A DNA stretch of 64,000 nt, taken from the NCBI GenBank assembly GCA_003022125.1, contig PXQH01000002.1:1-64000 (forward strand). The letters run 5' to 3'. Both the position numbers and the translations under genes were made by a program. Position 1 is the stretch's first letter, and the number at the start of each line of letters is the position of its first letter. The stretch comes from Cyanobacteria bacterium QS_8_64_29. GTDB taxonomy: Bacteria > Cyanobacteriota > Cyanobacteriia > Cyanobacteriales > Rubidibacteraceae. The notes beneath the pieces were generated by a model. The model was not told the origin of the DNA, did no database searches, and worked only from the letters and a program-made list of their open reading frames with translations. Below are positions 1 through 64,000 of this stretch, in pieces.

Positions 1-984
1 GAGCGCCAATCGGACCAGTACCTGCTGCTGGGCATGGCGGGCGGCCTCGTTGCCACGGTAGCTGCCTACGTTGCTGTGGGCGGCACCTGGCGCCGCTACT
101 ACCAAATGCAAGGGCAGCGCGCGCGATCGCAGCCGGCCTCAGCAGCTGCTTGGCCAGTGCTGAAACAATTTCGCGTTGCCTTCCGCAACCGGCCGTTTTT
201 GCTCGTTATGGGCATTTATTGGTGCTCTTGGATGGAATTGCAAGTGACGGCAGCCATGCTGCCTTATACCAATTTGAGCAGCGGATGCACGCTAACCAAA
301 GGACATAACTCCCATATTGAAGGATTTTTGGAGATCGTAATCTAGTGCACAAGCCACGAGAATTGGTATTACTTCGTTCAGAATTGGATGGCACTGCCCG
401 AGCGGCACTTTACCCAAATGGCGCTCGCCGTCCAGGGGACAGCGCTGGTCAGCATGGTTGCTTGGAACTGGCTGGGCCAACACACGGGCAAGCGCGCTAT
501 CTACGGCTGGGGCATTCCCATAACGCTGGTTGCCCAAGCTGGGTTGTTTTTGCTGCAACCCGGCCAGCTGGCGCTCATGTACGCGCTGGGCATCATGGCT
601 GGGCTGGGGCTGGCCACCGCCTATCTAGTGCCTTGGGCGATGCTACCGGACGCGGTCGATTGGGACGAGCTGCACACGGGGCAGCGCCGGGAAGGGGTGT
701 TCTACGGCACTTTCGTCCAAATGAAAAAAATCGGTACGGCGATTGCGCTGTTCCTGGTCGGTCAAGCGCTGGATTGGGCAGGCTTTGTCACCCAATCGGG
801 CCAAGCCGGCGCCCCCGAGCAACCCGAATCGGCGCTTTGGGCCATCCGCAGCCTCACGGCGCTCGTCCCCAGCCTGGTGCTGGCAGGCAGTCTGGTTCTG
901 GTCGCGCTCTATCCCATCAATCGCGAACGCCACCAGCAAATCCGGATGCAGTTGCTTGAGCGTGCCCGAGCCGGTCCGCGTTGA
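1..984 (+). pseudogene. MFS transporter of the GPH (MelB-like) sugar:cation symporter type, interrupted and cut by the window edge
   Basis: The gene enters from the left edge already open in frame 1, so its N-terminus lies outside the window. The reading frame gives hydrophobic segments and the GPH-family signature VPWAMLPDAVDWDELHTGQR, followed by GVFYG and GQALDWAGF, typical of MelB-like symporters that move a solute with H+ or Na+ across the plasma membrane. The coding sequence is split at 267-371 by a 105-bp element. Because 105 is a multiple of three, the frame resumes, but the element brings an in-frame TAG at 343-345. Removing it restores a normal transmembrane stretch (AAMLPY joined to FVQNWM). 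The product is therefore truncated unless translation restarts at the ATG at 388. The substrate is unknown. Confidence 0.8.
267..371. mobile_element. Short non-autonomous (MITE-like) insertion in the MFS gene
   Basis: A 105-bp stretch interrupts an otherwise continuous transporter frame. Its ends carry a perfect 9-bp inverted repeat, ATACCAATT at 266-274 and AATTGGTAT at 361-369. A TA dinucleotide sits outside each end (265-266 and 370-371), consistent with a TA target duplication as made by IS630/Tc1-mariner-type transposases. The element contains no coding sequence, so it would depend on a transposase encoded elsewhere. Excision with one TA retained restores the codons CCT-TAC-TTC exactly. 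The family assignment is inference from the TA target and terminal repeats. Confidence 0.75.
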
Positions 985-988
985 GCGC

Positions 989-1662
989 TCAAAACGGTTC
1001 CACCCAAGGGCGCAGGTCCAGCTCGTGGGTCCAGGCGCTGCGAGGTTGGCAGTGCATTTGGTAGTAGGCCTCGGCAATGGCATCGGGCGCCAGGGTCCGG
1101 TCCTGGGGATCCTCACCGATTTGCCCATCAATGACTGCATGCGCCACATGAATGCCCTGCGGCGCCAGCTCGCGCGCCAGGCTCTGGGCGACGGCGCGCA
1201 GGCCGAATTTGCCGGCGGCTAGGTTGAAAAGTTGACCTTGCTGCGCCAAGCGGCTGTCGCGCCGGTAAACAGCAGCGTTCCCTGTCCGCGCTCGAGCATG
1301 CGTCGCGCGGCGGCTTGCCCCAGCAGCAACCCACCGAAGCAGCCGGCACGCCAGCACCGTTCGAACTCAGCTGGGTCCGTCTCGAGGACGCGCTTGGGCA
1401 CGTAGGCGCCGGCGTTGTAGACCGCAACCGAAGGGGGCCCGAGCTCGGCATCGAGCTGCCGGAATAAGTTCTCAACCTCGGCCTCGCGCGTGACGTCGCA
1501 ACTATAGGCGCGCCCGCCTATTTCGGCAGCCAGCGGTTGCAAGCGCTCGCCGCGGTGCGCAGCCACGGCAACGTCCATACCGGCGCGGGCAAAGCGGCGC
1601 GCGATCGCGCTGCCCAGGCCGGGACCCACGCCCACAACAACGGCAACTTCGCGCTCGCGCAT
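989..1662 (-). pseudogene. Short-chain dehydrogenase/reductase (SDR), frameshifted
   Basis: Starting at the ATG at 1662, which has a Shine-Dalgarno AAGGAG, the protein opens with a Rossmann glycine motif (GVGPGLGSAIARRFA). It continues through the NAG segment (AVYNAGAYVP) and GTLLFTGATAAWRSKVNF, then meets a stop. The rest of the fold (AAGKFGLRAVAQSLARELAP, then GIHVAHAVIDGQIGE) continues in another frame to 989. The break is at a run of four A on the plus strand (1227-1230); one more base would rejoin NFFNLAAGKF. The family consists of NAD(P)-dependent oxidoreductases; the substrate is unknown. The loss of one base in a homopolymer could be real or a sequencing error. The gene converges on the MFS gene with 4 bases between them. 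Confidence 0.8.
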
Positions 1663-1713
1663 GCCAGGAGCTCCTTGCTATCCGGTGCTAGCTGGCGCCT
1701 AGAGGCCGGCTGG

Positions 1714-2853
1714 CTAAACCGGCACGGTCGCCATCCATGCCGCGCAGCGCTCGATCTGCCGGCGCATGATGGCGGCATCGGCATGGTAGCGGCGGCCGTG
1801 GCCGGGCAAGACCCACTCAAACGAATACTGCCCCAGCGCCTGCATGGACTGGCGCAGCATTGTCCAGGAATACCAACACATGTGCGGGAACGCCACCAGC
1901 TGGCCCAGCTCGTCAGACCAGGCCAGGTGGTCGCCGCTAAACAGAAAGCGCCCGTTGTAGCGCAGCACGATGTAACCTTCGGTGTGCCCCGGAACTGGAA
2001 TGGCCAGCAGGTCCTCGGCCAGCGGGAGGGGGTCGTAGCCCGCCAGGGGCCACTCAATATCGCGAGTGCTCTGGGTTGTTTCTGCGCGGTGCAGGATGCG
2101 ATCGCAGCCAAAGTGCGCCCGGAAGCAAGCGTGGTCGGCCACATCGTCGCGATGGGTCAGCACCATGAGCTGCACGCCCCCCCATAGCTTCCAGTTGCCG
2201 CACTAATGGGGGCGCAAAGCGCGGCGAGTCTACCAGGATGTTGCCGGCCGAGCGCTGGATGAAATAGCTGGCGGCGCCGAAGGACTCAGGTGCGTGGTAG
2301 CCGCAGTGGTAGACGTTTTCGGCAATGGGCAGCGGAAATCGGCGCTGGATGGAGCGGATATCGCGCGGTTTGCTTTCGGTGCCAATATAGCAGTCGTAGA
2401 CCACATGTGAACGGAACTAGCTTGTTGGGCAAAACTCTGGGGCTCTCTCGAACTGGGAGTTAAAGCCCTCAGAGACAAGCCCGCTTATCTGTTCACGATC
2501 CATGTGTTTTTGCTATATAGTAGTCGTAGACTAAGCGTGAACGGGGCTAGCTTGTTGAGTGAAACTCCAGGAGCCTCTCGAAATGGGGATCGAGGCTCTC
2601 AAGTATAAGTACATTTATCTGTTCACGATCCACATGTTTTTGCTATAGATGCCGTGGGGCAAGCGAGCAGCGCTTGCAGGGTGCGCTCTCGCTGGCCCGC
2701 ATCGCCGGATTGGTGGTAAACGGCCGATTGGCCGCCATCGCGATGGAAGACCTCAGGCGCCATCCAGCGGCACGTGTCGCAGTCGATGCAGCTGCTATCG
2801 ACGTAGAACTCGCCGCTGGCGTTCTGCGGGCGCCGCCGCTCGAGTTGCGCCAT
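1714..2853 (-). pseudogene. Ferredoxin-metallo-beta-lactamase fusion protein, split by a tandem insertion and frameshifted
   Basis: The 5' part (2853 down to about 2648) encodes a single-cluster ferredoxin domain, with CIDCDTC near residue 22 and ACPTASI near residue 66. The 3' part encodes a metallo-beta-lactamase fold: THRDDVADH, IPVPGHTEG, FSGDHLAW and VLPGHGRRYH. From memory, cyanobacterial homologues carry both domains in one chain, so these are halves of one gene. Two lesions break it. A tandem 2 x 130-bp insertion lies between 2385 and 2647; removing it gives the natural junction T-A-S-I-G-T-E. The second is a run of seven C (2177-2183) where six would keep the frame from EAMGG into VQLMVLTH. 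No intact product can be made. The original reaction is unknown; a hydrolase or oxygen-handling flavodiiron-like chemistry would be guesses. Confidence 0.85.
2385..2647. mobile_element. Two tandem copies of a 130-bp short element (127 bp plus ATA target repeat)
   Basis: Copies at about 2388-2514 and 2518-2644 align at an exact 130-bp period, with many substitutions but no length change. The trinucleotide ATA stands before, between and after them (2385-2387, 2515-2517, 2645-2647), as expected for a 3-bp target duplication followed by a second insertion or an unequal duplication. Each copy has imperfect ends (TAGCA or TAGTA against TTTTTGCT) and subterminal inverted pieces (GTGAACGG against CTGTTCAC). 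Each also has a central hairpin: GGGCT/AGCCC in copy 1 (2440-2444 with 2464-2468) and GAGCCTC/GAGGCTC in copy 2 (2571-2577 with 2592-2598). The element is non-coding and interrupts the ferredoxin-MBL gene. Confidence 0.8.
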
Positions 2854-2912
2854 GCGCTAGCTGGGATCTCGGCCTCTGCCTCTCATTATCCCGCAGGCAC
2901 ACGCCGAGGCTG

Positions 2913-3170
2913 CTATTTCTCCAACCGGACGAGGTACCACTGCAGGTACTGCCCTGGCGCCACGTCGAATTCGCACGCCGTTTCCATCAGGTGTCGGGCT
3001 TGCGCCTCGACCGTCTCTAGCTGTTGCAAATCGCGGGGCAGATCGGCCTGCCGCTGCTGCAGAATTGCCTGGAGCTTAGCGAGCAACTCCGCCTCGCTCA
3101 GGTACTGCTCGGATTGGTTGGGCTCGAGGACGACGTAGGCGTCCCCTTGGTACATGATCCGATCCGGCAT
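2913..3170 (-). CDS. CRR7 (chlororespiratory reduction 7)-like small protein
   Basis: This 85-residue soluble protein (MPDRIMYQGDAYVVLEPN at the N-terminus, ACEFDVAPGQYLQWYLVRLE at the C-terminus) resembles the cyanobacterial/plastid CRR7 family. In plants CRR7 is needed for assembly of the chloroplast NDH complex; its role in cyanobacteria is less certain. There is no signal peptide or membrane segment. The charged middle (QRQADLPRDLQQLETVEAQA) is probably helical. The gene stands alone, downstream of the broken ferredoxin-MBL gene's start and divergent from selO. The family call rests on remembered resemblance, not on a search. Confidence 0.65.
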   Translation of the reverse strand: MPDRIMYQGDAYVVLEPNQSEQYLSEAELLAKLQAILQQRQADLPRDLQQLETVEAQARHLMETACEFDVAPGQYLQWYLVRLEK

Positions 3171-3292
3171 GGCGGCGCGCGCGGCTCAATGTACCCCCAA
3201 GTGTAGCGAGTGGCGGGCGGCTGCCCCCAGGCGCAATGGGCGATCGCGCGGCAGCGCGGTAAGCTCGTAGCGCAGGCCCTGACGCTGGCGCC

Positions 3293-4726
3293 ATGACTCG
3301 GACGCGCACCAACCCGTTTTTGACCCTGGCGTACGAACCGGCCCTGGAGCAGCTGAGTTCGGGGTTTTGGGACCCAGTCTCGGCGGCCGAGTTTCCCCAG
3401 CACATCCTGCGCTTTCGCAACGATGACCTGCTGCCGTTGCTGGGCCTCGACCCCGCCGCGGTCTCAGACGCCGATTTCATTGAGGCCTTCGGCCAGTTCC
3501 AAGCCCCGACCCCATTTCTGGCTTGGCGCTACCACGGCTACCAATTCGGCAACTACAACCCGTTTTTGGGCGACGGCCGCGGCTTTGTCTACGGCCAAGT
3601 GCGCGGGACGGACGGGCGCCTCTACGATTTGGGCACCAAAGGCTCGGGCCGGACCCCTTATTCGCGCGGCGCTGACGGTCGGCTAACGCTCAAAGGCGGG
3701 GTTCGCGAGGTTGTGGCTGCCGAAGCCTTGCATGCGCTGGGCGTGCGGACCTCGCGCTGCCTGAGCCTGATCGAAACTGGCGAGCAGCTCTGGCGCCACG
3801 ATGAGCCCTCGCCCACGCGCGCCTCGGTCATGGTGCGCCTCAACCACTCCCACATCCGCTTTGGCACCTTCGAGTGCCTGCACTACAATCGCCAGCCCGA
3901 TGGCATCCGCCAGTTGCTCGAACACGCGATCGCCTACTATTACCCGCACTTGGCGGGCGATCCGGAGCGCGGGGCCCGTTTTTACTACGAGCTCGTCCAG
4001 CACGTTGCCGAGCTGGCAGCGCAGTGGATGGCAGCCGGTTTTTGCCACGGGGTCCTCAACACCGACAACATGTCCATCACGGGCGAGAGTTTCGACTACG
4101 GCCCCTTTGCCTTCATTCCCACCTACAATCCGCAGTTTACAGCGGCCTCCTTTGACTGGTTCCGGCGCTACAGCTACGGCAACCAGCCCACCATTTGCCG
4201 GTTGAACCTGGAGCTTCTCCAGCAGCCGCTGGCCGCTGCCATTCCCAGCACTGAGATGGAAGCGAGCTTGGCCCAGTTCGATGCGCGCTACTGGCAGGCT
4301 TACCGCGAGCTCATGCTGGGCAAGCTGGGCTTGGATAGCTCGAACTCGGGCGGCGATGCGCTGCTGGGGCAGACCCTGGAGCTGCTGTACGCGACCCAGG
4401 TTGGCTACCCGGCCTTTTTTGCCGAGCTCGCCCGCGGCTTTAGCCCGAGCTGGCGCGATCGCGCCGAGCTCATTCTGGAGAATGCCTTTCTGCCGCAACT
4501 GCGCCAGGCCCCCAAGTTGTGGGCGCAGTGGCAGGCGCACTACCAGCAGGCGCTCGCGCAGCTGCCAGCTGAGGCCATGGATGCCGTTGAGGCACGCTTG
4601 CAGCAGCGCAACCCGCCAACTGTTCCGCTGCACGCCACCATCGAGTCGGTTTGGCAAGCCATCAGCGAAGGCAATGACTGGGCGCCGTTTGCGGATTTGC
4701 TGGCGCGCCTTCAAAAGCGGCGCTAG
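3293..4726 (+). CDS. selO: SelO (YdiU/UPF0061) pseudokinase-fold protein AMPylase
   Basis: The 477-residue product has the SelO hallmarks: NPFLGDGRGF, GTKGSGRTPYSRGADGRLTL, GGVREVVAAEALHALG, a nucleotide-binding region, and the FCHGVLNTDNMSITG / FDYGPF segment that holds the metal-binding Asn and Asp. SelO transfers AMP to Ser, Thr or Tyr of target proteins and links to redox stress. Many bacterial members, unlike the eukaryotic ones, lack the C-terminal selenocysteine. This protein ends in ARLQKRR without Cys or Sec. The ATG at 3293 follows a non-coding stretch of 122 bases. The length is normal for the family. The gene is probably transcribed separately from the MFS gene that follows 137 bases later. 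Confidence 0.9.
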   Translation: MTRTRTNPFLTLAYEPALEQLSSGFWDPVSAAEFPQHILRFRNDDLLPLLGLDPAAVSDADFIEAFGQFQAPTPFLAWRYHGYQFGNYNPFLGDGRGFVYGQVRGTDGRLYDLGTKGSGRTPYSRGADGRLTLKGGVREVVAAEALHALGVRTSRCLSLIETGEQLWRHDEPSPTRASVMVRLNHSHIRFGTFECLHYNRQPDGIRQLLEHAIAYYYPHLAGDPERGARFYYELVQHVAELAAQWMAAGFCHGVLNTDNMSITGESFDYGPFAFIPTYNPQFTAASFDWFRRYSYGNQPTICRLNLELLQQPLAAAIPSTEMEASLAQFDARYWQAYRELMLGKLGLDSSNSGGDALLGQTLELLYATQVGYPAFFAELARGFSPSWRDRAELILENAFLPQLRQAPKLWAQWQAHYQQALAQLPAEAMDAVEARLQQRNPPTVPLHATIESVWQAISEGNDWAPFADLLARLQKRR

Positions 4727-4863
4727 AGGCCCGACCTCGCCTTGCCAGCCCTCGCGCTCGGGCTTTAAAATACTTAATCTCTCCCCCGGCGGCATGCGGG
4801 CAGTGCCGCGATCGCCCTTCGAACGAACGCCGGATCCGGTCGCGTCGCGTGAGGGCAACGGGC

Positions 4864-6219
4864 ATGGAACGACTGCGCGCTCGGCTCCCCCAACTCAACC
4901 CGCAAATCTGGACCCAGGCGGCCGGGCGGTGCCTGTTCAAGCTGGGGCAGGGCCTGCTGCAGTTCTACATGCCGCTTTTGTTCGTCAACCAGGTGGGCCT
5001 ATCGACTACGGCAGTGGGTGTCAGCGTAGGCAGTGCTTCGCTCTCGGGGGCCATCGGCTACATTGCCGGCGGCTCGCTGGCCGATTCCCAGCGCTGGGGC
5101 CGCAAGGGCACGCTCCTGCTGTCGGCCGGGCTCTCGGTCGTGGCCGCGCTGGTGCTGGCGCTCGCGCGCGATACGCCCACCCTGATTGCAGCCAACTTAC
5201 TGCTGGGGATCGGCATTGGCTTCTACTGGCCCGCTGCTGACGCCTCGGTCACGGATGTGGCTGCGCCCGAGGAACGGCGGCAGGCATTCGCCCTGCTGGG
5301 GGTGGCCGAGAACTTGGGCGTTGGAGCGGGCATCATAGGGGGCGGCATCGCCTTGCTGGCGCTCGCGCAACCCCAGCAGCTGTTCCTGCTAACGGCGCCC
5401 ATTTTTCTGGCCTTTGGGGCGCTCATTCGCCTGGCCATGACCGAAACGCGGCAGCCGCAGGCTGAGGGAAACAGCGACTCGGTCCGCGGTTGGCTGGTCG
5501 CCCTGCAGGACCGACCGCTTTGGATTTTTGTCGCGGTCAATCTGTTCTTTACGACCTACATCGCGCTGGTCTACAGCACGCTGCCGCTCTATTTCACCAA
5601 TTTCGTGCTGGCGGGCGGCGGCGATCCCGACGCCCTGGTCAGTTTTAGCCCCACCAGCACGGCCGGCTTGTTTGCCTGGCACGTACTGTGTGCCAGCGTC
5701 TTGCAAATGCCGGTCGTTCGGGCACTGCGCACGCTCACCCAGGCCCGGGCGCTTGCGGTTGCCATGCTGCTGTGGGGCGCTGGGTTTGGCTTGGTTTGGC
5801 TGACCAGTCAGATTGGCGGCGGCCGGACGCCGCTGGCATTCGCCGCTCTGGCTTTTTTGGCGCTGGCGACCGTGGCCTATCAGCCCCTGGCCTCCAGCCT
5901 GGTCGCCGAACTCGCGCCCCAGTCCCAGCGCGGCGTTTACTCGGCCGTCAACGCCCAGTGCTGGACGGTGGGCGATTTTGTCAGTCCCGTTTTAGGGGGA
6001 TGGGCCCTCGATCACTCGGCGGCAGTGGCCCACAACGCATGGCTGGTGGCGGCCGCCACGACCGTTTTTGGCTTGCTGCTCCTGCCGCTGCTGGATCGCT
6101 ACCGCACGCAAGTGGCAGCGGAATCGCTCACTGTGCCCGGCTATGGCGAAGGCAGCCCATCAGAAGGCAACGCCTACCAGCACCAATCCCCGCTGGGCGC
6201 GGGCGCTTCCTCACAGTAG
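4864..6219 (+). CDS. MFS transporter, 12-helix type
   Basis: The protein of about 451 residues has alternating hydrophobic segments over its whole length. It carries an MFS loop 2-3 motif (GGSLADSQRWGRKGTLLL) and a second-half counterpart near APQSQRGVYSAVNAQCW. It is predicted to be a plasma-membrane secondary transporter, and nothing in the sequence fixes substrate or direction. I chose the ATG at 4864 because GAGGG lies about 8 bases upstream; an in-frame GTG at 4849 is possible but has no better ribosome site. It is not closely similar to the broken GPH-type transporter at the window start. The degenerate MBL gene converges on its 3' end with only 7 bases between the stops. Confidence 0.8.
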   Translation: MERLRARLPQLNPQIWTQAAGRCLFKLGQGLLQFYMPLLFVNQVGLSTTAVGVSVGSASLSGAIGYIAGGSLADSQRWGRKGTLLLSAGLSVVAALVLALARDTPTLIAANLLLGIGIGFYWPAADASVTDVAAPEERRQAFALLGVAENLGVGAGIIGGGIALLALAQPQQLFLLTAPIFLAFGALIRLAMTETRQPQAEGNSDSVRGWLVALQDRPLWIFVAVNLFFTTYIALVYSTLPLYFTNFVLAGGGDPDALVSFSPTSTAGLFAWHVLCASVLQMPVVRALRTLTQARALAVAMLLWGAGFGLVWLTSQIGGGRTPLAFAALAFLALATVAYQPLASSLVAELAPQSQRGVYSAVNAQCWTVGDFVSPVLGGWALDHSAAVAHNAWLVAAATTVFGLLLLPLLDRYRTQVAAESLTVPGYGEGSPSEGNAYQHQSPLGAGASSQ

Positions 6220-6226
6220 CTAGCGG

Positions 6227-6961
6227 CTACTGCAGCACGGGCGGCTCTTGGCGCAGCGCGTCCAACTCAAGCGCCGCTAAGTGCGCGTAGGCATTCACAA
6301 TTGCGCCTTGCCCGCGCAGGAACCCCGTTCCCGCGCCCGGGCAGATGTAGTGCAGCGTCTGGGCCGAGAAGCGATCGCGCAGCGCCTGCACGCTGCGCAA
6401 CTGGCGGAACCAATGGAACGTTTTGCCCATGCGCAGCGGTACGGGCTTGCCCGCTCGATCAGGCAACAAGTGGCGACCGCTAAATAAGATGCCCCCCTGG
6501 CGGCGGCAGTACAGGCAGCTGCTACCGGGCGAGTGGCCGGGGGTCCAGATGGCCTGGCAGCTCGCGGTGAGCTCGCAATGGGCCCAAAACGGCGTTACGG
6601 TCGCATCCGGGAGCAGGTAAGCCTCGCGCTCGTGCACCACAATCTCGCAGCCCAAGGCTGATTGCATTTCGCTGGCCTGACTGATGCCGCCGCGGTGGGT
6701 TAAAAACAGCCAGCGGACGCCGCCGCAAGCACGTAGGAATTGGGCCGCCGTTTCGTCCCAAGCGGGGCAATCGATCAAGATGTTGCCTTGGGGCTCGCAA
6801 ACCAAATAGGCGGTACCGCCCAGCGTTTTCCGGTTGGGGGGGAAGGCGTAAATGCCATCCCAGAGGGAACGCGGCGGCTTGGTGCTACCGTCGCGCTGCG
6901 GCGTCCCCGAAGCACTGCGCGCCGTTTGCGAGTCGGGATTGGGGGGCGATTGGGAATGCAT
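6227..6961 (-). CDS. Degenerate metallo-beta-lactamase-fold protein
   Basis: The product has 244 residues. The MBL fold is visible as GGTAYLVCEPQGNILIDCPA, LFLTHRGGIS, TPGHSPGSSCLYC, GILFSGRHLL and HYICPGAGTG. The metal ligands are poor. The usual HxHxDH is reduced to THRGGIS, the SGDH aspartate position reads SGRH, and the last histidine position reads PGAG rather than PGHG. Only the PGHSPG histidine is clearly kept, so the protein is probably not a zinc hydrolase and may bind or scaffold. The first 35 residues are low-complexity and polar. It looks related to the fusion protein broken at 1714-2853, but without a ferredoxin domain. Confidence 0.7.
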   Translation of the reverse strand: MHSQSPPNPDSQTARSASGTPQRDGSTKPPRSLWDGIYAFPPNRKTLGGTAYLVCEPQGNILIDCPAWDETAAQFLRACGGVRWLFLTHRGGISQASEMQSALGCEIVVHEREAYLLPDATVTPFWAHCELTASCQAIWTPGHSPGSSCLYCRRQGGILFSGRHLLPDRAGKPVPLRMGKTFHWFRQLRSVQALRDRFSAQTLHYICPGAGTGFLRGQGAIVNAYAHLAALELDALRQEPPVLQ

Positions 6962-7071
6962 GGTGGCGACCGAAACAGGCCAACCAGCCTAGCAAGTGAG
7001 CGCCGGCTGCCGTTGGCTAGGCTGAATGGGGGGCAGCTGGGGCCGGCTGTGTTACCGAGTGAGGGCCTCTC

Positions 7072-8571
7072 ATGGAAGGATTGCTGCTGCTGACGCTGCT
7101 GGCGATCGGGGGTGTAACGTATCTAATCTTGCGGCGCAGCGTGGCGCCGCTGACGCGAACCCCCATCTGGCTGCTGTGGCTGGTGGTGATGGCGCCGCCG
7201 GTTATCTGGAGCGGCTGGATGCTGGTAGTTGGCAGCGAGCGGCCGCCATTGCTGTTCCTGCTGCTGCCGTTTGTCGTCTCAACGCTGCTGTATTTTTGGC
7301 TCATCCAGCGGGGGCGGCGCGATGCCAACTCCCCGGCTGGCTCGAGCGCTGCCCGCCCCCAGCAAGCGTCGCTGTCCGTGGAGCGCTCGCCCGCTGCTAG
7401 CGGCAGCGAGCGCGATGCCCCTGCCCCCAAGCTGCTTGATCGCGACGAAGAGGCCCGCCTGCGGCACTGCTTCCCCTGGCATGTGTATTACCTGCAGGGG
7501 ATCGAGCAACAGGCCCAAGCCGTCCTTTGCCGGGGCAAGCTGCGCGCTACCCCCGAAGTGGCCGACAAAACGGTGCGCGAGAACGTGGCCCAGCAGTTTG
7601 GCGAGCGCTTTTGGGTCATCTTTCAGCCCGGCCCCAAAAACCAGCCGCTGTTTGCGTTGGTTCCCAACGCCCGAGCCCAGGCTGGCGCGCGCGCCGAGCG
7701 CCTCGTCCGGCCCGGCCTTGCGGGGGGACTGCTGCTGGCGAGCGCGATCGCTGCTACCTGGTTCGGTGCCGGCTTAGCTGGCGTGACGCCGCAAGCGCTA
7801 CAACAGCGCCCCACTGCCCTATTGCAGGGCGTGCCGTACGCGCTTGCCCTGGTGGGCGTGCTGGGGGCTGGCGAGCTGAGCCACTACGGGCTCGCGCGCG
7901 CCTACCGGCTGCGCGCGAGCTTACCGTATTTCATCCCCTTCCCCGTTGTGGGGACAGTGGGGGCATTCGCGCAGCTGCGATCGCCGCTGCCCCACCGCCA
8001 GGCCCTGTTCGATGTCGCGATTGCGGGGCCGCTGGTCAGTTTGCTCGTGGCGCTGCCAGTGCTGATCGGCGGCTTGGCTGCCTCTAGCACCGTGCCGCTA
8101 TCGGTGGAGGCGAGCCTGTTTCGCCTCGATGCCCTCGATCCGCGCGGGTCGCTGTTGCTGACCGCGGCCAGCAAGCTGGCACTGGGCGAGGCGCTGGGGC
8201 CCGATCAGGCCATCGATCTGGCCCCTGTTGGGCTGGCGGGTTATATCGGTGTGGTTGTTGCGGTGCTCAAGCTAATGCCGGTGGGGCGCTTGGATGGCGG
8301 GCATATCGTCCACGCCATGTACGGGCAGCGGAGCGCCATTGCCATCGGCCAAGTCGTGCAGCTGCTCGTGCTAGCCCTGGCGTTTTTGGATCCGGGATTT
8401 TTGGTTTGGGCGATCGCCTTGCTGTTTATCCCCACCATCGATGAGCCTGCCCTCAACGACGTCTCGCCCCTGGATGACAAGCGCGACGCGCTGGGGCTGC
8501 TAGCGCTGGCGCTGCTGGCCTGCATCGTCCTGCCGGCGCCTGAGGCGCTATTGCAAGCGTGGAACCTGTAG
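7072..8571 (+). CDS. Site-2-protease (M50) family membrane protein with a missing zinc ligand
   Basis: This 499-residue polytopic protein matches the cyanobacterial EGY1-like M50 layout. It has three N-terminal hydrophobic segments (about residues 3-20, 34-51, 62-79), a soluble domain (about 118-205), then the membrane protease core. The core has SLPYFIPFPVVGTVGAFAQL and the LDG motif R-L-D-G-G at 406-410, followed by LFIPTIDEPALNDVS. Where the HExxH motif should stand, the sequence is G267-E-L-S-H271, so the first metal-binding histidine is glycine. Known S2Ps need both histidines and the LDG aspartate for intramembrane cleavage, so this protein is probably inactive, as in the plant EGY3 type, or recently inactivated. 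The ATG follows GAGGGCCTCTC. Confidence 0.85.
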   Translation: MEGLLLLTLLAIGGVTYLILRRSVAPLTRTPIWLLWLVVMAPPVIWSGWMLVVGSERPPLLFLLLPFVVSTLLYFWLIQRGRRDANSPAGSSAARPQQASLSVERSPAASGSERDAPAPKLLDRDEEARLRHCFPWHVYYLQGIEQQAQAVLCRGKLRATPEVADKTVRENVAQQFGERFWVIFQPGPKNQPLFALVPNARAQAGARAERLVRPGLAGGLLLASAIAATWFGAGLAGVTPQALQQRPTALLQGVPYALALVGVLGAGELSHYGLARAYRLRASLPYFIPFPVVGTVGAFAQLRSPLPHRQALFDVAIAGPLVSLLVALPVLIGGLAASSTVPLSVEASLFRLDALDPRGSLLLTAASKLALGEALGPDQAIDLAPVGLAGYIGVVVAVLKLMPVGRLDGGHIVHAMYGQRSAIAIGQVVQLLVLALAFLDPGFLVWAIALLFIPTIDEPALNDVSPLDDKRDALGLLALALLACIVLPAPEALLQAWNL

Positions 8572-8607
8572 GATCGAGGCGCTGCAATCGCCGCCAGGAG
8601 GCTCGCT

Positions 8608-9216
8608 CTGTCACTAGAAGCCATCGCCGTTCCCGCCCAGCGTTCCCATCCACCCGAGCGCTTGCTGGTGATGCTGCACGGCTGGGGTGATCGCGCGGGC
8701 AATTTGGCCGCCCTAGGAGAGACCTTAGAGCTCAATGGCGGCCAACTGTGGTTTCCGGATGCGCCCTTTGCCCATCCCCACGTTCCGGGCGACCGAATGT
8801 GGTACGACCTGCAGCAGTGGGACGAGCAGGGACTGGCCCAGAGCCGACAGCAGCTCCACGATTGGCTGCGCGCGCTGCCGGCGGCAACGGAGGTGCCGCT
8901 TGCGCGCACGGTGCTGGCCGGGTTCTCCCAGGGCGGTGCCATGGCGCTGGATGTGGGCTTGCAGTGGCCGCTGGCGGGAGTTTGCAGCCTCAGCGGCTAC
9001 CTGCACGCCCAGCCCCAGGCGGCGACTGAGCCGCCGCCGGTGCTGATGGTGCACGGCCGCCAAGATCCGGTCGTTCCGCTGCAGGCAGCGCAGCAAGCCC
9101 AGCAGGCGCTCGCGGCAGCTGGCGTCGCCCTCGATTACCGCGAGCGCGACATGCAGCACGAGCTGCCGCCCCCCGTGCTGGAGCAGATCCGCGAGTTTGT
9201 CTTGGCGCACACCTAG
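8608..9216 (+). CDS. Alpha/beta-hydrolase, carboxylesterase/phospholipase type
   Basis: An alpha/beta-hydrolase of about 202 residues. It has the oxyanion-side motif LLVMLHGWGDRAGN, the nucleophile elbow GFSQGGAMA (serine nucleophile), an acid in HGRQDPVVP and a histidine near QHELPP. It resembles bacterial carboxylesterases/lysophospholipases that hydrolyse short acyl esters in the cytosol. The start is unusual. AGGAGG at 8596-8601 is followed after 6 bases by CTG at 8608, giving an N-terminus (LSLEAIAVPAQ) like that of homologues. No ATG, GTG or TTG lies between there and the TTG at 8662, which would cut into the first beta-strand. CTG initiation is inference. It ends 4 bases before coaBC. 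Confidence 0.75.
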   Translation: MSLEAIAVPAQRSHPPERLLVMLHGWGDRAGNLAALGETLELNGGQLWFPDAPFAHPHVPGDRMWYDLQQWDEQGLAQSRQQLHDWLRALPAATEVPLARTVLAGFSQGGAMALDVGLQWPLAGVCSLSGYLHAQPQAATEPPPVLMVHGRQDPVVPLQAAQQAQQALAAAGVALDYRERDMQHELPPPVLEQIREFVLAHT

Positions 9217-9220
9217 GCCC

Positions 9221-10438
9221 ATGCTGCGCGAACGGCGCATTGCCATCGGCATTGGCGGCGGTATCGCCGCCTACAAGGCCTGCGAGCTGATCTCGCGGCT
9301 GGTCAAATCGGGGGCGCAAGTCCGTGCCGTTCTCACCGAGAGCGCCCAGGCGTTCGTGACACCGCTGACGGCAGCCACCCTCAGCCGCCAGCAAGCCTAC
9401 ACCGACGCTGACTTTTGGCAGCCCCATCCGCGTCCACTCCACATTGAGCTGGCGGAGTGGGCTGAGGTGTTGGTCGTGGCCCCGCTTACGGCCAACACGT
9501 TGGGCAAACTGGCAGCGGGCTTGGCCGACAACCTGCTGACCAATACCGTTTTGGCCTCGCGCTGTCCCCTGCTGCTGGCGCCGGCCATGAACGTCGAGAT
9601 GTGGGGACAGCCCGCCGTGCAGCGCAATTGGTCGCTGCTGCAACAGGCCGAGCGCGTTCGCGGCTTGGATCCTGGCTCGGGGCTGCTGGCCTGCGATCGC
9701 GTCGGGACGGGGCGCATGGCGGAACCGGCCGCGATCGAGCTGGCGGTTTGCTCGGCGCTGCACGCCGGCGGCCGGGCGGATCTGGCGGGCAAGCGGGTGC
9801 TGGTAACGGCCGGCGGCACGCGCGAACCCCTGGATCCGGTGCGGTTTCTGGGCAATCCTGCCACGGGGCGCATGGGGCTTGCCATCGCGCAAGCGGCCGC
9901 CCATCGCGGGGCCGAGGTCACCTTGATCGGCACCTGGCCCCAGGAGGCGGTTGCGGCCGGCATAGCGCTCGTGCCGGCCAGCAGTGCCGCCCGGATGCAC
10001 CAGGCTCTGCTCGAGCGCTTCGAGCGCGCTGACTGGGCGATCTTGGCCGCGGCGGTTGCCGACATCAAACCGGCTAGCTACTGGGCGCACAAGCGCCCCA
10101 AGCGATCGCTACCGACCTCGCTGCCGCTGGCATGGGTCCCTGACATAGCAGCCGATCTGGGCGCGCGCAAGCAGCCCCACCAAACCACCATCGGCTTTGC
10201 CGCCCAAACTGGGGAGACCGTTGTGCCCGCGCGCGAGAAGCTGGCGCGCAAGCAGCTGGATGCCATCGCCGCCAACCCCATCGATGCCCCCGATGCCGGC
10301 TTTGGCAGCGAAACCAACCGGGCGACGCTGCTCGATGCCTGGGGGCGCGAGCGCGCGATAGGCCCCTGCAGCAAGTTCGAGCTGGCGCACGGCCTGCTGG
10401 ATTTTGTCGCCACGCTGCCGCAGCGCAGTGCCGGCTAG
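9221..10438 (+). CDS. coaBC: Bifunctional phosphopantothenoylcysteine decarboxylase / phosphopantothenate-cysteine ligase
   Basis: The protein has 405 residues. The N-terminal CoaC flavoprotein half has GIGGGIAAYKACELI, the PLTANTLGKLAAGLADNL stretch and PAMNVEMW. The C-terminal CoaB half has TAGGTREPLDPVRFLGNPAT and the GFAAQTGE and DAIAANPI segments. The enzyme joins cysteine to 4'-phosphopantothenate using CTP and then decarboxylates the product, two steps of coenzyme A synthesis in the cytosol. The ATG at 9221, four bases after the esterase stop, gives the standard start MLRERRIAIGIGGG. The spacing suggests co-transcription with the esterase. Confidence 0.93.
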   Translation: MLRERRIAIGIGGGIAAYKACELISRLVKSGAQVRAVLTESAQAFVTPLTAATLSRQQAYTDADFWQPHPRPLHIELAEWAEVLVVAPLTANTLGKLAAGLADNLLTNTVLASRCPLLLAPAMNVEMWGQPAVQRNWSLLQQAERVRGLDPGSGLLACDRVGTGRMAEPAAIELAVCSALHAGGRADLAGKRVLVTAGGTREPLDPVRFLGNPATGRMGLAIAQAAAHRGAEVTLIGTWPQEAVAAGIALVPASSAARMHQALLERFERADWAILAAAVADIKPASYWAHKRPKRSLPTSLPLAWVPDIAADLGARKQPHQTTIGFAAQTGETVVPAREKLARKQLDAIAANPIDAPDAGFGSETNRATLLDAWGRERAIGPCSKFELAHGLLDFVATLPQRSAG

Positions 10439-10515
10439 CCCGCGATCGCGCCTGCCTACAATGGAGTCGGTACGCTGCGCTGCACGACTTTGACAGGGCT
10501 GGCGGGGGATTCCCA

Positions 10516-13182
10516 TTGACCGACGTTACAACGCCCACCGAGCTGGCGTTTGACGCGCTGTTTCCGTTTGAGCTCGATGCCTTTCAGCAGCGCGCCACGA
10601 GCGCGTTCGATGCGGGCAAATCGGTAGTGGTGAGCGTGCCCACTGGCTCGGGCAAAACGCTGGTGGGTGAGTACGCCATCTACCGCGCGCTCGTCCGCGG
10701 CAAGCGCGTTTTTTACACCACCCCCCTCAAAGCCCTCTCCAACCAGAAGCTGAGTGACTTTCAAGCCCGTTTCGGCCGCCACAACGTCGGGCTGGTGACT
10801 GGCGATGTTTCCCACAACCGCAATGCCCCTGTGCTGGTGATGACCACCGAGGTGTTCCGCAATATGCTCTACGGAACGCCCATCGGGCAAGCTCAGGGCG
10901 TCCCGGCATCGCTGGAGGGGGTAGAAGCCGTGGTGCTGGATGAGTGCCACTACATGAACGATCCCAGCCGCGGCACGGTGTGGGAAGAGTCCATTATTTA
11001 TTGTCCGAGCAGCATCCAGCTGCTGGCCCTCTCGGCCACGATCGCCAACGCCGAGCAGCTCACCGACTGGATCGATCGCATCCACGGTCCCACCGAGCTA
11101 GTCCGCTCCCAGGTACGCCCCGTCCCACTGCAGTTTCACTTCAGCTCGCCCCAGGGGTTGTTTCCGCTGCTCGATCGGCAGCAGCGCAAGCTCGACCCGC
11201 GCCTCAAAGGCAAAAAGCGCGCCTCGGGCAAGCGGCGCACCAAAAAGCGCAACTGTCCCAGCACCGAGCAGGTCCTGCAGCAGCTCCAGGAGCGGGAGAT
11301 GCTCCCCGCCATTTATTTCATCTTTAGCCGCCGGGGCTGCGATCGCGCCGTGGCCGAGCTGGATGGCCTCTCGCTGGTCGATGCCCAAGAGGCCCAGCAG
11401 ATCGAGCGGTGGGTGCAGCAGTTTTTGCACCAGCACCCCGAAGGCGCGCGCGCCGGGCACGTCGAGCCGCTAACCCGCGGAATCGCCGCCCATCATGCCG
11501 GCATCCTGCCTGCCTGGAAGGGCCTGGTGGAAGAGCTCTTTGGGGCCGGCTTGGTGAAGGTGGTCTTTGCCACCGAGACGCTGGCAGCCGGGATCAACAT
11601 GCCCGCACGCACCACGGCCATCTCCTCGCTGGCCAAGCGTACCGATCACGGCCACCGGCTGCTGCGCGCCTCGGAGTTTTTGCAAATGGCCGGTCGGGCC
11701 GGCCGGCGTGGCATGGATGCCACCGGCCACGTGGTCTGCGTCCAAACCCGCTTTGAGGGGGCTGCCGAGGCGGCGCAAATTGCAACGCAAGCAGCCGATC
11801 CGCTCGTCAGCCAGTTTAGTCCCACCTACGGCATGGCCCTCAACTTGCTGCAGACCCAATCCCTGCAGCAAGTCAAACGCTTGCTCGAGCGCAGCTTTGC
11901 CCAGTACCTGGCCGAGCAGCGCCTAGAGCCGGAGCGCCAGGCCATCGCCGAGCTAACGCGCGAGGCCAGCCAGCTCGACTTGGAGTTAGCCCAGATCGAC
12001 CCGGCCCACTTCGCCAGCTACGACAAGTTGCGGGCGCGGCTCAAGGAGGAGCGCCGCATTGCCAAGTACCTGCAACGCGAGGCCGAGGCCGAGCGCACGC
12101 CGGCCATTGCTGCTGCCCTAGACCAGGCAGCGCCCGGCCAAATCCTCTACCTCAAAGGCCCCAACGTCACTGTGCCGTCTCCGCTACCCGCTGTCCTCTA
12201 CACCCAGGCCCACAGCGGCGGCCGATCCGCGATCACCATCTGCATCGGCAACGACAACCGCTGGTACGTTGCCGCCCCTAGCGACGTCGCGGAGCTGGGC
12301 GAGCAGCCCCTCGCCGCCGAGCTGCTGCAAGGCATCGCGCCGCCAGGGGACCTCACCCTCAAGCCCGGCAAGCGGCGTCAGGGCGACGAGGCTACGGCCG
12401 CGATCGCTGGGCGCCTGCCGGCCGATGCCAGCGAGCTGCCAGCGCCGCCGGCCGTAGCGGCCCAGCAGGACAAAATCGCCCGCCTGGAGCGCCAGCTGGC
12501 CGAGCACCCGCTGCAGCAGTGGGGCAAGCCCAGCACCCTGCTCAAGCGCTACCAGCGCCGCGAGACCGTCCGGGCCGAGCTGGAGAAACGCCAGAGCCGC
12601 TCCCAGCAGCAGCGCGCCCAGCACTGGCAGGCCTTTCTCAACCTCGTAAGCGTCCTGCACGAGCTGGAGGCGCTGCAGGACCACCAACCCACCGAGTTAG
12701 GGGAAACCGCAGCCGCCATCCGCGCCGACAACGAGCTGTGGTTGGCCCTGGCCTTGCGCTCGCGGGCGCTCGATGCGCTGGAGCCGCAGCAGCTGGCGGC
12801 GGCAATGGGGGCACTGGTGCTGGAGCCCCCGCGCCCGGACAGCCAGACGCACTACGCTCCCAGCCGCGCGACCGCTGCGGCCCTGGGCCAGCTGCAACCG
12901 CAGCGCGATCGGCTCCTGCAGGTGCAGCGCCGCCACGGCGTCTCCATGGCGGTTTGGCTGGAGTCCTCGCCCATTGGGTTGGTGGAGCAATGGGCCCTGG
13001 GCGAGGCCTGGGGCGATCTCTGCGACAATACCAGCCTGGATGAAGGCGACATCGTTCGGATCCTGCGCCGCACGATGGATGTGCTGGCGCAGCTGCCGCA
13101 CGTGCCCCACATCTCGCCAGCGCTGGGCGCCAACGCGCGCCGCGCCATTCAGCTAATGGAACGTTTTCCGCTCGAGCCCTAA
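10516..13182 (+). CDS. Ski2/Mtr4-like DExH-box RNA helicase
   Basis: The 888-residue helicase has Walker A VPTGSGKT (about 41-48), motif Ia [16 protein letters not shown] at 142-145, SAT at [10 protein letters not shown], and the C-terminal [15 protein letters not shown] and [12 protein letters not shown] motifs. After these comes a long helical region with charged segments, matching the cyanobacterial Ski2-family helicases. Eukaryotic relatives (Mtr4, Ski2, plastid ISE2) unwind RNA for decay or processing, and an ATP-dependent RNA-remodelling role is inferred here. The start is TTG at 10516 with GGCGGGGGA upstream. The gene lies between coaBC and der, all on the same strand. Confidence 0.88.
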
Positions 13183-13220
13183 AGCGCTCGGGCGAGCCCC
13201 TTACCGACGAATCCCGCGCC

Positions 13221-14582
13221 ATGCAACAGCGACCGGTTGTCGCCATCATCGGACGGCCCAACGTGGGCAAATCGGCGCTCGTCAACCGCATTGCGAGCGC
13301 CCGCGCCTCCATCGTCGACGAGCGCGCCGGCATGACGCGCGATCGCGTCTATCAGGACGCGTTTTGGCAAGACCGCGATTTTGCCGCGGTCGACACGGGG
13401 GGCTTGATCTTTGAAGACGACACCGAGTTTCTGCTCCACATCCGCGAGCAGGCTGCTGCTGCGCTGGAAGAGGCGTGCGCGGCCGTTTTGGTGGTCGACG
13501 GCCAGGCCGGTCTGACGGCACTGGATGAAGCCATTGCCGATTGGCTGCGACGGCAGTCCGTCCCCGTGCTGCTAGCGGTCAACAAGTGCGAATCCCCCCA
13601 ATGGGGCCTGGCGCAAGCCGCCGAGTTCTGGGCGCTGGATCTGGGCGAGCCGTTTCCGGTTTCGGGCATGCACGGTAGCGGCGTGGGCGATCTGCTCGAT
13701 GCCCTGGTGGCGAAGTTCCCGCCGCCAGCGCCGCCCGCCGAGCGAGCGCCCATCAACGTTGCCATTGTGGGCCGCCCCAACGTGGGCAAATCCAGCCTGC
13801 TCAATGCCATTAGCGGCGTTACCCGCGCCATCGTCACGCCCCAAGCCGGGACCACGCGCGATGCCATCGATCGCACCGTCGAGCGGCAAGGTCAGCCCTA
13901 TCGCCTGATCGACACGGCCGGGATCCGCCGCAAGAAAAACGTGCGCTACGGGCCGGAGTTTTTCGGCATCAACCGCGCCTTCAAAGCCATCCGCCGCGCC
14001 GATGTCGTCGTGCTGGTGCTGGATGCCACTGAGGGCATTACCGAGCAGGATCTCAAGCTGGCCGGCCGGATTCAGGATCAGGGGCGCGCAGCGGTCATTG
14101 TCATCAACAAGTGGGACGCCGTTGCCAAAGACTCGCACACTCTCGATCAGTTCCAGCGCTACGTCCGCGATCGCCTGTCGTTTGTCGACTGGGCCGAGAC
14201 GGCCTTTGTTAGCGCCACCACCGGCAAGCGCGTCTCGCAAATTCTGGATCGCGTCGAGGCGGCGGCCGGCGAGCATCGGCGCCGCGTTAGCACTGCCGTG
14301 CTCAACGAGGCCCTCCAGGAAGCGGTTGCGTGGCACACCCCACCCACCAACCGCCAGGGGCGGCAGGGCAAAATCTACTACGCCACCCAGGCCAGCAGCC
14401 AGCCGCCCACGGTGGTACTGTTTGTCAACGACCCCCGACGGTTCCCGGCCAACTACTGCCGCTACATCGAACGCCAGCTGCGCCAGCAACTAGGCTTTGC
14501 CGGGACGCCGCTGCGCTTGCGCTGGCGGGCTAAAAGCGCCCGCGCGCTCGAGGGGAGCCTCAACCGGGCAACGCGCGTCTGA
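13221..14582 (+). CDS. der: Ribosome-assembly GTPase Der (EngA)
   Basis: A 453-residue double GTPase. The first G domain has GRPNVGKS at 11-18, DTGG and NKCE. The second has GRPNVGKS at 184-191, DTAG and NKWD. A KH-like C-terminal domain follows ([20 protein letters not shown]). Der binds 50S precursors and is needed for large-subunit maturation. The length is normal. The stop TGA overlaps the ATG of the next gene by one base (TGATG), which points to translational coupling. The ATG at 13221 sits 38 bases after the helicase stop. Confidence 0.95.
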
Positions 14583-15493
14583 TGGATCTGCTGCGCTCGC
14601 TCCCGCTGGGCCTGTATTTGGAGCGGCCCGTTACCTGGCTGCACGGGTTGGACCCGCGCGTCAAGCTGGCCTGGTTGCTGAGCCTGCTGATGACGCCGCT
14701 GATGGCCAACCCGCAATGGCGCCTGATCCTGGTGGCGCTGCTGATCCTGCTGACGCTCTCGGCGGCCATTCCGCTGCGCGTCTGGCGCCAGCAAATGGGG
14801 TGGTTGCTGGTGCTGTGCGGGCTGGCCTTCGTGCTGACCTGCCTGTTGGATGACGGGCTCTCGGTCTCGCACCAGCCGCGCTTGCCCGCGCCCGAATCGG
14901 CCTTGTCGCTGGCGGAAACGCCGCTGCCGCAACCCCAAGACTACCGCTACCTGCTGTTCGCGCTCGATCTGGGGGTGATTGACATTGAGTTGACCCGCCG
15001 CTCGCTGGAGCTGGCCGTGCGGGTTAGCACCGTCATTTTTACTGTGCTCTACAGTGCCAATCTCTACTTGCTCACCACCGCTCCCGAAGCGATCGCGGCC
15101 GGTTTGGAGAGCCTGATGCGGCCACTGCGGCGCCTCAACGTGCCGGTTACCGAAATAACGCTGACCCTGACCCTCTCGCTGCGCTTCATTCCGCTGGTAC
15201 TCGAGGAGGTGCAGAATTTGGTGCGCTCGGTCCGGACGCGGGCCATCAACTGGCAGCAGTTGGGCTGGCGCCGCGGCTTGCAAGTGTGGCTGGTGGTGGT
15301 GGAGCGGCTGCTCAAAAACCTGTTGCTGCGCGCCGAGCAGATCGCAACGGCCATGCAGGTGCGCGGCTTTACCAGTCCCAGCGAGCACCGCGTGCGCTGG
15401 CACGAGCTGGCCTTGGGGCGCGGCGATTGGCTGGCCCTATTGGCGCTGGCGCTGCTGTGGAGCGGGCGCGTGGCCTGGGGCGGCATGGCATGA
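14582..15493 (+). CDS. EcfT/CbiQ-family energy-coupling-factor transmembrane protein
   Basis: This 303-residue integral membrane protein has hydrophobic segments near residues 30-50, 54-80 and 120-150. It carries the CbiQ-family region LRFIPLVLEEVQNLVRSVRTR and RAEQIATAMQVRGF, whose arginine-rich coupling helices contact the ATPases in ECF transporters. It would be the transmembrane T component of a vitamin or metal importer. No ATPase or substrate-binding S component lies nearby, so a shared-module (group II) arrangement is likely. It overlaps der by one base, and its own stop overlaps the start of the TrpE-family gene by four bases. Confidence 0.85.
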   Translation: MDLLRSLPLGLYLERPVTWLHGLDPRVKLAWLLSLLMTPLMANPQWRLILVALLILLTLSAAIPLRVWRQQMGWLLVLCGLAFVLTCLLDDGLSVSHQPRLPAPESALSLAETPLPQPQDYRYLLFALDLGVIDIELTRRSLELAVRVSTVIFTVLYSANLYLLTTAPEAIAAGLESLMRPLRRLNVPVTEITLTLTLSLRFIPLVLEEVQNLVRSVRTRAINWQQLGWRRGLQVWLVVVERLLKNLLLRAEQIATAMQVRGFTSPSEHRVRWHELALGRGDWLALLALALLWSGRVAWGGMA

Positions 15494-16908
15494 GTGCGGT
15501 CGCGCCCTGGCGCTGGCGTGCGCTGCCGCTTGGGGAGTGCACGGGGGCTGAGGTCTTTGAGGCGCTGGGCTATCCCAGCCAGCCCATTGCCACCCTGCTG
15601 GAAAGCCCCGTTCCGCCCCCGCAAGACCGGCCCCAGTTGGCGCGCTATTCCATTTGCGCGGGCCCACCGCGCACGGTGGGCGGCCGGCAGCAGCTCTATC
15701 GGCCGCCGCTGGGGCAGGTGCTGCCTTGCCTGCGCCGCTTGCTGCGCGCGAGCGGGACGCGCGGCATTCCCGCCCGGTGCCAGCATCTGCCGTTTGTGGG
15801 GGGATGGCTGGGGTGGTTGAGCTACGACGCGGCCCGCGAAATCGAGCGCTTGCCCGACTGCAACCCCGATCCGCTCCCGTTCCCGGTGGCCTACTGGTAC
15901 GAGCCCGCCACCTTCGCGGTGTTGGATCGCCCCAACGGCACGCTCTGGTTGGCTGCCACCCAGCTTGCCGAGTTGGATCGGTTGCAACGCTGCTGCGAGC
16001 GCACCCCGGCCCGAACCGCCGAGCCAGTTGCGCCAGGCAAGCCTGCCCGTTTTGTCCCCATTGCCACCCAAGCGGACTACGAGCGCGCCGTCCGCCGCGC
16101 TCAGGCCTACATCCGCGCTGGCGAGATCTTCCAGGCTAATTTGTCCCTGCGCTTCACCCTGACCACCGCAGCCGCCAGTTGGAGCGTTTATCGCGCCCTG
16201 CGCGCCATCAATCCGTCGCCGTTTGCCAGCTACTGGCAAACGCCTTGGGGCAGTGCCATCGGCTGTTCGCCCGAGCGGCTGGTCAAACTGGAAGGCCGAA
16301 CCGCTCAAACCCGCCCCATTGCAGGTACGCGAGCGCGCGGGCGCGATACCCAAACCGACCGCGAGCTGGCAGCCGGGCTCCAGGGCAGTCGCAAAGACAG
16401 CGCCGAGCACCTGATGCTGCTCGATCTGGCCCGCAACGATTTGGGCCGCGTCTGCGAGTGGGGCTCGGTCCGCGCCGACGAGCGCTTTGCAATCGAGCGC
16501 TACAGCCACGTCATGCATCTGGTCAGTAACGTCACCGGCCGCCTGCGCTCGGATTGGGACGTGATCGATTTGGTGCGCGCGCTGTTTCCGGGCGGTACGA
16601 TTACCGGATGCCCCAAAGTGCGCTGCATGGAAATCATCGAGGAACTCGAGCCCGTGCGCCGCAATTGGTTTTACGGTTCCTGCGGCTACCTCGACCGGCG
16701 CGGCTACCTCGATCTCAATATCGCCATCCGGACGTTGCTGCACTGCCGGGCCGAGGGGCGCGATCCCGCGGCCCGGTACCGCGTCTGGGGGCAAGTGGGC
16801 GCCGGCATCGTGGCCGACAGCGACCCCAAAACCGAGTGGCACGAGTCGCTGCGCAAGGCCCAGGCGCAGCTGGCAGCCCTGGGGCTTGCTACCGATCGCC
16901 AACGCTAG
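15490..16908 (+). CDS. Chorismate-utilising enzyme, anthranilate synthase component I / aminodeoxychorismate synthase family
   Basis: A product of about 472 residues with the chorismate-binding fold: FQANLSLRF, SPERLVKLEG, RPIAGTRARG, HLMLLDLARNDLGRVC, ALFPGGTITGCPKVR and QVGAGIVADSDP. The PIAGT motif has alanine where E. coli PabB has the lysine (PIKGT), which favours anthranilate-type chemistry, but this shorter cyanobacterial subfamily is variously annotated TrpE or PabB. The enzyme would aminate chorismate using ammonia from a separate glutaminase, for tryptophan or folate. I chose the ATG at 15490, which overlaps the preceding TGA (ATGA). The yggS-type gene follows 4 bases later. Confidence 0.85.
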   Translation: MSAVAPWRWRALPLGECTGAEVFEALGYPSQPIATLLESPVPPPQDRPQLARYSICAGPPRTVGGRQQLYRPPLGQVLPCLRRLLRASGTRGIPARCQHLPFVGGWLGWLSYDAAREIERLPDCNPDPLPFPVAYWYEPATFAVLDRPNGTLWLAATQLAELDRLQRCCERTPARTAEPVAPGKPARFVPIATQADYERAVRRAQAYIRAGEIFQANLSLRFTLTTAAASWSVYRALRAINPSPFASYWQTPWGSAIGCSPERLVKLEGRTAQTRPIAGTRARGRDTQTDRELAAGLQGSRKDSAEHLMLLDLARNDLGRVCEWGSVRADERFAIERYSHVMHLVSNVTGRLRSDWDVIDLVRALFPGGTITGCPKVRCMEIIEELEPVRRNWFYGSCGYLDRRGYLDLNIAIRTLLHCRAEGRDPAARYRVWGQVGAGIVADSDPKTEWHESLRKAQAQLAALGLATDRQR

Positions 16909-16912
16909 AACC

Positions 16913-17590
16913 ATGACCGTCTCGAGTGCCGCCATCACCGAACGCGCCCGCCAAATCCGTCAGGAGCTGCCGGATCGCGTGCGCCTGGTGGCCGTTAGCA
17001 AAACCATGCCGGCCGAGGCCATCCGGGCCGCCCATGCAGCCGGCATCCGCGACTTTGGCGAAAACTTCGTCCAAGAAGCTGCCAGCAAGCAACAGCAGCT
17101 GTCGGATCTCGACGGCATCCGCTGGCACCTGGTGGGGCACCTGCAGCGCAACAAGGTCAAGCAAGCCCTGCAGCACTTTCACTGCATCCAGAGCTGCGAT
17201 AGCTTGCGGCTGGCGCAGCGCTTGGATCGCGTTGCCGGCGACCGCGGCATTCGCCCGCCTGTCTGCCTGCAGGTCAAACCGCGCCCCGATCCCAACAAGT
17301 ACGGCTGGACCTTTGAGGGCTTGTGGGCCGATCTCGCCGAGCTCGATCGCTGCCGCCATCTAGATGTGTGCGGCCTGATGGCAATCCTGCCGCTGGGGCT
17401 ATCGCAAGCGGAGGCCCTGGAGGCGTTCCGCTCGGTGCGCGCCTTGGCCGATCGCATCGCTAGCCAGCAGCTGTCGCAAATCCGCATGCAGGAGCTATCG
17501 ATGGGCATGTCCGCCGACTACCCGCTGGCGCTCCAAGCCGGAACGACCGTGGTGCGATTGGGCCAAACCATTTTTGGCGCCCGCTCTTGA
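16913..17590 (+). CDS. YggS/PROSC-family pyridoxal-phosphate homeostasis protein
   Basis: A 225-residue TIM-barrel PLP protein with VAVSKTMP (PLP lysine at K30), FGENFVQEAASK, WHLVGHLQRNKVK, LMAILPLG and ELSMGMSADY. Family members bind PLP without known catalysis and buffer its supply. In many cyanobacteria this gene lies immediately upstream of sepF, as here: sepF starts 98 bases downstream, followed by proC. The ATG at 16913 lies four bases after the preceding stop. A longer frame reading back into the TrpE-family gene was rejected. Confidence 0.92.
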   Translation: MTVSSAAITERARQIRQELPDRVRLVAVSKTMPAEAIRAAHAAGIRDFGENFVQEAASKQQQLSDLDGIRWHLVGHLQRNKVKQALQHFHCIQSCDSLRLAQRLDRVAGDRGIRPPVCLQVKPRPDPNKYGWTFEGLWADLAELDRCRHLDVCGLMAILPLGLSQAEALEAFRSVRALADRIASQQLSQIRMQELSMGMSADYPLALQAGTTVVRLGQTIFGARS

Positions 17591-17687
17591 CGCAAGTGGG
17601 GAGCAATGCCAACCTTCAACGCAAGCACGCGTCCCAGTGCTAGTGCTGGCGCGCGTCTGAACCGTTTTGCGCAGCTAGGGGGAAACC

Positions 17688-18242
17688 GTGAATTCGGTAT
17701 TGGCCAAGCTAAGAGAATTTGTCAGTTTTGACGAGCCCGAAGCTTACGACGAGTACGAAGACGACCTGGATCGCGACGAGACCGAAGGGATCGCGGCCGA
17801 TGCCGGCGGGCGCGAGGAGCGCCAGCGTCGCTATCGGCCCGGCGTTGGTGCCGCTCGCAGCGGCAGCGTTGCGGCCGGGAGCAATGTCATCGGCATGCCC
17901 GGCACCAGCAACGGGGCATTTGAGGTCATGGTGTTCGAGCCGCGCTCGTTCGAGAAGATGCCGCAAGTCATTCAAGCCCTGCGCGAGCGCAAGTCGGTGG
18001 TGCTGAATTTGACCATGATGGAGCCCGACGAAGCGCAGCGGGCCGTCGACTTTGTCGCAGGCGGCACCTACGCCATGGACGGCCACCAAGAGCGCGTGGG
18101 CGAAAGCATTTTCCTGTTTACCCCCAACAGCGTCAAAGTCACTACCCATTCCGGCGCGGTCCACGAGACGCCCTCCTCGAGCCAGAGCGAGAGCGTGCAG
18201 CCCGGGGCTTGGGCGACCGATCCCGAGAGCCTGGCGCAGTAG
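17688..18242 (+). CDS. sepF: Cell-division protein SepF
   Basis: The 184-residue protein has the SepF plan. An N-terminal helix ([13 protein letters not shown]) suits membrane insertion, an acidic linker ([17 protein letters not shown]) follows, and the SepF domain spans about residues 75-165 ([40 protein letters not shown]). SepF anchors FtsZ to the membrane and aligns filaments at the septum. The start is GTG at 17688 after AGGGGG. The C-terminal 20 residues are Ser-rich. It forms a conserved neighbourhood with the YggS-type gene and proC. Confidence 0.93.
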
Positions 18243-18282
18243 CGCCCCGCTCGCCGGCAGCCACTGAGGTGAGGCCAAGACC

Positions 18283-19092
18283 GTGTCGATCGCGCTCGGG
18301 ATTGTGGGGGGCGGCGTCATGGGAGAGGCCATCCTCTCCCGATTGCTCGCCCAAGGACGCTACGCACCTGAGGCCATCCTCGCCAGCGATCCGTCGCCGC
18401 AGCGGCGCGAATACCTGCAGCAGCAGTACGGCATCCGCGTTGCAGCGGACAACCGCGAGGCAGCGACCGCTAGCGACATCCTGCTGCTGGCCACCAAGCC
18501 GCAAGTTTTGGATCGGGTTGCCCCCGAGCTAGCGCAGCCCGCTCCCGATAGTCCCAAGCCGTTGGTGGTTTCGATCCTGGCTGGGGTCCGCTTGGCGCGA
18601 CTGGAGGCGGCTCTGCCCGGCTATCCCATTGTGCGGGCCATGCCCAATACGCCCGCGACAGTGGGCGCTGGCATGACTGCGATTGCGCTCAGCGAGCAGG
18701 CCAGTACCGAGCAGTGCCAGCGAGCCCGTGCCATTTTGGAGGCCGTGGGCCAGGTCATCGAGCTGCCGGAACCCTTGCTGGATGGGGCAACTGGGGTGGC
18801 CGGTTCGGGGCCCGCTTATGTGGCTATGGCGATCGAGGCCCTGGCTGATGGTGGCGTGGCTGCTGGCTTGTCGCGCGCCAGCGCCTACCAGTTGGCCCTG
18901 CAGACCGTGCTGGGAACGGCACAGCTGCTGCAAGCATCCGGCCAGCACCCAGCCGAGCTCAAAGACCGCGTGACCAGCCCCGGTGGGACGACGATTGCAG
19001 CGGTGGGCGTGCTGGAGCGCGCCGGCTTTCGCGCCGCGCTAGCCGATGCCGTCCGAGCGGCGCAGCAGCGGGCCGGCGAGCTGGGCCAATAA
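18283..19092 (+). CDS. proC: Pyrroline-5-carboxylate reductase
   Basis: A 269-residue enzyme with the N-terminal dinucleotide motif GIVGGGVMGEAIL, VRAMPNTPATVGAG and the C-terminal signature region (VTSPGGTTIAAVGVLE). It reduces 1-pyrroline-5-carboxylate to proline with NAD(P)H in the cytosol. The start is GTG at 18283, with GAGGTGAGG upstream. The length is normal. It follows sepF after 40 bases and converges on the broken comF gene. Confidence 0.95.
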   Translation: MSIALGIVGGGVMGEAILSRLLAQGRYAPEAILASDPSPQRREYLQQQYGIRVAADNREAATASDILLLATKPQVLDRVAPELAQPAPDSPKPLVVSILAGVRLARLEAALPGYPIVRAMPNTPATVGAGMTAIALSEQASTEQCQRARAILEAVGQVIELPEPLLDGATGVAGSGPAYVAMAIEALADGGVAAGLSRASAYQLALQTVLGTAQLLQASGQHPAELKDRVTSPGGTTIAAVGVLERAGFRAALADAVRAAQQRAGELGQ

Positions 19093-19099
19093 CAGTGCT

Positions 19100-19781
19100 T
19101 CAGACGGCTGGGGTCGGCGCGAGCGCCACAGCCACAATGCCGCAGGGGCGAATGCCGCGGGCACGCAATGCCTCGGCGGCAGCGCGCGCTGTCGTGCCGG
19201 TGGTATAGATGTCATCGAGCAGCAGGACCGGTCCGGGGGGCGGATGCCGGTGCCAGCGTACCCCCAAGGCGAATAGCCCCCTCTAGGTTGCGGGCGCGCT
19301 CCTCGCGCCGCAAGCCGAATTGCGGGGCGGTTGCCTTGGCGCGCTGCAAGCCCGATGCCTGCAGCGGCAGACCGCTCGCGCGGCAAAAGCTGCGTGCCAG
19401 CAACTCGGCCTGATCGAAGCCGCGCTGACGCCGCTTGCGGGCGTGTATGGGGACCGGCACCACGGTCAGGTCGCCCGCCTGCGGCGATTGGTCTTGCCAG
19501 CTTTGGGCTAGCGCCTCGCCCAAGGGGGCGGCCAGCGAGCGCGCGCCCTCGTATTTGAGGGCCACGATCGCGCGCTTAAGCGTCCCCGTATAGTGCCCCC
19601 AAGCAAAAACCGGCAGCGGTGGGAACCAACGGCCTGCCGGCTACCGCAGCCGGCAGGCCTGCAACTGCCGCCAGCACCCCCAGCAAAGCGCTCGCTGGGC
19701 CGGGCGCTGGCACAGCGGGCAGTTGGGGCGCAGGAACAGCGCCGATACCTCCTGCCAGGCCCGATGGCGCCAATCAGGCAC
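19100..19781 (-). pseudogene. comF: ComF-family phosphoribosyltransferase, disrupted by a nonsense codon and a frameshift
   Basis: From the GTG at 19781 (GGGAGG upstream) the frame reads an N-terminal four-cysteine zinc-finger-like part (CPLCQRPAQRALCWGCW), then an amber TAG at 19643-19641. The frame resumes past it with PVFAWGHYTGTLKRAIVALK, VPVPIHARKRRQRGFDQAE and AKATAPQFGLRREER. A second break follows at a run of five C on the plus strand (19261-19265): four would continue as RLGVRWHRH into the PRPP motif VLLLDDIYTTGTTA. ComF proteins act in DNA uptake in competent bacteria. The TAG sits at the edge of a 12-bp perfect inverted repeat. Two independent lesions make loss of function likely. 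Confidence 0.88.
19631..19659. repeat. Perfect 12-bp inverted repeat inside comF
   Basis: GGCCTGCCGGCT (19631-19642) and AGCCGGCAGGCC (19648-19659) pair perfectly around a 5-base loop. On the comF strand the amber codon overlaps the stem/loop edge. Perfect palindromes within a coding region can arise by strand-switch templated mutation, so the hairpin may have created the stop. There is no T-run to make it a terminator. Confidence 0.7.
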
Positions 19782-19927
19782 GGTCGCCTCCCTTGGGCCG
19801 CGTCGCCGCTGGCCCAGCGTTGAGGGGGGCTCGCTGCAGTGCTACCATTGGGGGCAAGTAGGTCATTGCAACTTCCAGCCCAACCTGCCCGTAACGCGCG
19901 CCAGCCACAGCGATTGGCTTTGCCATC

Positions 19928-20311
19928 ATGAGTGCCAACGAAACCGAGCAACAACAGCAAGGCAGTGGGTTCAGTGAGGAGCGCACCCTCGACCTCATGC
20001 GCAAGTTCTCCGAGACTTACGCGCAGCGCAGCGGTACCTATTTTTGCTCGGATCCCTCCATTACGGCTGTGGTAATTGAGGGGCTCGCCAAGCACAAAGA
20101 AGAACTGGGGGCCCCGCTCTGCCCGTGCCGGCACTACGAGGATAAAGAAGCCGAGGTCAAAGCCGGCTACTGGAACTGTCCCTGCGTTCCCATGCGCGAG
20201 CGCAAAGAGTGCCACTGCCTGCTGTTTCTGACCGAGGATCACGATTTTGCCGGAGATCGGCAGCAGATCGATCTCGACTACGTCAAAGAGGTCCGCCAGG
20301 ACATGACGTAA
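19928..20311 (+). CDS. ftrC: Ferredoxin-thioredoxin reductase catalytic (beta) chain
   Basis: The 127-residue protein has the full cysteine set: C65-P-C67, C84-P-C86 and C95-H-C97 in the contexts APLCPCRHYED, WNCPCVPMRE and ECHCLLFL. Four of them hold a 4Fe-4S cluster next to the redox-active disulfide. The enzyme passes electrons from photosystem I-reduced ferredoxin to thioredoxin and so activates light-regulated enzymes. The variable subunit is not in this window. The N-terminus is Gln-rich and probably disordered. A DUF309 gene follows 8 bases later. Confidence 0.96.
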   Translation: MSANETEQQQQGSGFSEERTLDLMRKFSETYAQRSGTYFCSDPSITAVVIEGLAKHKEELGAPLCPCRHYEDKEAEVKAGYWNCPCVPMRERKECHCLLFLTEDHDFAGDRQQIDLDYVKEVRQDMT

Positions 20312-20319
20312 GCCCTGCC

Positions 20320-20706
20320 ATGGCATTGGGCCTGTTTTGGCAGGGGGTAGAGCAGTTCAACCGGCAGGCGTTTTATGCTTGCCACGACACCCTAGAAGCG
20401 CTCTGGATGGAAGCGCCCGAGTGGGATCGCAACTTTTACCAGGGCATTCTGCAAATTGCCGTGGGCTGCCATCACCTCAGCAACCACAATTGGCGCGGAG
20501 CCGTTATTTTGCTGGGCGAAGGGATGGGACGTCTCCAGGCCTACGAGCCGAGTTACCACGGCATCGACCTCGAGCGCTTGCTAGCCGACAGCGCGCAGCT
20601 GCTCGAGGCCTTGCACCAAGCGGGCGAAGCGGGGGTCGCCCAATGCGCCCGGCAGCTCGCTGGCGGTGAGGGGCCCCAAATCGTGCCAGTTGCAACGCAG
20701 GCGTGA
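20320..20706 (+). CDS. DUF309-family protein
   Basis: A small helical protein (128 residues) with the DUF309 signature: FNRQAFYACHDTLEALWM, WDRNFYQGILQIAVGCHHL and NWRGAVILLGEGMGRL. The function is unknown; the repeated His, Glu and Trp residues could form a ligand pocket. The ATG at 20320 lies eight bases after ftrC, and ygfZ follows after 19 bases, so the three are probably one transcript. Confidence 0.85.
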   Translation: MALGLFWQGVEQFNRQAFYACHDTLEALWMEAPEWDRNFYQGILQIAVGCHHLSNHNWRGAVILLGEGMGRLQAYEPSYHGIDLERLLADSAQLLEALHQAGEAGVAQCARQLAGGEGPQIVPVATQA

Positions 20707-20725
20707 GCCGCGCTAGGAGCCAGCC

Positions 20726-21730
20726 ATGACCGAACGGGTACAGCCAGCGCCCACTCACAGCGCCCCGGACGCTGCCCGCCAGGCAACCGCGATCGCCGAT
20801 CGTTCTCACTGCGGCCTAATTAGCTTATCCGGCGAAGACTGCGCGCGCTTTCTGCAAAACCAAAGCACCAACGACATCCAGGCGCTGCAGCCAGGGCAAG
20901 GCTGCCAGACAGTGTTTGTGAGCTCGACAGCGCGCACGGTCGATCTGGGCTGGGTTTATGCCACCGAGAGCGGATACTGGCTGCTCGTCTCGCCCCAGCG
21001 GCGCCAGACGCTCGTGGAGCGGCTGGATCGCTACCTGTTTCCGCTGGATCGCGTCGAGCTCGCCGACCGCTCGGATGGCTGCGCCGTCTTTGTAGCCCTT
21101 GGCCCCAATAGCGATCGCCTGGCGCGCGAGTTGGGGGCCGAGCGACTGTCGGCAGGCGTCGAGGGCGACCACCAAGCCGTGCCGTGGGGCAATGCCACCC
21201 TGCGCGTTGCCGCCGGTAGCGGGCTGGCCCTACCGGGCTATACCGTCATTGCGCCTACCCAGGCAGCGGAATCGGTCTGGGTGGCCCTAACGGCGGCCGA
21301 GGTCCCCATCCTGGGCGAGCGGGACTGGGAGCAGCTGCGCGTTTGCCAAGGACGCCCCATCCCCGATCACGAGCTGACCGAGGACTACAACCCGCTAGAG
21401 GCGGGCCTGATCGGCGCGATTTCCTTTCACAAAGGCTGCTACATCGGCCAGGAGACGATCACGCGCCTCAACACCTACAAGGGCGTCAAGCAGCGGCTGT
21501 GGGGCATCCGCTTGCCCGCGCCAGTAACGGAAGGAACCCCCATAGCGGTTGCCGGCAAAACGGTGGGGGCGCTAACCAGCTGCGTCGAGACGGCCGAGGG
21601 CGGCTTCGGTTTGGGCTACGTCAAGACCAAAGCGGGCGGCGCCGGAACCCGCGTTAGCGTTGGCGAGACTGAAGGCGAGCTGGTTGCCGTCCCGTTTCTG
21701 GACCACAGTTACTACGACCCCGGCCAGTAA
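20726..21730 (+). CDS. YgfZ/GcvT-fold folate-binding protein for Fe-S cluster assembly
   Basis: A 334-residue member of the GcvT-like family with the YgfZ signature KGCYIGQETITR and the typical LTEDYNPLEAGLIGAISFH ahead of it. YgfZ binds tetrahydrofolate and helps make or repair certain Fe-S proteins, and its cysteine lies in the KGCYIGQE motif. Its place after ftrC, an Fe-S enzyme, fits. The ATG at 20726 follows CTAGGAGCC. The stop lies 4 bases from the convergent cysK stop. Confidence 0.92.
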   Translation: MTERVQPAPTHSAPDAARQATAIADRSHCGLISLSGEDCARFLQNQSTNDIQALQPGQGCQTVFVSSTARTVDLGWVYATESGYWLLVSPQRRQTLVERLDRYLFPLDRVELADRSDGCAVFVALGPNSDRLARELGAERLSAGVEGDHQAVPWGNATLRVAAGSGLALPGYTVIAPTQAAESVWVALTAAEVPILGERDWEQLRVCQGRPIPDHELTEDYNPLEAGLIGAISFHKGCYIGQETITRLNTYKGVKQRLWGIRLPAPVTEGTPIAVAGKTVGALTSCVETAEGGFGLGYVKTKAGGAGTRVSVGETEGELVAVPFLDHSYYDPGQ

Positions 21731-21734
21731 CGCA

Positions 21735-22709
21735 TCACTCGGGCAGCAGATCGCGCTCGGCTAGCCAATCGCGGTTGAACAGCCGCGACTGGTAGCGCGC
21801 GCCGCTATCGCAAAGCACGGTCGCAATGGTGTGCCCCGGCCCGAGCTCGTGGGCGAGGGCGTAAGCAGCGCCGACGTTGATGCCCACCGAGCTGCCCATG
21901 AACAGCCCATCGCGCTCGAGCAACCGATAGACCATGCGCACGCACGTTTTGTCATCGATGCGGATGGCATCGTCCACCGGCGCGCCCTGCATGTTGGCGG
22001 TCACGCGGCTGATGCCAATGCCTTCGGTAATGGATTTGCCCTCGGATTGGGGCTCGCCCGTTTTGACCCAGTTGTAGAGGCCACTCCCGACCGGATCGGC
22101 CAGGATGCAGCGCACGTCCGCGTTTTGTTCTTTAAAAAAGAACGAGCCGCCGGCGAAGGTGCCGCCGGTACCGGTAGCAGCGACCCAAACATCGAGCTGG
22201 CCGCCAGTTTGGGCCCAGATTTCGGGGCCGGTGGTTTCGTAGTGGCCGCGCCGGTTGGCGGTGTTGTCGAATTGGTTGGCCCAGATGGCATTATCCATCT
22301 GCTCGGCCAAGCGCCCCGAGACTTTGACGTAGTGGTTGGGATCGCTGTAGGGCACCGCCGGCACGGTTTTGACCTCGGCCCCTAGGGTCCGCAGCATGTC
22401 GATTTTTTCCTGGGACTGCGTCTCGGGGATAACGATCAGGCAGCGGTAGCCTTTGGCATTGCAGATGTGGGTCAGCCCGATGCCAGTGTTGCCGGCCGTC
22501 CCTTCGACGACCGTACCGCTCGGTTTGAGCGCGCCGCGTTCTTCGGCCTCTTGAATGATGTAGTGCGCTGCCCGGTCTTTGACCGAACCGCCGGGATTGA
22601 GGAACTCGGCTTTGCCCAGGATCTCGCAACCGGTCTCGTCGCTGAAGCTGTTGAGCCGAATGAGGGGGGTATTGCCGACAGTCCCCACAAAGCCGTGCCG
22701 GATATCCAT
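21735..22709 (-). CDS. cysK: Cysteine synthase (O-acetylserine sulfhydrylase), PLP-dependent
   Basis: A 324-residue fold-type II PLP enzyme with TVGNTPLIRLN, NPGGSVKDRAAHYII (PLP lysine), EGTAGNTGIGL, the phosphate loop GTGGTFAGG and SSVGINVGAAYALA. It makes cysteine from O-acetylserine and sulfide. The segment FFFKEQNADVRCILADPVGSG is typical of the longer cyanobacterial type. The ATG at 22709 lies above a palindromic repeat shared with the intergenic region of the peroxiredoxin gene. Confidence 0.9.
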   Translation of the reverse strand: MDIRHGFVGTVGNTPLIRLNSFSDETGCEILGKAEFLNPGGSVKDRAAHYIIQEAEERGALKPSGTVVEGTAGNTGIGLTHICNAKGYRCLIVIPETQSQEKIDMLRTLGAEVKTVPAVPYSDPNHYVKVSGRLAEQMDNAIWANQFDNTANRRGHYETTGPEIWAQTGGQLDVWVAATGTGGTFAGGSFFFKEQNADVRCILADPVGSGLYNWVKTGEPQSEGKSITEGIGISRVTANMQGAPVDDAIRIDDKTCVRMVYRLLERDGLFMGSSVGINVGAAYALAHELGPGHTIATVLCDSGARYQSRLFNRDWLAERDLLPE

Positions 22710-22745
22710 AAGCGTCGTTCGCGCGGCGCGATGCCCGACTCCAAA

Positions 22746-22783
22746 AACGTGTAGGGCAGGCAGTGCCCACCCTACAACACGTT
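22746..22783. repeat. REP-like palindrome, possible terminator of the peroxiredoxin gene
   Basis: GTAGGG (22751-22756) pairs with CCCTAC (22770-22775), with an inner GGCA/TGCC stem (22759-22762 with 22764-22767) and partial pairing of AACGTG/CACGTT outside. This GTAGGGTGGGCA-type palindrome resembles short repeats scattered in many cyanobacterial genomes. On the minus strand it lies just after the peroxiredoxin stop and is followed by CGTTTTTGG, so it could end that transcript. Confidence 0.55.
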
Positions 22784-22798
22784 ACCGGTCGCGGCCGC

Positions 22799-23437
22799 CT
22801 ACTGATTGGGCTGCGGTGTCATGCGCAGGTAGGGCTTGAGCTCGCGGTAGCCTTTGGGGAAGCGCTGCTGGAGCTCGCTTTCGTCTTTGATGATGGGTAG
22901 GATGACGCACTCGTCGCCCTGCTTCCAGTTGGAGGGTGTTGCCACTTTGTACTGGTCGGTGAGCTGGAGCGAGTCGATCGCGCGCAGCAGCTCGTCAAAG
23001 TTGCGACCCGTACTGGGGGGATAGGTCAGCGTCAGCCGCAGTTTCTTGCCCGAGTCGATGATAAAGACCGCCCGAACCGTGCTGGTGTTGTCGGCATTGG
23101 GGTGAATCATGCCGTAGAGGTCGGAGACCGTGCGGTCGTCATCGGCCAGGATGGGGAAGTTGAGCTTGGCGTTTTGCGTCTCTTCGATGTCCTGGCTCCA
23201 GCCCATGTGGGACTCCAGGTCATCGACACTCAAGCCCAGGACTTTAACGTTGCGCTTGTCAAACTCCGATTTGAGGCGAGACAGGTCCCCCAGCTCGGTG
23301 GTGCAAACCGGGGTATAGTCGGCCGGGTGCGAAAACAGCACCACCCAACTGTCGCCAGCCCACTCGTAAAAGGCAATATCGCCGCTGGTGGATTTCTGCG
23401 TAAAGTCTGGGACTGTATCGCCGAGTTGCAGTGCCAT
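22799..23437 (-). CDS. 1-Cys peroxiredoxin (Prx6 type)
   Basis: A 212-residue thioredoxin-fold peroxidase with the peroxidatic motif PADYTPVCTTELG and a long C-terminal arm (YPPSTGRNFDELLRAIDSLQ). No resolving cysteine lies in the usual 2-Cys position, so it belongs to the 1-Cys Prx6 group that reduces H2O2 and organic peroxides in the cytosol. The ATG at 23437 has a strong GGGAGG seven bases upstream; the longer upstream frame was rejected. It is divergent from psbU across 205 bases that must hold both promoters. Confidence 0.93.
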   Translation of the reverse strand: MALQLGDTVPDFTQKSTSGDIAFYEWAGDSWVVLFSHPADYTPVCTTELGDLSRLKSEFDKRNVKVLGLSVDDLESHMGWSQDIEETQNAKLNFPILADDDRTVSDLYGMIHPNADNTSTVRAVFIIDSGKKLRLTLTYPPSTGRNFDELLRAIDSLQLTDQYKVATPSNWKQGDECVILPIIKDESELQQRFPKGYRELKPYLRMTPQPNQ

Positions 23438-23642
23438 AGCTAAACCTCCCGCTTGCGCGATGGGAACCGGTGCCTCCCCAACCCTAGCATAAATCCGGTT
23501 TGTCGGTCGGGTTTTGGGCCTTTGCCACGATCGCTCCCCTGACGGGCGAGCCGCAACGTGCGATAGCATGCCTAACTAGAGCTTAAAAAAGCCATTTATC
23601 AACGCAGCCCCTAATGCGAGCGCAACTTTATTAGGAGGATCG

Positions 23643-24065
23643 ATGATGGTAGACCGTTTGATTCGTGCTGCCACCCTCTCGCTAGCCGCAATCGTCGCTT
23701 GCTTGGGCGTGTTGGGCGTTCCGCAAGGGACGGCCCATATCAGCGCCCCCGCGGCGATCGCTACCGAACTGGAAGTCCCGGCCAACGACCCTGCCAACCA
23801 ACAACTCATACAGCAGGGCAACAAACTCGATCTCAACAACAGCAGCGTGCGTTCCTTTAGCCGGCTCCGCGGCTTTTACCCCAATTTGGCCAGCAAGATC
23901 GTTGCCAACGCGCCCTACGATAACGTCGAAGACGTGCTCGAGATTCCCGATTTGAGCGAGCGCCAGCGGGAGCGCCTTGAGGCCAATATGGACGAGTTCA
24001 CAGTGGGCGAGCCCACGACCGAGTACGTCCACGGCTTCGATCGCGTTAACAACGGCATTTACTAA
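23643..24065 (+). CDS. psbU: Photosystem II 12-kDa extrinsic protein PsbU
   Basis: The 140-residue precursor has a hydrophobic export signal (about residues 8-35, ending near APAAIA). The mature part has a helix-hairpin-helix-like core: KLDLNNSSVRSFSRLRGFYP, LASKIVANAPYDNVEDVLEI. PsbU sits on the lumenal face of photosystem II with PsbO and PsbV and stabilises the oxygen-evolving Mn cluster. The start ATG at 23643, preceded by GGAGGATCG, is directly followed by a second ATG; either could serve. Confidence 0.96.
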   Translation: MMVDRLIRAATLSLAAIVACLGVLGVPQGTAHISAPAAIATELEVPANDPANQQLIQQGNKLDLNNSSVRSFSRLRGFYPNLASKIVANAPYDNVEDVLEIPDLSERQRERLEANMDEFTVGEPTTEYVHGFDRVNNGIY

Positions 24066-24100
24066 GCCCCGGCCATCCCGATTGCACTGCGCCAGCCATT

Positions 24101-25765
24101 GTGACTGCCACCTCCTTGCGACCGGCGCCGTTGGATGTCCTGGTGATTGGGGCAGGGGCAGCCGGACTCTATACGGCGCTCTGCCTGCCTGAGACTTGGC
24201 GCGTCGGCCTCGCTTGCAAGGATGACCTCCAGCAAGGGGCGAGCCGCTGGGCGCAAGGGGGAATTGCTGCCGCTATTGGCAGCAGCGACTCCCCCAAGCA
24301 GCACTTTCAGGACACCATCCGCGCTGGCGGCGGGCTCTGCATCCCCGAAACCGTGCGCCTGTTGGTGGAAGCGGCACCCGAGCGCATTCGCGCGCTGCAG
24401 CAGTGGGGGGTTACCTTCGATCGCGAGGGATCGGGGCTGGCTGCCACGCTGGAGGCAGCGCACTCGCAACCGCGCATCCTTCATGTCTCGGACGAGACGG
24501 GACGCGCCATCGTCGAGGCACTGAGCGCGCGCGTGCTGGAGCGCGATAACATCCAGCTGCTGTCGCCGGCGGTGGCGCTCAATCTGGTCTGGGATGCGCC
24601 CACCGGACGCTGCCAGGGCGCCGATATGCTCTGGGCCCATCGCCTGGTACGCGTGCCGGCCTCGGCGGTGGTGCTGGCCACCGGCGGTGGCGGGCAGGCC
24701 TTTGCCCGCACCACCAACCCCCCAGCCAGCACCGGGGATGGCATGGCCATGGCCTGGCGGGCTGGGGCGCAGTTGCGGGATATGGAATTCGTGCAGTTCC
24801 ATCCCACGACTTTGGCAGTGCCGGGAGCAGGCAACGCCCTGCTGAGCGAGGCCGCTCGCGGGGAAGGGGCGCATCTGATTGACGCCCGCGGCCATCGCTT
24901 TGCCTTCGACTACCACCCCGATGGCGAGCTCGCCCCGCGCGATGCCGTCAGCCGCGCCATTTTCGAACGCCACCGGCAAGCTGGCGATGGGGCTACCTAT
25001 CTCGATTTGCGCCCCATTCCGCCGCAGCGACTGCACCAGCGCTTTCCCAACCTGATACGGCAGTGCCAGCGGGGGGGGCTCGATCCCCAAAACGATCCCA
25101 TCCCCGTTGCCCCGGCCGCCCACTATTGGATGGGTGGGGTGGCTGCGGACCTGGGGGCGGCCACCACACTGGCCGGTGTCTATGCCGTTGGCGAGACGGC
25201 CCATACGGGGGTGCACGGGGCCAACCGCCTGGCCAGCAACTCGCTGCTGGAGTGCCTGGTCTTTGGCGGGCAGCTGGCCGCCATGGAACGGCCGCCGGCA
25301 CCGCGCGAGCGCGGCAGCGGCTCGGGGAACGAACGGCCGCTTGAGGTGATCGCGCCCGACTGGGCAGCAGACGCGCGCTGCATAGACGCCATCCGCGCGG
25401 CCCTGCCGCCGCTACTCTGGGAGCGGGCTGGCATCTGCCGCGAGGGCCGCTCGCTCGAGGACGGGCTAGCCCAGGTGCGCGCTTGGCGCCGCGAGTGCGA
25501 GCGCACGGCACTGGGCCAACAGCTGCTGGCCCCGCTGGCCGACGGCGCCATCGCGCTGCCCTCGCAGCAGGCGCACCAAACCCTGCGCTGCTGCATCGAG
25601 ACCCTCAACCTGCTGGATCTGGGTCAGGCGCTACTGCAAAGTGCGCTCGCGCGAACCGAGAGCCGCGGCGCACACTACCGCACGGACTACCCGCAAACGG
25701 ATCCCCACTGGCAGCGGCACGTGCTGCTCCAGCGTGATCGCTGCTGGCGATCACCGCCGCTCTAG
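24101..25765 (+). CDS. nadB: L-aspartate oxidase
   Basis: A 554-residue FAD enzyme with the dinucleotide motif VLVIGAGAAGLYTAL, SRWAQGGIAAAI, ATGGGGQAFARTTNP, DMEFVQFHPTTL, HYWMGGVAADL and GANRLASNSLLECLVFG. It oxidises aspartate to iminoaspartate, the first step of NAD synthesis. The start is GTG at 24101, 35 bases after psbU. The final stop TAG shares the palindrome CTAG (25762-25765) with the stop of the convergent VKOR gene. Confidence 0.94.
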   Translation: MTATSLRPAPLDVLVIGAGAAGLYTALCLPETWRVGLACKDDLQQGASRWAQGGIAAAIGSSDSPKQHFQDTIRAGGGLCIPETVRLLVEAAPERIRALQQWGVTFDREGSGLAATLEAAHSQPRILHVSDETGRAIVEALSARVLERDNIQLLSPAVALNLVWDAPTGRCQGADMLWAHRLVRVPASAVVLATGGGGQAFARTTNPPASTGDGMAMAWRAGAQLRDMEFVQFHPTTLAVPGAGNALLSEAARGEGAHLIDARGHRFAFDYHPDGELAPRDAVSRAIFERHRQAGDGATYLDLRPIPPQRLHQRFPNLIRQCQRGGLDPQNDPIPVAPAAHYWMGGVAADLGAATTLAGVYAVGETAHTGVHGANRLASNSLLECLVFGGQLAAMERPPAPRERGSGSGNERPLEVIAPDWAADARCIDAIRAALPPLLWERAGICREGRSLEDGLAQVRAWRRECERTALGQQLLAPLADGAIALPSQQAHQTLRCCIETLNLLDLGQALLQSALARTESRGAHYRTDYPQTDPHWQRHVLLQRDRCWRSPPL

Positions 25766-26745
25766 CGCCCGGGCAGCTTGTACTTAAACTCCGTGGGGCC
25801 TTGGTAGCCGCTAATCTCAGCCAGTTGCGCCAGCGGAATCGTGCCGCGATAGGTTTCGCCCTCAATCTGCCAGGTGGGATAGGACTTGATGTTGGCAGCC
25901 TTGCACTGGCTGGGCTGGGCGTTGGGCCCCTCGGGATCGCACTCGACGTAGTTAATTAAGGCAAAGGCCTCTTGGCCGAACAGGTTTTTCTGCCGGTCGC
26001 AGTGGGGACACCAGTAGGCCCCGTACATGGTGGCGCCTAACTCGCTCAAGTGCCGGGCTAGGGCCATCTCGGCCGGTCCAGATTCGGTATCGATGGGCCA
26101 CCCCTTGCCGGGCTGGGGCGAGCTGGTGGGGGTAGGCACAGGCTGGCGTTGGCCGGAGGCCGCCACCGAGTCCGAGCCCACATCGGCATAGATGCCCAAG
26201 GCCCCCAACAGGGTCACCATGGCAGCGACGATGCTGACAAACAGCAGTTGGCCGACATCCTCCCAGTCCCGACCGACAATCGTGAGGCCGAACAGGCTGA
26301 GCGAGAAGACTGCCGAGCCAATGCAGTAGGGGCAAAGAGCCTGAATTTGGGTAGCGAGCACGTACATGAGGTAGCCGCTAAAGGCGGTCATGGCCGTGCT
26401 ACCTGCCAGCAGTAGCAGCCAGCTCCCTGCCTCCAGGCGGCGCCGGAGCGCTTTGTTGGTGTCGCGGTTGACCGCCAGCGGGCCCAGCGCAAACGCTGCC
26501 ATGCTCGCGTACGCCAGGCAGCCAAACAGGGCAAGTGGCAGGCCAAAAACGGTGGCGTACGGACTGCTCAGGACGCTGTCGCAGCCGCTAGCGCCGCCGG
26601 CGGCGCCGCTGGGACAGGCAGCGGCGCCTCCCGTGAGCTTGACGGCGGTCAAATAGGCGGTCAGGACGGCCCCTACGGTCGCGATCACGCCCATCAGCGG
26701 CCGCGACCAGCGATGGATCCAGGGAGCGGAGCGGCGGCGAGTCAT
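25762..26745 (-). CDS. VKOR-thioredoxin fusion, thiol-disulfide oxidoreductase
   Basis: The 327-residue protein has four or five membrane helices forming the VKOR domain, with a loop cysteine pair (ACPSG ... GCDSV) and the quinone-side active pair LCPYCIG. A linker rich in Ser/Thr/Pro (about 205-225) leads to a periplasm/lumen-facing thioredoxin-like domain with WCPHCDRQK. The fusion forms disulfides in exported or lumenal proteins and passes electrons to quinone, and is known in cyanobacteria and plants. In the latter it supports photosystem II. The two stop codons at its 3' end overlap nadB's. Confidence 0.93.
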   Translation of the reverse strand: MTRRRSAPWIHRWSRPLMGVIATVGAVLTAYLTAVKLTGGAAACPSGAAGGASGCDSVLSSPYATVFGLPLALFGCLAYASMAAFALGPLAVNRDTNKALRRRLEAGSWLLLLAGSTAMTAFSGYLMYVLATQIQALCPYCIGSAVFSLSLFGLTIVGRDWEDVGQLLFVSIVAAMVTLLGALGIYADVGSDSVAASGQRQPVPTPTSSPQPGKGWPIDTESGPAEMALARHLSELGATMYGAYWCPHCDRQKNLFGQEAFALINYVECDPEGPNAQPSQCKAANIKSYPTWQIEGETYRGTIPLAQLAEISGYQGPTEFKYKLPGR

Positions 26746-26801
26746 GAGCGATGCAGTCGGGACAGCTTCCTCTTTCTAGCGCAAGCAGCGGGCGGCGTCA
26801 C

Positions 26802-27650
26802 TCACGAGGAGAGCTTGAGGGAAGCGCTCGATTGCGACTCCTCAGGCCCAGTCGCCGCCGCGCGCGCCGCCTCGGCGAATTGGCTCACGCGAATGGGATC
26901 GATGGTGTCGCTCACCCGGCCGTGCCGCTTGAGCGAGGTGGCGGCAATAACGCCGTCAGCCGCTTGCAATAGCTGCGCCACGTTGTCGCAATCGGCACCG
27001 CTACCGATCAAAACCGGCGCGCCGCCGGCGGCATCGGTTGCAGCGCGCAGCTCGCCCAGGCTGGGCGCTTCGCCGGTCTCCGGACCGGTGACGATGGCGG
27101 CATCGGCCAAGCCGCGCTCGAGCGTTTCGCGGACGGCGGCCGGCCAGTTGGGGCGGCCCAGCGGTTGGGCGTGCTTGACCAGCACGTCGGCCCAAATGGC
27201 GACCTGGCTGCCCAACTCGCGGCGGTAGCGCAACAGCTGATTGGCGGGGCCCTCAATCAAGCCGCGATCGGTGGCCATCACGCCAGTCAAGACATTGACC
27301 CGAATGAAGTTGGCCCCCGTGCAGCTGGCAATGGCCATGGCGCTATGGGCATCGTTGCGCAACACATTGATGCCCACCGGCAGCACGACCAAGCTCTGCA
27401 GCCGCTGCACGATCAGCGTCATGGCGCTCACGACCGCCGGATCGACGTGCTCTTTTTCAAAAGGCGTATCGAAAAAGTTCTCCACCAAAATGCCATCCAC
27501 CCCACCGGCAGCTAGCGCCGTCGCTTCTTGCTCGGCGCGATCGATGGCAGCTTGCAGGTCGCCTCCCCATCGAGCAGAACTGGGCAGCGGCAGCAGGTGG
27601 ACGACGCCTACAATGGGCGTTTCGGTTTGGAAAAGCGACTTTAGCTCCAC
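26802..27650 (-). CDS. btpA: Photosystem I biogenesis protein BtpA
   Basis: A 282-residue TIM-barrel protein with the BtpA/SgcQ family pattern: VGVVHLLPLPSSARWGG, GGVDGILVENFFDTPF, LPVGINVLRNDAHSAMAIA, NFIRVNVLTGVMATDRG and PVLIGSGADCDNVAQLL. In Synechocystis BtpA is a thylakoid-associated factor needed to keep photosystem I reaction-centre proteins stable. The C-terminal 25 residues are Ala/Ser-rich and probably disordered. The 285 bases between its start and thrC show no gene I can support. Confidence 0.92.
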   Translation of the reverse strand: MELKSLFQTETPIVGVVHLLPLPSSARWGGDLQAAIDRAEQEATALAAGGVDGILVENFFDTPFEKEHVDPAVVSAMTLIVQRLQSLVVLPVGINVLRNDAHSAMAIASCTGANFIRVNVLTGVMATDRGLIEGPANQLLRYRRELGSQVAIWADVLVKHAQPLGRPNWPAAVRETLERGLADAAIVTGPETGEAPSLGELRAATDAAGGAPVLIGSGADCDNVAQLLQAADGVIAATSLKRHGRVSDTIDPIRVSQFAEAARAAATGPEESQSSASLKLSS

Positions 27651-27935
27651 GACCTCAGATCGCTGCGCACGTGGCGCCTAGTAACTCGGCTGGCCGCGGC
27701 GAGCCGAAGGTGGCGCTCGTATTGTATCGGCGATGGGGGCCATCGCGGCTCAGCGTCCATTTTAGGGGGTTGCCTTTGGCGACTGGGCAAAATCACTGGA
27801 CCGTTCTGCAAGGCACAAGCGCGCGCACGGCGGCGTTGCCAAGCGCCAGTTGTGTTACTTTGGGCGCTACCTTAAACTGCGGGCTGTACTGGTGGGATGC
27901 AACGGCCGCAGCCAGGCAACGAGTGACTGAGACCC

Positions 27936-29042
27936 GTGACTGCACGCCTATCAACTGCCGATCCGAGCAATCTCTCCGCTGCCCCAGGGCAGTGGCCGGG
28001 GGTATTTGAAGCTTACCGCGGTTTTTTGCCGGCTACCGAGGCAACGCCAACCGTCACGCTCTCAGAAGGCAACACCCCGTTGCTGCCGCTGCCTTCAGTG
28101 GCTCGCCAAATCGGGCGTGGCGTCCGCGTTTTTGCCAAATACGATGGTCTGAACCCAACAGGCAGCTTCAAAGATCGCGGCATGAGCGTCACGATCTCGA
28201 AAGCGCAGGAAGCTGGCGCGCAAGCTGTCATTTGTGCCAGCACGGGCAATACCTCGGCCTCGGCAGCCGCCTACGCCAGTCGGGCTGGGTTGCGAACCTT
28301 TGTGCTGGTCCCTGAAGGCTACGTTGCGCTGGGCAAGCTAGCCCAGGCGCTCGTTTACGGGGCCGAGGTTCTGGCCATTGATGGCAATTTCGACACCTGC
28401 CTGCACCTAGTCAAAGAGATGGCCGAGCGCTACCCGGTCACGCTCGTTAACTCCATCAACCCTTACCGCCTTCAGGGCCAAAAAACGGCAGCCTTTGAGG
28501 TGGTTGACGGCTTGGGCGATAGCCCGGACTGGCTCGCCATTCCGGTGGGGAATGCCGGCAACATCAGCGCTTATTGGATGGGGTTCTGCGAATACCATTC
28601 GGCAGGTTATTGCCATCGCCTGCCCCACATGATGGGATTCCAATCCGAAGGTGCCGCGCCGACTGTCAGCGGCGCTCCAGTCACCTCGCCCCAAACGGTG
28701 GCAACTGCCATTCGCATTGGCAATCCGGCCAACTGGCAAAGCGCGCTCGATGTCCGAGCTGCCAGTCAAGGGGCCTTCGATCGCGTCTCCGATGCCGCCA
28801 TCCTAGATGCCTACCGCTGGCTGGGGGCCCAAGAAGGCATTTTTTGCGAGCCGGCCAGCGCAACGGCCATCGCCGGCTTGCTCAAAGTCAAGGACCGCAT
28901 CCCCAGCAATGCCACTGTGGTTTGCGTTCTGACCGGCAACGGCCTCAAGGATCCGGATTGCGCCATCCAGTACAGCCAGGCCGAGGTCCGCTCGGGCATC
29001 GCCCCCAATGGCGATGCCGTGGCTCGCGCGATGGGGTTCTAG
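27936..29042 (+). CDS. thrC: Threonine synthase
   Basis: A 368-residue PLP enzyme with NPTGSFKDRGMSVT (PLP lysine), ASTGNTSASAAAYA, the phosphate-binding PVGNAGNISAYWMG and CVLTGNGLKDPD. It converts O-phosphohomoserine to threonine. The length matches the shorter cyanobacterial ThrC; a longer paralogue lies at 34895-36205 and differs clearly. The start GTG at 27936 gives MTARLSTADPSNLS; no strong ribosome site is visible. The YihY-like gene follows 85 bases downstream. Confidence 0.9.
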   Translation: MTARLSTADPSNLSAAPGQWPGVFEAYRGFLPATEATPTVTLSEGNTPLLPLPSVARQIGRGVRVFAKYDGLNPTGSFKDRGMSVTISKAQEAGAQAVICASTGNTSASAAAYASRAGLRTFVLVPEGYVALGKLAQALVYGAEVLAIDGNFDTCLHLVKEMAERYPVTLVNSINPYRLQGQKTAAFEVVDGLGDSPDWLAIPVGNAGNISAYWMGFCEYHSAGYCHRLPHMMGFQSEGAAPTVSGAPVTSPQTVATAIRIGNPANWQSALDVRAASQGAFDRVSDAAILDAYRWLGAQEGIFCEPASATAIAGLLKVKDRIPSNATVVCVLTGNGLKDPDCAIQYSQAEVRSGIAPNGDAVARAMGF

Positions 29043-29127
29043 CGCCCCAGCAGTTGCTACTGGGCATTTGAGGCTGCCACTGGGCACTGCGTTTGGCAAG
29101 CTTGGAGGCAGCATTGCAGAGGGGCTG

Positions 29128-30177
29128 ATGCCGTTCGGGCGCTTCTTTCGCTTTTTTCGCTACGTCACCTTTGGAACGCTCAAAACGACCGTATCGCGAG
29201 CGTTCCAGCGGCGCCTGGTGGGACTGTCGGCCGAGATGGCCTACAACACCACCCTGGCCATCTTTCCGGCTCTGATTGCCATCCTCACCGCGATCGGCCT
29301 GTTTGAGTCCACCGTTCGCGAGACGCTGACCGATCTGGCGCGACCCCTGCAAAACGTTGCGCCCCAGCAAGTTTGGGAGCTGCTCAACGAATTCGTTGAG
29401 AGCATCAAAGAATCCAGCAGCCGCAGCCTGCTCTCAATCAGCTTTTTGGCAGCCATTTGGATCTCCTCGGCTGCCCTAAGCGCGGCCATGAACGCGCTCG
29501 ATCAAATCCATCGCATTCCGCGCGAACAGCGCCGTCCGTTTTGGAAAGCCAAGATCGTTTCCATCGTGTTGACCCTGGGCACGATGCTGTTGCTGGTCGT
29601 TGCCTCGTTTTTGGTTCTTATCAGCGACTTCATCGTGCAATTTGTTGTCGATCACTTTTTAGCCTACGTTATCGACGCCGTCTGGGTTGACTGGATCCTG
29701 ACCGTCTGGCGCCTACTTAGCTGGCCCTTTGCCTTGGCAACGGTGGCGGCTGCTTTTGCCCTCGTTTATCGGTTCGGGCCCAGTCAAAAAACCCCGGGCG
29801 TGCCCATCGTGCCGGGTGCCGTCATGGCAGCGGTCTCTTGGGCCGGCATCTCGGCCCTATTCCGGCTATACGTTGCCAACTTCGGCCGCTACAACCAAAT
29901 CTACGGTGCCGTGGGAACGGTGATCGTCCTGATGCTGTGGTTCTATATGAGCTCGCTGGTTTTGCTACTGGGCGACCAGCTCAATGCCACCGTTAGCGAG
30001 CAAATGCCCGAGCGCGACAAGCGAGCGCTTGGCCTCATCCCCACCTCGCCTCGGACCGGCCTCAAGACCCTAAGCAACGCCGTTACCGATCACTTGCCTC
30101 GCAACCGAGGAAAACGACGCCCGAATGCCGATGACGACCCCGAAGAGCGCGAAGGCGACTCGCTTGAGGATGACTGA
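29128..30177 (+). CDS. YihY/UPF0761-family inner-membrane protein
   Basis: A protein of about 349 residues with six hydrophobic segments and family motifs: LSAEMAYNTTLAIFPALIA, AIWISSAALSAAMNALD, VPGAVMAAVSWAGISALF and the GAVGTVIVLMLWFYMSSLV stretch. Members were once called ribonuclease BN, but that activity belongs to another protein, and the role is unknown. The C-terminal tail is charged and probably cytosolic. I chose the ATG at 29128 after GAGGGG. A paralogue lies at 59275-60177. Its end overlaps the start of the DUF4112 gene. Confidence 0.85.
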   Translation: MPFGRFFRFFRYVTFGTLKTTVSRAFQRRLVGLSAEMAYNTTLAIFPALIAILTAIGLFESTVRETLTDLARPLQNVAPQQVWELLNEFVESIKESSSRSLLSISFLAAIWISSAALSAAMNALDQIHRIPREQRRPFWKAKIVSIVLTLGTMLLLVVASFLVLISDFIVQFVVDHFLAYVIDAVWVDWILTVWRLLSWPFALATVAAAFALVYRFGPSQKTPGVPIVPGAVMAAVSWAGISALFRLYVANFGRYNQIYGAVGTVIVLMLWFYMSSLVLLLGDQLNATVSEQMPERDKRALGLIPTSPRTGLKTLSNAVTDHLPRNRGKRRPNADDDPEEREGDSLEDD

Positions 30178-30640
30178 GGGCGATCGCGATCGGGTGCCGG
30201 CGCGCCTGCGCTCGCTCAGCTACCTGCTCGACAATGCCATCCCCATTCCCGGAACGGGCATCCGCATCGGCCTGGATCCCCTCTTGGGCTTATTGCCGAC
30301 AGCAGGCGATGGGCTGGGCATGGTGCTGTCAGCTTACATTCTTATCGAAGCCGCCCGGCTGGGGGCTTCCCCAGCTTTACTGGCGCGCATGGCCTTCAAT
30401 ATTGCCCTGGAAACGGTCGCCGGCACTGTCCCCGCATTGGGTGACTTGTTTGATGCCGCTTGGAAAGCTAACGCCAAAAACTTGGCCTTGCTTGAGCGGC
30501 ACCTGCAGGCACCGACCAGCGAGCCCGCCACGGCTTGGGGCACCGTGGGACTGCTGTTAGGCGGGTTACTACTGCTAGGAGCCGGCTTGGCGATCACGAG
30601 CGTTGCCCTTGTTGCAGCGCTGCTAGGCGCGATCGGCTAG
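30170..30640 (+). CDS. DUF4112-family membrane protein
   Basis: A protein of about 156 residues with the DUF4112 signature (LDNAIPIPGTGIRIGLDPLL, LLPTAGDG), three hydrophobic stretches (about 45-65, 70-90 and 120-150), and the segment DLFDAAWKANAKNLALLERH. The function is unknown. The ATG at 30170 overlaps the end of the upstream YihY-like gene by 8 bases, and in-frame ATGs at 30125 and 30131 would lengthen it by 13-15 residues. The overlap argues for one transcript and perhaps joint function at the membrane. Confidence 0.8.
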   Translation: MTEGDRDRVPARLRSLSYLLDNAIPIPGTGIRIGLDPLLGLLPTAGDGLGMVLSAYILIEAARLGASPALLARMAFNIALETVAGTVPALGDLFDAAWKANAKNLALLERHLQAPTSEPATAWGTVGLLLGGLLLLGAGLAITSVALVAALLGAIG

Positions 30641-30747
30641 CGAGATCCATAAATACTGCAATTCGAGCGAAACATTATGACTTTGCCCCGGCGCGAGCAA
30701 AGCTGTTACCTTAACCAGCGATGTTGCTCGGTGCGCAGGAGTAGGCC

Positions 30748-31761
30748 ATGTCTAAGCTTAGGGCAAATTGCCAGGGTACGCTATTTGCCTTGGTTGCAGC
30801 TGGTTTGGCGGTCGGTCTCCCAATCGCCCAGACTAATCCGGCAGCAGCCGCACACCAAATTGCTCAGCAAGCGCAGGATGCTTCCGAGCAAGCTACTGAC
30901 GCTCAACGCTCGCAGCAGGAGCGGCCGCGCGTCGCAGTTCTCAATTTTGACTTCAGCAGTATCAGCAACCCGCAATTGCTGTCCTTTATCAAGGGTGGGG
31001 CAAGCGGCGTTAGCGATATCTTGATCTCAAAGCTCGTTTAAAAAACGGACTACCGCGTCATCGAGCGCAGCCGAGTCGAAACCATCTTGGCCGAGCAGAA
31101 CTTAGGACAATCCGGGCGCATTGACTCCAGCACGGCTGCCAAGATTGGCAAGGTCTTGGGAGTGGAAGCAGTAGTTTTTGGCTCGGTCAATCAATTTGAC
31201 CTGCAAAAGCAAGAATCGGGCGGTGGCTTGTTTGGAATCGCTGCTAACGTTGAGGAAGAAGATGCCTTTGTTGGCCTAAACTACCGCGTTGTCAGCACCA
31301 ATACGGGCGATATCCTGACAGCCGGCCAGGGCAAGGGTAAGGCCAGCCAGTCCGATACGCAGGTCAGCGTTTTTGGCATTGGCAGTGCTGGTTCGGACAC
31401 AGAGAACCAAACCAAGCTATTGACGCTCGCCACTGAAGAATCGCTCAAGCAGAATTACGACAAGTTAGCATCGCTAGGGCCTGCCGTTCCCAACCAAGAG
31501 GCCCTAGTTGCCGAGGTGACTGATGGCAAGGTGGTTTTAGATCGCGGATCGGGTGATCGCTATCGCGAAGGAATGGTTGTCTCGATTGAGCGAGCCACGA
31601 ACGAGGTCACCGATCCCGAAACGGGGAAAGCGATCCGGCGCATAACGGATTCTATCGCTCGAGTCAAGCTGACGCAAGCCGATCGCCAATCGAGCGTGGG
31701 CAAAATCATCTCGGGGCGTCCCCCACAAAGGGGCGACATTGCCAAACCTGTGGAGCAGTAA
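30748..31761 (+). pseudogene. CsgG/HfaB-like exported protein with one in-frame stop
   Basis: From the ATG at 30748 (AGGAG upstream) the 337-codon frame reads a signal peptide (FALVAAGLAVGLPIAQTNPA), then the CsgG domain: RPRVAVLNFDFSSI, GVSDILISKLV, TDYRVIERSRVETILAEQNL and GVEAVVFGSVNQFDL. It is whole except for TAA at 31039-31041, just after SKLV. A single T-to-G change (TAA to GAA) would give the natural V-E-K-T. No frameshift accompanies it. CsgG-type proteins form secretion pores or related outer-membrane assemblies. Either the gene is newly inactive, or the stop is a base-call error or is read through. A strong terminator follows at 31776. Confidence 0.85.
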
Positions 31762-31775
31762 CTTCCAGGGCAAAA

Positions 31776-31800
31776 ACCATCCGCGCCAAGCGCGGATGGT
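31776..31800. terminator. Bidirectional Rho-independent terminator
   Basis: ACCATCCGCGC (31776-31786) and GCGCGGATGGT (31790-31800) form a perfect 11-bp stem with a 3-base loop. On the minus strand the stem is followed by TTTTTG, a good U-run for the DUF4168 gene. On the plus strand TGCTCTTTATT follows, weaker, for the CsgG-like gene. Its place between convergent genes fits. Confidence 0.85.
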
Positions 31801-31837
31801 TGCTCTTTATTGGATCAAATTGGAGCGATGGACTCGC

Positions 31838-32416
31838 TTAAGACCCTTGGGAGTCCTGCATGGTCTGCTGCAAGCGCTTGCGCAGTTCTGTGTCTTGCTT
31901 TAGGGCTGCCAGGATCCGGTTAAAGCGCTGGCGATTCAACCCTACTTGCTCGACTGCTTGTTGCTTCTGGGAATTGGCCTGTTTTTGAAGCTGCATGAGC
32001 TTTTGACTGACGCGCCGGAACTCCTGCATTTCAGCCTGCGTTGCATCGGGTTCTGCCTGGGATTGACCCGATGAACTGTCTTGGAATTGCGATTTTGATT
32101 GCTTTGATTTCAGGATAGCGAAAAACTTTTGCTGGTTGAGCTCCGAGCGCTCGATCGCCTTAAGTCGTTTTTGCTGGGTTTGCTTTTGGATTTGCCGGAT
32201 TTTTTGCAGAGCTTGGGCAAATTGGTCCAACTCAGCCGAGCTAACGTCTTGGGCCGGCTCAACCTGGCTGGGTTGCGTCTGGGATTGCTGCGACTCTGCT
32301 TGGGACGACTGCTCTGTTTGGGATGACTGCTGCTGGTTCTGAGCGAGTCCGGGCACGCTACCGGCCAGCAGTAGAGCAGCCGCTGTCCCGCCTGTTAAGA
32401 GTGTTTTTTTGACCAT
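31838..32416 (-). CDS. DUF4168-family exported protein
   Basis: A 192-residue precursor with a signal peptide (VKKTLLTGGTAAALLLAGS, likely cut after GLAQ). A Gln/Ser-rich disordered stretch follows (about 30-60), then the DUF4168 helical pattern twice: ELDQFAQALQKIRQIQKQTQ and EMQEFRRVSQKLMQLQKQAN, each followed by a Leu/Asn-Gln-Gln-Arg-Phe element (LNQQKFFAIL, LNRQRFNRIL). The function is unknown. The ATG at 32416 has GGGAGG upstream; a longer frame was rejected. It converges on the CsgG-like gene across a terminator. Confidence 0.82.
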   Translation of the reverse strand: MVKKTLLTGGTAAALLLAGSVPGLAQNQQQSSQTEQSSQAESQQSQTQPSQVEPAQDVSSAELDQFAQALQKIRQIQKQTQQKRLKAIERSELNQQKFFAILKSKQSKSQFQDSSSGQSQAEPDATQAEMQEFRRVSQKLMQLQKQANSQKQQAVEQVGLNRQRFNRILAALKQDTELRKRLQQTMQDSQGS

Positions 32417-32551
32417 TGGGGATCCTCCCTGAGGATGCAATCGCGGCGTATCGTTCTGCTCCAACAACGGCGCGATCGCTAGCAAGTTCCCATCTACGCT
32501 AGCAGGCAGCCCTTGGCTTGCGCATTTAGCAAGTAACTCACCTTACCCAAG

Positions 32552-32586
32552 CGGCATTCTGGCCCGCACCCCCAATCGGAATGCCG
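32552..32586. other. 8-bp inverted repeat downstream of acsF
   Basis: CGGCATTC (32552-32559) and GAATGCCG (32579-32586) are perfect complements around a 19-base loop in the 198-base gap between acsF and the DUF4168 gene. No T-run follows on either strand, so a terminator role is weakly supported; it may stabilise the acsF 3' end. Confidence 0.35.
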
Positions 32587-32614
32587 GCGCGAGGAAACAC
32601 CGTTTGGGAACCAG

Positions 32615-33688
32615 CTAGCGCACGGTTGCTTGCTGGGGAACGGCGTCGTAGGGCCTGATGAGATACAGCCGCACGAACTGCCACGCGTTCGAGACCTTAT
32701 ACGGCAGCTTGCGGAGGGACTTGAGCCACCGCGGCGCTTGCGTCGACTCGATTTCAACTAGCCGCTCGTTGTTGCTCACGCACTGCTCGAGCCGCGGATA
32801 GAACTCAGGGTGATCGACGTTAAGCGTCACGGGAAAGACGCGACCTGCCGTTTCGTTGGTCTTGCGGATAACGTAGCGATCGTACTCGCGCGCATCGAGC
32901 CCTAAGGCTTTATAAAGGCCAGGTTCCTGCACGTCGCGCAGGTACATGACGCCAAACACGGCTAACAAGAAAAAGCGGCACCACAACCGGGCCAGCCAGC
33001 CGTTAACCAGGTGGGGCTGCGACTTCATGACGGCGTCAAAGAAATCCCCATGCCGGTTCTCGTCTTGGCACCAATTTTTGAAAAACCGGAAAAGCGGATA
33101 AAAACGCTTCTCGGGATGGGCTTCTAGGTGCCGGTAGATGGTGATATAGCGCCAATAGCCGATTTTTTCCGACAGGTAGGTGGCGTAGAAGACGAACTTG
33201 GGCTTAAAGAAAGTGTACTTTTTATTCTGCGTCAAAAACTTCAGGTCGAGGGCCATATTGAAATCGCCCATGGCCTTGTTGAGAAAACCCGAGTGGCGGG
33301 CTTCGTCCCGCGACATGAGCGTAAAGCACTCGGCCAAAATGGGGTTGCGATCTTTGAGGCGCCGACCCAACTCCTTGTACAGCAAAAAACCGGAAAACTC
33401 GGCCGTACAAGAGCGCTCCAGGAACTGGACGAATAGCTTCTGCGTTTCGGGATCGAGGTCTTGCCACGACTGGTTGAATTCTTCGTCCCGAATGAAATGC
33501 TTTTTGTTGTAATCGGCACGGAACTCTTCCAAAATCGCCCGCAACTCTTCTTCGTTGGGCGAAATGTCCATCCGCGCCATTGCTTCAAAGTCTGTAGTAT
33601 AGAAGTTGGGCGTTAGCAGCGTTTCTTTGACTTGCTGCCCCTGGGTTGACGGCTGCTGCGAATCCGTCCGGTTCTGGATTTCAACCAT
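32615..33688 (-). CDS. acsF: Mg-protoporphyrin IX monomethyl ester (oxidative) cyclase, aerobic type
   Basis: A 357-residue non-haem diiron enzyme with carboxylate/histidine iron ligands in [34 protein letters not shown] and [17 protein letters not shown]. It uses O2 to close the fifth ring of the chlorophyll precursor, giving divinyl protochlorophyllide, at the thylakoid or plasma membrane. The sequence is complete and very conserved. Many cyanobacteria carry two copies for different oxygen levels; only one is here. The 120 bases upstream contain its promoter region. Its role links to chlD at 60298. Confidence 0.96.
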
Positions 33689-33808
33689 GGCTGCTCGCGC
33701 TCGCTACCAAGTAACGGATCGGACTTCTTCAAGTGTATCAACCGCGCGCCCCGCTTGGCCGGCAGCAGTCGTTAAGAGTTGCAACGCCTGCCAAGCAGGA
33801 CGCAAGCG

Positions 33809-34435
33809 TCAGTTGCCCGCCAGCCACTTGTACGAGTTGATGCGCTCGAGCACGTACAAAACGAGCAGCTCCAAGGTGACTTTGCGCTCGTCAATCATGA
33901 ACGGCTCGACCGTGCTGGGGGACGCGCCTTCGACTTGATGGGTAAACGCCTTCTGGCTGCTGATGTCCTCATCCAGAAAGTAGAGGATGAACTTGAGCGT
34001 CCCGTTGTGCCACGTTCCCACCACCTGCGAGCACTGTTCCGGTTGTTCCCCGTTGGGGATGGGAACGGCTCCTTGGGTAAAGCTTAGTTCCAGATCCGCA
34101 ATGCCTGCTTGCTGCGCCGCTTCTTGCAAGCGGGGCAGATAGTCCTGCTGAATGAACTCGGTAAAGGGCTTGTCTTCCAGTTTGGGTTTCTTTTGCTTTT
34201 TGCCGCCCTCGGCTTTTTCTTGCGCGGACTGGGATTGACTGGCGCCACCCTTACTAGCGCTGGCCTTGGACTGGCGCTTGCCGGCCGCTTTGGCCTGCTT
34301 TTGCTCGCCCTCTGCCTCACTGGCCTCCTCGGCAGCAGGAGCAGCGCTTTCGTGGGCTTCGTGCTGCTGTTGTGCTCGTTCGGGGTTAGAGGAAGTTTGT
34401 TCTGCCATTGGCGCGCTGGTTAAGCTCTCTGCCAC
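33809..34435 (-). CDS. DUF2996-family protein
   Basis: A 208-residue protein in two parts: about 85 residues of low complexity rich in Ala, Glu, Ser and Lys, then a conserved domain (KPFTEFIQQDYLPRLQEAAQ, DLELSFTQGAVPIPNG, FILYFLDEDISSQKAFTH, STVEPFMIDERKVTLELLV) typical of cyanobacterial DUF2996. The function is unknown. The start is probably GTG at 34435, preceded by GAGGGCA; the ATG at 34408 is an alternative. Its downstream neighbour on the same strand is acsF (120 bases). Confidence 0.8.
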   Translation of the reverse strand: MAESLTSAPMAEQTSSNPERAQQQHEAHESAAPAAEEASEAEGEQKQAKAAGKRQSKASASKGGASQSQSAQEKAEGGKKQKKPKLEDKPFTEFIQQDYLPRLQEAAQQAGIADLELSFTQGAVPIPNGEQPEQCSQVVGTWHNGTLKFILYFLDEDISSQKAFTHQVEGASPSTVEPFMIDERKVTLELLVLYVLERINSYKWLAGN

Positions 34436-34584
34436 TGCCCTCGGTCCTCGCGTTGCCCAGCAGCGGGTTGGTGGATTGTTTAAATTATCTTAACCCATCC
34501 GCTAGTACCAACCGCTCCCTGGCCAGCAACCTGGCGAGCGGATCGGCCTTTGGGCTTGCGAGCCGAGACGGAGGCGCGCTGGGG

Positions 34585-34860
34585 CTAGCCGCCGGCTACA
34601 GCCGGTACGATGCTGACCTCATCGCCGTCCTGTAGTGCCGTTTGGGGCCCGTCCAGAAAGCGGATGTCCTCGCTGTTGACGTAGAAGTTTAAAAAGCGAT
34701 GGGGCTTGCCGCTTTCATCGCGCAGGCGCCCCTTGATGCCGGGGCAGTTCGCTTCAAGCGCATCCAAAAGCTCGCTGACGTTACTGCCACTGCACTCCAC
34801 TGTGGCTTGCTCGTTGGTATATTTCTGCAGGACGGTTGGAATCAAAACCTTCACGGCCAT
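34585..34860 (-). CDS. MoaD/ThiS-family sulfur-carrier-type protein
   Basis: A 91-residue beta-grasp protein ending in [14 protein letters not shown], with the C-terminal Gly-Gly that family members need for adenylation and thiocarboxylate formation. The start [15 protein letters not shown] is typical. It lies 34 bases downstream of the threonine-synthase paralogue on the same strand, an arrangement like the Mycobacterium CysO-CysM pair in which a carrier protein supplies sulfur to a PLP enzyme. A plain MoaD for molybdopterin is the alternative. The ATG at 34860 was preferred over a longer overlapping frame. Confidence 0.82.
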
Positions 34861-34894
34861 AAGCGATCGCTCTCGCGTTGTTGCGCTGTTAGGG

Positions 34895-36205
34895 CTAGCG
34901 GCCCGATCGTACCAAGACCTGTTGCCCATCGCGGGACTGCGAGCGCGCCCAAGCCTGCTCGAAGCTACTGAGTTTGGCCTCGATGGCGATCGGCTCGCCA
35001 ATGCAGTCCTGAAGGGCTTCTTGCGTTTTGAGCCCATTGCCGGTGATGTAGGCAACCATGGTCTCATTGGGATCGATCCGGCCGGCTTCGGCCAACTTTT
35101 TCAGCACGGCAACAGTCGTACCCCCGGCCGTCTCGGTGAAGATGCCTTCCGTTTCGGCTAGCAGCTTGATGCCTTCAACAATCTCGGCATCGGTCACTGC
35201 CTCAATCTCGCCGTCCGTCTCGCGCGCCGTATCCAAGGCATAAGCGCCGTCGGCCGGGTTGCCAATGGCAATTGATTTGGCGATTGTATCGGGTTTGACC
35301 GGATCGACAAAGTCGCGGCCGGCCTGAAAGGCTTGAGCCACCGGGGAGCAACCTTGGGCTTGCGCGCCGCTAAAGCGCGTGGCGTACTGGGGAACCAAGC
35401 CCGTTTTGACCAATTCTTGGAAGCCTTTCTGCAGCTTGGTGAACAGCGACCCAGAGGCAATGGGACAAACGATCCGATCGGGAAGCTGCCACCCCAGTTG
35501 CTCGGCTACCTCGAACGCCAGGGTCTTAGACCCCTCCGAGTAGTAAGGGCGCAGGTTGATGTTGACAATGCCCCAATCGTAGGTGTTGGCAATTTCGCTA
35601 CAGAGGCGGTTGACCTGGTCGTAGTTGCCCTGCACTGCCATGACAGTGGGGTTGTAGGCCAGCGTACCCACGATTTTGCCCGCCTCCAGATCGGCCGGGA
35701 TGAACACGCAACAATTCAGGCCGGCGTGGGCGGCGATCGCGGCCGTCGAGTTAGCCAAATTCCCCGTACTGGCGCAGGCCACCGTATCGAAGCCAAACTC
35801 GCGCGCGCGCGAGAGGGCGACTGCTACGACCCGGTCCTTAAAGCTCAAGCTGGGGACGTTGACGGCATCGTTTTTGATGTAGAGCTTGTTGAGCCCCAAG
35901 CGGTGGGCCAGCCGCTTCGACTCAACCAGGGGAGTCATCCCCGTGCCTACATCGATGGGGTCAGGGCTAGCGACGGGCAAAAACGGCTGGTAGCGCCAAA
36001 TGGAGTTGGGTCCTGTGGCGATCGCCTCGCGGCTAACTTGCTGCCGGATGGCCTCGTAGTCGTAGGCAACCTCGAGGGGGGCAAAGGTTTCTTCGCACAC
36101 GTGGATCGGGCGCAGGTCGTACGTCGCACCCCCTTCTTTAGAGACCAACTGGGTGAAGGTGGCGGGCTGCGCCGACTGATCGGAAATGGGCATCGCCTGG
36201 GTCAT
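34895..36205 (-). CDS. Threonine synthase paralogue (fold-type II PLP enzyme)
   Basis: A 436-residue PLP enzyme with an N-terminal extension ([20 protein letters not shown]), the PLP lysine in [32 protein letters not shown], the phosphate loop [11 protein letters not shown] and [13 protein letters not shown]. It belongs to the longer threonine-synthase group found beside a shorter ThrC in cyanobacteria. The window also has the short ThrC at 27936, so the two may differ in substrate. It lies between two MoaD/ThiS-like genes on the same strand, which suggests a sulfur-transfer role on a phosphorylated amino acid, perhaps making homocysteine or cysteine; ordinary threonine synthesis remains possible. 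Confidence 0.85.
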
Positions 36206-36296
36206 CGGCAGGACCTGGATTGCTCCCTGTCAGTGCTGGCGGATAGTAACACACCCCCAGGGCCGGATCAATTATAGCCGAGCTATTTTGTCGGGA

Positions 36297-36572
36297 TTAT
36301 TGTGGCTGCGGACTGCCCCCGCTCACGGGCGGGATTAGCACGACTTCGTCCCCATCGCGCAAGTGCGTGTCGGGAGGGACGAAGCCATCGCCGATGCCCA
36401 AATCGGTCAGCTCGCGCCACGGGGCCAGCTCGGGGCGCTCGGCGATGAGCTGCTCCAGTACGGCCTTGACGGGGGTTTGGGGCGGGAACTCGCGCTCGAG
36501 CCGCTCGACACCAAAGGCATCCCGATAGATGGCAAACAGCGCGATCGTGACGGTGATGCGGTCTTGGGGCAT
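36297..36572 (-). CDS. MoaD/ThiS-family protein with a tail after Gly-Gly
   Basis: A 91-residue beta-grasp protein (RITVTIALFAIYRDAFGV at the start) that reads DGDEVVLIPPVSGG and then continues with five more residues, SPQPQ, before the stop TAA at 36297-36299. MoaD and ThiS need a free C-terminal Gly-Gly, so a peptidase cut would be required, as for CysO-like carriers handled by JAMM proteases, or the tail marks loss of function. It resembles molybdopterin synthase small subunits more than the second carrier does. It lies 91 bases upstream of the threonine-synthase paralogue. Confidence 0.8.
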   Translation of the reverse strand: MPQDRITVTIALFAIYRDAFGVERLEREFPPQTPVKAVLEQLIAERPELAPWRELTDLGIGDGFVPPDTHLRDGDEVVLIPPVSGGSPQPQ

Positions 36573-36594
36573 GGCCGAGCAACTCGAGCAAACT

Positions 36595-36629
36595 AAAAAG
36601 CGCCCCACGCTAATTGGTGGAGCGCCTTT
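36595..36629 (-). terminator. Rho-independent terminator of the clp operon
   Basis: On the minus strand, 23 bases past the clpP stop, AAAGGCGCTCCAC (36629-36617) pairs with GTGGGGCGCTTTT (36608 down to 36596) across an 8-base loop, with two G-U pairs. The arm runs into TTTTT. It separates the clp pair from the moaD-like gene. Confidence 0.8.
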
Positions 36630-36652
36630 GCTGGGCGTATCTAGCCTCCGGT

Positions 36653-37276
36653 TTAGGCGGTTTGCGCTTGGGCCGGAACGGCTTTTTGCTCCTGAATGAC
36701 CTTGTCGATGAGGCCGTAGTTTTTAGCTTCCTCGGAGGACATGAAGAAATCGCGGTCGGTATCCTGCTCGATTTTTTCCACCGGCTGCCCCGTATGGTGC
36801 GCCATGAGCTCGTTGAGCTGCTGGCGGATACGCAGGATCTCGTTGGCTTCAATCTCGACATCGGAGGCTTGCCGCTGCTGCACCCCACCCATGGGCTGGT
36901 GGATCAAGATGCGCGAGTGCGATAGCGCCAAGCGCTTGCCCTGGGTGCCGGCAGCTAGCAGGAAGGCGCCCATTGAGGCCGCCGTCCCCAGGCAGATGGT
37001 GACGATCTCGGATTTGACGTGTTGCATGGTGTCGTAGATGGCCATGCCCGCACTGACCGTACCGCCGGGGGAGTTGATGTAGAGATAGATGGGCTTGCTG
37101 GGATCTTCAGAGTCCAGATAGAGCATGACAGCGATCGCCTGGTTGGCCAGGCCATCGTTGATGCTGCGCCCTAGGAAAATGATGCGCTCCCGGTAGAGAC
37201 GATCGTAGATGTTGACCCACTCGCTGTAGGGTTGGCCTGGCATGCGGTAGGGAACGCGGGGGACGCCGATAGGCAT
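36653..37276 (-). CDS. clpP: ATP-dependent Clp protease proteolytic subunit (ClpP)
   Basis: A 207-residue serine protease subunit with the catalytic triad in place: S101 in [10 protein letters not shown]126 in HQPMGG and D172 in QDTDRD. It forms rings with Clp ATPases and degrades proteins in the cytosol. In cyanobacteria this type (ClpP3) forms a mixed ring with ClpR, and its gene lies next to clpR, as here with 44 bases between. The ATG at 37276 gives [15 protein letters not shown]. The terminator at 36595 ends the unit. Confidence 0.94.
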
Positions 37277-37320
37277 GGGAACTCAACTGAATAGGGACGC
37301 GCGACGGTCGGGATTGAAAT

Positions 37321-38016
37321 TTAGGCGCTGGTGGATTGGGCCGCACCAGCATCTGCAGGCAGCTCTTGAGTGCTCTCGAGTACCTTGTCGATCAAGCCGT
37401 ACTCTTTAGCCTGCTGCGGGGACAGGTAGAACATGCGCTCGGTGTCTTGCTCGATCTGCTCGACCGACTGACCGGTGTTTTGCGCCAGAATCTCGTGCGT
37501 GATGCGCTTGTTATTGAGCACTTCCTGCGCGCGGATCTGAATGTCGGTGGCCTGTCCTTGGGCCCCCTGGCGCGGCTGGTGCAGCACGATGGTGGCATGG
37601 GGCAAACTAGCCCGGTAGCCGGGGGTCCCGGCCGCGAGGATCATGGCAGCGGTCCCCATGGCTTGACCGATGCAGATGGTGTGCACCGGCGGCTGAATGT
37701 AGTTGATGGTGTCGCAGATGGAGAAGGCTTCGGTCTCAAAGCCGATCGCCTCGCCGCCGTACCACGAGGTCCCAGTGGAGTTGATGTACATGTAGATGGG
37801 TTTCTCGCGGTCTTCAAATTGCAGGTAGAGCAATTGGGCGATGATGAGCTCGGTGACATCGACCCCGAGCTGTTCTTTGTACTCATCGGGCGAGACGAGC
37901 GGCAGCCCCAGATAGACGATGCGTTCCTTGAGCATCAGAGACGGCAGATCGGGCGGAGGCGTGCGAACGGACGCATCGCCATAGGGGGCTTGAACGGCTT
38001 GGATGGGTGAATCCAT
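37321..38016 (-). CDS. clpR: ClpR, inactive ClpP-like ring subunit
   Basis: A 231-residue ClpP paralogue. The catalytic serine is missing: the region reads IGQAMGTAAMI, with glycine 121 at the serine position, while the histidine site (LHQPRQG, H146) is kept. The insert YINSTGTSWYGGEAIGFETE is typical of cyanobacterial ClpR. It joins ClpP3 in the essential ClpP3/R core, which works with ClpC. It is the first gene of the pair. Confidence 0.94.
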   Translation of the reverse strand: MDSPIQAVQAPYGDASVRTPPPDLPSLMLKERIVYLGLPLVSPDEYKEQLGVDVTELIIAQLLYLQFEDREKPIYMYINSTGTSWYGGEAIGFETEAFSICDTINYIQPPVHTICIGQAMGTAAMILAAGTPGYRASLPHATIVLHQPRQGAQGQATDIQIRAQEVLNNKRITHEILAQNTGQSVEQIEQDTERMFYLSPQQAKEYGLIDKVLESTQELPADAGAAQSTSA

Positions 38017-38128
38017 AGTTGGGATGCAGCAACTGGCACTCGCTGGGGCGCGCTAGCAGCGGGCGAGCCCGAGCCCGCCGTGCGCGCGATTTTCTCCCCC
38101 AAGGGTAGCTCACTCGCACCCGAGGCCG

Positions 38129-39712
38129 CTAAAACGCCGGCGCTGCCGCCTGCCGCTTGCCGGGGTCGTTCGCCCCAGTCAGGGGCTGCAGTGCCGGGAT
38201 CAAAAACTGCGATAGGGTGCGGGCATCCACCCCCATCTGGGTGCGCTGGCGCGCCGCCATCAGGCCTGCCTGCGCGTGCCACCAGGCGCCTGCTGCCGCG
38301 ATCGCCTCAGCGGGTGAATCCAGCGGTTGCGCCAGCAATCCCCCAATGAGGCCAGTCAACACGTCACCGCTGCCGCCGCGCGCCAGCGCTGGCGTGCTCT
38401 CGGGTAGCACCCAAACGCCGCCGTCGGGATGGGCGATCGCGGTACGCGCCCCTTTGAGCAAGACGATCGCGCCGCTGTGGCGGGCGGCGGCCTGCACGGC
38501 TTCCAGGCGATCGCCGCCCGGGTCCGGTAGCTGCGGGAACAACCGGCGAAACTCGCCGGGATGGGGCGTCAAGACTGTTTCAGTGGGGCGCTGCTTGAGG
38601 GCCTCGGCTGCCCCCATTGCCGCCAGGCAGTTGAGGGCGTCCGCATCCAGGACCAGCGGCCGATCCAGCGGCAGCAAGGCCTGCACGGTGGCCGATGCCT
38701 CAGTCGTCAGGCCCGGGCCGCAGGCAATGGCGCTGTAGCGCGATGCCTCGCTTGCCTGCGGCGGCAGCTGCGCGATCGCGCCCGTTTCGGTCTCGGGGCA
38801 GGCAGCAACCAACGCATCCGGGAGCTGGCTGACAGCCATTAGCTTGAGAGCGCTGGGCACTGCTAGCGTCAGCATCCCTACGCCCGTGGCAGCAGCCCCC
38901 CAACCGGTTAGGAGGATGCCGCCGGCGTAGCGCTCGGAGCCGCCCACGGCCAGCACGTGGCCCTGGCAGTATTTGTGCGTGGCCGGTGATCGCCACAGGG
39001 GTAGGTGCTGCTGCGCAACTGCCGCTGACATCGCCTGCACCTGAGGCGGCTCGGACAGGATGGCGCGCACATCAGCCGCCGGAATGCCCAAATCGATGCG
39101 GCTGGCCTCGCCCGTAAAGGCCAGCGCGCGGTCTTGAAAGAAGGCGCGTTTCCACAATCCCAGGCAGAAGGTGCGCTCGGCCCGTACGGCGGTGCCCAGC
39201 GTCTCGCCCGTATCGGCAGCCACCCCCGAGGGGATGTCAATGCTGACAGCTGGCTGCGGCTGCGCGTTGAGCCAATCGACCGCCGTTGCAATCTCGCCCG
39301 CCAGCGGCCGAGTGAGGCCGAATCCGAACAGCCCGTCAATGGCGAGCGCGCAGGGCGCTAGGGCCTGAATGCCATCATAAACCGGCAGCCCCAGGTGCGA
39401 GGCGTAGTCGGCGTGCTGGGCGGTCAGGTCCTTGAGCTTGGCGATGGGCCGGCACAGCGAGATCTGATAGCCGCGCAGGTGCAGCTCGCGCGCCACGACC
39501 AGGGCGTCGCCGCCGTTGTGCCCTGGCCCCACCACAATCCCGACATGCGGGAAGCGATGGCGTGGGTACTCATCTACTAACTGCTGGGCAATGGCGAGGC
39601 CCACTTTTTCCATCAACGCCGCCACGGGCATACCAGCGGCAAACAGCCGCTCCTCGATTTGGCGCATTTGCGCTGCCGTAACGGCGGTCCGCTCCAGCCA
39701 AGCCTGCTCCAT
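38129..39712 (-). CDS. nnr: Bifunctional NAD(P)H-hydrate epimerase / ADP-dependent dehydratase
   Basis: The product has about 527 residues. The N-terminal epimerase domain has GPGHNGGDALVVARELH and VDIPSGV-type residues (SIDIPSGVAADTGE). The C-terminal ribokinase-like dehydratase has AVGGSERYAGG, CGPGLTTEAS, LVLDADALNCL, LTPHPGEFRRL and ARGGSGDVLTGLIGG. It repairs hydrated NADH and NADPH. The ATG at 39712 lies 5 bases after the SPOR gene stop; an in-frame TTG at 39724 would overlap that gene. The pair is probably co-transcribed. Confidence 0.92.
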   Translation of the reverse strand: MEQAWLERTAVTAAQMRQIEERLFAAGMPVAALMEKVGLAIAQQLVDEYPRHRFPHVGIVVGPGHNGGDALVVARELHLRGYQISLCRPIAKLKDLTAQHADYASHLGLPVYDGIQALAPCALAIDGLFGFGLTRPLAGEIATAVDWLNAQPQPAVSIDIPSGVAADTGETLGTAVRAERTFCLGLWKRAFFQDRALAFTGEASRIDLGIPAADVRAILSEPPQVQAMSAAVAQQHLPLWRSPATHKYCQGHVLAVGGSERYAGGILLTGWGAAATGVGMLTLAVPSALKLMAVSQLPDALVAACPETETGAIAQLPPQASEASRYSAIACGPGLTTEASATVQALLPLDRPLVLDADALNCLAAMGAAEALKQRPTETVLTPHPGEFRRLFPQLPDPGGDRLEAVQAAARHSGAIVLLKGARTAIAHPDGGVWVLPESTPALARGGSGDVLTGLIGGLLAQPLDSPAEAIAAAGAWWHAQAGLMAARQRTQMGVDARTLSQFLIPALQPLTGANDPGKRQAAAPAF

Positions 39713-39717
39713 TGCCG

Positions 39718-40605
39718 CTACCAAGTTGAAATTTGAGCCGAGATCCCGTTCTGCTCCAGCTTGTCGGCCAACTTGCGGGCGTTGGTGCGGTGATCGAAGA
39801 CGCCGGCCTGGATGAATGCCTGTCCGTCCGGGACAAAGGCTTGGGGCACCACCTCGCGCACGCGCTCGAGCCGCTCGCTAGCGCTACCGTTCACGCGGAC
39901 GCGATAGCTGCCCGGCTGGCTGTCGGATTGCGATTGCCCGGCAATCGCAATTCGTTGGGATGGGATGCCCTGGTGCTGCAGTTTGTCGGCCAGCTCGCGG
40001 GCGTTGGTGCGGCTGGCAAAGGCCCCAGCTTGGATGAAGCCTCGGCTTTCCGGAGCGAAGGCCTTGGGCACCACTGCGCGCACGCGCTCGAGCAACCCAT
40101 CCGAGTCGCCGCTGACGCGAACGCGGTAGCCGGGCTCGAGCGCACCAATGGGGACGTTGACAGTCAGCATCTGGGCCGGAATGTCGCGCCGCTCGAGGGT
40201 CTTGACTAGCTCGCGGGCGTTATCCAGCTGGGTAAATAGGCCGGCCTGAATGAAATCGCGCCCTTGCGGGCTGAACGCCTTGGGATTGAGCGATCGCACC
40301 TGTGCTAGCAGCTCCGGGCCGCTTTGCCGGGTTCGGACCGTGTGGTAGCGCTCGGCAACCGGCGACCCAGAGACTGCTGACGGGGCGCGAAACTCGAATG
40401 CGCGACCGACTAGGGCACTGTCTGAGTCAGCTGGTTGGGAATGCCGATCCTGGGGCGCATCCGGTGCGGGCAGCGTCTGAGCGCCTGCCGATGGCGACGC
40501 CAGGCCAGAGGCAGCAACCAACACTAAAGTGCCCGCACCAGCTAGTTGTGCTCCCCATGGTTGGGGCTGAACGTTGCGGGGCAGTGCCATGGCAGCTGTC
40601 ACCAT
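39718..40605 (-). CDS. Exported protein with three SPOR-like repeats
   Basis: A 295-residue protein with an N-terminal hydrophobic segment (about 19-40), a Pro/Ser-rich linker, then three repeats with the same core: FIQAGLFTQLDNARELVKTL, FIQAGAFASRTNARELADKL and FIQAGVFDHRTNARKLADKL, each preceded by a Pro-Lys-Ala-Phe segment. The cores match the SPOR domain, which binds peptidoglycan stripped of peptides at division sites. It is predicted to act in the periplasm. An alternative start lies at 40590. The 386 bases upstream to the SLH gene hold one small open frame. Confidence 0.82.
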   Translation of the reverse strand: MVTAAMALPRNVQPQPWGAQLAGAGTLVLVAASGLASPSAGAQTLPAPDAPQDRHSQPADSDSALVGRAFEFRAPSAVSGSPVAERYHTVRTRQSGPELLAQVRSLNPKAFSPQGRDFIQAGLFTQLDNARELVKTLERRDIPAQMLTVNVPIGALEPGYRVRVSGDSDGLLERVRAVVPKAFAPESRGFIQAGAFASRTNARELADKLQHQGIPSQRIAIAGQSQSDSQPGSYRVRVNGSASERLERVREVVPQAFVPDGQAFIQAGVFDHRTNARKLADKLEQNGISAQISTW

Positions 40606-40878
40606 TCGGCGGGCAGCAGTAATGCGTACGCCAAATTAAAGCACGGATGCTGGGCTCGTCGAGTCCGGGCGGGCGCGAGCTAGGCGCGATCGGGCCTTGT
40701 TGGGCTCGTGGCGCCAATTGGGGAACCGAGCGGTTGCCGCTGCGTCGTGGCGATTACCAGTACGCATGCCCTCTAGCTAGGAAGGTGGCGGTCCCTAGCC
40801 GAGCAGTTGGGGGTGCATACCGAATGGGAACGGGCACTAGTACGAGCTGGGTTAGTAGCCAGGAGTCAGGAGGTTGGT

Positions 40879-40983
40879 GTGGAAGCGCTTCGAGAAGTAA
40901 CGCAAACGTTCCTCCTGTGGGTTGCTTTGGCAACGGCTACTATCTTGTTAGAAGCAGCCATCACGCTGGAGCTCTACGAATAG
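40879..40983 (+). CDS. Putative 34-residue single-span membrane peptide
   Basis: GTG at 40879 is preceded five bases away by a perfect AGGAGG (40868-40873). The frame is MEALREVTQTF, then a hydrophobic span (LLWVALATATILL), then EAAITLELYE and TAG at 40981. The size and build (short head, one helix, acidic end) are those of small thylakoid subunits, but I do not recognise it as a known Psa, Psb, Pet or Ndh protein. It lies 8 bases before the SLH gene in the same direction, so it may be co-transcribed with it, or may be a leader peptide. It is supported only by the ribosome site and composition. Confidence 0.45.
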   Translation: MEALREVTQTFLLWVALATATILLEAAITLELYE

Positions 40984-40991
40984 GCTGTGCC

Positions 40992-42311
40992 ATGAAACAA
41001 TCTACCCGTCGTTGTTGGTTGCTGTTGGCTGCCATTTGCTTGCTGGGCGGCGGCGTTGGCGATCGCGGCCTGCCGGTTGCAGTGGCACAGTCGAGCTCGG
41101 ACAAGCCAGCAGCCAAAACTGGCTTGCCCGCTGCTGTAGCGGAAGCCGTTTTGGACGAGGCGGCCCGCCGCTCGGAACGAGAGCGCTCGGCGCTGCAAGT
41201 CGTGAGTGCCGAGCAGCGGCAGTGGCCCAACGGATGCCTGAGGTTGGCAGAGCCCGATGAGGTCTGCACCCAAGCAATTGTGGAAGGATGGCGGGTTACG
41301 GTTGCCAGCCCAGAGCGCCGCTGGATCTATCGCACCGACCAACAGGGGCAGCGCATTCGGCTGGAGCGTCAAGCTCAAGCCAGTACTGCTAGCTTCAGCG
41401 ATATTGCCAACGACCCCTACCGAGAAGAAGTCCAAACCGCCCGCGAAATGGGCTTTATTGCCGGCTTTGATGGCAACACTTTCCGGCCCGAGCAGCCCCT
41501 AACGCGCGAGCAAGCTGTCTCGATGTTCCTTGAGGCCCTAGTCGGCATCCCGCAGGTGGCAGTGGCATTGCCGAGCGAGACCAAAGCAACGCCCTACTCG
41601 GATATAAAAGCCTCGCGCTGGAGTGCCGCCAAGATTGCTTGGGCCCACCAGAATGGCATTGTCAGCGGTTATGGCAACGGAACCTTTCGCCCAACAGCCC
41701 AGGTAACGCGGGCAGAGCTTATAGCCATCGAGCGGCGCGCCGCTCAGTACGCGCAACAACAGCGCGGGCAAGGGCGCGAGTTAGCGGCCGTCCGGAACGC
41801 TGAGTCGTTTGCCGATACCGAGGGCCATTGGGCGCAAGCGGCAATCCGGACCATGGCCAGGTACTGCGGCGTTGCAGCAGCGCGCTCGGATACCGTCGGT
41901 GCCGCTCAGTTTGAGCCCAATCGGGCGGCGCGCCGCAACTACGCCGCCGCCGCAACAGTCCGGATGCGCCAGTGTGTGGCGCCCGAGCACGAGGCCGTTC
42001 GCCTGGAGCGCCCCTCGCCCAACCAAACAGTGGCAAGCCCGCTCGAGATTGCGGGCGAAGCGCGCGGGCAGTGGTACTTTGAAGGGGACTTTCCCGTAAC
42101 CCTGCGGGATGCCAACGGCCAAGTTGTGGCACGCAGCTTTGTAACTGCACAAGATAGCTGGATGCAGGAAGGATTCGTTCCGTTTAAAGGGACCTTGTCG
42201 TTCGAGGCGCCCCAGACGGATTGCGGCACGCTCGTGCTAGAGCGGGACAACCCCTCCGCGTTGCTCAAGAACAGTGGCTGGCATCGCGTGCCCGTTTGCT
42301 TTTCGCAATAG
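40992..42311 (+). CDS. Exported SLH-domain protein with C-terminal Gmad2 immunoglobulin-like domain
   Basis: A 439-residue precursor with a signal peptide (CWLLLAAICLLGGGVGDRG, cut near AVAQ). A Gln/Arg-containing domain follows (about 35-135; LQVVSAEQRQWPNGCLRL), then SLH motifs: FSDIANDPYREEVQTAREMG, GFDGNTFRPEQPLTREQA, YSDIKASRWSAAKIAWAHQN and GYGNGTFRPTAQVTRAELI. The C-terminal domain (SPNQTVASPLEIAGEARGQW, WMQEGFVPFKGTLSF) has the Gmad2 pattern known from spore-germination proteins. SLH motifs bind the cell wall, so it is probably anchored in the envelope. The ATG at 40992 follows the small upstream peptide. Confidence 0.82.
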   Translation: MKQSTRRCWLLLAAICLLGGGVGDRGLPVAVAQSSSDKPAAKTGLPAAVAEAVLDEAARRSERERSALQVVSAEQRQWPNGCLRLAEPDEVCTQAIVEGWRVTVASPERRWIYRTDQQGQRIRLERQAQASTASFSDIANDPYREEVQTAREMGFIAGFDGNTFRPEQPLTREQAVSMFLEALVGIPQVAVALPSETKATPYSDIKASRWSAAKIAWAHQNGIVSGYGNGTFRPTAQVTRAELIAIERRAAQYAQQQRGQGRELAAVRNAESFADTEGHWAQAAIRTMARYCGVAAARSDTVGAAQFEPNRAARRNYAAAATVRMRQCVAPEHEAVRLERPSPNQTVASPLEIAGEARGQWYFEGDFPVTLRDANGQVVARSFVTAQDSWMQEGFVPFKGTLSFEAPQTDCGTLVLERDNPSALLKNSGWHRVPVCFSQ

Positions 42312-42431
42312 TTTGGTGCGGCTCTGCTACTCGAGTATCGGGGTAACGCCGAGCGTGGGACCGCGCCGGCTGAGCGGTTGTTGCCAGCGAACGGCCCCTT
42401 GCTAGTACCAACTGGAATGCCGGATACCTCG

Positions 42432-42482
42432 CCGCCGCTGAGATGCTTCTTGAGGCGTTAGTCGCCAGCCGCAGGTAGGGGC
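42432..42482 (+). other. Degenerate fragment resembling the SLH gene
   Basis: The stretch from 42441 to 42475 matches 41521-41556 of the SLH gene at most positions with one gap. It reads MLLEALVASRR and then stops, against MFLEALVGIPQ in the gene. The preceding codons (YLAAAE) are also SLH-like. It lies 130 bases past the gene's stop and is probably the remnant of a second SLH gene or a partial duplication. Confidence 0.5.
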
Positions 42483-42505
42483 CAAGGCCGGCCGAAGCAG
42501 GTATC

Positions 42506-42685
42506 TCAAGCGGCTGCTTCGCAAAGATAGACTGCACGCAGGCCATCCCCAAGTTGGACTTGGTGGGTCGACCAGCCCAGCCGCTCTAGAGTTTGCGCCA
42601 CTTGCTGGGCCGTTGCTTCCGCCGTCACCTTATGAACGGTGCAGCGTTGGCGGCCGAAGGTCAACGGGTTGCGAGCGTAGGTCAT
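42506..42685 (-). CDS. Small conserved-looking protein of 59 residues, function unknown
   Basis: ATG at 42685 to TGA at 42508-42506. The product starts MTYARNPLTFGRQRCTV, has a basic-to-acidic helical middle (ATAQQVAQTLERLGWSTHQV) and ends LGDGLRAVYLCEAAA. It has no signal peptide or membrane span. It shows a good codon pattern and no frame breaks, and it fills the space between the SLH gene and pheS, where no other gene can be drawn. AAGGA lies about 13 bases upstream of the ATG. I think it is real but do not recognise the family. Confidence 0.6.
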   Translation of the reverse strand: MTYARNPLTFGRQRCTVHKVTAEATAQQVAQTLERLGWSTHQVQLGDGLRAVYLCEAAA

Positions 42686-42779
42686 GCTATTGAACTAGTC
42701 CTTCACAACAAACGAATGGGAACCGTATCAGCTTGGCGATCCCAGTCATTAGCGGGGATGGCGCTTGGCTTATACAAAC

Positions 42780-42807
42780 TTAACATTTGGTCTGAGAAGC
42801 GTACAGT
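42780..42807 (+). promoter_or_regulatory. Candidate sigma-70 promoter for pheS
   Basis: TTAACA (42780-42785) and TACAGT (42802-42807) are separated by 16 bases and lie in an AT-richer island (about 42686-42830) upstream of pheS. In the opposite direction TATAAG near 42775 could serve the 59-residue gene. This is pattern matching only. Confidence 0.35.
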
Positions 42808-42840
42808 AGGAATAGTCTCAGGCAAGCTTGGCAACGCTAC

Positions 42841-42975
42841 CCACTCAAGCAGCAGCTGCGCGAGCTCAAGGGGGAGCTGTCAGACTGGGAATGTTCCAGG
42901 CGAGCCTAGCAATACCACTAAGCATGACCGCATCGACCCACCAACTCGAGCAGCAGTTGCGCGAGCTCGAGCAGG
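42841..42975 (+). repeat. Local partial duplication of the pheS start
   Basis: The 36 bases from 42841 (reading L-K-Q-Q-L-R-E-L-K in one frame) match those from 42941 (L-E-Q-Q-L-R-E-L-E in pheS) with one gap and few changes. The upstream copy is not part of an open pheS frame, so it is a divergent duplicate or chance similarity of coiled-coil codons. Confidence 0.45.
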
Positions 42976-43928
42976 AAGCAACCCAGGCCATTGCAGCAGC
43001 CCAAACGCGCGAGCGCTTGGAAGCATTGCGCGTTCGCTATTTGGGCAAAAAGGGCCAAGTCTCGCAGCTTCTGCGCAGCATGGGGCAGCTAGAGGCAGAC
43101 GAGCGACCGCGCATTGGAGCGCTGGCAAACGAAGTCAAATCGACGCTGCAGAAGCGCTTGGCCAAAGCTCGCACGCAGCTCGAGCGATCGCAGATGCAGG
43201 CGCGCCTCCAGGCCGAAACGCTCGATGTCACCATGCCCGGTGTCGGCCGCCCCCTGGGGCGGGTCCATCCGCTCAACGGCACCATCGACCGGATGCTGGA
43301 GATCTTTGTGGGGTTGGGCTACACCGTGGCTGAAGGGCCGGAGATGGAATCGGACTACTACAACTTTGAGGCCCTCAACATCCCGCCGGACCATCCGGCG
43401 CGCGACATGCAGGACACTTACTACCTGCCCGATGGCAACCTGCTGCGCACGCATACCTCGCCCGTGCAGATCCGCTACATGGAGCAGCACGATCCGCCGT
43501 TGCGGGTTGTGGCGCCCGGCCGAACCTACCGGCGCGATACGGTCGATGCCACCCACTCCCCGGTCTTCCACCAGCTCGAGGTGCTCGCCATCGAACCAGG
43601 GCTAACCTTTGCCGACCTTAAAGGGACGATCGTGGCGTTTTTGCAGCAGCTGTTTGGCAGCGAGCTACCCGTCCGCTTTCGCGCCAGCTATTTTCCATTC
43701 ACCGAGCCCTCGGCTGAGGTGGACGTGCAATGGCAGGGCGAGTGGTTGGAAATGCTGGGCTGCGGCATGGTTGACCCCAACGTGCTCAAAGCAGTGGGCT
43801 GCGACCCGGAACGCGAGACTGGTTTTGCTGCCGGGCTAGGGGTCGAGCGCTTTGCCATGGTGCTGCACCAGATCGACGACATCCGGCGCTTCTATAGCAG
43901 CGACCTGCGCTTTCTGCAGCAGTTTTGA
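42924..43928 (+). CDS. pheS: Phenylalanyl-tRNA synthetase alpha subunit
   Basis: A 334-residue class II synthetase subunit. An N-terminal coiled coil of about 80 residues ([18 protein letters not shown]) contacts the tRNA. The catalytic core has [49 protein letters not shown], the motif-2 region [18 protein letters not shown] and motif 3 [14 protein letters not shown]. It charges tRNA-Phe together with PheT, which is not in this window. The ATG at 42924 was chosen over an upstream extension that reads through low-quality sequence. Confidence 0.95.
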
Positions 43929-43949
43929 CCGCCATTGCAGCGTCCTGAG

Positions 43950-46793
<2,844 letters not shown>

Positions 46794-46799
46794 GTGCCA

Positions 46800-47361
46800 T
46801 TAGCCGTGAAAGTAAGCCGGTTCGTTGCCGGGCTTCCACTTGATGTTGCAGCCGATGCTGGGGGTCTGCTCGGCCGGGGGAGCTTGCCCGGCCAGGACGG
46901 CATTGATCGCGGCCCGCAAGTCCTTGCCATTGACGGGTTGCTCGTTCTTGGGTCGGCTGTCGTCCAGCTGGCCGCGGTAGGCCAGCTTGCGATCGGCATC
47001 GAACAGGAAAAAGTCGGGCGTGCAGGCGGCCAAATACGCTTTGGCCGTGGCTTGGCTGGCGTCGTAGCAAACGGGAAAATTCAGCTCAAGCGCCTGCGCC
47101 ATCTCGCGCAGCCGCTCGGGCGTGTCGTCGGGGTAGGCATCGGCCTCGTTGGCGCTAATGGCCACAATGCCCAGCCCGCGATCGGCGTAGTCTTTGCCAA
47201 TGCGCGCAATCTCGCCTTTGACGTGCTGCACGAACGGGCAGTGGCGGCACCAAAAGATGACTAGCAGCGCGCGCCTCCGTAAAGGTCGCTAGCGATACCG
47301 TTTGGCCCGAAACAGTATCGGGCAGTTGGAAATCCGGGGCTTGGGTCCCCAGCGGCATCAT
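46800..47361 (-). pseudogene. AhpC/TSA-type thioredoxin-family protein, frameshifted
   Basis: From the ATG at 47361 the first part (PLGTQAPDFQLPDTVSGQTV) runs into a wrong frame near residue 30. The rest continues in another frame as IFWCRHCPFVQHVKGEIARI, GLGIVAISANEADAYPDD, TPDFFLFDADRKLAYRGQ and ends at 46800. The break lies in a GC-dinucleotide run (about 47267-47274): one more GC unit rejoins TEARALLVIF. The family consists of small thioredoxin-like oxidoreductases common in cyanobacteria. A dinucleotide loss fits true replication slippage rather than a typical homopolymer read error. It lies 36 bases past mnmH on the same strand. Confidence 0.82.
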
Positions 47362-47397
47362 GGTGGATTCGGTTAGGGCTATGCCATCCCTCCTGGC

Positions 47398-48519
47398 TCA
47401 GTTGCTATCCCCTCCATCCTCGCCCGCGTGGCAAGCGCGGGCTTGTTCCAGCACCTGCGGCTGCGAGCGCGCAACTAGGGCATCCAGCGCCCGAGCAATA
47501 CTGCCGGCCGAGTGATCGGGCAGCGGCAGCGACAGCTCCACGCGCCCGGCAAAGGTGCGCTCCATGGAGCGCCGGTAAGCGGGATCGTAGTGGCACTCGA
47601 GCAGTTCTCGCACCAACGTTCGCAGCTGGCCGGTATCGACCAGATGGTGCCAGCGCGCAACCCGCTGGCGGCCGTGCTGGGCTTTGAGGGATGACAGTTT
47701 GTGCTTGAGCGCTTGCGGGTTGTCGCGCCAGTGGGGATACTGCTGCAGCAGCCACTCAACGCGCTCGGCCACCGGCAGCGCGATCTCGACGCAGCTGGCT
47801 TGCTTCATGGCTTGCCACAGCGGGGCGGGCAGGTGGATGTTGCCGACTTTGCTGCTTTCGGACTCCACCCAAACCGGATAGCGCGGATCGAGCGCTTGCA
47901 CGGCCTGCAGCAGTTGCGATTCGAAGGCTTTTTGGGCCGGTTGGGCTTGCGGGCGATCGCCCCAAACTTGGCCCAGTAGCGAACCGCGGTGATGGGCGAG
48001 CCCCTCCAAATCCAACACTTGCACGCCGCGCGATTGCAGCTGATGCAGCAGCTGGGTTTTGCCCGTCCCGGTCAGGCCGCACAGGATCCGGTAGCGGAAC
48101 TGCGGCAAGCGCGCCGCCAGCTGCTGGCGGACGTAAGCCCGATAGGCTTTATAACCGCCTTGCAGCACCAGCGTACGCCAGCCGATTTGCGCCAGTACTT
48201 GGGCTAGGCTGCTCGAGCGCTGGCCGCCGCGCCAGCAATAGATCAGCGGCGTATAGTCGCGATCCCGACAGGCAAAGTGCGCCTCCAGGTGCGCGGCAAC
48301 ATTGCGCGCGACAACGGCAGCGCCCTGCTTGCGCGCCTCGAACGGCGAGCGTTGGTGGTAGGTGGTCCCCACCTCAGCCCGCTCCCGATCGTGGAGGACG
48401 GGGAGGTTAATGGCCCCCGGAATGCAATCCTGCGCGAACTCGCTCTCGGAGCGAACGTCGATGATTTCGCTGTAGGATTCGCTGGGCGGAAAGGGGACCT
48501 CAATCGGCGATCGGGGCAT
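47398..48519 (-). CDS. mnmH: tRNA 2-selenouridine synthase (MnmH/SelU)
   Basis: A 373-residue protein with an N-terminal rhodanese domain whose active cysteine lies in LIYCWRGGQRSSSLAQVL, and a P-loop domain with LCGLTGTGKTQLLHQL. The enzyme replaces sulfur of 2-thiouridine at the tRNA wobble base with selenium, through a geranylated intermediate. It needs selenophosphate from SelD, which is not in this window. The ATG at 48519 gives MPRSPIEVPF and lies 25 bases after the ftsI stop; the longer frame was rejected. Confidence 0.9.
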   Translation of the reverse strand: MPRSPIEVPFPPSESYSEIIDVRSESEFAQDCIPGAINLPVLHDRERAEVGTTYHQRSPFEARKQGAAVVARNVAAHLEAHFACRDRDYTPLIYCWRGGQRSSSLAQVLAQIGWRTLVLQGGYKAYRAYVRQQLAARLPQFRYRILCGLTGTGKTQLLHQLQSRGVQVLDLEGLAHHRGSLLGQVWGDRPQAQPAQKAFESQLLQAVQALDPRYPVWVESESSKVGNIHLPAPLWQAMKQASCVEIALPVAERVEWLLQQYPHWRDNPQALKHKLSSLKAQHGRQRVARWHHLVDTGQLRTLVRELLECHYDPAYRRSMERTFAGRVELSLPLPDHSAGSIARALDALVARSQPQVLEQARACHAGEDGGDSN

Positions 48520-48544
48520 ACCCGCCAACTCATGCGGTTGCGCT

Positions 48545-50326
48545 TTAAGGCAATGCGGCCGTTCCCGCTGGCGCGCGATCGCCCGCCAACTGGGACTCTC
48601 CGGGTGCAATGCCGGCGTTGGCGATTAGCGCCTCCATCACTGACTTAACAACTGGGGCAGCCACTGTCGAGCCGTAGGCGGGTCGCTTTTGCGGATCGTC
48701 AACCACCGCCAACACGACGTACTGCGTCTCGCGGGCAGGCAAAATGCCCACAAAACTAGTCGCAATGTCGGTCTCGTTGTAGCCACCGCCCAGGAGCGGT
48801 TGCTTGGAGGTTCCGGTTTTGCCGGCAATCCGATAGCCCGGAATTCGGGCGTTTTGGCCGCTGCCGTTCTCAACGACGCTGGCCATCATATCGACAACGG
48901 TCTCGGCGGTTTGGCGCTTGAAGACGCGGCGGCCGGCTGGGTGCGAGAAGCGCTCGAGCTGGCCGTTCGGCCCCACTAGGCCGCGCGCCACGTGCGGCGT
49001 TACGAGCTTGCCGCCGTTGGCCAGCGCGGCATGCAATTGCGCTAGCTTGAGCGAGCTCAGCGATAGGCCGTGACCGAACGCTGCTGTTGCCGCGGCGATG
49101 GGGCGGCTGGTAAAGGCCAAGCGCGGTTTGAGGTTGCCGCCGCGATCGCCGGGCAGATCGGCTCCCACGGGCCGCTCGATGCCGAGCTCGCGCAGCGCGC
49201 GGTAGTACTGCCCCGGGGCCATCTGCTGCATGAGCTTGACCATGCCGACATTGCTGGAGCGCTCCAGAACCTCGGTCGCGCTGAGGCGGCCGTGGCCGCC
49301 ATCGCTATCGTAGTCGTAGTTGGTGATCTCCCAACGCCCGATCTGGATTTTGCCCGGATCGCGCACGGTCGCATCGGGCTGAATGGCATTCGCATCGAGC
49401 GCAATGGCCACGTTGATGGGCTTGAGCGTCGAGCCGGGCTCCAAGCGCGTACTAACGGCCCAGTTCCGGAAGCGCCCCACCTCGTAGCGATAGTAGCGGT
49501 TGGGATTGTAGCTGGGTCGGGTCGCCAGCGCGCGGATGGCACCGCTGCTGGCATCTATAACGATAACCGTCCCGCGCCGGGCCCGAAATGCCTGCATCTG
49601 CTTTTTGAGGGCCGCATCCACCGCACGCTGCAGGCGTAGATCCAGCGTCAGCTGCAGCTTGCGGCGATCGGAGTCGAGAGCGCCGGGCGGTAGCGATCGC
49701 GGCAAGAGCTGACCGCCGCGCGTCTGGGCAACCTGCACATCCGATGGGCTGCGCTGCAACCGGGATTGGTAGGCAAGCTCTACGCCAGCCTGTCCGCGAC
49801 CGGCGGCTTTAAACCCGACGTAGCCCAGCACCTCGGCCGCCAGTTGGCGCTGCGGGTAAAAGCGCGCGTACTGCTTGCTCAGCTCGACGCCGGCCAGCGA
49901 TCGCTGGCGGATCGCTTCTGCCGTTGCGGGCGACAACCCCTCCGCCAAGCGGATGCCGCTGGGTTGGCTGCGCAAGCGCTGCCGCAATGCCCGCTCGCTT
50001 TGCCCGTCCAAGACAGCGGCTAGCTCGCGCGCCACGGCAGCGCGGGGGCGCTGGAAGTAGCGCGGATGGGCATACAGCGTATAGGTGGCGCGATCGAGGG
50101 CTAGCGTGTTGCCGCGCCGATCGACAATGGGGCGGCGCGGCACATAGGTATTGAAATCGGTGGTTTGCTGCGCTTGCGCCTTTTGCCGCAACGCCGGCGC
50201 GCGCACCACTTGCAGGTGGTAAAGGCGAGCCCCCATGCCCAGGCCTGCGGCAAGCAGCAACAGCCAAACCAGCAACAGCCGCCTGGGGAGTTGTAGCAGC
50301 GGGAGCGGGACGCGCTTGCGAGCCAT
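48545..50326 (-). CDS. ftsI: Peptidoglycan transpeptidase FtsI (PBP2/PBP3 class B)
   Basis: A 593-residue class B penicillin-binding protein. It has one N-terminal membrane helix (about 15-33), a pedestal domain (YVPRRPIVDRRGNTLALDR), and a transpeptidase with the active serine in LEPGSTLKP, the second motif SSN and KTGTS near the C-terminus. It cross-links septal wall during division. Its upstream neighbour, 28 bases away on the same strand, is the ftsL-like gene, the usual order. The ATG at 50326 gives MARKRVPLPLLQ. Confidence 0.93.
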   Translation of the reverse strand: MARKRVPLPLLQLPRRLLLVWLLLLAAGLGMGARLYHLQVVRAPALRQKAQAQQTTDFNTYVPRRPIVDRRGNTLALDRATYTLYAHPRYFQRPRAAVARELAAVLDGQSERALRQRLRSQPSGIRLAEGLSPATAEAIRQRSLAGVELSKQYARFYPQRQLAAEVLGYVGFKAAGRGQAGVELAYQSRLQRSPSDVQVAQTRGGQLLPRSLPPGALDSDRRKLQLTLDLRLQRAVDAALKKQMQAFRARRGTVIVIDASSGAIRALATRPSYNPNRYYRYEVGRFRNWAVSTRLEPGSTLKPINVAIALDANAIQPDATVRDPGKIQIGRWEITNYDYDSDGGHGRLSATEVLERSSNVGMVKLMQQMAPGQYYRALRELGIERPVGADLPGDRGGNLKPRLAFTSRPIAAATAAFGHGLSLSSLKLAQLHAALANGGKLVTPHVARGLVGPNGQLERFSHPAGRRVFKRQTAETVVDMMASVVENGSGQNARIPGYRIAGKTGTSKQPLLGGGYNETDIATSFVGILPARETQYVVLAVVDDPQKRPAYGSTVAAPVVKSVMEALIANAGIAPGESQLAGDRAPAGTAALP

Positions 50327-50354
50327 GGCAACCTGTCGTGCCGAGCGCTAGGAG

Positions 50355-50837
50355 TCAATAGCCACCCGGTCTGGGGTCAGCGGGCCGTTCTGGCGGCAGG
50401 GTTGGGGACGCGCGCGAGCGGAATGCCGGTCCGGCGGCCGGCTCGAGCGGCACGATCGCTTGCCGCGAGACCGGCTGCCAGCCCTGCTGCGACTGCCGGG
50501 CTTGACGGGCCCACTGCTGCTCTAGCGTCGCGTTGAGCGCAGCCAGCGTGTGCGCTTGCGATTGCAGGGCCTGCAGGCGCTCGAAGCGTTGGTTCCAGCT
50601 CGTTTGCGTTTGCATAACCCCCGCATAGAGGGCGAGCGTCGTTCCCAGCAAGCCCAGCGCCGCAATTGAAGAGGCGCGCTGTACCCCTCGCAATGCGTGC
50701 TGCCAGCGCGGCCAGCGCTGTTGGGCAATAGCTGGGATGTGACGGTGCCGAGCCCGCCGGCGGTCGGTCGGAGCGCGCCCGGCAGCGGAACGGGTAACGC
50801 CAACCGTCGTGGATGCCATCCGAGCCGATCGGGCCAT
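50355..50837 (-). CDS. FtsL-like division protein
   Basis: A 160-residue bitopic protein with a basic N-terminus (about 1-50), one hydrophobic helix (SIAALGLLGTTLALYAG), a short heptad-like stretch (RFERLQALQSQAHTLAALNA) and a Pro-rich end. This is the FtsL plan: a short cytosolic head, one span and a periplasmic coiled coil. It directly precedes ftsI. FtsL sequences diverge greatly, so the call rests on build and place. Its head is unusually long and basic. Confidence 0.6.
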   Translation of the reverse strand: MARSARMASTTVGVTRSAAGRAPTDRRRARHRHIPAIAQQRWPRWQHALRGVQRASSIAALGLLGTTLALYAGVMQTQTSWNQRFERLQALQSQAHTLAALNATLEQQWARQARQSQQGWQPVSRQAIVPLEPAAGPAFRSRASPTLPPERPADPRPGGY

Positions 50838-50983
50838 GGGGGGAGCTCTCGCTTGTAGCTCAATCGTCCCAATGCTAGCGGCTTGGCTGCCGAGCGTCAG
50901 CTGTGCCAGGCTGCCAGCGCGACCTGCGTGCTCGCAGATCGGTCACAATAGAAGCCGAAGGCCGCAATTGCCGCATCTGGCCT

Positions 50984-51283
50984 ATGGCAGCACCGAAAGC
51001 CCGACTCCTGGGATGGGGCTTGGGGCTGGGATTGCTCAGCTCGAGCGCCCCACCTGCAGCAGCACTCCCCTCCCCCGAGCGAGTGCCGGAGGAGGTGCTG
51101 CGGACCGAAGTGACGCTGGAGGCGCGATCGCCGCTCGATAACCGTCCCCTAACGCCTGCTGAGTACGCCACTTTGAAAGCGCAGTTGGCCCAGCCCCCCA
51201 CGCCGCCACTGGATCCCCAATTGCGGCAGCTCATTTTTCTGCTGAACTTGCGTAAGTTTTTGCGCACCATCACGCCGCTATGA
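50984..51283 (+). CDS. Small exported protein, function unknown
   Basis: A 99-residue precursor with a signal peptide (ARLLGWGLGLGLLSSSAPPA, cut near AAALP), then LRTEVTLEARSPLDNRPLTP and a C-terminal helix (DPQLRQLIFLLNLRKFLRTI). I do not recognise the family, though similar short secreted proteins occur in cyanobacteria. The ATG at 50984 was chosen over an upstream extension lacking the signal. glgB follows 76 bases later. Confidence 0.6.
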   Translation: MAAPKARLLGWGLGLGLLSSSAPPAAALPSPERVPEEVLRTEVTLEARSPLDNRPLTPAEYATLKAQLAQPPTPPLDPQLRQLIFLLNLRKFLRTITPL

Positions 51284-51359
51284 GCGATAGCCTGTTGCGC
51301 GTTGGGGGGCAGCATGCGATCAGCGCGGCTGCCACCCTCCCCTGCCGGGCAGCCAAGCG

Positions 51360-53657
51360 GTGAGCAGTATGGTTGCTGCCGAGCAAGTTCGCCAACTCGC
51401 CCAGGGCCAACACCCCGATCCGTTTGCCGTGCTGGGGCCGCATCCGCTCGAGCGCAATGGCGCTGCCGCCGGCTGGGTGGTGCGCGCCTTTTTGCCCCAC
51501 GCCCAGGCTGCCTGGGTCGTCCTGCCGGCAGGGGACGAGCATCCCATGCAGGCCGCGCACCACTCGCAGTTTTTCGCCTGCGAGCTCACTGGTGCGCCCG
51601 AGCCGTATTGGCTGCGCGTTCGGGAAGGCGATTGCGAGCGCGTTATTGCCGATCCCTACGCGTTTGGCACACCCAAACTGAGCGATTTCGATCGCTACCT
51701 GTTCGGCGAGGGCACCCACTACCGCCTCTACGACAAGCTAGGCGCGCACCCGCTAACCCTAGAAGGGATCGAGGGCGTTTATTTTGCCGTTTGGGCCCCC
51801 AACGCGCGCGGCGTTGCGCTTATCGGGGATTTCAATCGCTGGGACGCGCGCGCGCATCCCATGGGGGCGCGGCCCAACGGGCTCTGGGAGCTGTTTTTGC
51901 CCCAGGCGGGCGTTGGCGATCGCTACAAGTACGCTGTCACCTCCGCCCAAGGCGAAACCTGGGAAAAAACGGATCCCTTGGGCTTCCAGCAAGAGGTGCG
52001 CCCCAAAACGGCCTCGCTGGTTGCCGATCTGGACGGCTATAGCTGGCAAGATCGCAACTGGCTGACCCAGCGGCGCCAGCGCGACCCGCTGCGCGAGCCC
52101 ATTGCAATCTACGAGCTGCATTTGGGGGCCTGGCTGCACGCGCCGCTGGCAGAGCCCGCGCAATCGCTCAATGGGTCCATTCAGCCCGTACCCGTTCCGG
52201 ACAACCCCCACGCCCGCTTTCTGACTTACTACGAGCTAGCCGAGGAGCTAATTCCCTACGTTCGGCGGCTCGGGTTTACCCACATCGAGCTGCTGCCGGT
52301 CGCCGAGCACGCCCTGGATGGCTCCTGGGGCTACCAAGTGACGGGGTACTACGCCTGCACCTCGCGCTACGGGACCCCGCAGGACTTCATGTACTTGGTT
52401 GATTGCTGCCATCAAAGCGGCATTGGGGTAATCCTCGACTGGGTGCCCGGCCACTTTCCCAAAGACGGCCACGGCCTGGCTCGCTTTGACGGGACGCCGC
52501 TCTACGAGTACGCCGATCCGCGCCAGGGCGAGCATGCCCAGTGGGACACCCTGGTGTTTAATTACGGCCGCAACGAGGTGCGCAACTTTCTGGTCGCCAA
52601 TGCCCTGTTCTGGTTCGATAAGTACCATATCGACGGCATCCGGGTGGATGCGGTAGCCTCCATGCTCTATCTGGACTACCATCGGCCGGAGGGGCAGTGG
52701 CTGCCCAATGCCTACGGCGGCCGCGAGCACCTGGAGGGAATTGCGTTTCTGCGCCAGATGAATGCCGCCCTCTTTGCCCGCTATCCGGGGGCTTTGGCGA
52801 TCGCCGAAGAGTCCAGCGCTTGGCCCCAGGTCACCCAACCCATCGAAGCCGGCGGATTGGGCTTCAACTTGAGCTGGAATATGGACTGGATGCACGACGT
52901 GCTGGATTATTTCAGCATGGATCCCGGGTTCCGCCAGTTCCACCAGCGCAACATCACCTTTGGCCTGAGCCACGCCTTTGATGAAAACTACACCTTAGCC
53001 CTCTCCCACGATGAAGTTGCCCACGGCAAGCATCACCTAGCGGCCAAGATGCCGGGGGATACCTGGCAGAAGCTAGCCACACTGCGCTGCCTCCATGCCT
53101 ACACCATCGTGCACCCCGGCAAAAAGATGCTGTTTGCAGGGATGGAGCTCGGCCAGTGGCGCGAGTGGGATATCGGAACTGAGCTCGCGTGGGAGCTGCT
53201 GCAGCAGGAAGCGCACCAGCGATTGCAACAGTGCCTGTGCGATCTCAACCGCCTCTACTACCGGGAGCCTGCCCTGCACCGACAGGACTGTGACCCCGCC
53301 GGTCTCGAGTGGATTGACGGTAGCGACGCCCGGCACAGCGTGGTGGCATTCATCCGCCGCGATCACGACTCGAGCGAGTTTGCCGTTGCCGTTTGCAACT
53401 TGACGCCGCAGCCGCACAGCCATTACCGCGTGGGCGTCCCCGAGGCCGGCTTTTATCGGGAGGTGTTCAACAGCGACAGCCGCGAGTACGGCGGCAGCCA
53501 CATGGGCAACTTGGGCGGCAAATGGAGCGAGCAATGGGCGTTCCACAACTACCCGCACTCGCTGGATTTGTGCTTGCCGCCGCTGGGGGTGTTGATTCTC
53601 AAGCCAGCCTCAAGCCCGGCGCCAGCCGTCATGCCAGCCTCGCTATTGCCCGAGTGA
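51360..53657 (+). CDS. glgB: 1,4-alpha-glucan branching enzyme
   Basis: The 765-residue enzyme has an N-terminal carbohydrate-binding module (HPDPFAVLGPHPLERNGAAA, then VYFAVWAPNARGVALIGDFN). The GH13 barrel has the nucleophile Asp in DGIRVDAVASMLYLDY (D430), the acid Glu in AIAEESSAWP and the third acid in LSHDEVAHGKHH. It makes alpha-1,6 branches in glycogen. The start is GTG at 51360 or ATG at 51369. The 3' end overlaps the convergent ctpA by 15 bases. Confidence 0.95.
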   Translation: MSSMVAAEQVRQLAQGQHPDPFAVLGPHPLERNGAAAGWVVRAFLPHAQAAWVVLPAGDEHPMQAAHHSQFFACELTGAPEPYWLRVREGDCERVIADPYAFGTPKLSDFDRYLFGEGTHYRLYDKLGAHPLTLEGIEGVYFAVWAPNARGVALIGDFNRWDARAHPMGARPNGLWELFLPQAGVGDRYKYAVTSAQGETWEKTDPLGFQQEVRPKTASLVADLDGYSWQDRNWLTQRRQRDPLREPIAIYELHLGAWLHAPLAEPAQSLNGSIQPVPVPDNPHARFLTYYELAEELIPYVRRLGFTHIELLPVAEHALDGSWGYQVTGYYACTSRYGTPQDFMYLVDCCHQSGIGVILDWVPGHFPKDGHGLARFDGTPLYEYADPRQGEHAQWDTLVFNYGRNEVRNFLVANALFWFDKYHIDGIRVDAVASMLYLDYHRPEGQWLPNAYGGREHLEGIAFLRQMNAALFARYPGALAIAEESSAWPQVTQPIEAGGLGFNLSWNMDWMHDVLDYFSMDPGFRQFHQRNITFGLSHAFDENYTLALSHDEVAHGKHHLAAKMPGDTWQKLATLRCLHAYTIVHPGKKMLFAGMELGQWREWDIGTELAWELLQQEAHQRLQQCLCDLNRLYYREPALHRQDCDPAGLEWIDGSDARHSVVAFIRRDHDSSEFAVAVCNLTPQPHSHYRVGVPEAGFYREVFNSDSREYGGSHMGNLGGKWSEQWAFHNYPHSLDLCLPPLGVLILKPASSPAPAVMPASLLPE

Positions 53658-54926
53658 CGGGGGCGTACCAGCGGCAACCTCATCCGATTGCTGGATGCGC
53701 TCGGTCAGGGCGGCGACGGCGCGCTCGTACTGGTTGTCCCGCCCGCCATCCGAGCGCTTCCCGCGCGGCGGCAATCGCACCACTTTCCTGTCCGGGGTAA
53801 TGCCATCGGCCGCAATATCCGTTCCATTGGGCGAGTAGAACCGCGAGACCGTCACGGCCAGCCCCGAGCCATCGGCCAGCTCGCGCACGGATTGCACCGT
53901 CCCTTTGCCGTAGGTGGGCGTGCCGACAATAACGGCCCGATTGTGGTCTTTGAGCGCGCCGGCCAGGATCTCGCTGGCGCTGGCAGACTCACCATCGACC
54001 AGCACCGCTAGCGGGCGATCGGTGAGGGCGGGCTCTCGGGCGCGGAAGCGGCGATCAGGGTCCTTGCCGTTGGCCACGCGCACGATTTTGCCGCCATCCA
54101 GCCACAACCGCGCGATGTCGACGCCGGCTTCAAGCAGGCCGCCCGGATTGCTGCGCAAATCCAACACAAACCCCGCGACGCCCTGCGCGTTGAGATCCGC
54201 GATCGCCTGGCGCATTTCGCCAGCAGCGTTGTCGTTAAACGCCTGCAAGCGAATGTAGCCAATGGCGGTCCCGTCTGCTTGCCGAATGCGGTAGCGAACC
54301 GCCGGCACCTCGATGCGCTCGCGCGTGAGCGTTAGCTGCCGGCGCCCCTGGTCCGGGCGGGCGAGTTGGAGTGTGACCTCGGTGCCGGGGCGGCCGCGCA
54401 AGTGTTGGATGGCCTGTTCGGCACTGAGCGATCGGGCCGTGCGGCCGTCAATGGCGACCAACCGGTCGCCGGTGCGGATGTCGGCTGCTTGCGCTGGGGA
54501 CCCCTTGAGAACGTCTTGGACGATGGGGGGACTCGCCTGGCGATCACGCTGGAAGCGGAGGCCCACCCCCGAGCGCTCGCCCTGGGTGCGATTGCGGAGC
54601 GAGTCGAATGCCGTTGGGGCCAAAAAGCGCGTGTGGGGATCGTTGAGGCTATTGAGAGCCTTACGGATGGTTCGGTAGGCCTGCTGCTTGGAACGGTAGG
54701 CGCGCGAGAGCAGCGACTGCCGCTTCTGGCACCAGGCGTCGTGATCGAAGTTGGGATGCGCGTAGTCGCGGTAGACGAGCTGCCAAGCCTGATCCACCAG
54801 GCGCTTGGGGCTGTTTTGGAGGTTGGCACTAGCCGCCGGCGCCCAACTCAGGGCAATGAAGACGCTCGCGCTCAGGGTTGCCAGGATAGCTGACAGTGGC
54901 GATCGCGAGGGCTGGGATCGAGCCAT
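53643..54926 (-). CDS. Carboxyl-terminal processing protease (CtpA family, S41A)
   Basis: A product of about 427 residues with a signal peptide (LSAILATLSASVFIALSWAP, cut near SANL), a PDZ domain (GVGLRFQRDRQASPPIVQDV, GDRLVAIDGRTA) and the tail-specific protease core. The core has LDLRSNPGGLLEAGVD, the Ser in GESASASEILAGAL and the Lys in GTPTYGKGTVQSV. Cyanobacterial members include CtpA, which cuts the C-terminus of the D1 precursor to allow Mn-cluster assembly; which paralogue this is cannot be told. The ATG at 54926 was preferred to TTG at 54965. Confidence 0.9.
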   Translation of the reverse strand: MARSQPSRSPLSAILATLSASVFIALSWAPAASANLQNSPKRLVDQAWQLVYRDYAHPNFDHDAWCQKRQSLLSRAYRSKQQAYRTIRKALNSLNDPHTRFLAPTAFDSLRNRTQGERSGVGLRFQRDRQASPPIVQDVLKGSPAQAADIRTGDRLVAIDGRTARSLSAEQAIQHLRGRPGTEVTLQLARPDQGRRQLTLTRERIEVPAVRYRIRQADGTAIGYIRLQAFNDNAAGEMRQAIADLNAQGVAGFVLDLRSNPGGLLEAGVDIARLWLDGGKIVRVANGKDPDRRFRAREPALTDRPLAVLVDGESASASEILAGALKDHNRAVIVGTPTYGKGTVQSVRELADGSGLAVTVSRFYSPNGTDIAADGITPDRKVVRLPPRGKRSDGGRDNQYERAVAALTERIQQSDEVAAGTPPSLGQ

Positions 54927-55025
54927 AGCGGTACTCGGCTGGTGCCGGAACGGCAGAGACGGCAACAGCCGCCTAAAGCATAGCGGATGCCACCCACCCA
55001 GCGTCAGTCGGGGCCAAGCCGGCAG

Positions 55026-55193
55026 TCAGTACAGTGCCGTCAATCCGACAATGGCCCCAGCGAGCACCATGCCGGCTGCAAAGCTAGTGCCGATCCACTT
55101 GAGCATTTCCTGGGCCGGCACTTGGTAGGTTGCGTCCGTGTCTTGGCGGGTGAGCGCTTTGAGCAGTTCGCCAAGTGAGGGATAGAAACGCAC
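55026..55193 (-). CDS. Small membrane protein of 55 residues, function unknown
   Basis: GTG at 55193 to TGA at 55028-55026. The product has a soluble amphipathic half (RFYPSLGELLKALTRQDTDA) and a C-terminal hydrophobic helix (WIGTSFAAGMVLAGAIVGLT) ending ALY. This looks like a tail-anchored or single-span protein. The codon use is normal and the frame clean, and it fills the gap between ctpA and the NurA gene. No clear ribosome site precedes the GTG. I do not recognise a family. Confidence 0.55.
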   Translation of the reverse strand: MRFYPSLGELLKALTRQDTDATYQVPAQEMLKWIGTSFAAGMVLAGAIVGLTALY

Positions 55194-55361
55194 GATTCGG
55201 GAGTTACTTCTGCCAGTTGGCTGCTACGCCGTCAAGTCGCTTGGCGGCGGATTTTCGCCATTATCCTATCCCGAAATGGGGTCGGTGGGGCACGCGATCG
55301 CGCTCCGGTTGCGCTAGCGCAGCATGTCAAGCTTGAGCGTAGCAGCGCGTGGGACTCGACC

Positions 55362-56564
55362 ATGCTCGATTTGACCAAGCTGGCGGCTCAGATGCCGGGC
55401 ATTAGCGAGCACCTCCATCAGGAGGCGACGGCGAGCCGCCAGCGCCTCAAGCGCGCGGATCGCTTGCTGCAGCAGGCGCGCGAGCGCCAAGCGCAACTGG
55501 TTCAAGCGCAGCAGCAGTGGCGCGAGCGCTTGGCGTTTGCCCCAGCCGAACCGCTCGAGCCGCTGGATGCGCGCGCGACCGTTGCAGCACCGCCTCGCTG
55601 CCACACCGTACTGGCCGCCGATGGCTCCCAAATCTCGCCGTCGCAGCACGAAGTGCTCTACTGCTATCTGATCAACATCGGCCGCGTTGGGTTGCACTAC
55701 GGCCAGAACTGCCACCCGCTGCTCGAGAGCCTGCCCAAGGTTTACTACAAACCCGAAGATCTCTACGTGTCGCGCCAGTGGGGCATCCCGCCCGATGAAT
55801 GGATGGGCTACCAGCGGGCTGTCTCTGAAATTGAGATGCTGGCGGAGATGGTCGAGAGCGCTGCCAAAGCCATCCCTCGCCTGGCCCTGGTGGACGGCCC
55901 GCTCGTTTACTGGTTTTTGGAGTCGCTGCCGCAGGCCGCGCGCGATCACTTGCTCTCGCCGCTGCTGGCTGCCTGGCGATCGCTGCAAGCGGCCCGAGTG
56001 CCGCTAATGGGCTACGTCAGCGCCTCGCGCAACACCGAAGCGCTCAACTTTTTGCGCTTGCAGGCTTGCCCCTACGACGCCCCCGATTGCGCCAGCCACT
56101 GCGCCAGCGGCAGCGAGGCAGCCGGCCAACTGGCCGATGGGCGCCTGCCCTGCCAAGTGGCCGAGCCGCTGCGCGATGCCACGTTTTGGTCGCATCGCCT
56201 GGCGCCAGGCGAGCGCGGCCCCTTGTGGCGCAGCACCGCCCGCGTTTTGGCCTTCTACGATCCGTCGCAGTGGGTGTACTTTTGCCACCTCAATGTCGGG
56301 ACCGAGATCGCTCGCGTCGAGATGCCGCAGTGGGTCGCTCGGGACAGCGACCTGCTCGAGCGCGCCCTCAGCCTCCTGCTAGGGCAAGTGCAAAAAGGGG
56401 CCGGCTATCCGGTCTCGCTGGCGGAAGCCCACAACCAAGCAGTCGTGCGCAGCCAGGACCGCGCCCAGTTCTTTGCCTTGCTCGAGCAGCAGCTGATTCG
56501 CGCCGGGTTGCAGAATGTGGGCGCTTCTTATAAAGAGGCCCGCAAGCGCGGCAGCGTTGCTTAG
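55362..56564 (+). CDS. NurA-domain nuclease-like protein
   Basis: The 400-residue protein has an N-terminal coiled coil (about 15-60) and the NurA fold: VLAADGSQISPSQHEVLYCY (metal-binding Asp), LALVDGPLVYWFLES (second acid), VPLMGYVSASRNTEALNFLR, WVYFCHLNVGTEIARVEMP and SLAEAHNQAVVRSQDRAQFF. NurA in archaea works with the HerA ATPase in DNA end resection; cyanobacteria have this form with an uncertain partner, and no HerA gene is here. Its stop overlaps the stop of the convergent antiporter gene by three bases. Confidence 0.85.
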   Translation: MLDLTKLAAQMPGISEHLHQEATASRQRLKRADRLLQQARERQAQLVQAQQQWRERLAFAPAEPLEPLDARATVAAPPRCHTVLAADGSQISPSQHEVLYCYLINIGRVGLHYGQNCHPLLESLPKVYYKPEDLYVSRQWGIPPDEWMGYQRAVSEIEMLAEMVESAAKAIPRLALVDGPLVYWFLESLPQAARDHLLSPLLAAWRSLQAARVPLMGYVSASRNTEALNFLRLQACPYDAPDCASHCASGSEAAGQLADGRLPCQVAEPLRDATFWSHRLAPGERGPLWRSTARVLAFYDPSQWVYFCHLNVGTEIARVEMPQWVARDSDLLERALSLLLGQVQKGAGYPVSLAEAHNQAVVRSQDRAQFFALLEQQLIRAGLQNVGASYKEARKRGSVA

Positions 56565-57790
56565 ACGCGCGCGGTTCGCTGCCAGCGCATTCGGCGGCCG
56601 TAGCGCCGGGTCAGCGGCGTTGCCGTCATCCCGTGCGCCACGATCGAGGCGCAGACGATCACGCTCCCAACCGTCCAAACCGCCTCAATCCCCGTTTGGC
56701 GCGCGGCGAAGTTGGCGTAGTAGAGCGCAGCAATGCCGATGGGGCCGAACCAGCCCAAAAACAGTGCGTCTGCCCCCGTTTTGAGCTTCGGCAGCAGCGG
56801 GCGGAGCGCCAACAGGGCCGGAAGGCGGCGCAGCAGCAGAATGGCGAGCGCCAGCAGTGCCAGCGGCCATCCCAACGCCTCCCACTGCGACCACGGCAGG
56901 GCCAACCCGAACAGCAGAAACACCGGCAGCGTAAAAAAAGCGATCGAGGGCTTCGGTAAAGCGTTCCTCTTGCGCGCGCTCGGTGGCGCTGACAGCGCGG
57001 TTGAAGGCCACCCCCGCCACGAACACGGCCAGAATGCCGTCGCTGCCCAAGGTGCGAGTGGCGCCCAGCGTGACCCGAGCCAGCGCGATCGCGTAGGACA
57101 GAAAGGATGGCTTGTCGATCATGCCTTGGGCCTCAGCCCAATGCAGCAATCGGCCGGCGCCCCAACCCAGCAGAACGCCAAAGCCAACGGCAAAGCCCAC
57201 CTCCCACACAACGGCACGCAGCGCCCACTCGGAGGCAGCCGCCAGCGGCGAGGCGGCGGTCAGCGCCAGGATGGGCAGCGACACGATGGGATAGGCCAAG
57301 CCGTCGTTGGCCCCGGATTCGGCCGAGAGCAGGTCCCGAAGGGCGGCAGGCAGCAGCCGTTGCGGAATCTCGCCAGTAACGATCGAGCTGGCCACGACGG
57401 GGTCGGTCGGCGTGATGGCAGCTCCAATCAACAGGGCCACGCCCAGCAGCCCGTAGACCAGCAGGCTGCCAGCCAGCCACATCAGCAGCATGACCGCGCC
57501 CAGCATGATGGCCATCGGGCCAGCATGGCGCCGAACGTAGCCCCGCGGGAGAGGGCAATGCCCATCAGGCCCACCGCCAGGGTCAGGCGCGCGGCTTGCT
57601 CCAGCACGAAGGCGCGATCGCCGAGCGCGTCCGGCTCGAGCACGCCCAACCCCTGCGGGCCCAGCAGGATGCCAGCCACCATCGACACGAGCGGGTCCGA
57701 AAGGGCCGTGCGCCGCAGTACCCCTGAGACCAGGCCTAAGCCCAACACCAAGCCTGCAACGGCAACCAGGATGAGGTTGAAGGTATCCAT
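56561..57790 (-). pseudogene. CPA1-type Na+/H+ antiporter, two frameshifts
   Basis: From the ATG at 57790 the frame gives MDTFNLILVAVAGLVLGLGL and LLGPQGLGVLEPDALG to MLARWP. The next part (IMLGAVMLLMWLAGSLL, AAITPTDPVVASSIVTGEIP, AESGANDGLAYP) is in another frame, broken near 57511 by one missing base in a C run of the coding strand. At 56933-56939 a run of seven A (six expected) shifts back to FTLPVFLLFGLALPW through TGADALFLGWFGPIGIAALY to the end at 56561. The DPVVA and ND motifs are those of CPA1 exchangers at the membrane. Both indels are one base, at short runs. Confidence 0.82.
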
Positions 57791-57829
57791 TCGGGCGACC
57801 TGGTTGGCTCCCCGCCGGCCTGGCCTAGC

Positions 57830-59209
57830 TCAGTTGTTGCCGTTAGTCATGCCCGTCCCATCGGTGCCGCTGCCTTCGCTGGCCGTCGATCGCGACTGCC
57901 GGGCTTCTGCTGCCGTGCGAGCTTGCTCGCCGCCGCCAAAGGACCAGAGCGCGATCGCCGCTTGCGCGCGCGTGACAGCCTTTTGAGGCTGCAGCAAGCG
58001 AGTGTAGCCCAAAACGTGCCGGATGTTGGAGCGCTCGCCCAGTTGGGCGTCGGCCAACACCGCCGGCCGCACGCGCTCGGGGATGCTGTCGGCATCCTGA
58101 AAGCCCCATTCTTGCTGGATGGCTTCCACCGAGGCCGAGGGCAACCCCTGGCGCACATCCAGCGGGACTTTCCAGGCCAGCAGCGTCGCCCGCGAGAGCG
58201 GATTGTCCGGGTTGAACGCTGCGGCGCCAGCATCCCCGCTCAAGCGCGAGGCAATCAGGCCGGCTTCGGCCAGGCCTTGAATGGGCCCAAACGCAGGATG
58301 CGTGGACGGCACGTCGCTAAAGGCCGGGCGATCAGCGCTCGAGACCGGGCGCACTTGCTTGCCGGGCTGACCGGCGTAAATCCGGTTGTTGGCTCGCAGC
58401 AGCCACTGCGCGAACGTATCGCGCGCGATGGGCCTATTGGGCTGAAAGTTGCTCAGATCGGGCTGCGAGTCCGCGTTCTGGTTGCCCGAGCCAGTGGTAA
58501 ATACGCCCAGCGCCGCCAGATCGCGGATCTTTTGGCGCCACTGCTCGTTCTCCAGGCGCGAGAGCGAGGCCTGCTGGCCCGAATCGGCATCCGTTTGGCT
58601 GCCGTTTTCGGCATCGCTGGAGTCGGCGGCCGCTTGCTGGGTGCCAAATTGATAGCGGATGGCAAACGTGGTTGCCTGCTCCGAGGCCGCGCCATCGGCT
58701 GGCGCTCGGTCTGATGCTGCTCGGTCCGTTTCCTGAGAGCTGCCGTTGTGCGCAAACGGGATCGTGACCGTCACCCGCAGGTCTTGCTGGCGAGCTGCGA
58801 CGGTATTGCGCGACTGCTGGCTGCCCTCAATGGGCGTCCAATCCCCTTGTTGGAAGGCTTGGCTATAGAACGCCAACACCTCATCGACCGTATCGGCCGT
58901 TCGCCAGCGGGAGCGGCCGCGCTCGTCTCCGTCGCGCGTTTGCGATTGGGCCTCGACGAGTTCGGCATTGGGATAGCGCGGAATGGCTTGGGGGATGGCA
59001 TTGGCCTCGGTTGGTGCCGAGCCATCCTTGCTGTCGGATGACTGCTGCTGCTCGCTTTCGCGGTCGGTTTTGAGCTTGGGGTCGGCCTGGAATAACTCCT
59101 GCATCGACCCGCCGCTGCCGCACGCGCTCAGCAGCGCCAGCAGCGATAGGGCCAGGAGCGGCTGCCGCACCCGTGGCAGTGCAGCCAATCGCGAGATAAG
59201 CGACAGCAA
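57830..59209 (-). CDS. SLH-domain lipoprotein
   Basis: A 459-residue precursor with a lipoprotein signal (LLALSLLALLSACGSGGS; lipid cysteine in LSAC), a polar Gln/Ser/Asp-rich region, and a domain around IPRYPNAELVEAQSQTRDGD with TVDEVLAFYSQAFQQGDWTP. C-terminal SLH-like motifs follow (PIARDTFAQWLLRANNRIY, FSDVPSTHPAFGPIQGLAEA, NPDNPLSRATLLAWKVPLD, LLQPQKAVTRAQAAIALWSF). It is probably anchored in the envelope and binds the wall; its exact role is unknown. The next gene upstream on the minus strand is the YihY-like protein. Confidence 0.8.
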   Translation of the reverse strand: MLSLISRLAALPRVRQPLLALSLLALLSACGSGGSMQELFQADPKLKTDRESEQQQSSDSKDGSAPTEANAIPQAIPRYPNAELVEAQSQTRDGDERGRSRWRTADTVDEVLAFYSQAFQQGDWTPIEGSQQSRNTVAARQQDLRVTVTIPFAHNGSSQETDRAASDRAPADGAASEQATTFAIRYQFGTQQAAADSSDAENGSQTDADSGQQASLSRLENEQWRQKIRDLAALGVFTTGSGNQNADSQPDLSNFQPNRPIARDTFAQWLLRANNRIYAGQPGKQVRPVSSADRPAFSDVPSTHPAFGPIQGLAEAGLIASRLSGDAGAAAFNPDNPLSRATLLAWKVPLDVRQGLPSASVEAIQQEWGFQDADSIPERVRPAVLADAQLGERSNIRHVLGYTRLLQPQKAVTRAQAAIALWSFGGGEQARTAAEARQSRSTASEGSGTDGTGMTNGNN

Positions 59210-59274
59210 CCGGGAGCGCTCGAGTTCAACGGCTCCAAGCTAACGCAGCGCCACGCTGCCGTCACGCGGGCAAA

Positions 59275-60177
59275 TCAACTGCGGGGCCACCGCCGGGCCA
59301 ATGACTGCAACCTGCCTCGGGCATCGCTGGGCACGATTTGCGAGCCGTAGCGGGTCGCGTAAGCCTGGGTAAACTCCGCGCCCAACAAAAAAATCTGGGC
59401 TGAGTAATTGACCCAAGCCAGTAACACTACCAGGGCCCCCGCCGCCCCATAGGCCGAGCCAAAGCCGCTCGTTTCCAGATAAAGCCCCAGCAGGGCTTTG
59501 CCCAAGGTAAACAGCACGGCAGTCAGGACTGCCCCCACCCCAACATCGCTCCAGGCGATCCGCACATCCGGCAAAAATTTATAGATTGTGGCGAACAGCA
59601 GCGTGACGATCGCAAAATCCAGCAAAAACGACAGCGCGCGCCACAGCCATAGCAGATCCCAGCCCAGCAGGGATTGCCCTTCGAGTTGGCTCAGGGCCGA
59701 GATGGAAGCGCTCAGCAGGAGCGACAGCAGTACCAGTAGGCCCACCAGCACGACCATGACAAACGACAACAGCCGCTTGCCGATAAAGCCGACAATGCCG
59801 CGCTGCGACTGCTCGAGCCAAATCGTGTTGAGGGCATCTTGCAGTTGGGCAAAAACCCCTGAAGCACCAAACAGCAGCACTAGCGCGCTGAGGGCTGATG
59901 CCCAACTCCCGGGCTCGGGCGGGCGAGCGCCCTCAAGCACATTCACCAGCAGGCGCGCGCTCTCGGGGCCAACCAGGGCCTGGACTTGGCCGACAATTTG
60001 GCCGCGCGCTGCCGCTTCCCCCAAAAAGGTCCCTGCCATTGCCAGCGCCAGCACCAGCAGCGGAGCGAGCGAAAAGACTGCGTAGTAAGCCAGGGCAGCG
60101 GCCAGCTGCGGCGCTCGGTCGGCCAGCCATCGGCTGAGCGCCGTTCGGCAAAGCTTTAGAATAGCGTTGGGATGCAT
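59275..60177 (-). CDS. YihY/UPF0761-family inner-membrane protein (second copy)
   Basis: A protein of about 300 residues with six hydrophobic segments and the family motifs APQLAAALAYYAVFSLAPLL, IWLEQSQRGIVGFIGKRLLS, VGAVLTAVLFTLGKALLGLY and YGAAGALVVLLAWVNYSAQI. Its function is unknown. It is only distantly like the copy at 29128; this one has the shorter, classical form. The ATG at 60177 was chosen over a TTG at 60189. It is divergent from chlD across 120 bases. Confidence 0.85.
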   Translation of the reverse strand: MHPNAILKLCRTALSRWLADRAPQLAAALAYYAVFSLAPLLVLALAMAGTFLGEAAARGQIVGQVQALVGPESARLLVNVLEGARPPEPGSWASALSALVLLFGASGVFAQLQDALNTIWLEQSQRGIVGFIGKRLLSFVMVVLVGLLVLLSLLLSASISALSQLEGQSLLGWDLLWLWRALSFLLDFAIVTLLFATIYKFLPDVRIAWSDVGVGAVLTAVLFTLGKALLGLYLETSGFGSAYGAAGALVVLLAWVNYSAQIFLLGAEFTQAYATRYGSQIVPSDARGRLQSLARRWPRS

Positions 60178-60297
60178 GCAGCCCGTCAATCGGCCATCCG
60201 GCCTTAGTTTGGCTGCCGCTGCAAGCTGGCATCAAGGCGGCGTCCGCTGCGAGCGCTGCCGACGCCACGCCCCCTTGCTGGCCCGGACGAATTTGCC

Positions 60298-62382
60298 ATG
60301 ACCGCCACAACGACCGCGCCTGACAGCGAAACGTTTCCCTTAGCCGCTGTCGTGGGACAAGATGCCATCAAGCTGGCCCTGCTGCTGGGGGCTGTCGATC
60401 CGGGGTTGGGCGGCATTGCCATTGCCGGGCGCCACGGAACGGCCAAATCAGTCATGGCGCGCGCGCTGCACTCGCTGCTACCCCCGATTGAGGTGGTGCA
60501 AGGGGCGATCGCCAACTGCGATCCCTACGATCCCGGCTCCTGGGACGACGACACGCGCGCGCGCTACGGCGCAAGCAATGGCGTTCCCACTGACGTTATT
60601 CCTGCCCCCTTCGTCCAAATCCCGCTGGGGGTGACCGAAGATCGCCTGCTGGGCTCAGTCGATGTGGAAACCTCAATGCAGCAGGGGGAGCCGGTGTTTC
60701 AACCTGGCTTGCTGGCGCAGGCGCATCGCGGCGTGCTGTACGTTGACGATTTCAACTTGCTCGATGACGGCATTGCTGATCGCCTACTGGGCATCCTCAG
60801 CGAAGGCTGCAACCGCATCGAACGGGAAGGGATCAGCATCCAGCATCCCTGCTGCCCCCTGCTCATTGCCACCTACAACCCCGAAGAAAAACCGTTGCGC
60901 CAGCACTTGCTGGATCGCCTGGCCATTACGCTCTCGGCCGACGGCGTTCTGGGCCTAGACCAGCGCGTGCAGGCTGCCGATCGGGCGGTGGCGCACGCCG
61001 ACGATCCGCAAGCGTTTGCCCGCCAGTACGGCGAGGATCTGGATGGCCTGCGCACTGACATCATCCTGGCCCGGGAGTGGCTGCAAGAAACCGAGCTGAC
61101 CGCCGAGCAAACGCGCTATCTGGTGGATGAGGCCGTCCGCGGCAGCGTGGAAGGGCACCGCGCCGAGTTGTTTGCTGTGCGGGTTGCCAAGGCTGCGGCC
61201 GCGCTAGACGGCCGCACCACCGTCACCGGGGACGATCTGCGCCGCGCCGTCGAGTTGGTCATCCTACCGCGCTCGAATTCGGTCGAGGCGCCGCCGGAAG
61301 AAGCACCGCCGCAACAAGACCCCACCCAGAGCGATAGCGAGAGCGAGCAGCCAGAAGAGCAAAACGGCAATGACGAGACGGAGTCCTCCGAGCCGAGTGA
61401 GCCGCCGGCGCAATCCGCCGAGTCGCAAGAGCAGGATGGCGGCGAGAGCGACGAGGATGAGGCCGACTCGGAACAGCAAGCCCCCAGCTTGCCGGAGGAA
61501 TTCGTCTTCGATCCCGAAGGTGCGGTGGTCGATCCCAACCTGCTGTACTTTGCCCAGCTGGTGCAGCGGCAGCAGCAGGCCAACTCGGGCAATCGCGGCC
61601 TAATTTTTTCCGAGGAGCGAGGCCGCTACGTTAAACCCATCATGCCACGCGGCGAAGTGCGGCGGATTGCCGTGGATGCCTCGCTGCGCGCGGCGGCCCC
61701 CTACCAAAAGGCGCGCCGCCAGCGCCATCCGGACCGCAACGTCATCGTCGAGCGCGGCGACTTGCGGGGCAAGCGCCTGGCCCGCAAGGCGGGTGCCTTG
61801 GTGATCTTTGTGGTCGATGCCTCCGGCTCCATGGCCCTCAATCGCATGCAGTCGGCCAAGGGCGCCGTGCTGCGCCTGCTCGCCGATGCCTACGAGCAGC
61901 GCGACCGGGTGGCGCTCATCCCGTTCCGCGGCGAACGGGCCGAGGTGTTGCTACCGCCCACGCGCTCGATCGCCATGGCGCGGCGGCGCCTGGAGACGCT
62001 GCCCTGCGGTGGCGGATCGCCGCTCTCGCACGGGCTGACCCAAGCCGTCCATATTGGGCTCAACGCCCGCAGCTCTGGCGATGTCAGCCAGGTCACCATC
62101 GTGGCGATCACCGACGGTCGGGGCAATATCTCGCTCGCCCGCTCCATGAGCGAGTCGCCATCGGAAGGCGAAGGGCCGGATATTAAGACCGAGCTGCTCG
62201 ATATCGCCGGCCGCATCCGCCACTACGGCATGCATTTGTTGGCCATCGATACCGAAAACAAATTCGTCTCGACCGGCTTTGCCCAGTCGTTGGCCGAGCG
62301 CGCCGGCGGTACTTACTATCACCTTCCCAAAGCCAGCGATCGCGCGATCGCCGGCATGACGCAGCAGGCCTTGGCACGCTAG
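60298..62382 (+). CDS. chlD: Magnesium chelatase subunit D
   Basis: A 694-residue protein in three parts. The AAA+ domain (about 1-320) has a degenerate Walker A ([15 protein letters not shown]) and [19 protein letters not shown]. An acidic, Gln/Pro-rich linker follows (about 330-400). The C-terminal von Willebrand A domain has the metal site D507-A-S-G-S511. With ChlI and ChlH it inserts Mg2+ into protoporphyrin IX using ATP, the first committed step of chlorophyll synthesis; acsF at 32615 acts later in the same path. The length is normal. The SapC-family gene starts 4 bases after its stop. Confidence 0.96.
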
Positions 62383-62386
62383 CCGC

Positions 62387-63121
62387 ATGTTCGCCCAGCC
62401 CGAGTTTCTAGCTTTCTCCAGCCACGGCCACCTGTACCTCAAGCCCATCGGCCACTACCGCTTTGCTGCCGATCTGGCCGCTGCCCCGCTGAGCGGCTCG
62501 GAAGTGCCCGAAGCGGCCAAGCACTTTCCGGTGGTCTTTGCGCGCGAAGGCGAGTCGCTGCTGCCGCGCGCCATTTTCTCGGTGCGCGCTGGGGAAAATG
62601 CCTTTGTCGCAGCGGATGGCACCTGGCAAGCGCCCTACGTGCCGACCTACGTTCGCTGCTATCCGTTCGTTTTGAGCCCCACCCGATCGGGCGACCGCTT
62701 TGCCATTGCCATCGACCGGACCGCTCCGCAGCTCCAAGCAGCCGATCGAGCCCATCCCGACAGCGACCCCCTGTTCGATGCCAGCGGCAACCCGGCCCCA
62801 GCACTGGAGCGCGTCAAAGCGCTTTTGATCCAGTTCCAGCGGGATTGCCACCAAACCGAGCGCCTCCTGAGCCCGCTAGCCCAGCGGCAAGTGTTGGTTG
62901 CCCGCCAGTTTCAGCTCAAACTGGGCGAGGAAACGGCCAGCACGCTAGGCGGATTTCGCACCCTCGATCCGCAGCAGCTGGGCGCCGTTGACGATGCCAC
63001 CCTAGCCGAGTGGGTCCGCAACGGGACCACCGGGATTGCGTTCGCCCACCTGCACTCGCTCAGCAACATGCGGGGACTGGCCGAGCGCCAAAAGGCGCAG
63101 CTGGCAGCCGAAGCCCGCTAG
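62387..63121 (+). CDS. SapC-family protein
   Basis: A 244-residue protein with the SapC pattern: HYRFAADLAAAPLSGSEVPE, HFPVVFAREGESLLPRAIFS, YVPTYVRCYPFVLSPTRSGD and FQLKLGEETASTLGGFRTLD. SapC was named in Campylobacter S-layer loci, but most members lie in proteobacteria beside TonB receptors and halogenase-like genes, and their role is unknown. It has no signal peptide. It begins four bases after chlD, so it is probably co-transcribed. Its presence in a cyanobacterium could reflect transfer; base composition gives no sign of that by eye. Confidence 0.82.
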   Translation: MFAQPEFLAFSSHGHLYLKPIGHYRFAADLAAAPLSGSEVPEAAKHFPVVFAREGESLLPRAIFSVRAGENAFVAADGTWQAPYVPTYVRCYPFVLSPTRSGDRFAIAIDRTAPQLQAADRAHPDSDPLFDASGNPAPALERVKALLIQFQRDCHQTERLLSPLAQRQVLVARQFQLKLGEETASTLGGFRTLDPQQLGAVDDATLAEWVRNGTTGIAFAHLHSLSNMRGLAERQKAQLAAEAR

Positions 63122-63202
63122 CCGGGCGCTGCTGCGCTTGCCAGGCGGCACGCATGCGCGTTAGGAAGGGGCGAGCGATAAACGCTTGCAGGAGGCATTC
63201 CT

Positions 63203-63637
63203 ATGGCACTCTCACCCGGGACTCAGGCGCCTGATTTTAGCGCGCAAGACAGCGAAGGCAACACGGTATCGCTATCGGACTTTGCCGGCAAGACCGTCGT
63301 TTTGTACTTCTACCCCAAAGACGACACCCCGGGCTGCACCAAAGAAGCGCAGAGCTTTCGCGATCGCTACCCGCAGTACCAACAGCGGGATATGGCCGTG
63401 CTGGGGGTCAGCCAGGACGATGCCGCCTCGCACCAAAAATTCAAGGAGAAGTACGGCCTCCCGTTCACGCTCATTGCTGACCCGGATGGCGCCATCAGCC
63501 GGGCTTACGACGTCGATCGCGGCGGTAGCGCCCAGCGGGTAACTTACCTCATCAACGCCAACGGCACCATCGACAGCGTCGACACCAACGTCAAAACCGA
63601 GACGCACGCCGACGATCTGCTCTCGCGCGTCAGCTAG
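63203..63637 (+). CDS. bcp: Peroxiredoxin Q (BCP type)
   Basis: A 144-residue thioredoxin-fold peroxidase with the peroxidatic Cys in DDTPGCTKEAQSFRDR, and VVLYFYPKD and VTYLINANGTIDSV around it. The resolving cysteine expected five residues later is absent (CTKEAQSF), so this is the 1-Cys variant of the group. It reduces H2O2 and alkyl peroxides, likely at the thylakoid. The ATG at 63203 has GGAGG nine bases before. It is convergent with the last gene. Confidence 0.92.
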   Translation: MALSPGTQAPDFSAQDSEGNTVSLSDFAGKTVVLYFYPKDDTPGCTKEAQSFRDRYPQYQQRDMAVLGVSQDDAASHQKFKEKYGLPFTLIADPDGAISRAYDVDRGGSAQRVTYLINANGTIDSVDTNVKTETHADDLLSRVS

Positions 63638-63656
63638 CGCGCGCCGTCCCCCAGGG

Positions 63657-63995
63657 CTACTGGCTGGCCTCAGCCTGTCCGCTGGGGGACTCTTGGGCCG
63701 ATTGCTGCTGTAGCGCTCGCTGCTGCTGCTGCTTGAAGCGCTCGCTGGCGGTTTCCAGGTTGCTGCGGTTCTGCTGCTGGAACCGACCCATGCTGGGCCG
63801 CTTGCCCCGCTGCGCCTGGTGGATCAAATCCATGGCCGATAGGCCGCTGCTCCCCAGGCCGGGTTGCGTGGCGCTTCGTTCGTTGTCCGGAAACGGACTG
63901 CTCTCAGCGGAGGCCGATTGGGCGCAACTTGCGGCTGGGGCTGCCACCGCAGCGGCCGCGACCCCGAGGCCGAGGGCAAAGCGGAGACCGTGCAA
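63657..63995 (-). CDS. Secreted Gln-rich protein, possibly cut by the window edge
   Basis: The product has at least 112 residues. It has an Ala-rich signal peptide (FALGLGVAAAAVAAPAASCA), a Ser/Pro region, AMDLIHQAQRGKRPSMGRFQ and a Gln-rich helical end (about 75-100). The start here is TTG at 63995, five bases from the window end; the true start may lie beyond. I do not recognise a family. It converges on bcp with 19 bases between stops. Confidence 0.55.
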   Translation of the reverse strand: MHGLRFALGLGVAAAAVAAPAASCAQSASAESSPFPDNERSATQPGLGSSGLSAMDLIHQAQRGKRPSMGRFQQQNRSNLETASERFKQQQQRALQQQSAQESPSGQAEASQ

Positions 63996-64000
63996 TCTTA

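Follow-up and report, generated by a model that had tools for sequence, protein, structure and literature searches.

The 64,000-nucleotide stretch of Cyanobacteria bacterium QS_8_64_29 analyzed here (the window) carries two similar short units in direct orientation between the two parts of a conserved gene, and the question raised by this locus is what these units are and how both came to occupy one site. We consider it very probable (about 0.93) that they are non-autonomous MITEs of the IS630/Tc1-mariner class, from two subfamilies, which inserted successively at a single site and split a ferredoxin-hydrolase gene. The features of the locus are listed in Table 1.

Table 1. Parts of the interrupted gene and of the two inserted units, in window positions; slashes mark junctions.
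Feature	Positions	Strand	Evidence
3' part of interrupted gene, metallo-beta-lactamase-type hydrolase	1717..2387	-	translated homology in two frames
Left TA target copy	2386..2387	.	CCAA-TA/TAGCA; single TA left on removal, frame restored
Copy 1 left terminal inverted repeat with flanking TA (TATAGCAGTCGTAGACCACATGTGAACGG)	2386..2414	+	end motifs near-invariant
MITE copy 1, 128 bp, type A, C43/C40 subfamily	2388..2515	+	95% identity to C43:42499 and C40:930
Copy 1 right terminal inverted repeat with flanking TA (reads TATAGCAAAAACACATGGATCGTGAAC)	2491..2517	-	
Middle TA common to both copies	2516..2517	.	junction CTA/TA/TAG
Copy 2 left terminal inverted repeat with flanking TA	2516..2544	+	end-pattern match
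MITE copy 2, 128 bp, type A, C69/C31 subfamily	2518..2645	+	95% identity to C69:46219
Copy 2 right terminal inverted repeat with flanking TA	2621..2647	-	
Right TA target copy	2646..2647	.	junction CTA/TA/GATG
5' part of interrupted gene, ferredoxin domain Fer4_13	2648..2853	-	Pfam Fer4_13, 3e-20

Homologues of the interrupted gene are intact and about 290 aa long; 57 of 60 genomes of the order contain some match to it, near full-length in about 40, with 56-67% identity. The assignment of its 3' part to a metallo-beta-lactamase-type hydrolase is by our own reading, without a supporting Pfam hit. As the initial annotation had proposed, a conserved gene has been split by a small mobile element whose removal restores the codons T-A-S-I-G-T: excising the 260 bp at 2388-2647 yields ...ALLACPTASIGTESKP..., in agreement with 30 homologues, and joins CPTAS to IGT, and the motif CP-T-(A/S/G/C)-S-I-G-T runs unbroken through the same point in nearly all of these 30. 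A further frameshift in the gene falls at seven consecutive G near 2174-2187; it was recognized because the homology carries on in another frame, and may be either a sequencing error or decay. Because this frameshift comes in addition to the MITE split, the host gene is probably a pseudogene.

A mechanical repeat search resolved the 260 bp into two direct, ungapped units of 128 bp that are 75% identical and spaced by exactly 130 bp. The end pattern of the unit matches at 2386 and 2516 and nowhere else in the window (shuffles expect 0), so that the two tandem copies first noted at this locus are confirmed. The inverted ends are imperfect and span about 29 bp; the GTGAACG and TAG ends are almost without change across 26 copies, and the GTTCACGA...TTTTGCTATA of the copy 1 right end recurs in other copies. 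The 128-bp unit encodes no protein of note in any frame.

The short repeats flanking the units had been read as ATA. Nearly all copies are flanked as TA/TAG...CTA/TA, with a variable base ahead of the TA (A in some copies, C in others), and since the element itself begins with TAG and finishes with CTA an empty site is required to set the boundary. Such a natural empty site is provided by mazEF on contig C51, a 92%-identical paralogue of mazEF on C45: the C45 locus has TA/MITE/TA and reads ...CCAACTA/MITE/TAGGATA, and the C51 paralogue has a single TA and reads ...CCAGTTAGGATA. This empty site and the restored gene together show that the duplicated target is TA; the ATA reading arose because an A happens to precede the TA at the window site and is not upheld. 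As the duplicated target is TA and not ATA, the unit consists of the 128 bp (TAG...CTA) between the TAs.

In the 2.2-Mb draft assembly of this genome the copy 1 unit gives 24 BLAST matches, and the end pattern is found at 24 sites, compared with 0 for a reversed control pattern. In total we count 24 full-length and 4 partial copies of three sequence types, dispersed in unrelated genes at many loci and thus neither lacking elsewhere nor restricted to the gene in the window. Type A comprises 17 full copies, both window copies included; type B is present on C13, C67 and C27, together with an internally deleted 74-bp copy on C25 (L019:585-660) that has retained both ends; type C is present on C16, on C1 and twice on C30. 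We read the unit as a mobile, dispersed MITE of the IS630/Tc1-mariner class. Outside its own genome the end pattern has matches only in QS_4_48_99 (PXPT01000151), a MAG from the same taxonomic family. A DNA search of 390 cyanobacterial genomes with the unit gave, beyond the own genome and one relative, one weak 48-bp match; viral contigs contained no exact match, and literature searches with the end sequences returned unrelated papers only. The earlier statement that no named element has these ends thus stands in that the family was found beyond this genome in one related halite cyanobacterium only, but the ends themselves are of a widespread cyanobacterial IS630 type.

On contig 151 of QS_4_48_99 (L036/L097), a type A copy is separated by 514 bp from a type B copy. 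The GC content at this locus is about 0.54-0.58, against 0.43 on the L075 contig of the same MAG, and because of this higher GC content transfer or misbinning of contig 151 is possible. The window itself also contains, at 266-369, a 102-bp element of a second repeat family (TACCAATTTGAG...AATTGGTA) that splits an MFS transporter gene at 34-984. This second family is flanked by TNA repeats (TNA/TACC...GGTA/TNA) and has about 9 additional copies in the examined loci; the TNA duplication suggests that the 102-bp element is an IS5/IS1031-type MITE.

Had the insertion duplicated in place, or had it arrived twice? Both possibilities were raised by the initial annotation. A single MITE that inserted and was then copied in place through replication slippage or unequal exchange would account for the common orientation of the copies and their spacing of exactly 130 bp, but the two are only 75% identical to each other, whereas each reaches 95% identity with copies at other loci (C43 and C40 for copy 1, C69 for copy 2), and the tree keeps them apart, with 100/98 support for the group of copy 2 and C69:46219. 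Local duplication is therefore rejected on subfamily placement; it would survive only if later gene conversion had rewritten one copy, and we regard it as very improbable. Because copy 1 and copy 2 belong to different subfamilies, they represent two already diverged elements that arrived separately and share the middle TA.

It had also been suggested that each copy keeps a central hairpin and that it may be the fold, and not the sequence, that is conserved. The units might be a structured RNA (a regulatory RNA, a terminator or a self-removing RNA) maintained for its fold, with the gene expressed across them. Copy 1 indeed has a good folding score (z -4.9), and hairpins are possible in both copies, but the central hairpins of copy 1 and copy 2 have no base pair in common and the central z-scores of many copies are near 0. 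We used RNAalifold and a set of four named structures to test the fold against shuffled controls. Over 26 copies RNAalifold retained the end pairing alone. The end arms TAGCA/TGCTA and GTGAACG/CGTTCAC pair in 96.9% of cells; for a short central hairpin of 6 pairs the figure is 93.5%, with covariation within that of the shuffles. The copy 1 and copy 2 hairpin structures likewise score at the shuffled level, so the compensatory stem changes proposed as a check did not exceed what shuffling gives. Further against a structured RNA, Rfam has no match for the unit, stops run through all six frames of the insert, apart from one on the plus strand that has just one stop close to either end, and the host gene carries the extra frameshift. 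A conserved fold is thus rejected and a structured RNA is extremely unlikely; the ends of the units are conserved by sequence, not fold.

A transposase with matching ends was found in part. At C45:17894-18085 a target TA and TAGCAGAACAACTTTACTCGTGAACGG are followed by an open frame (MLMDQTITHTVKLLELFINDKPSAEELKRALAVKLSWEGY, starting MLMDQTITHTVKLLELF...) that is cut short by the end of the contig. Of 29 positions compared between this IS630 left end and the right end of the MITE, 21 agree (10,000 shuffles reached at most 17), and the product of the frame shares 61% identity, over 38 residues, with the N-terminus of an IS630 transposase from QS_4_48_99. Comparison with the C51 paralogue places its insertion in mazF, at a TA. 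In QS_4_48_99 the element L075 is a full-length, frameshifted IS630 of about 1.1 kb, with HTH_23 and DDE_3 domains between ends that read TATAGCAATC...GTGAACG; the present draft genome yielded no complete autonomous copy, its C45 partner being cut by the contig end. Many related cyanobacterial IS630s have ends of the form TATAGCAATCCTAAATGATTxGTGAA. The MITEs are presumably mobilised in trans by this C45 element; against this, the MITE and the IS630 have only their ends in common and not their interiors. Another candidate partner, a DDE_3 fragment on C16 that is the only DDE_3 match of the genome, was rejected, there being no matching end on the visible side of its IS, past the C-terminus; this fragment is itself split by a MITE. 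The two mazEF loci (L014 and L013) are 92% identical, and in one of them the IS630 left end interrupts mazF.

In the mechanism that we propose, an IS630-type transposase would act in trans, binding the approximately 29-bp ends of the MITE, excising it and inserting it at a TA that would become duplicated. A second MITE would then enter the TA on one side of the first to give TA-element-TA-element-TA, and the double insertion would knock out the ferredoxin-hydrolase gene. Here we infer both the succession of the two insertions and the cut-and-paste chemistry, the latter by analogy with ISY100, for which it is known. Some small palindromic repeats of bacteria are moved by RAYTs (PMC3733652), and the units could have moved by another route of this kind, for example REP/RAYT single-strand transposition; given the TA duplication and the paired inverted ends matching the IS630 end on C45, we grant this route next to no probability.

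By empty-site reading, MITE insertions also interrupt pilT (C1), a secretin gene (C27), a HEPN gene (C23), an IS630 transposase gene (C16) and, on C43, a cyclopropane-synthase-type gene and the N-terminal region of polyphosphate kinase. The MITE-split pilT (L026, C1:126718) and secretin gene (L030, C27:25754) are both of type IV pilus type and may point to loss of pili. Copies are clustered: six neighbour gaps are below 3 kb where random placement predicts 0.9 (P about 0.00015), and three are below 500 bp where 0.15 are expected. This clustering may come from islands that tolerate insertion, and it fits equally with local hopping. Preferential insertion of the MITE beside existing copies (by local hopping or at a TA that flanks one of its own kind), with the head-to-tail pair able to move as a unit, strikes us as rather unlikely.

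What this analysis contributes is the description of a MITE family, together with its probable IS630 partner, in a halite-type cyanobacterium whose genome is small. Because MITEs break conserved genes there (type IV pilus, cyclopropane synthase, hydrolase), split genes in the automated annotation of this genome should be read as pseudogenes. The MITE pair itself involves no new mechanism.

Among known systems, ISY100 (ISTcSa) of Synechocystis PCC 6803 inserts at TA with TA duplication and needs no more than about 30 bp from each end in cis (PMC2170065). The present unit resembles it in its TA target and duplication and in its short imperfect inverted ends, compared here by description, and differs from it in being 128 bp long without a transposase gene. 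The family is ordinary in kind and, on a comparison with Nezha by description, undescribed as a family. Nezha, from the 2008 work of Zhou, Tran and Xu, has reportedly been attributed to an ISNpu3-like transposase. As it is described where cited in PMC10969869, Nezha of Anabaena/Nostoc is likewise a cyanobacterial MITE of similar size. In Anabaena sp. 90, MITEs interrupt genes and make pseudogenes (PMC3542288), as the present MITEs do in another cyanobacterium; those of Anabaena sp. 90 are called type II, with no matching IS in the genome, whereas the genome analyzed here does have a matching IS end.
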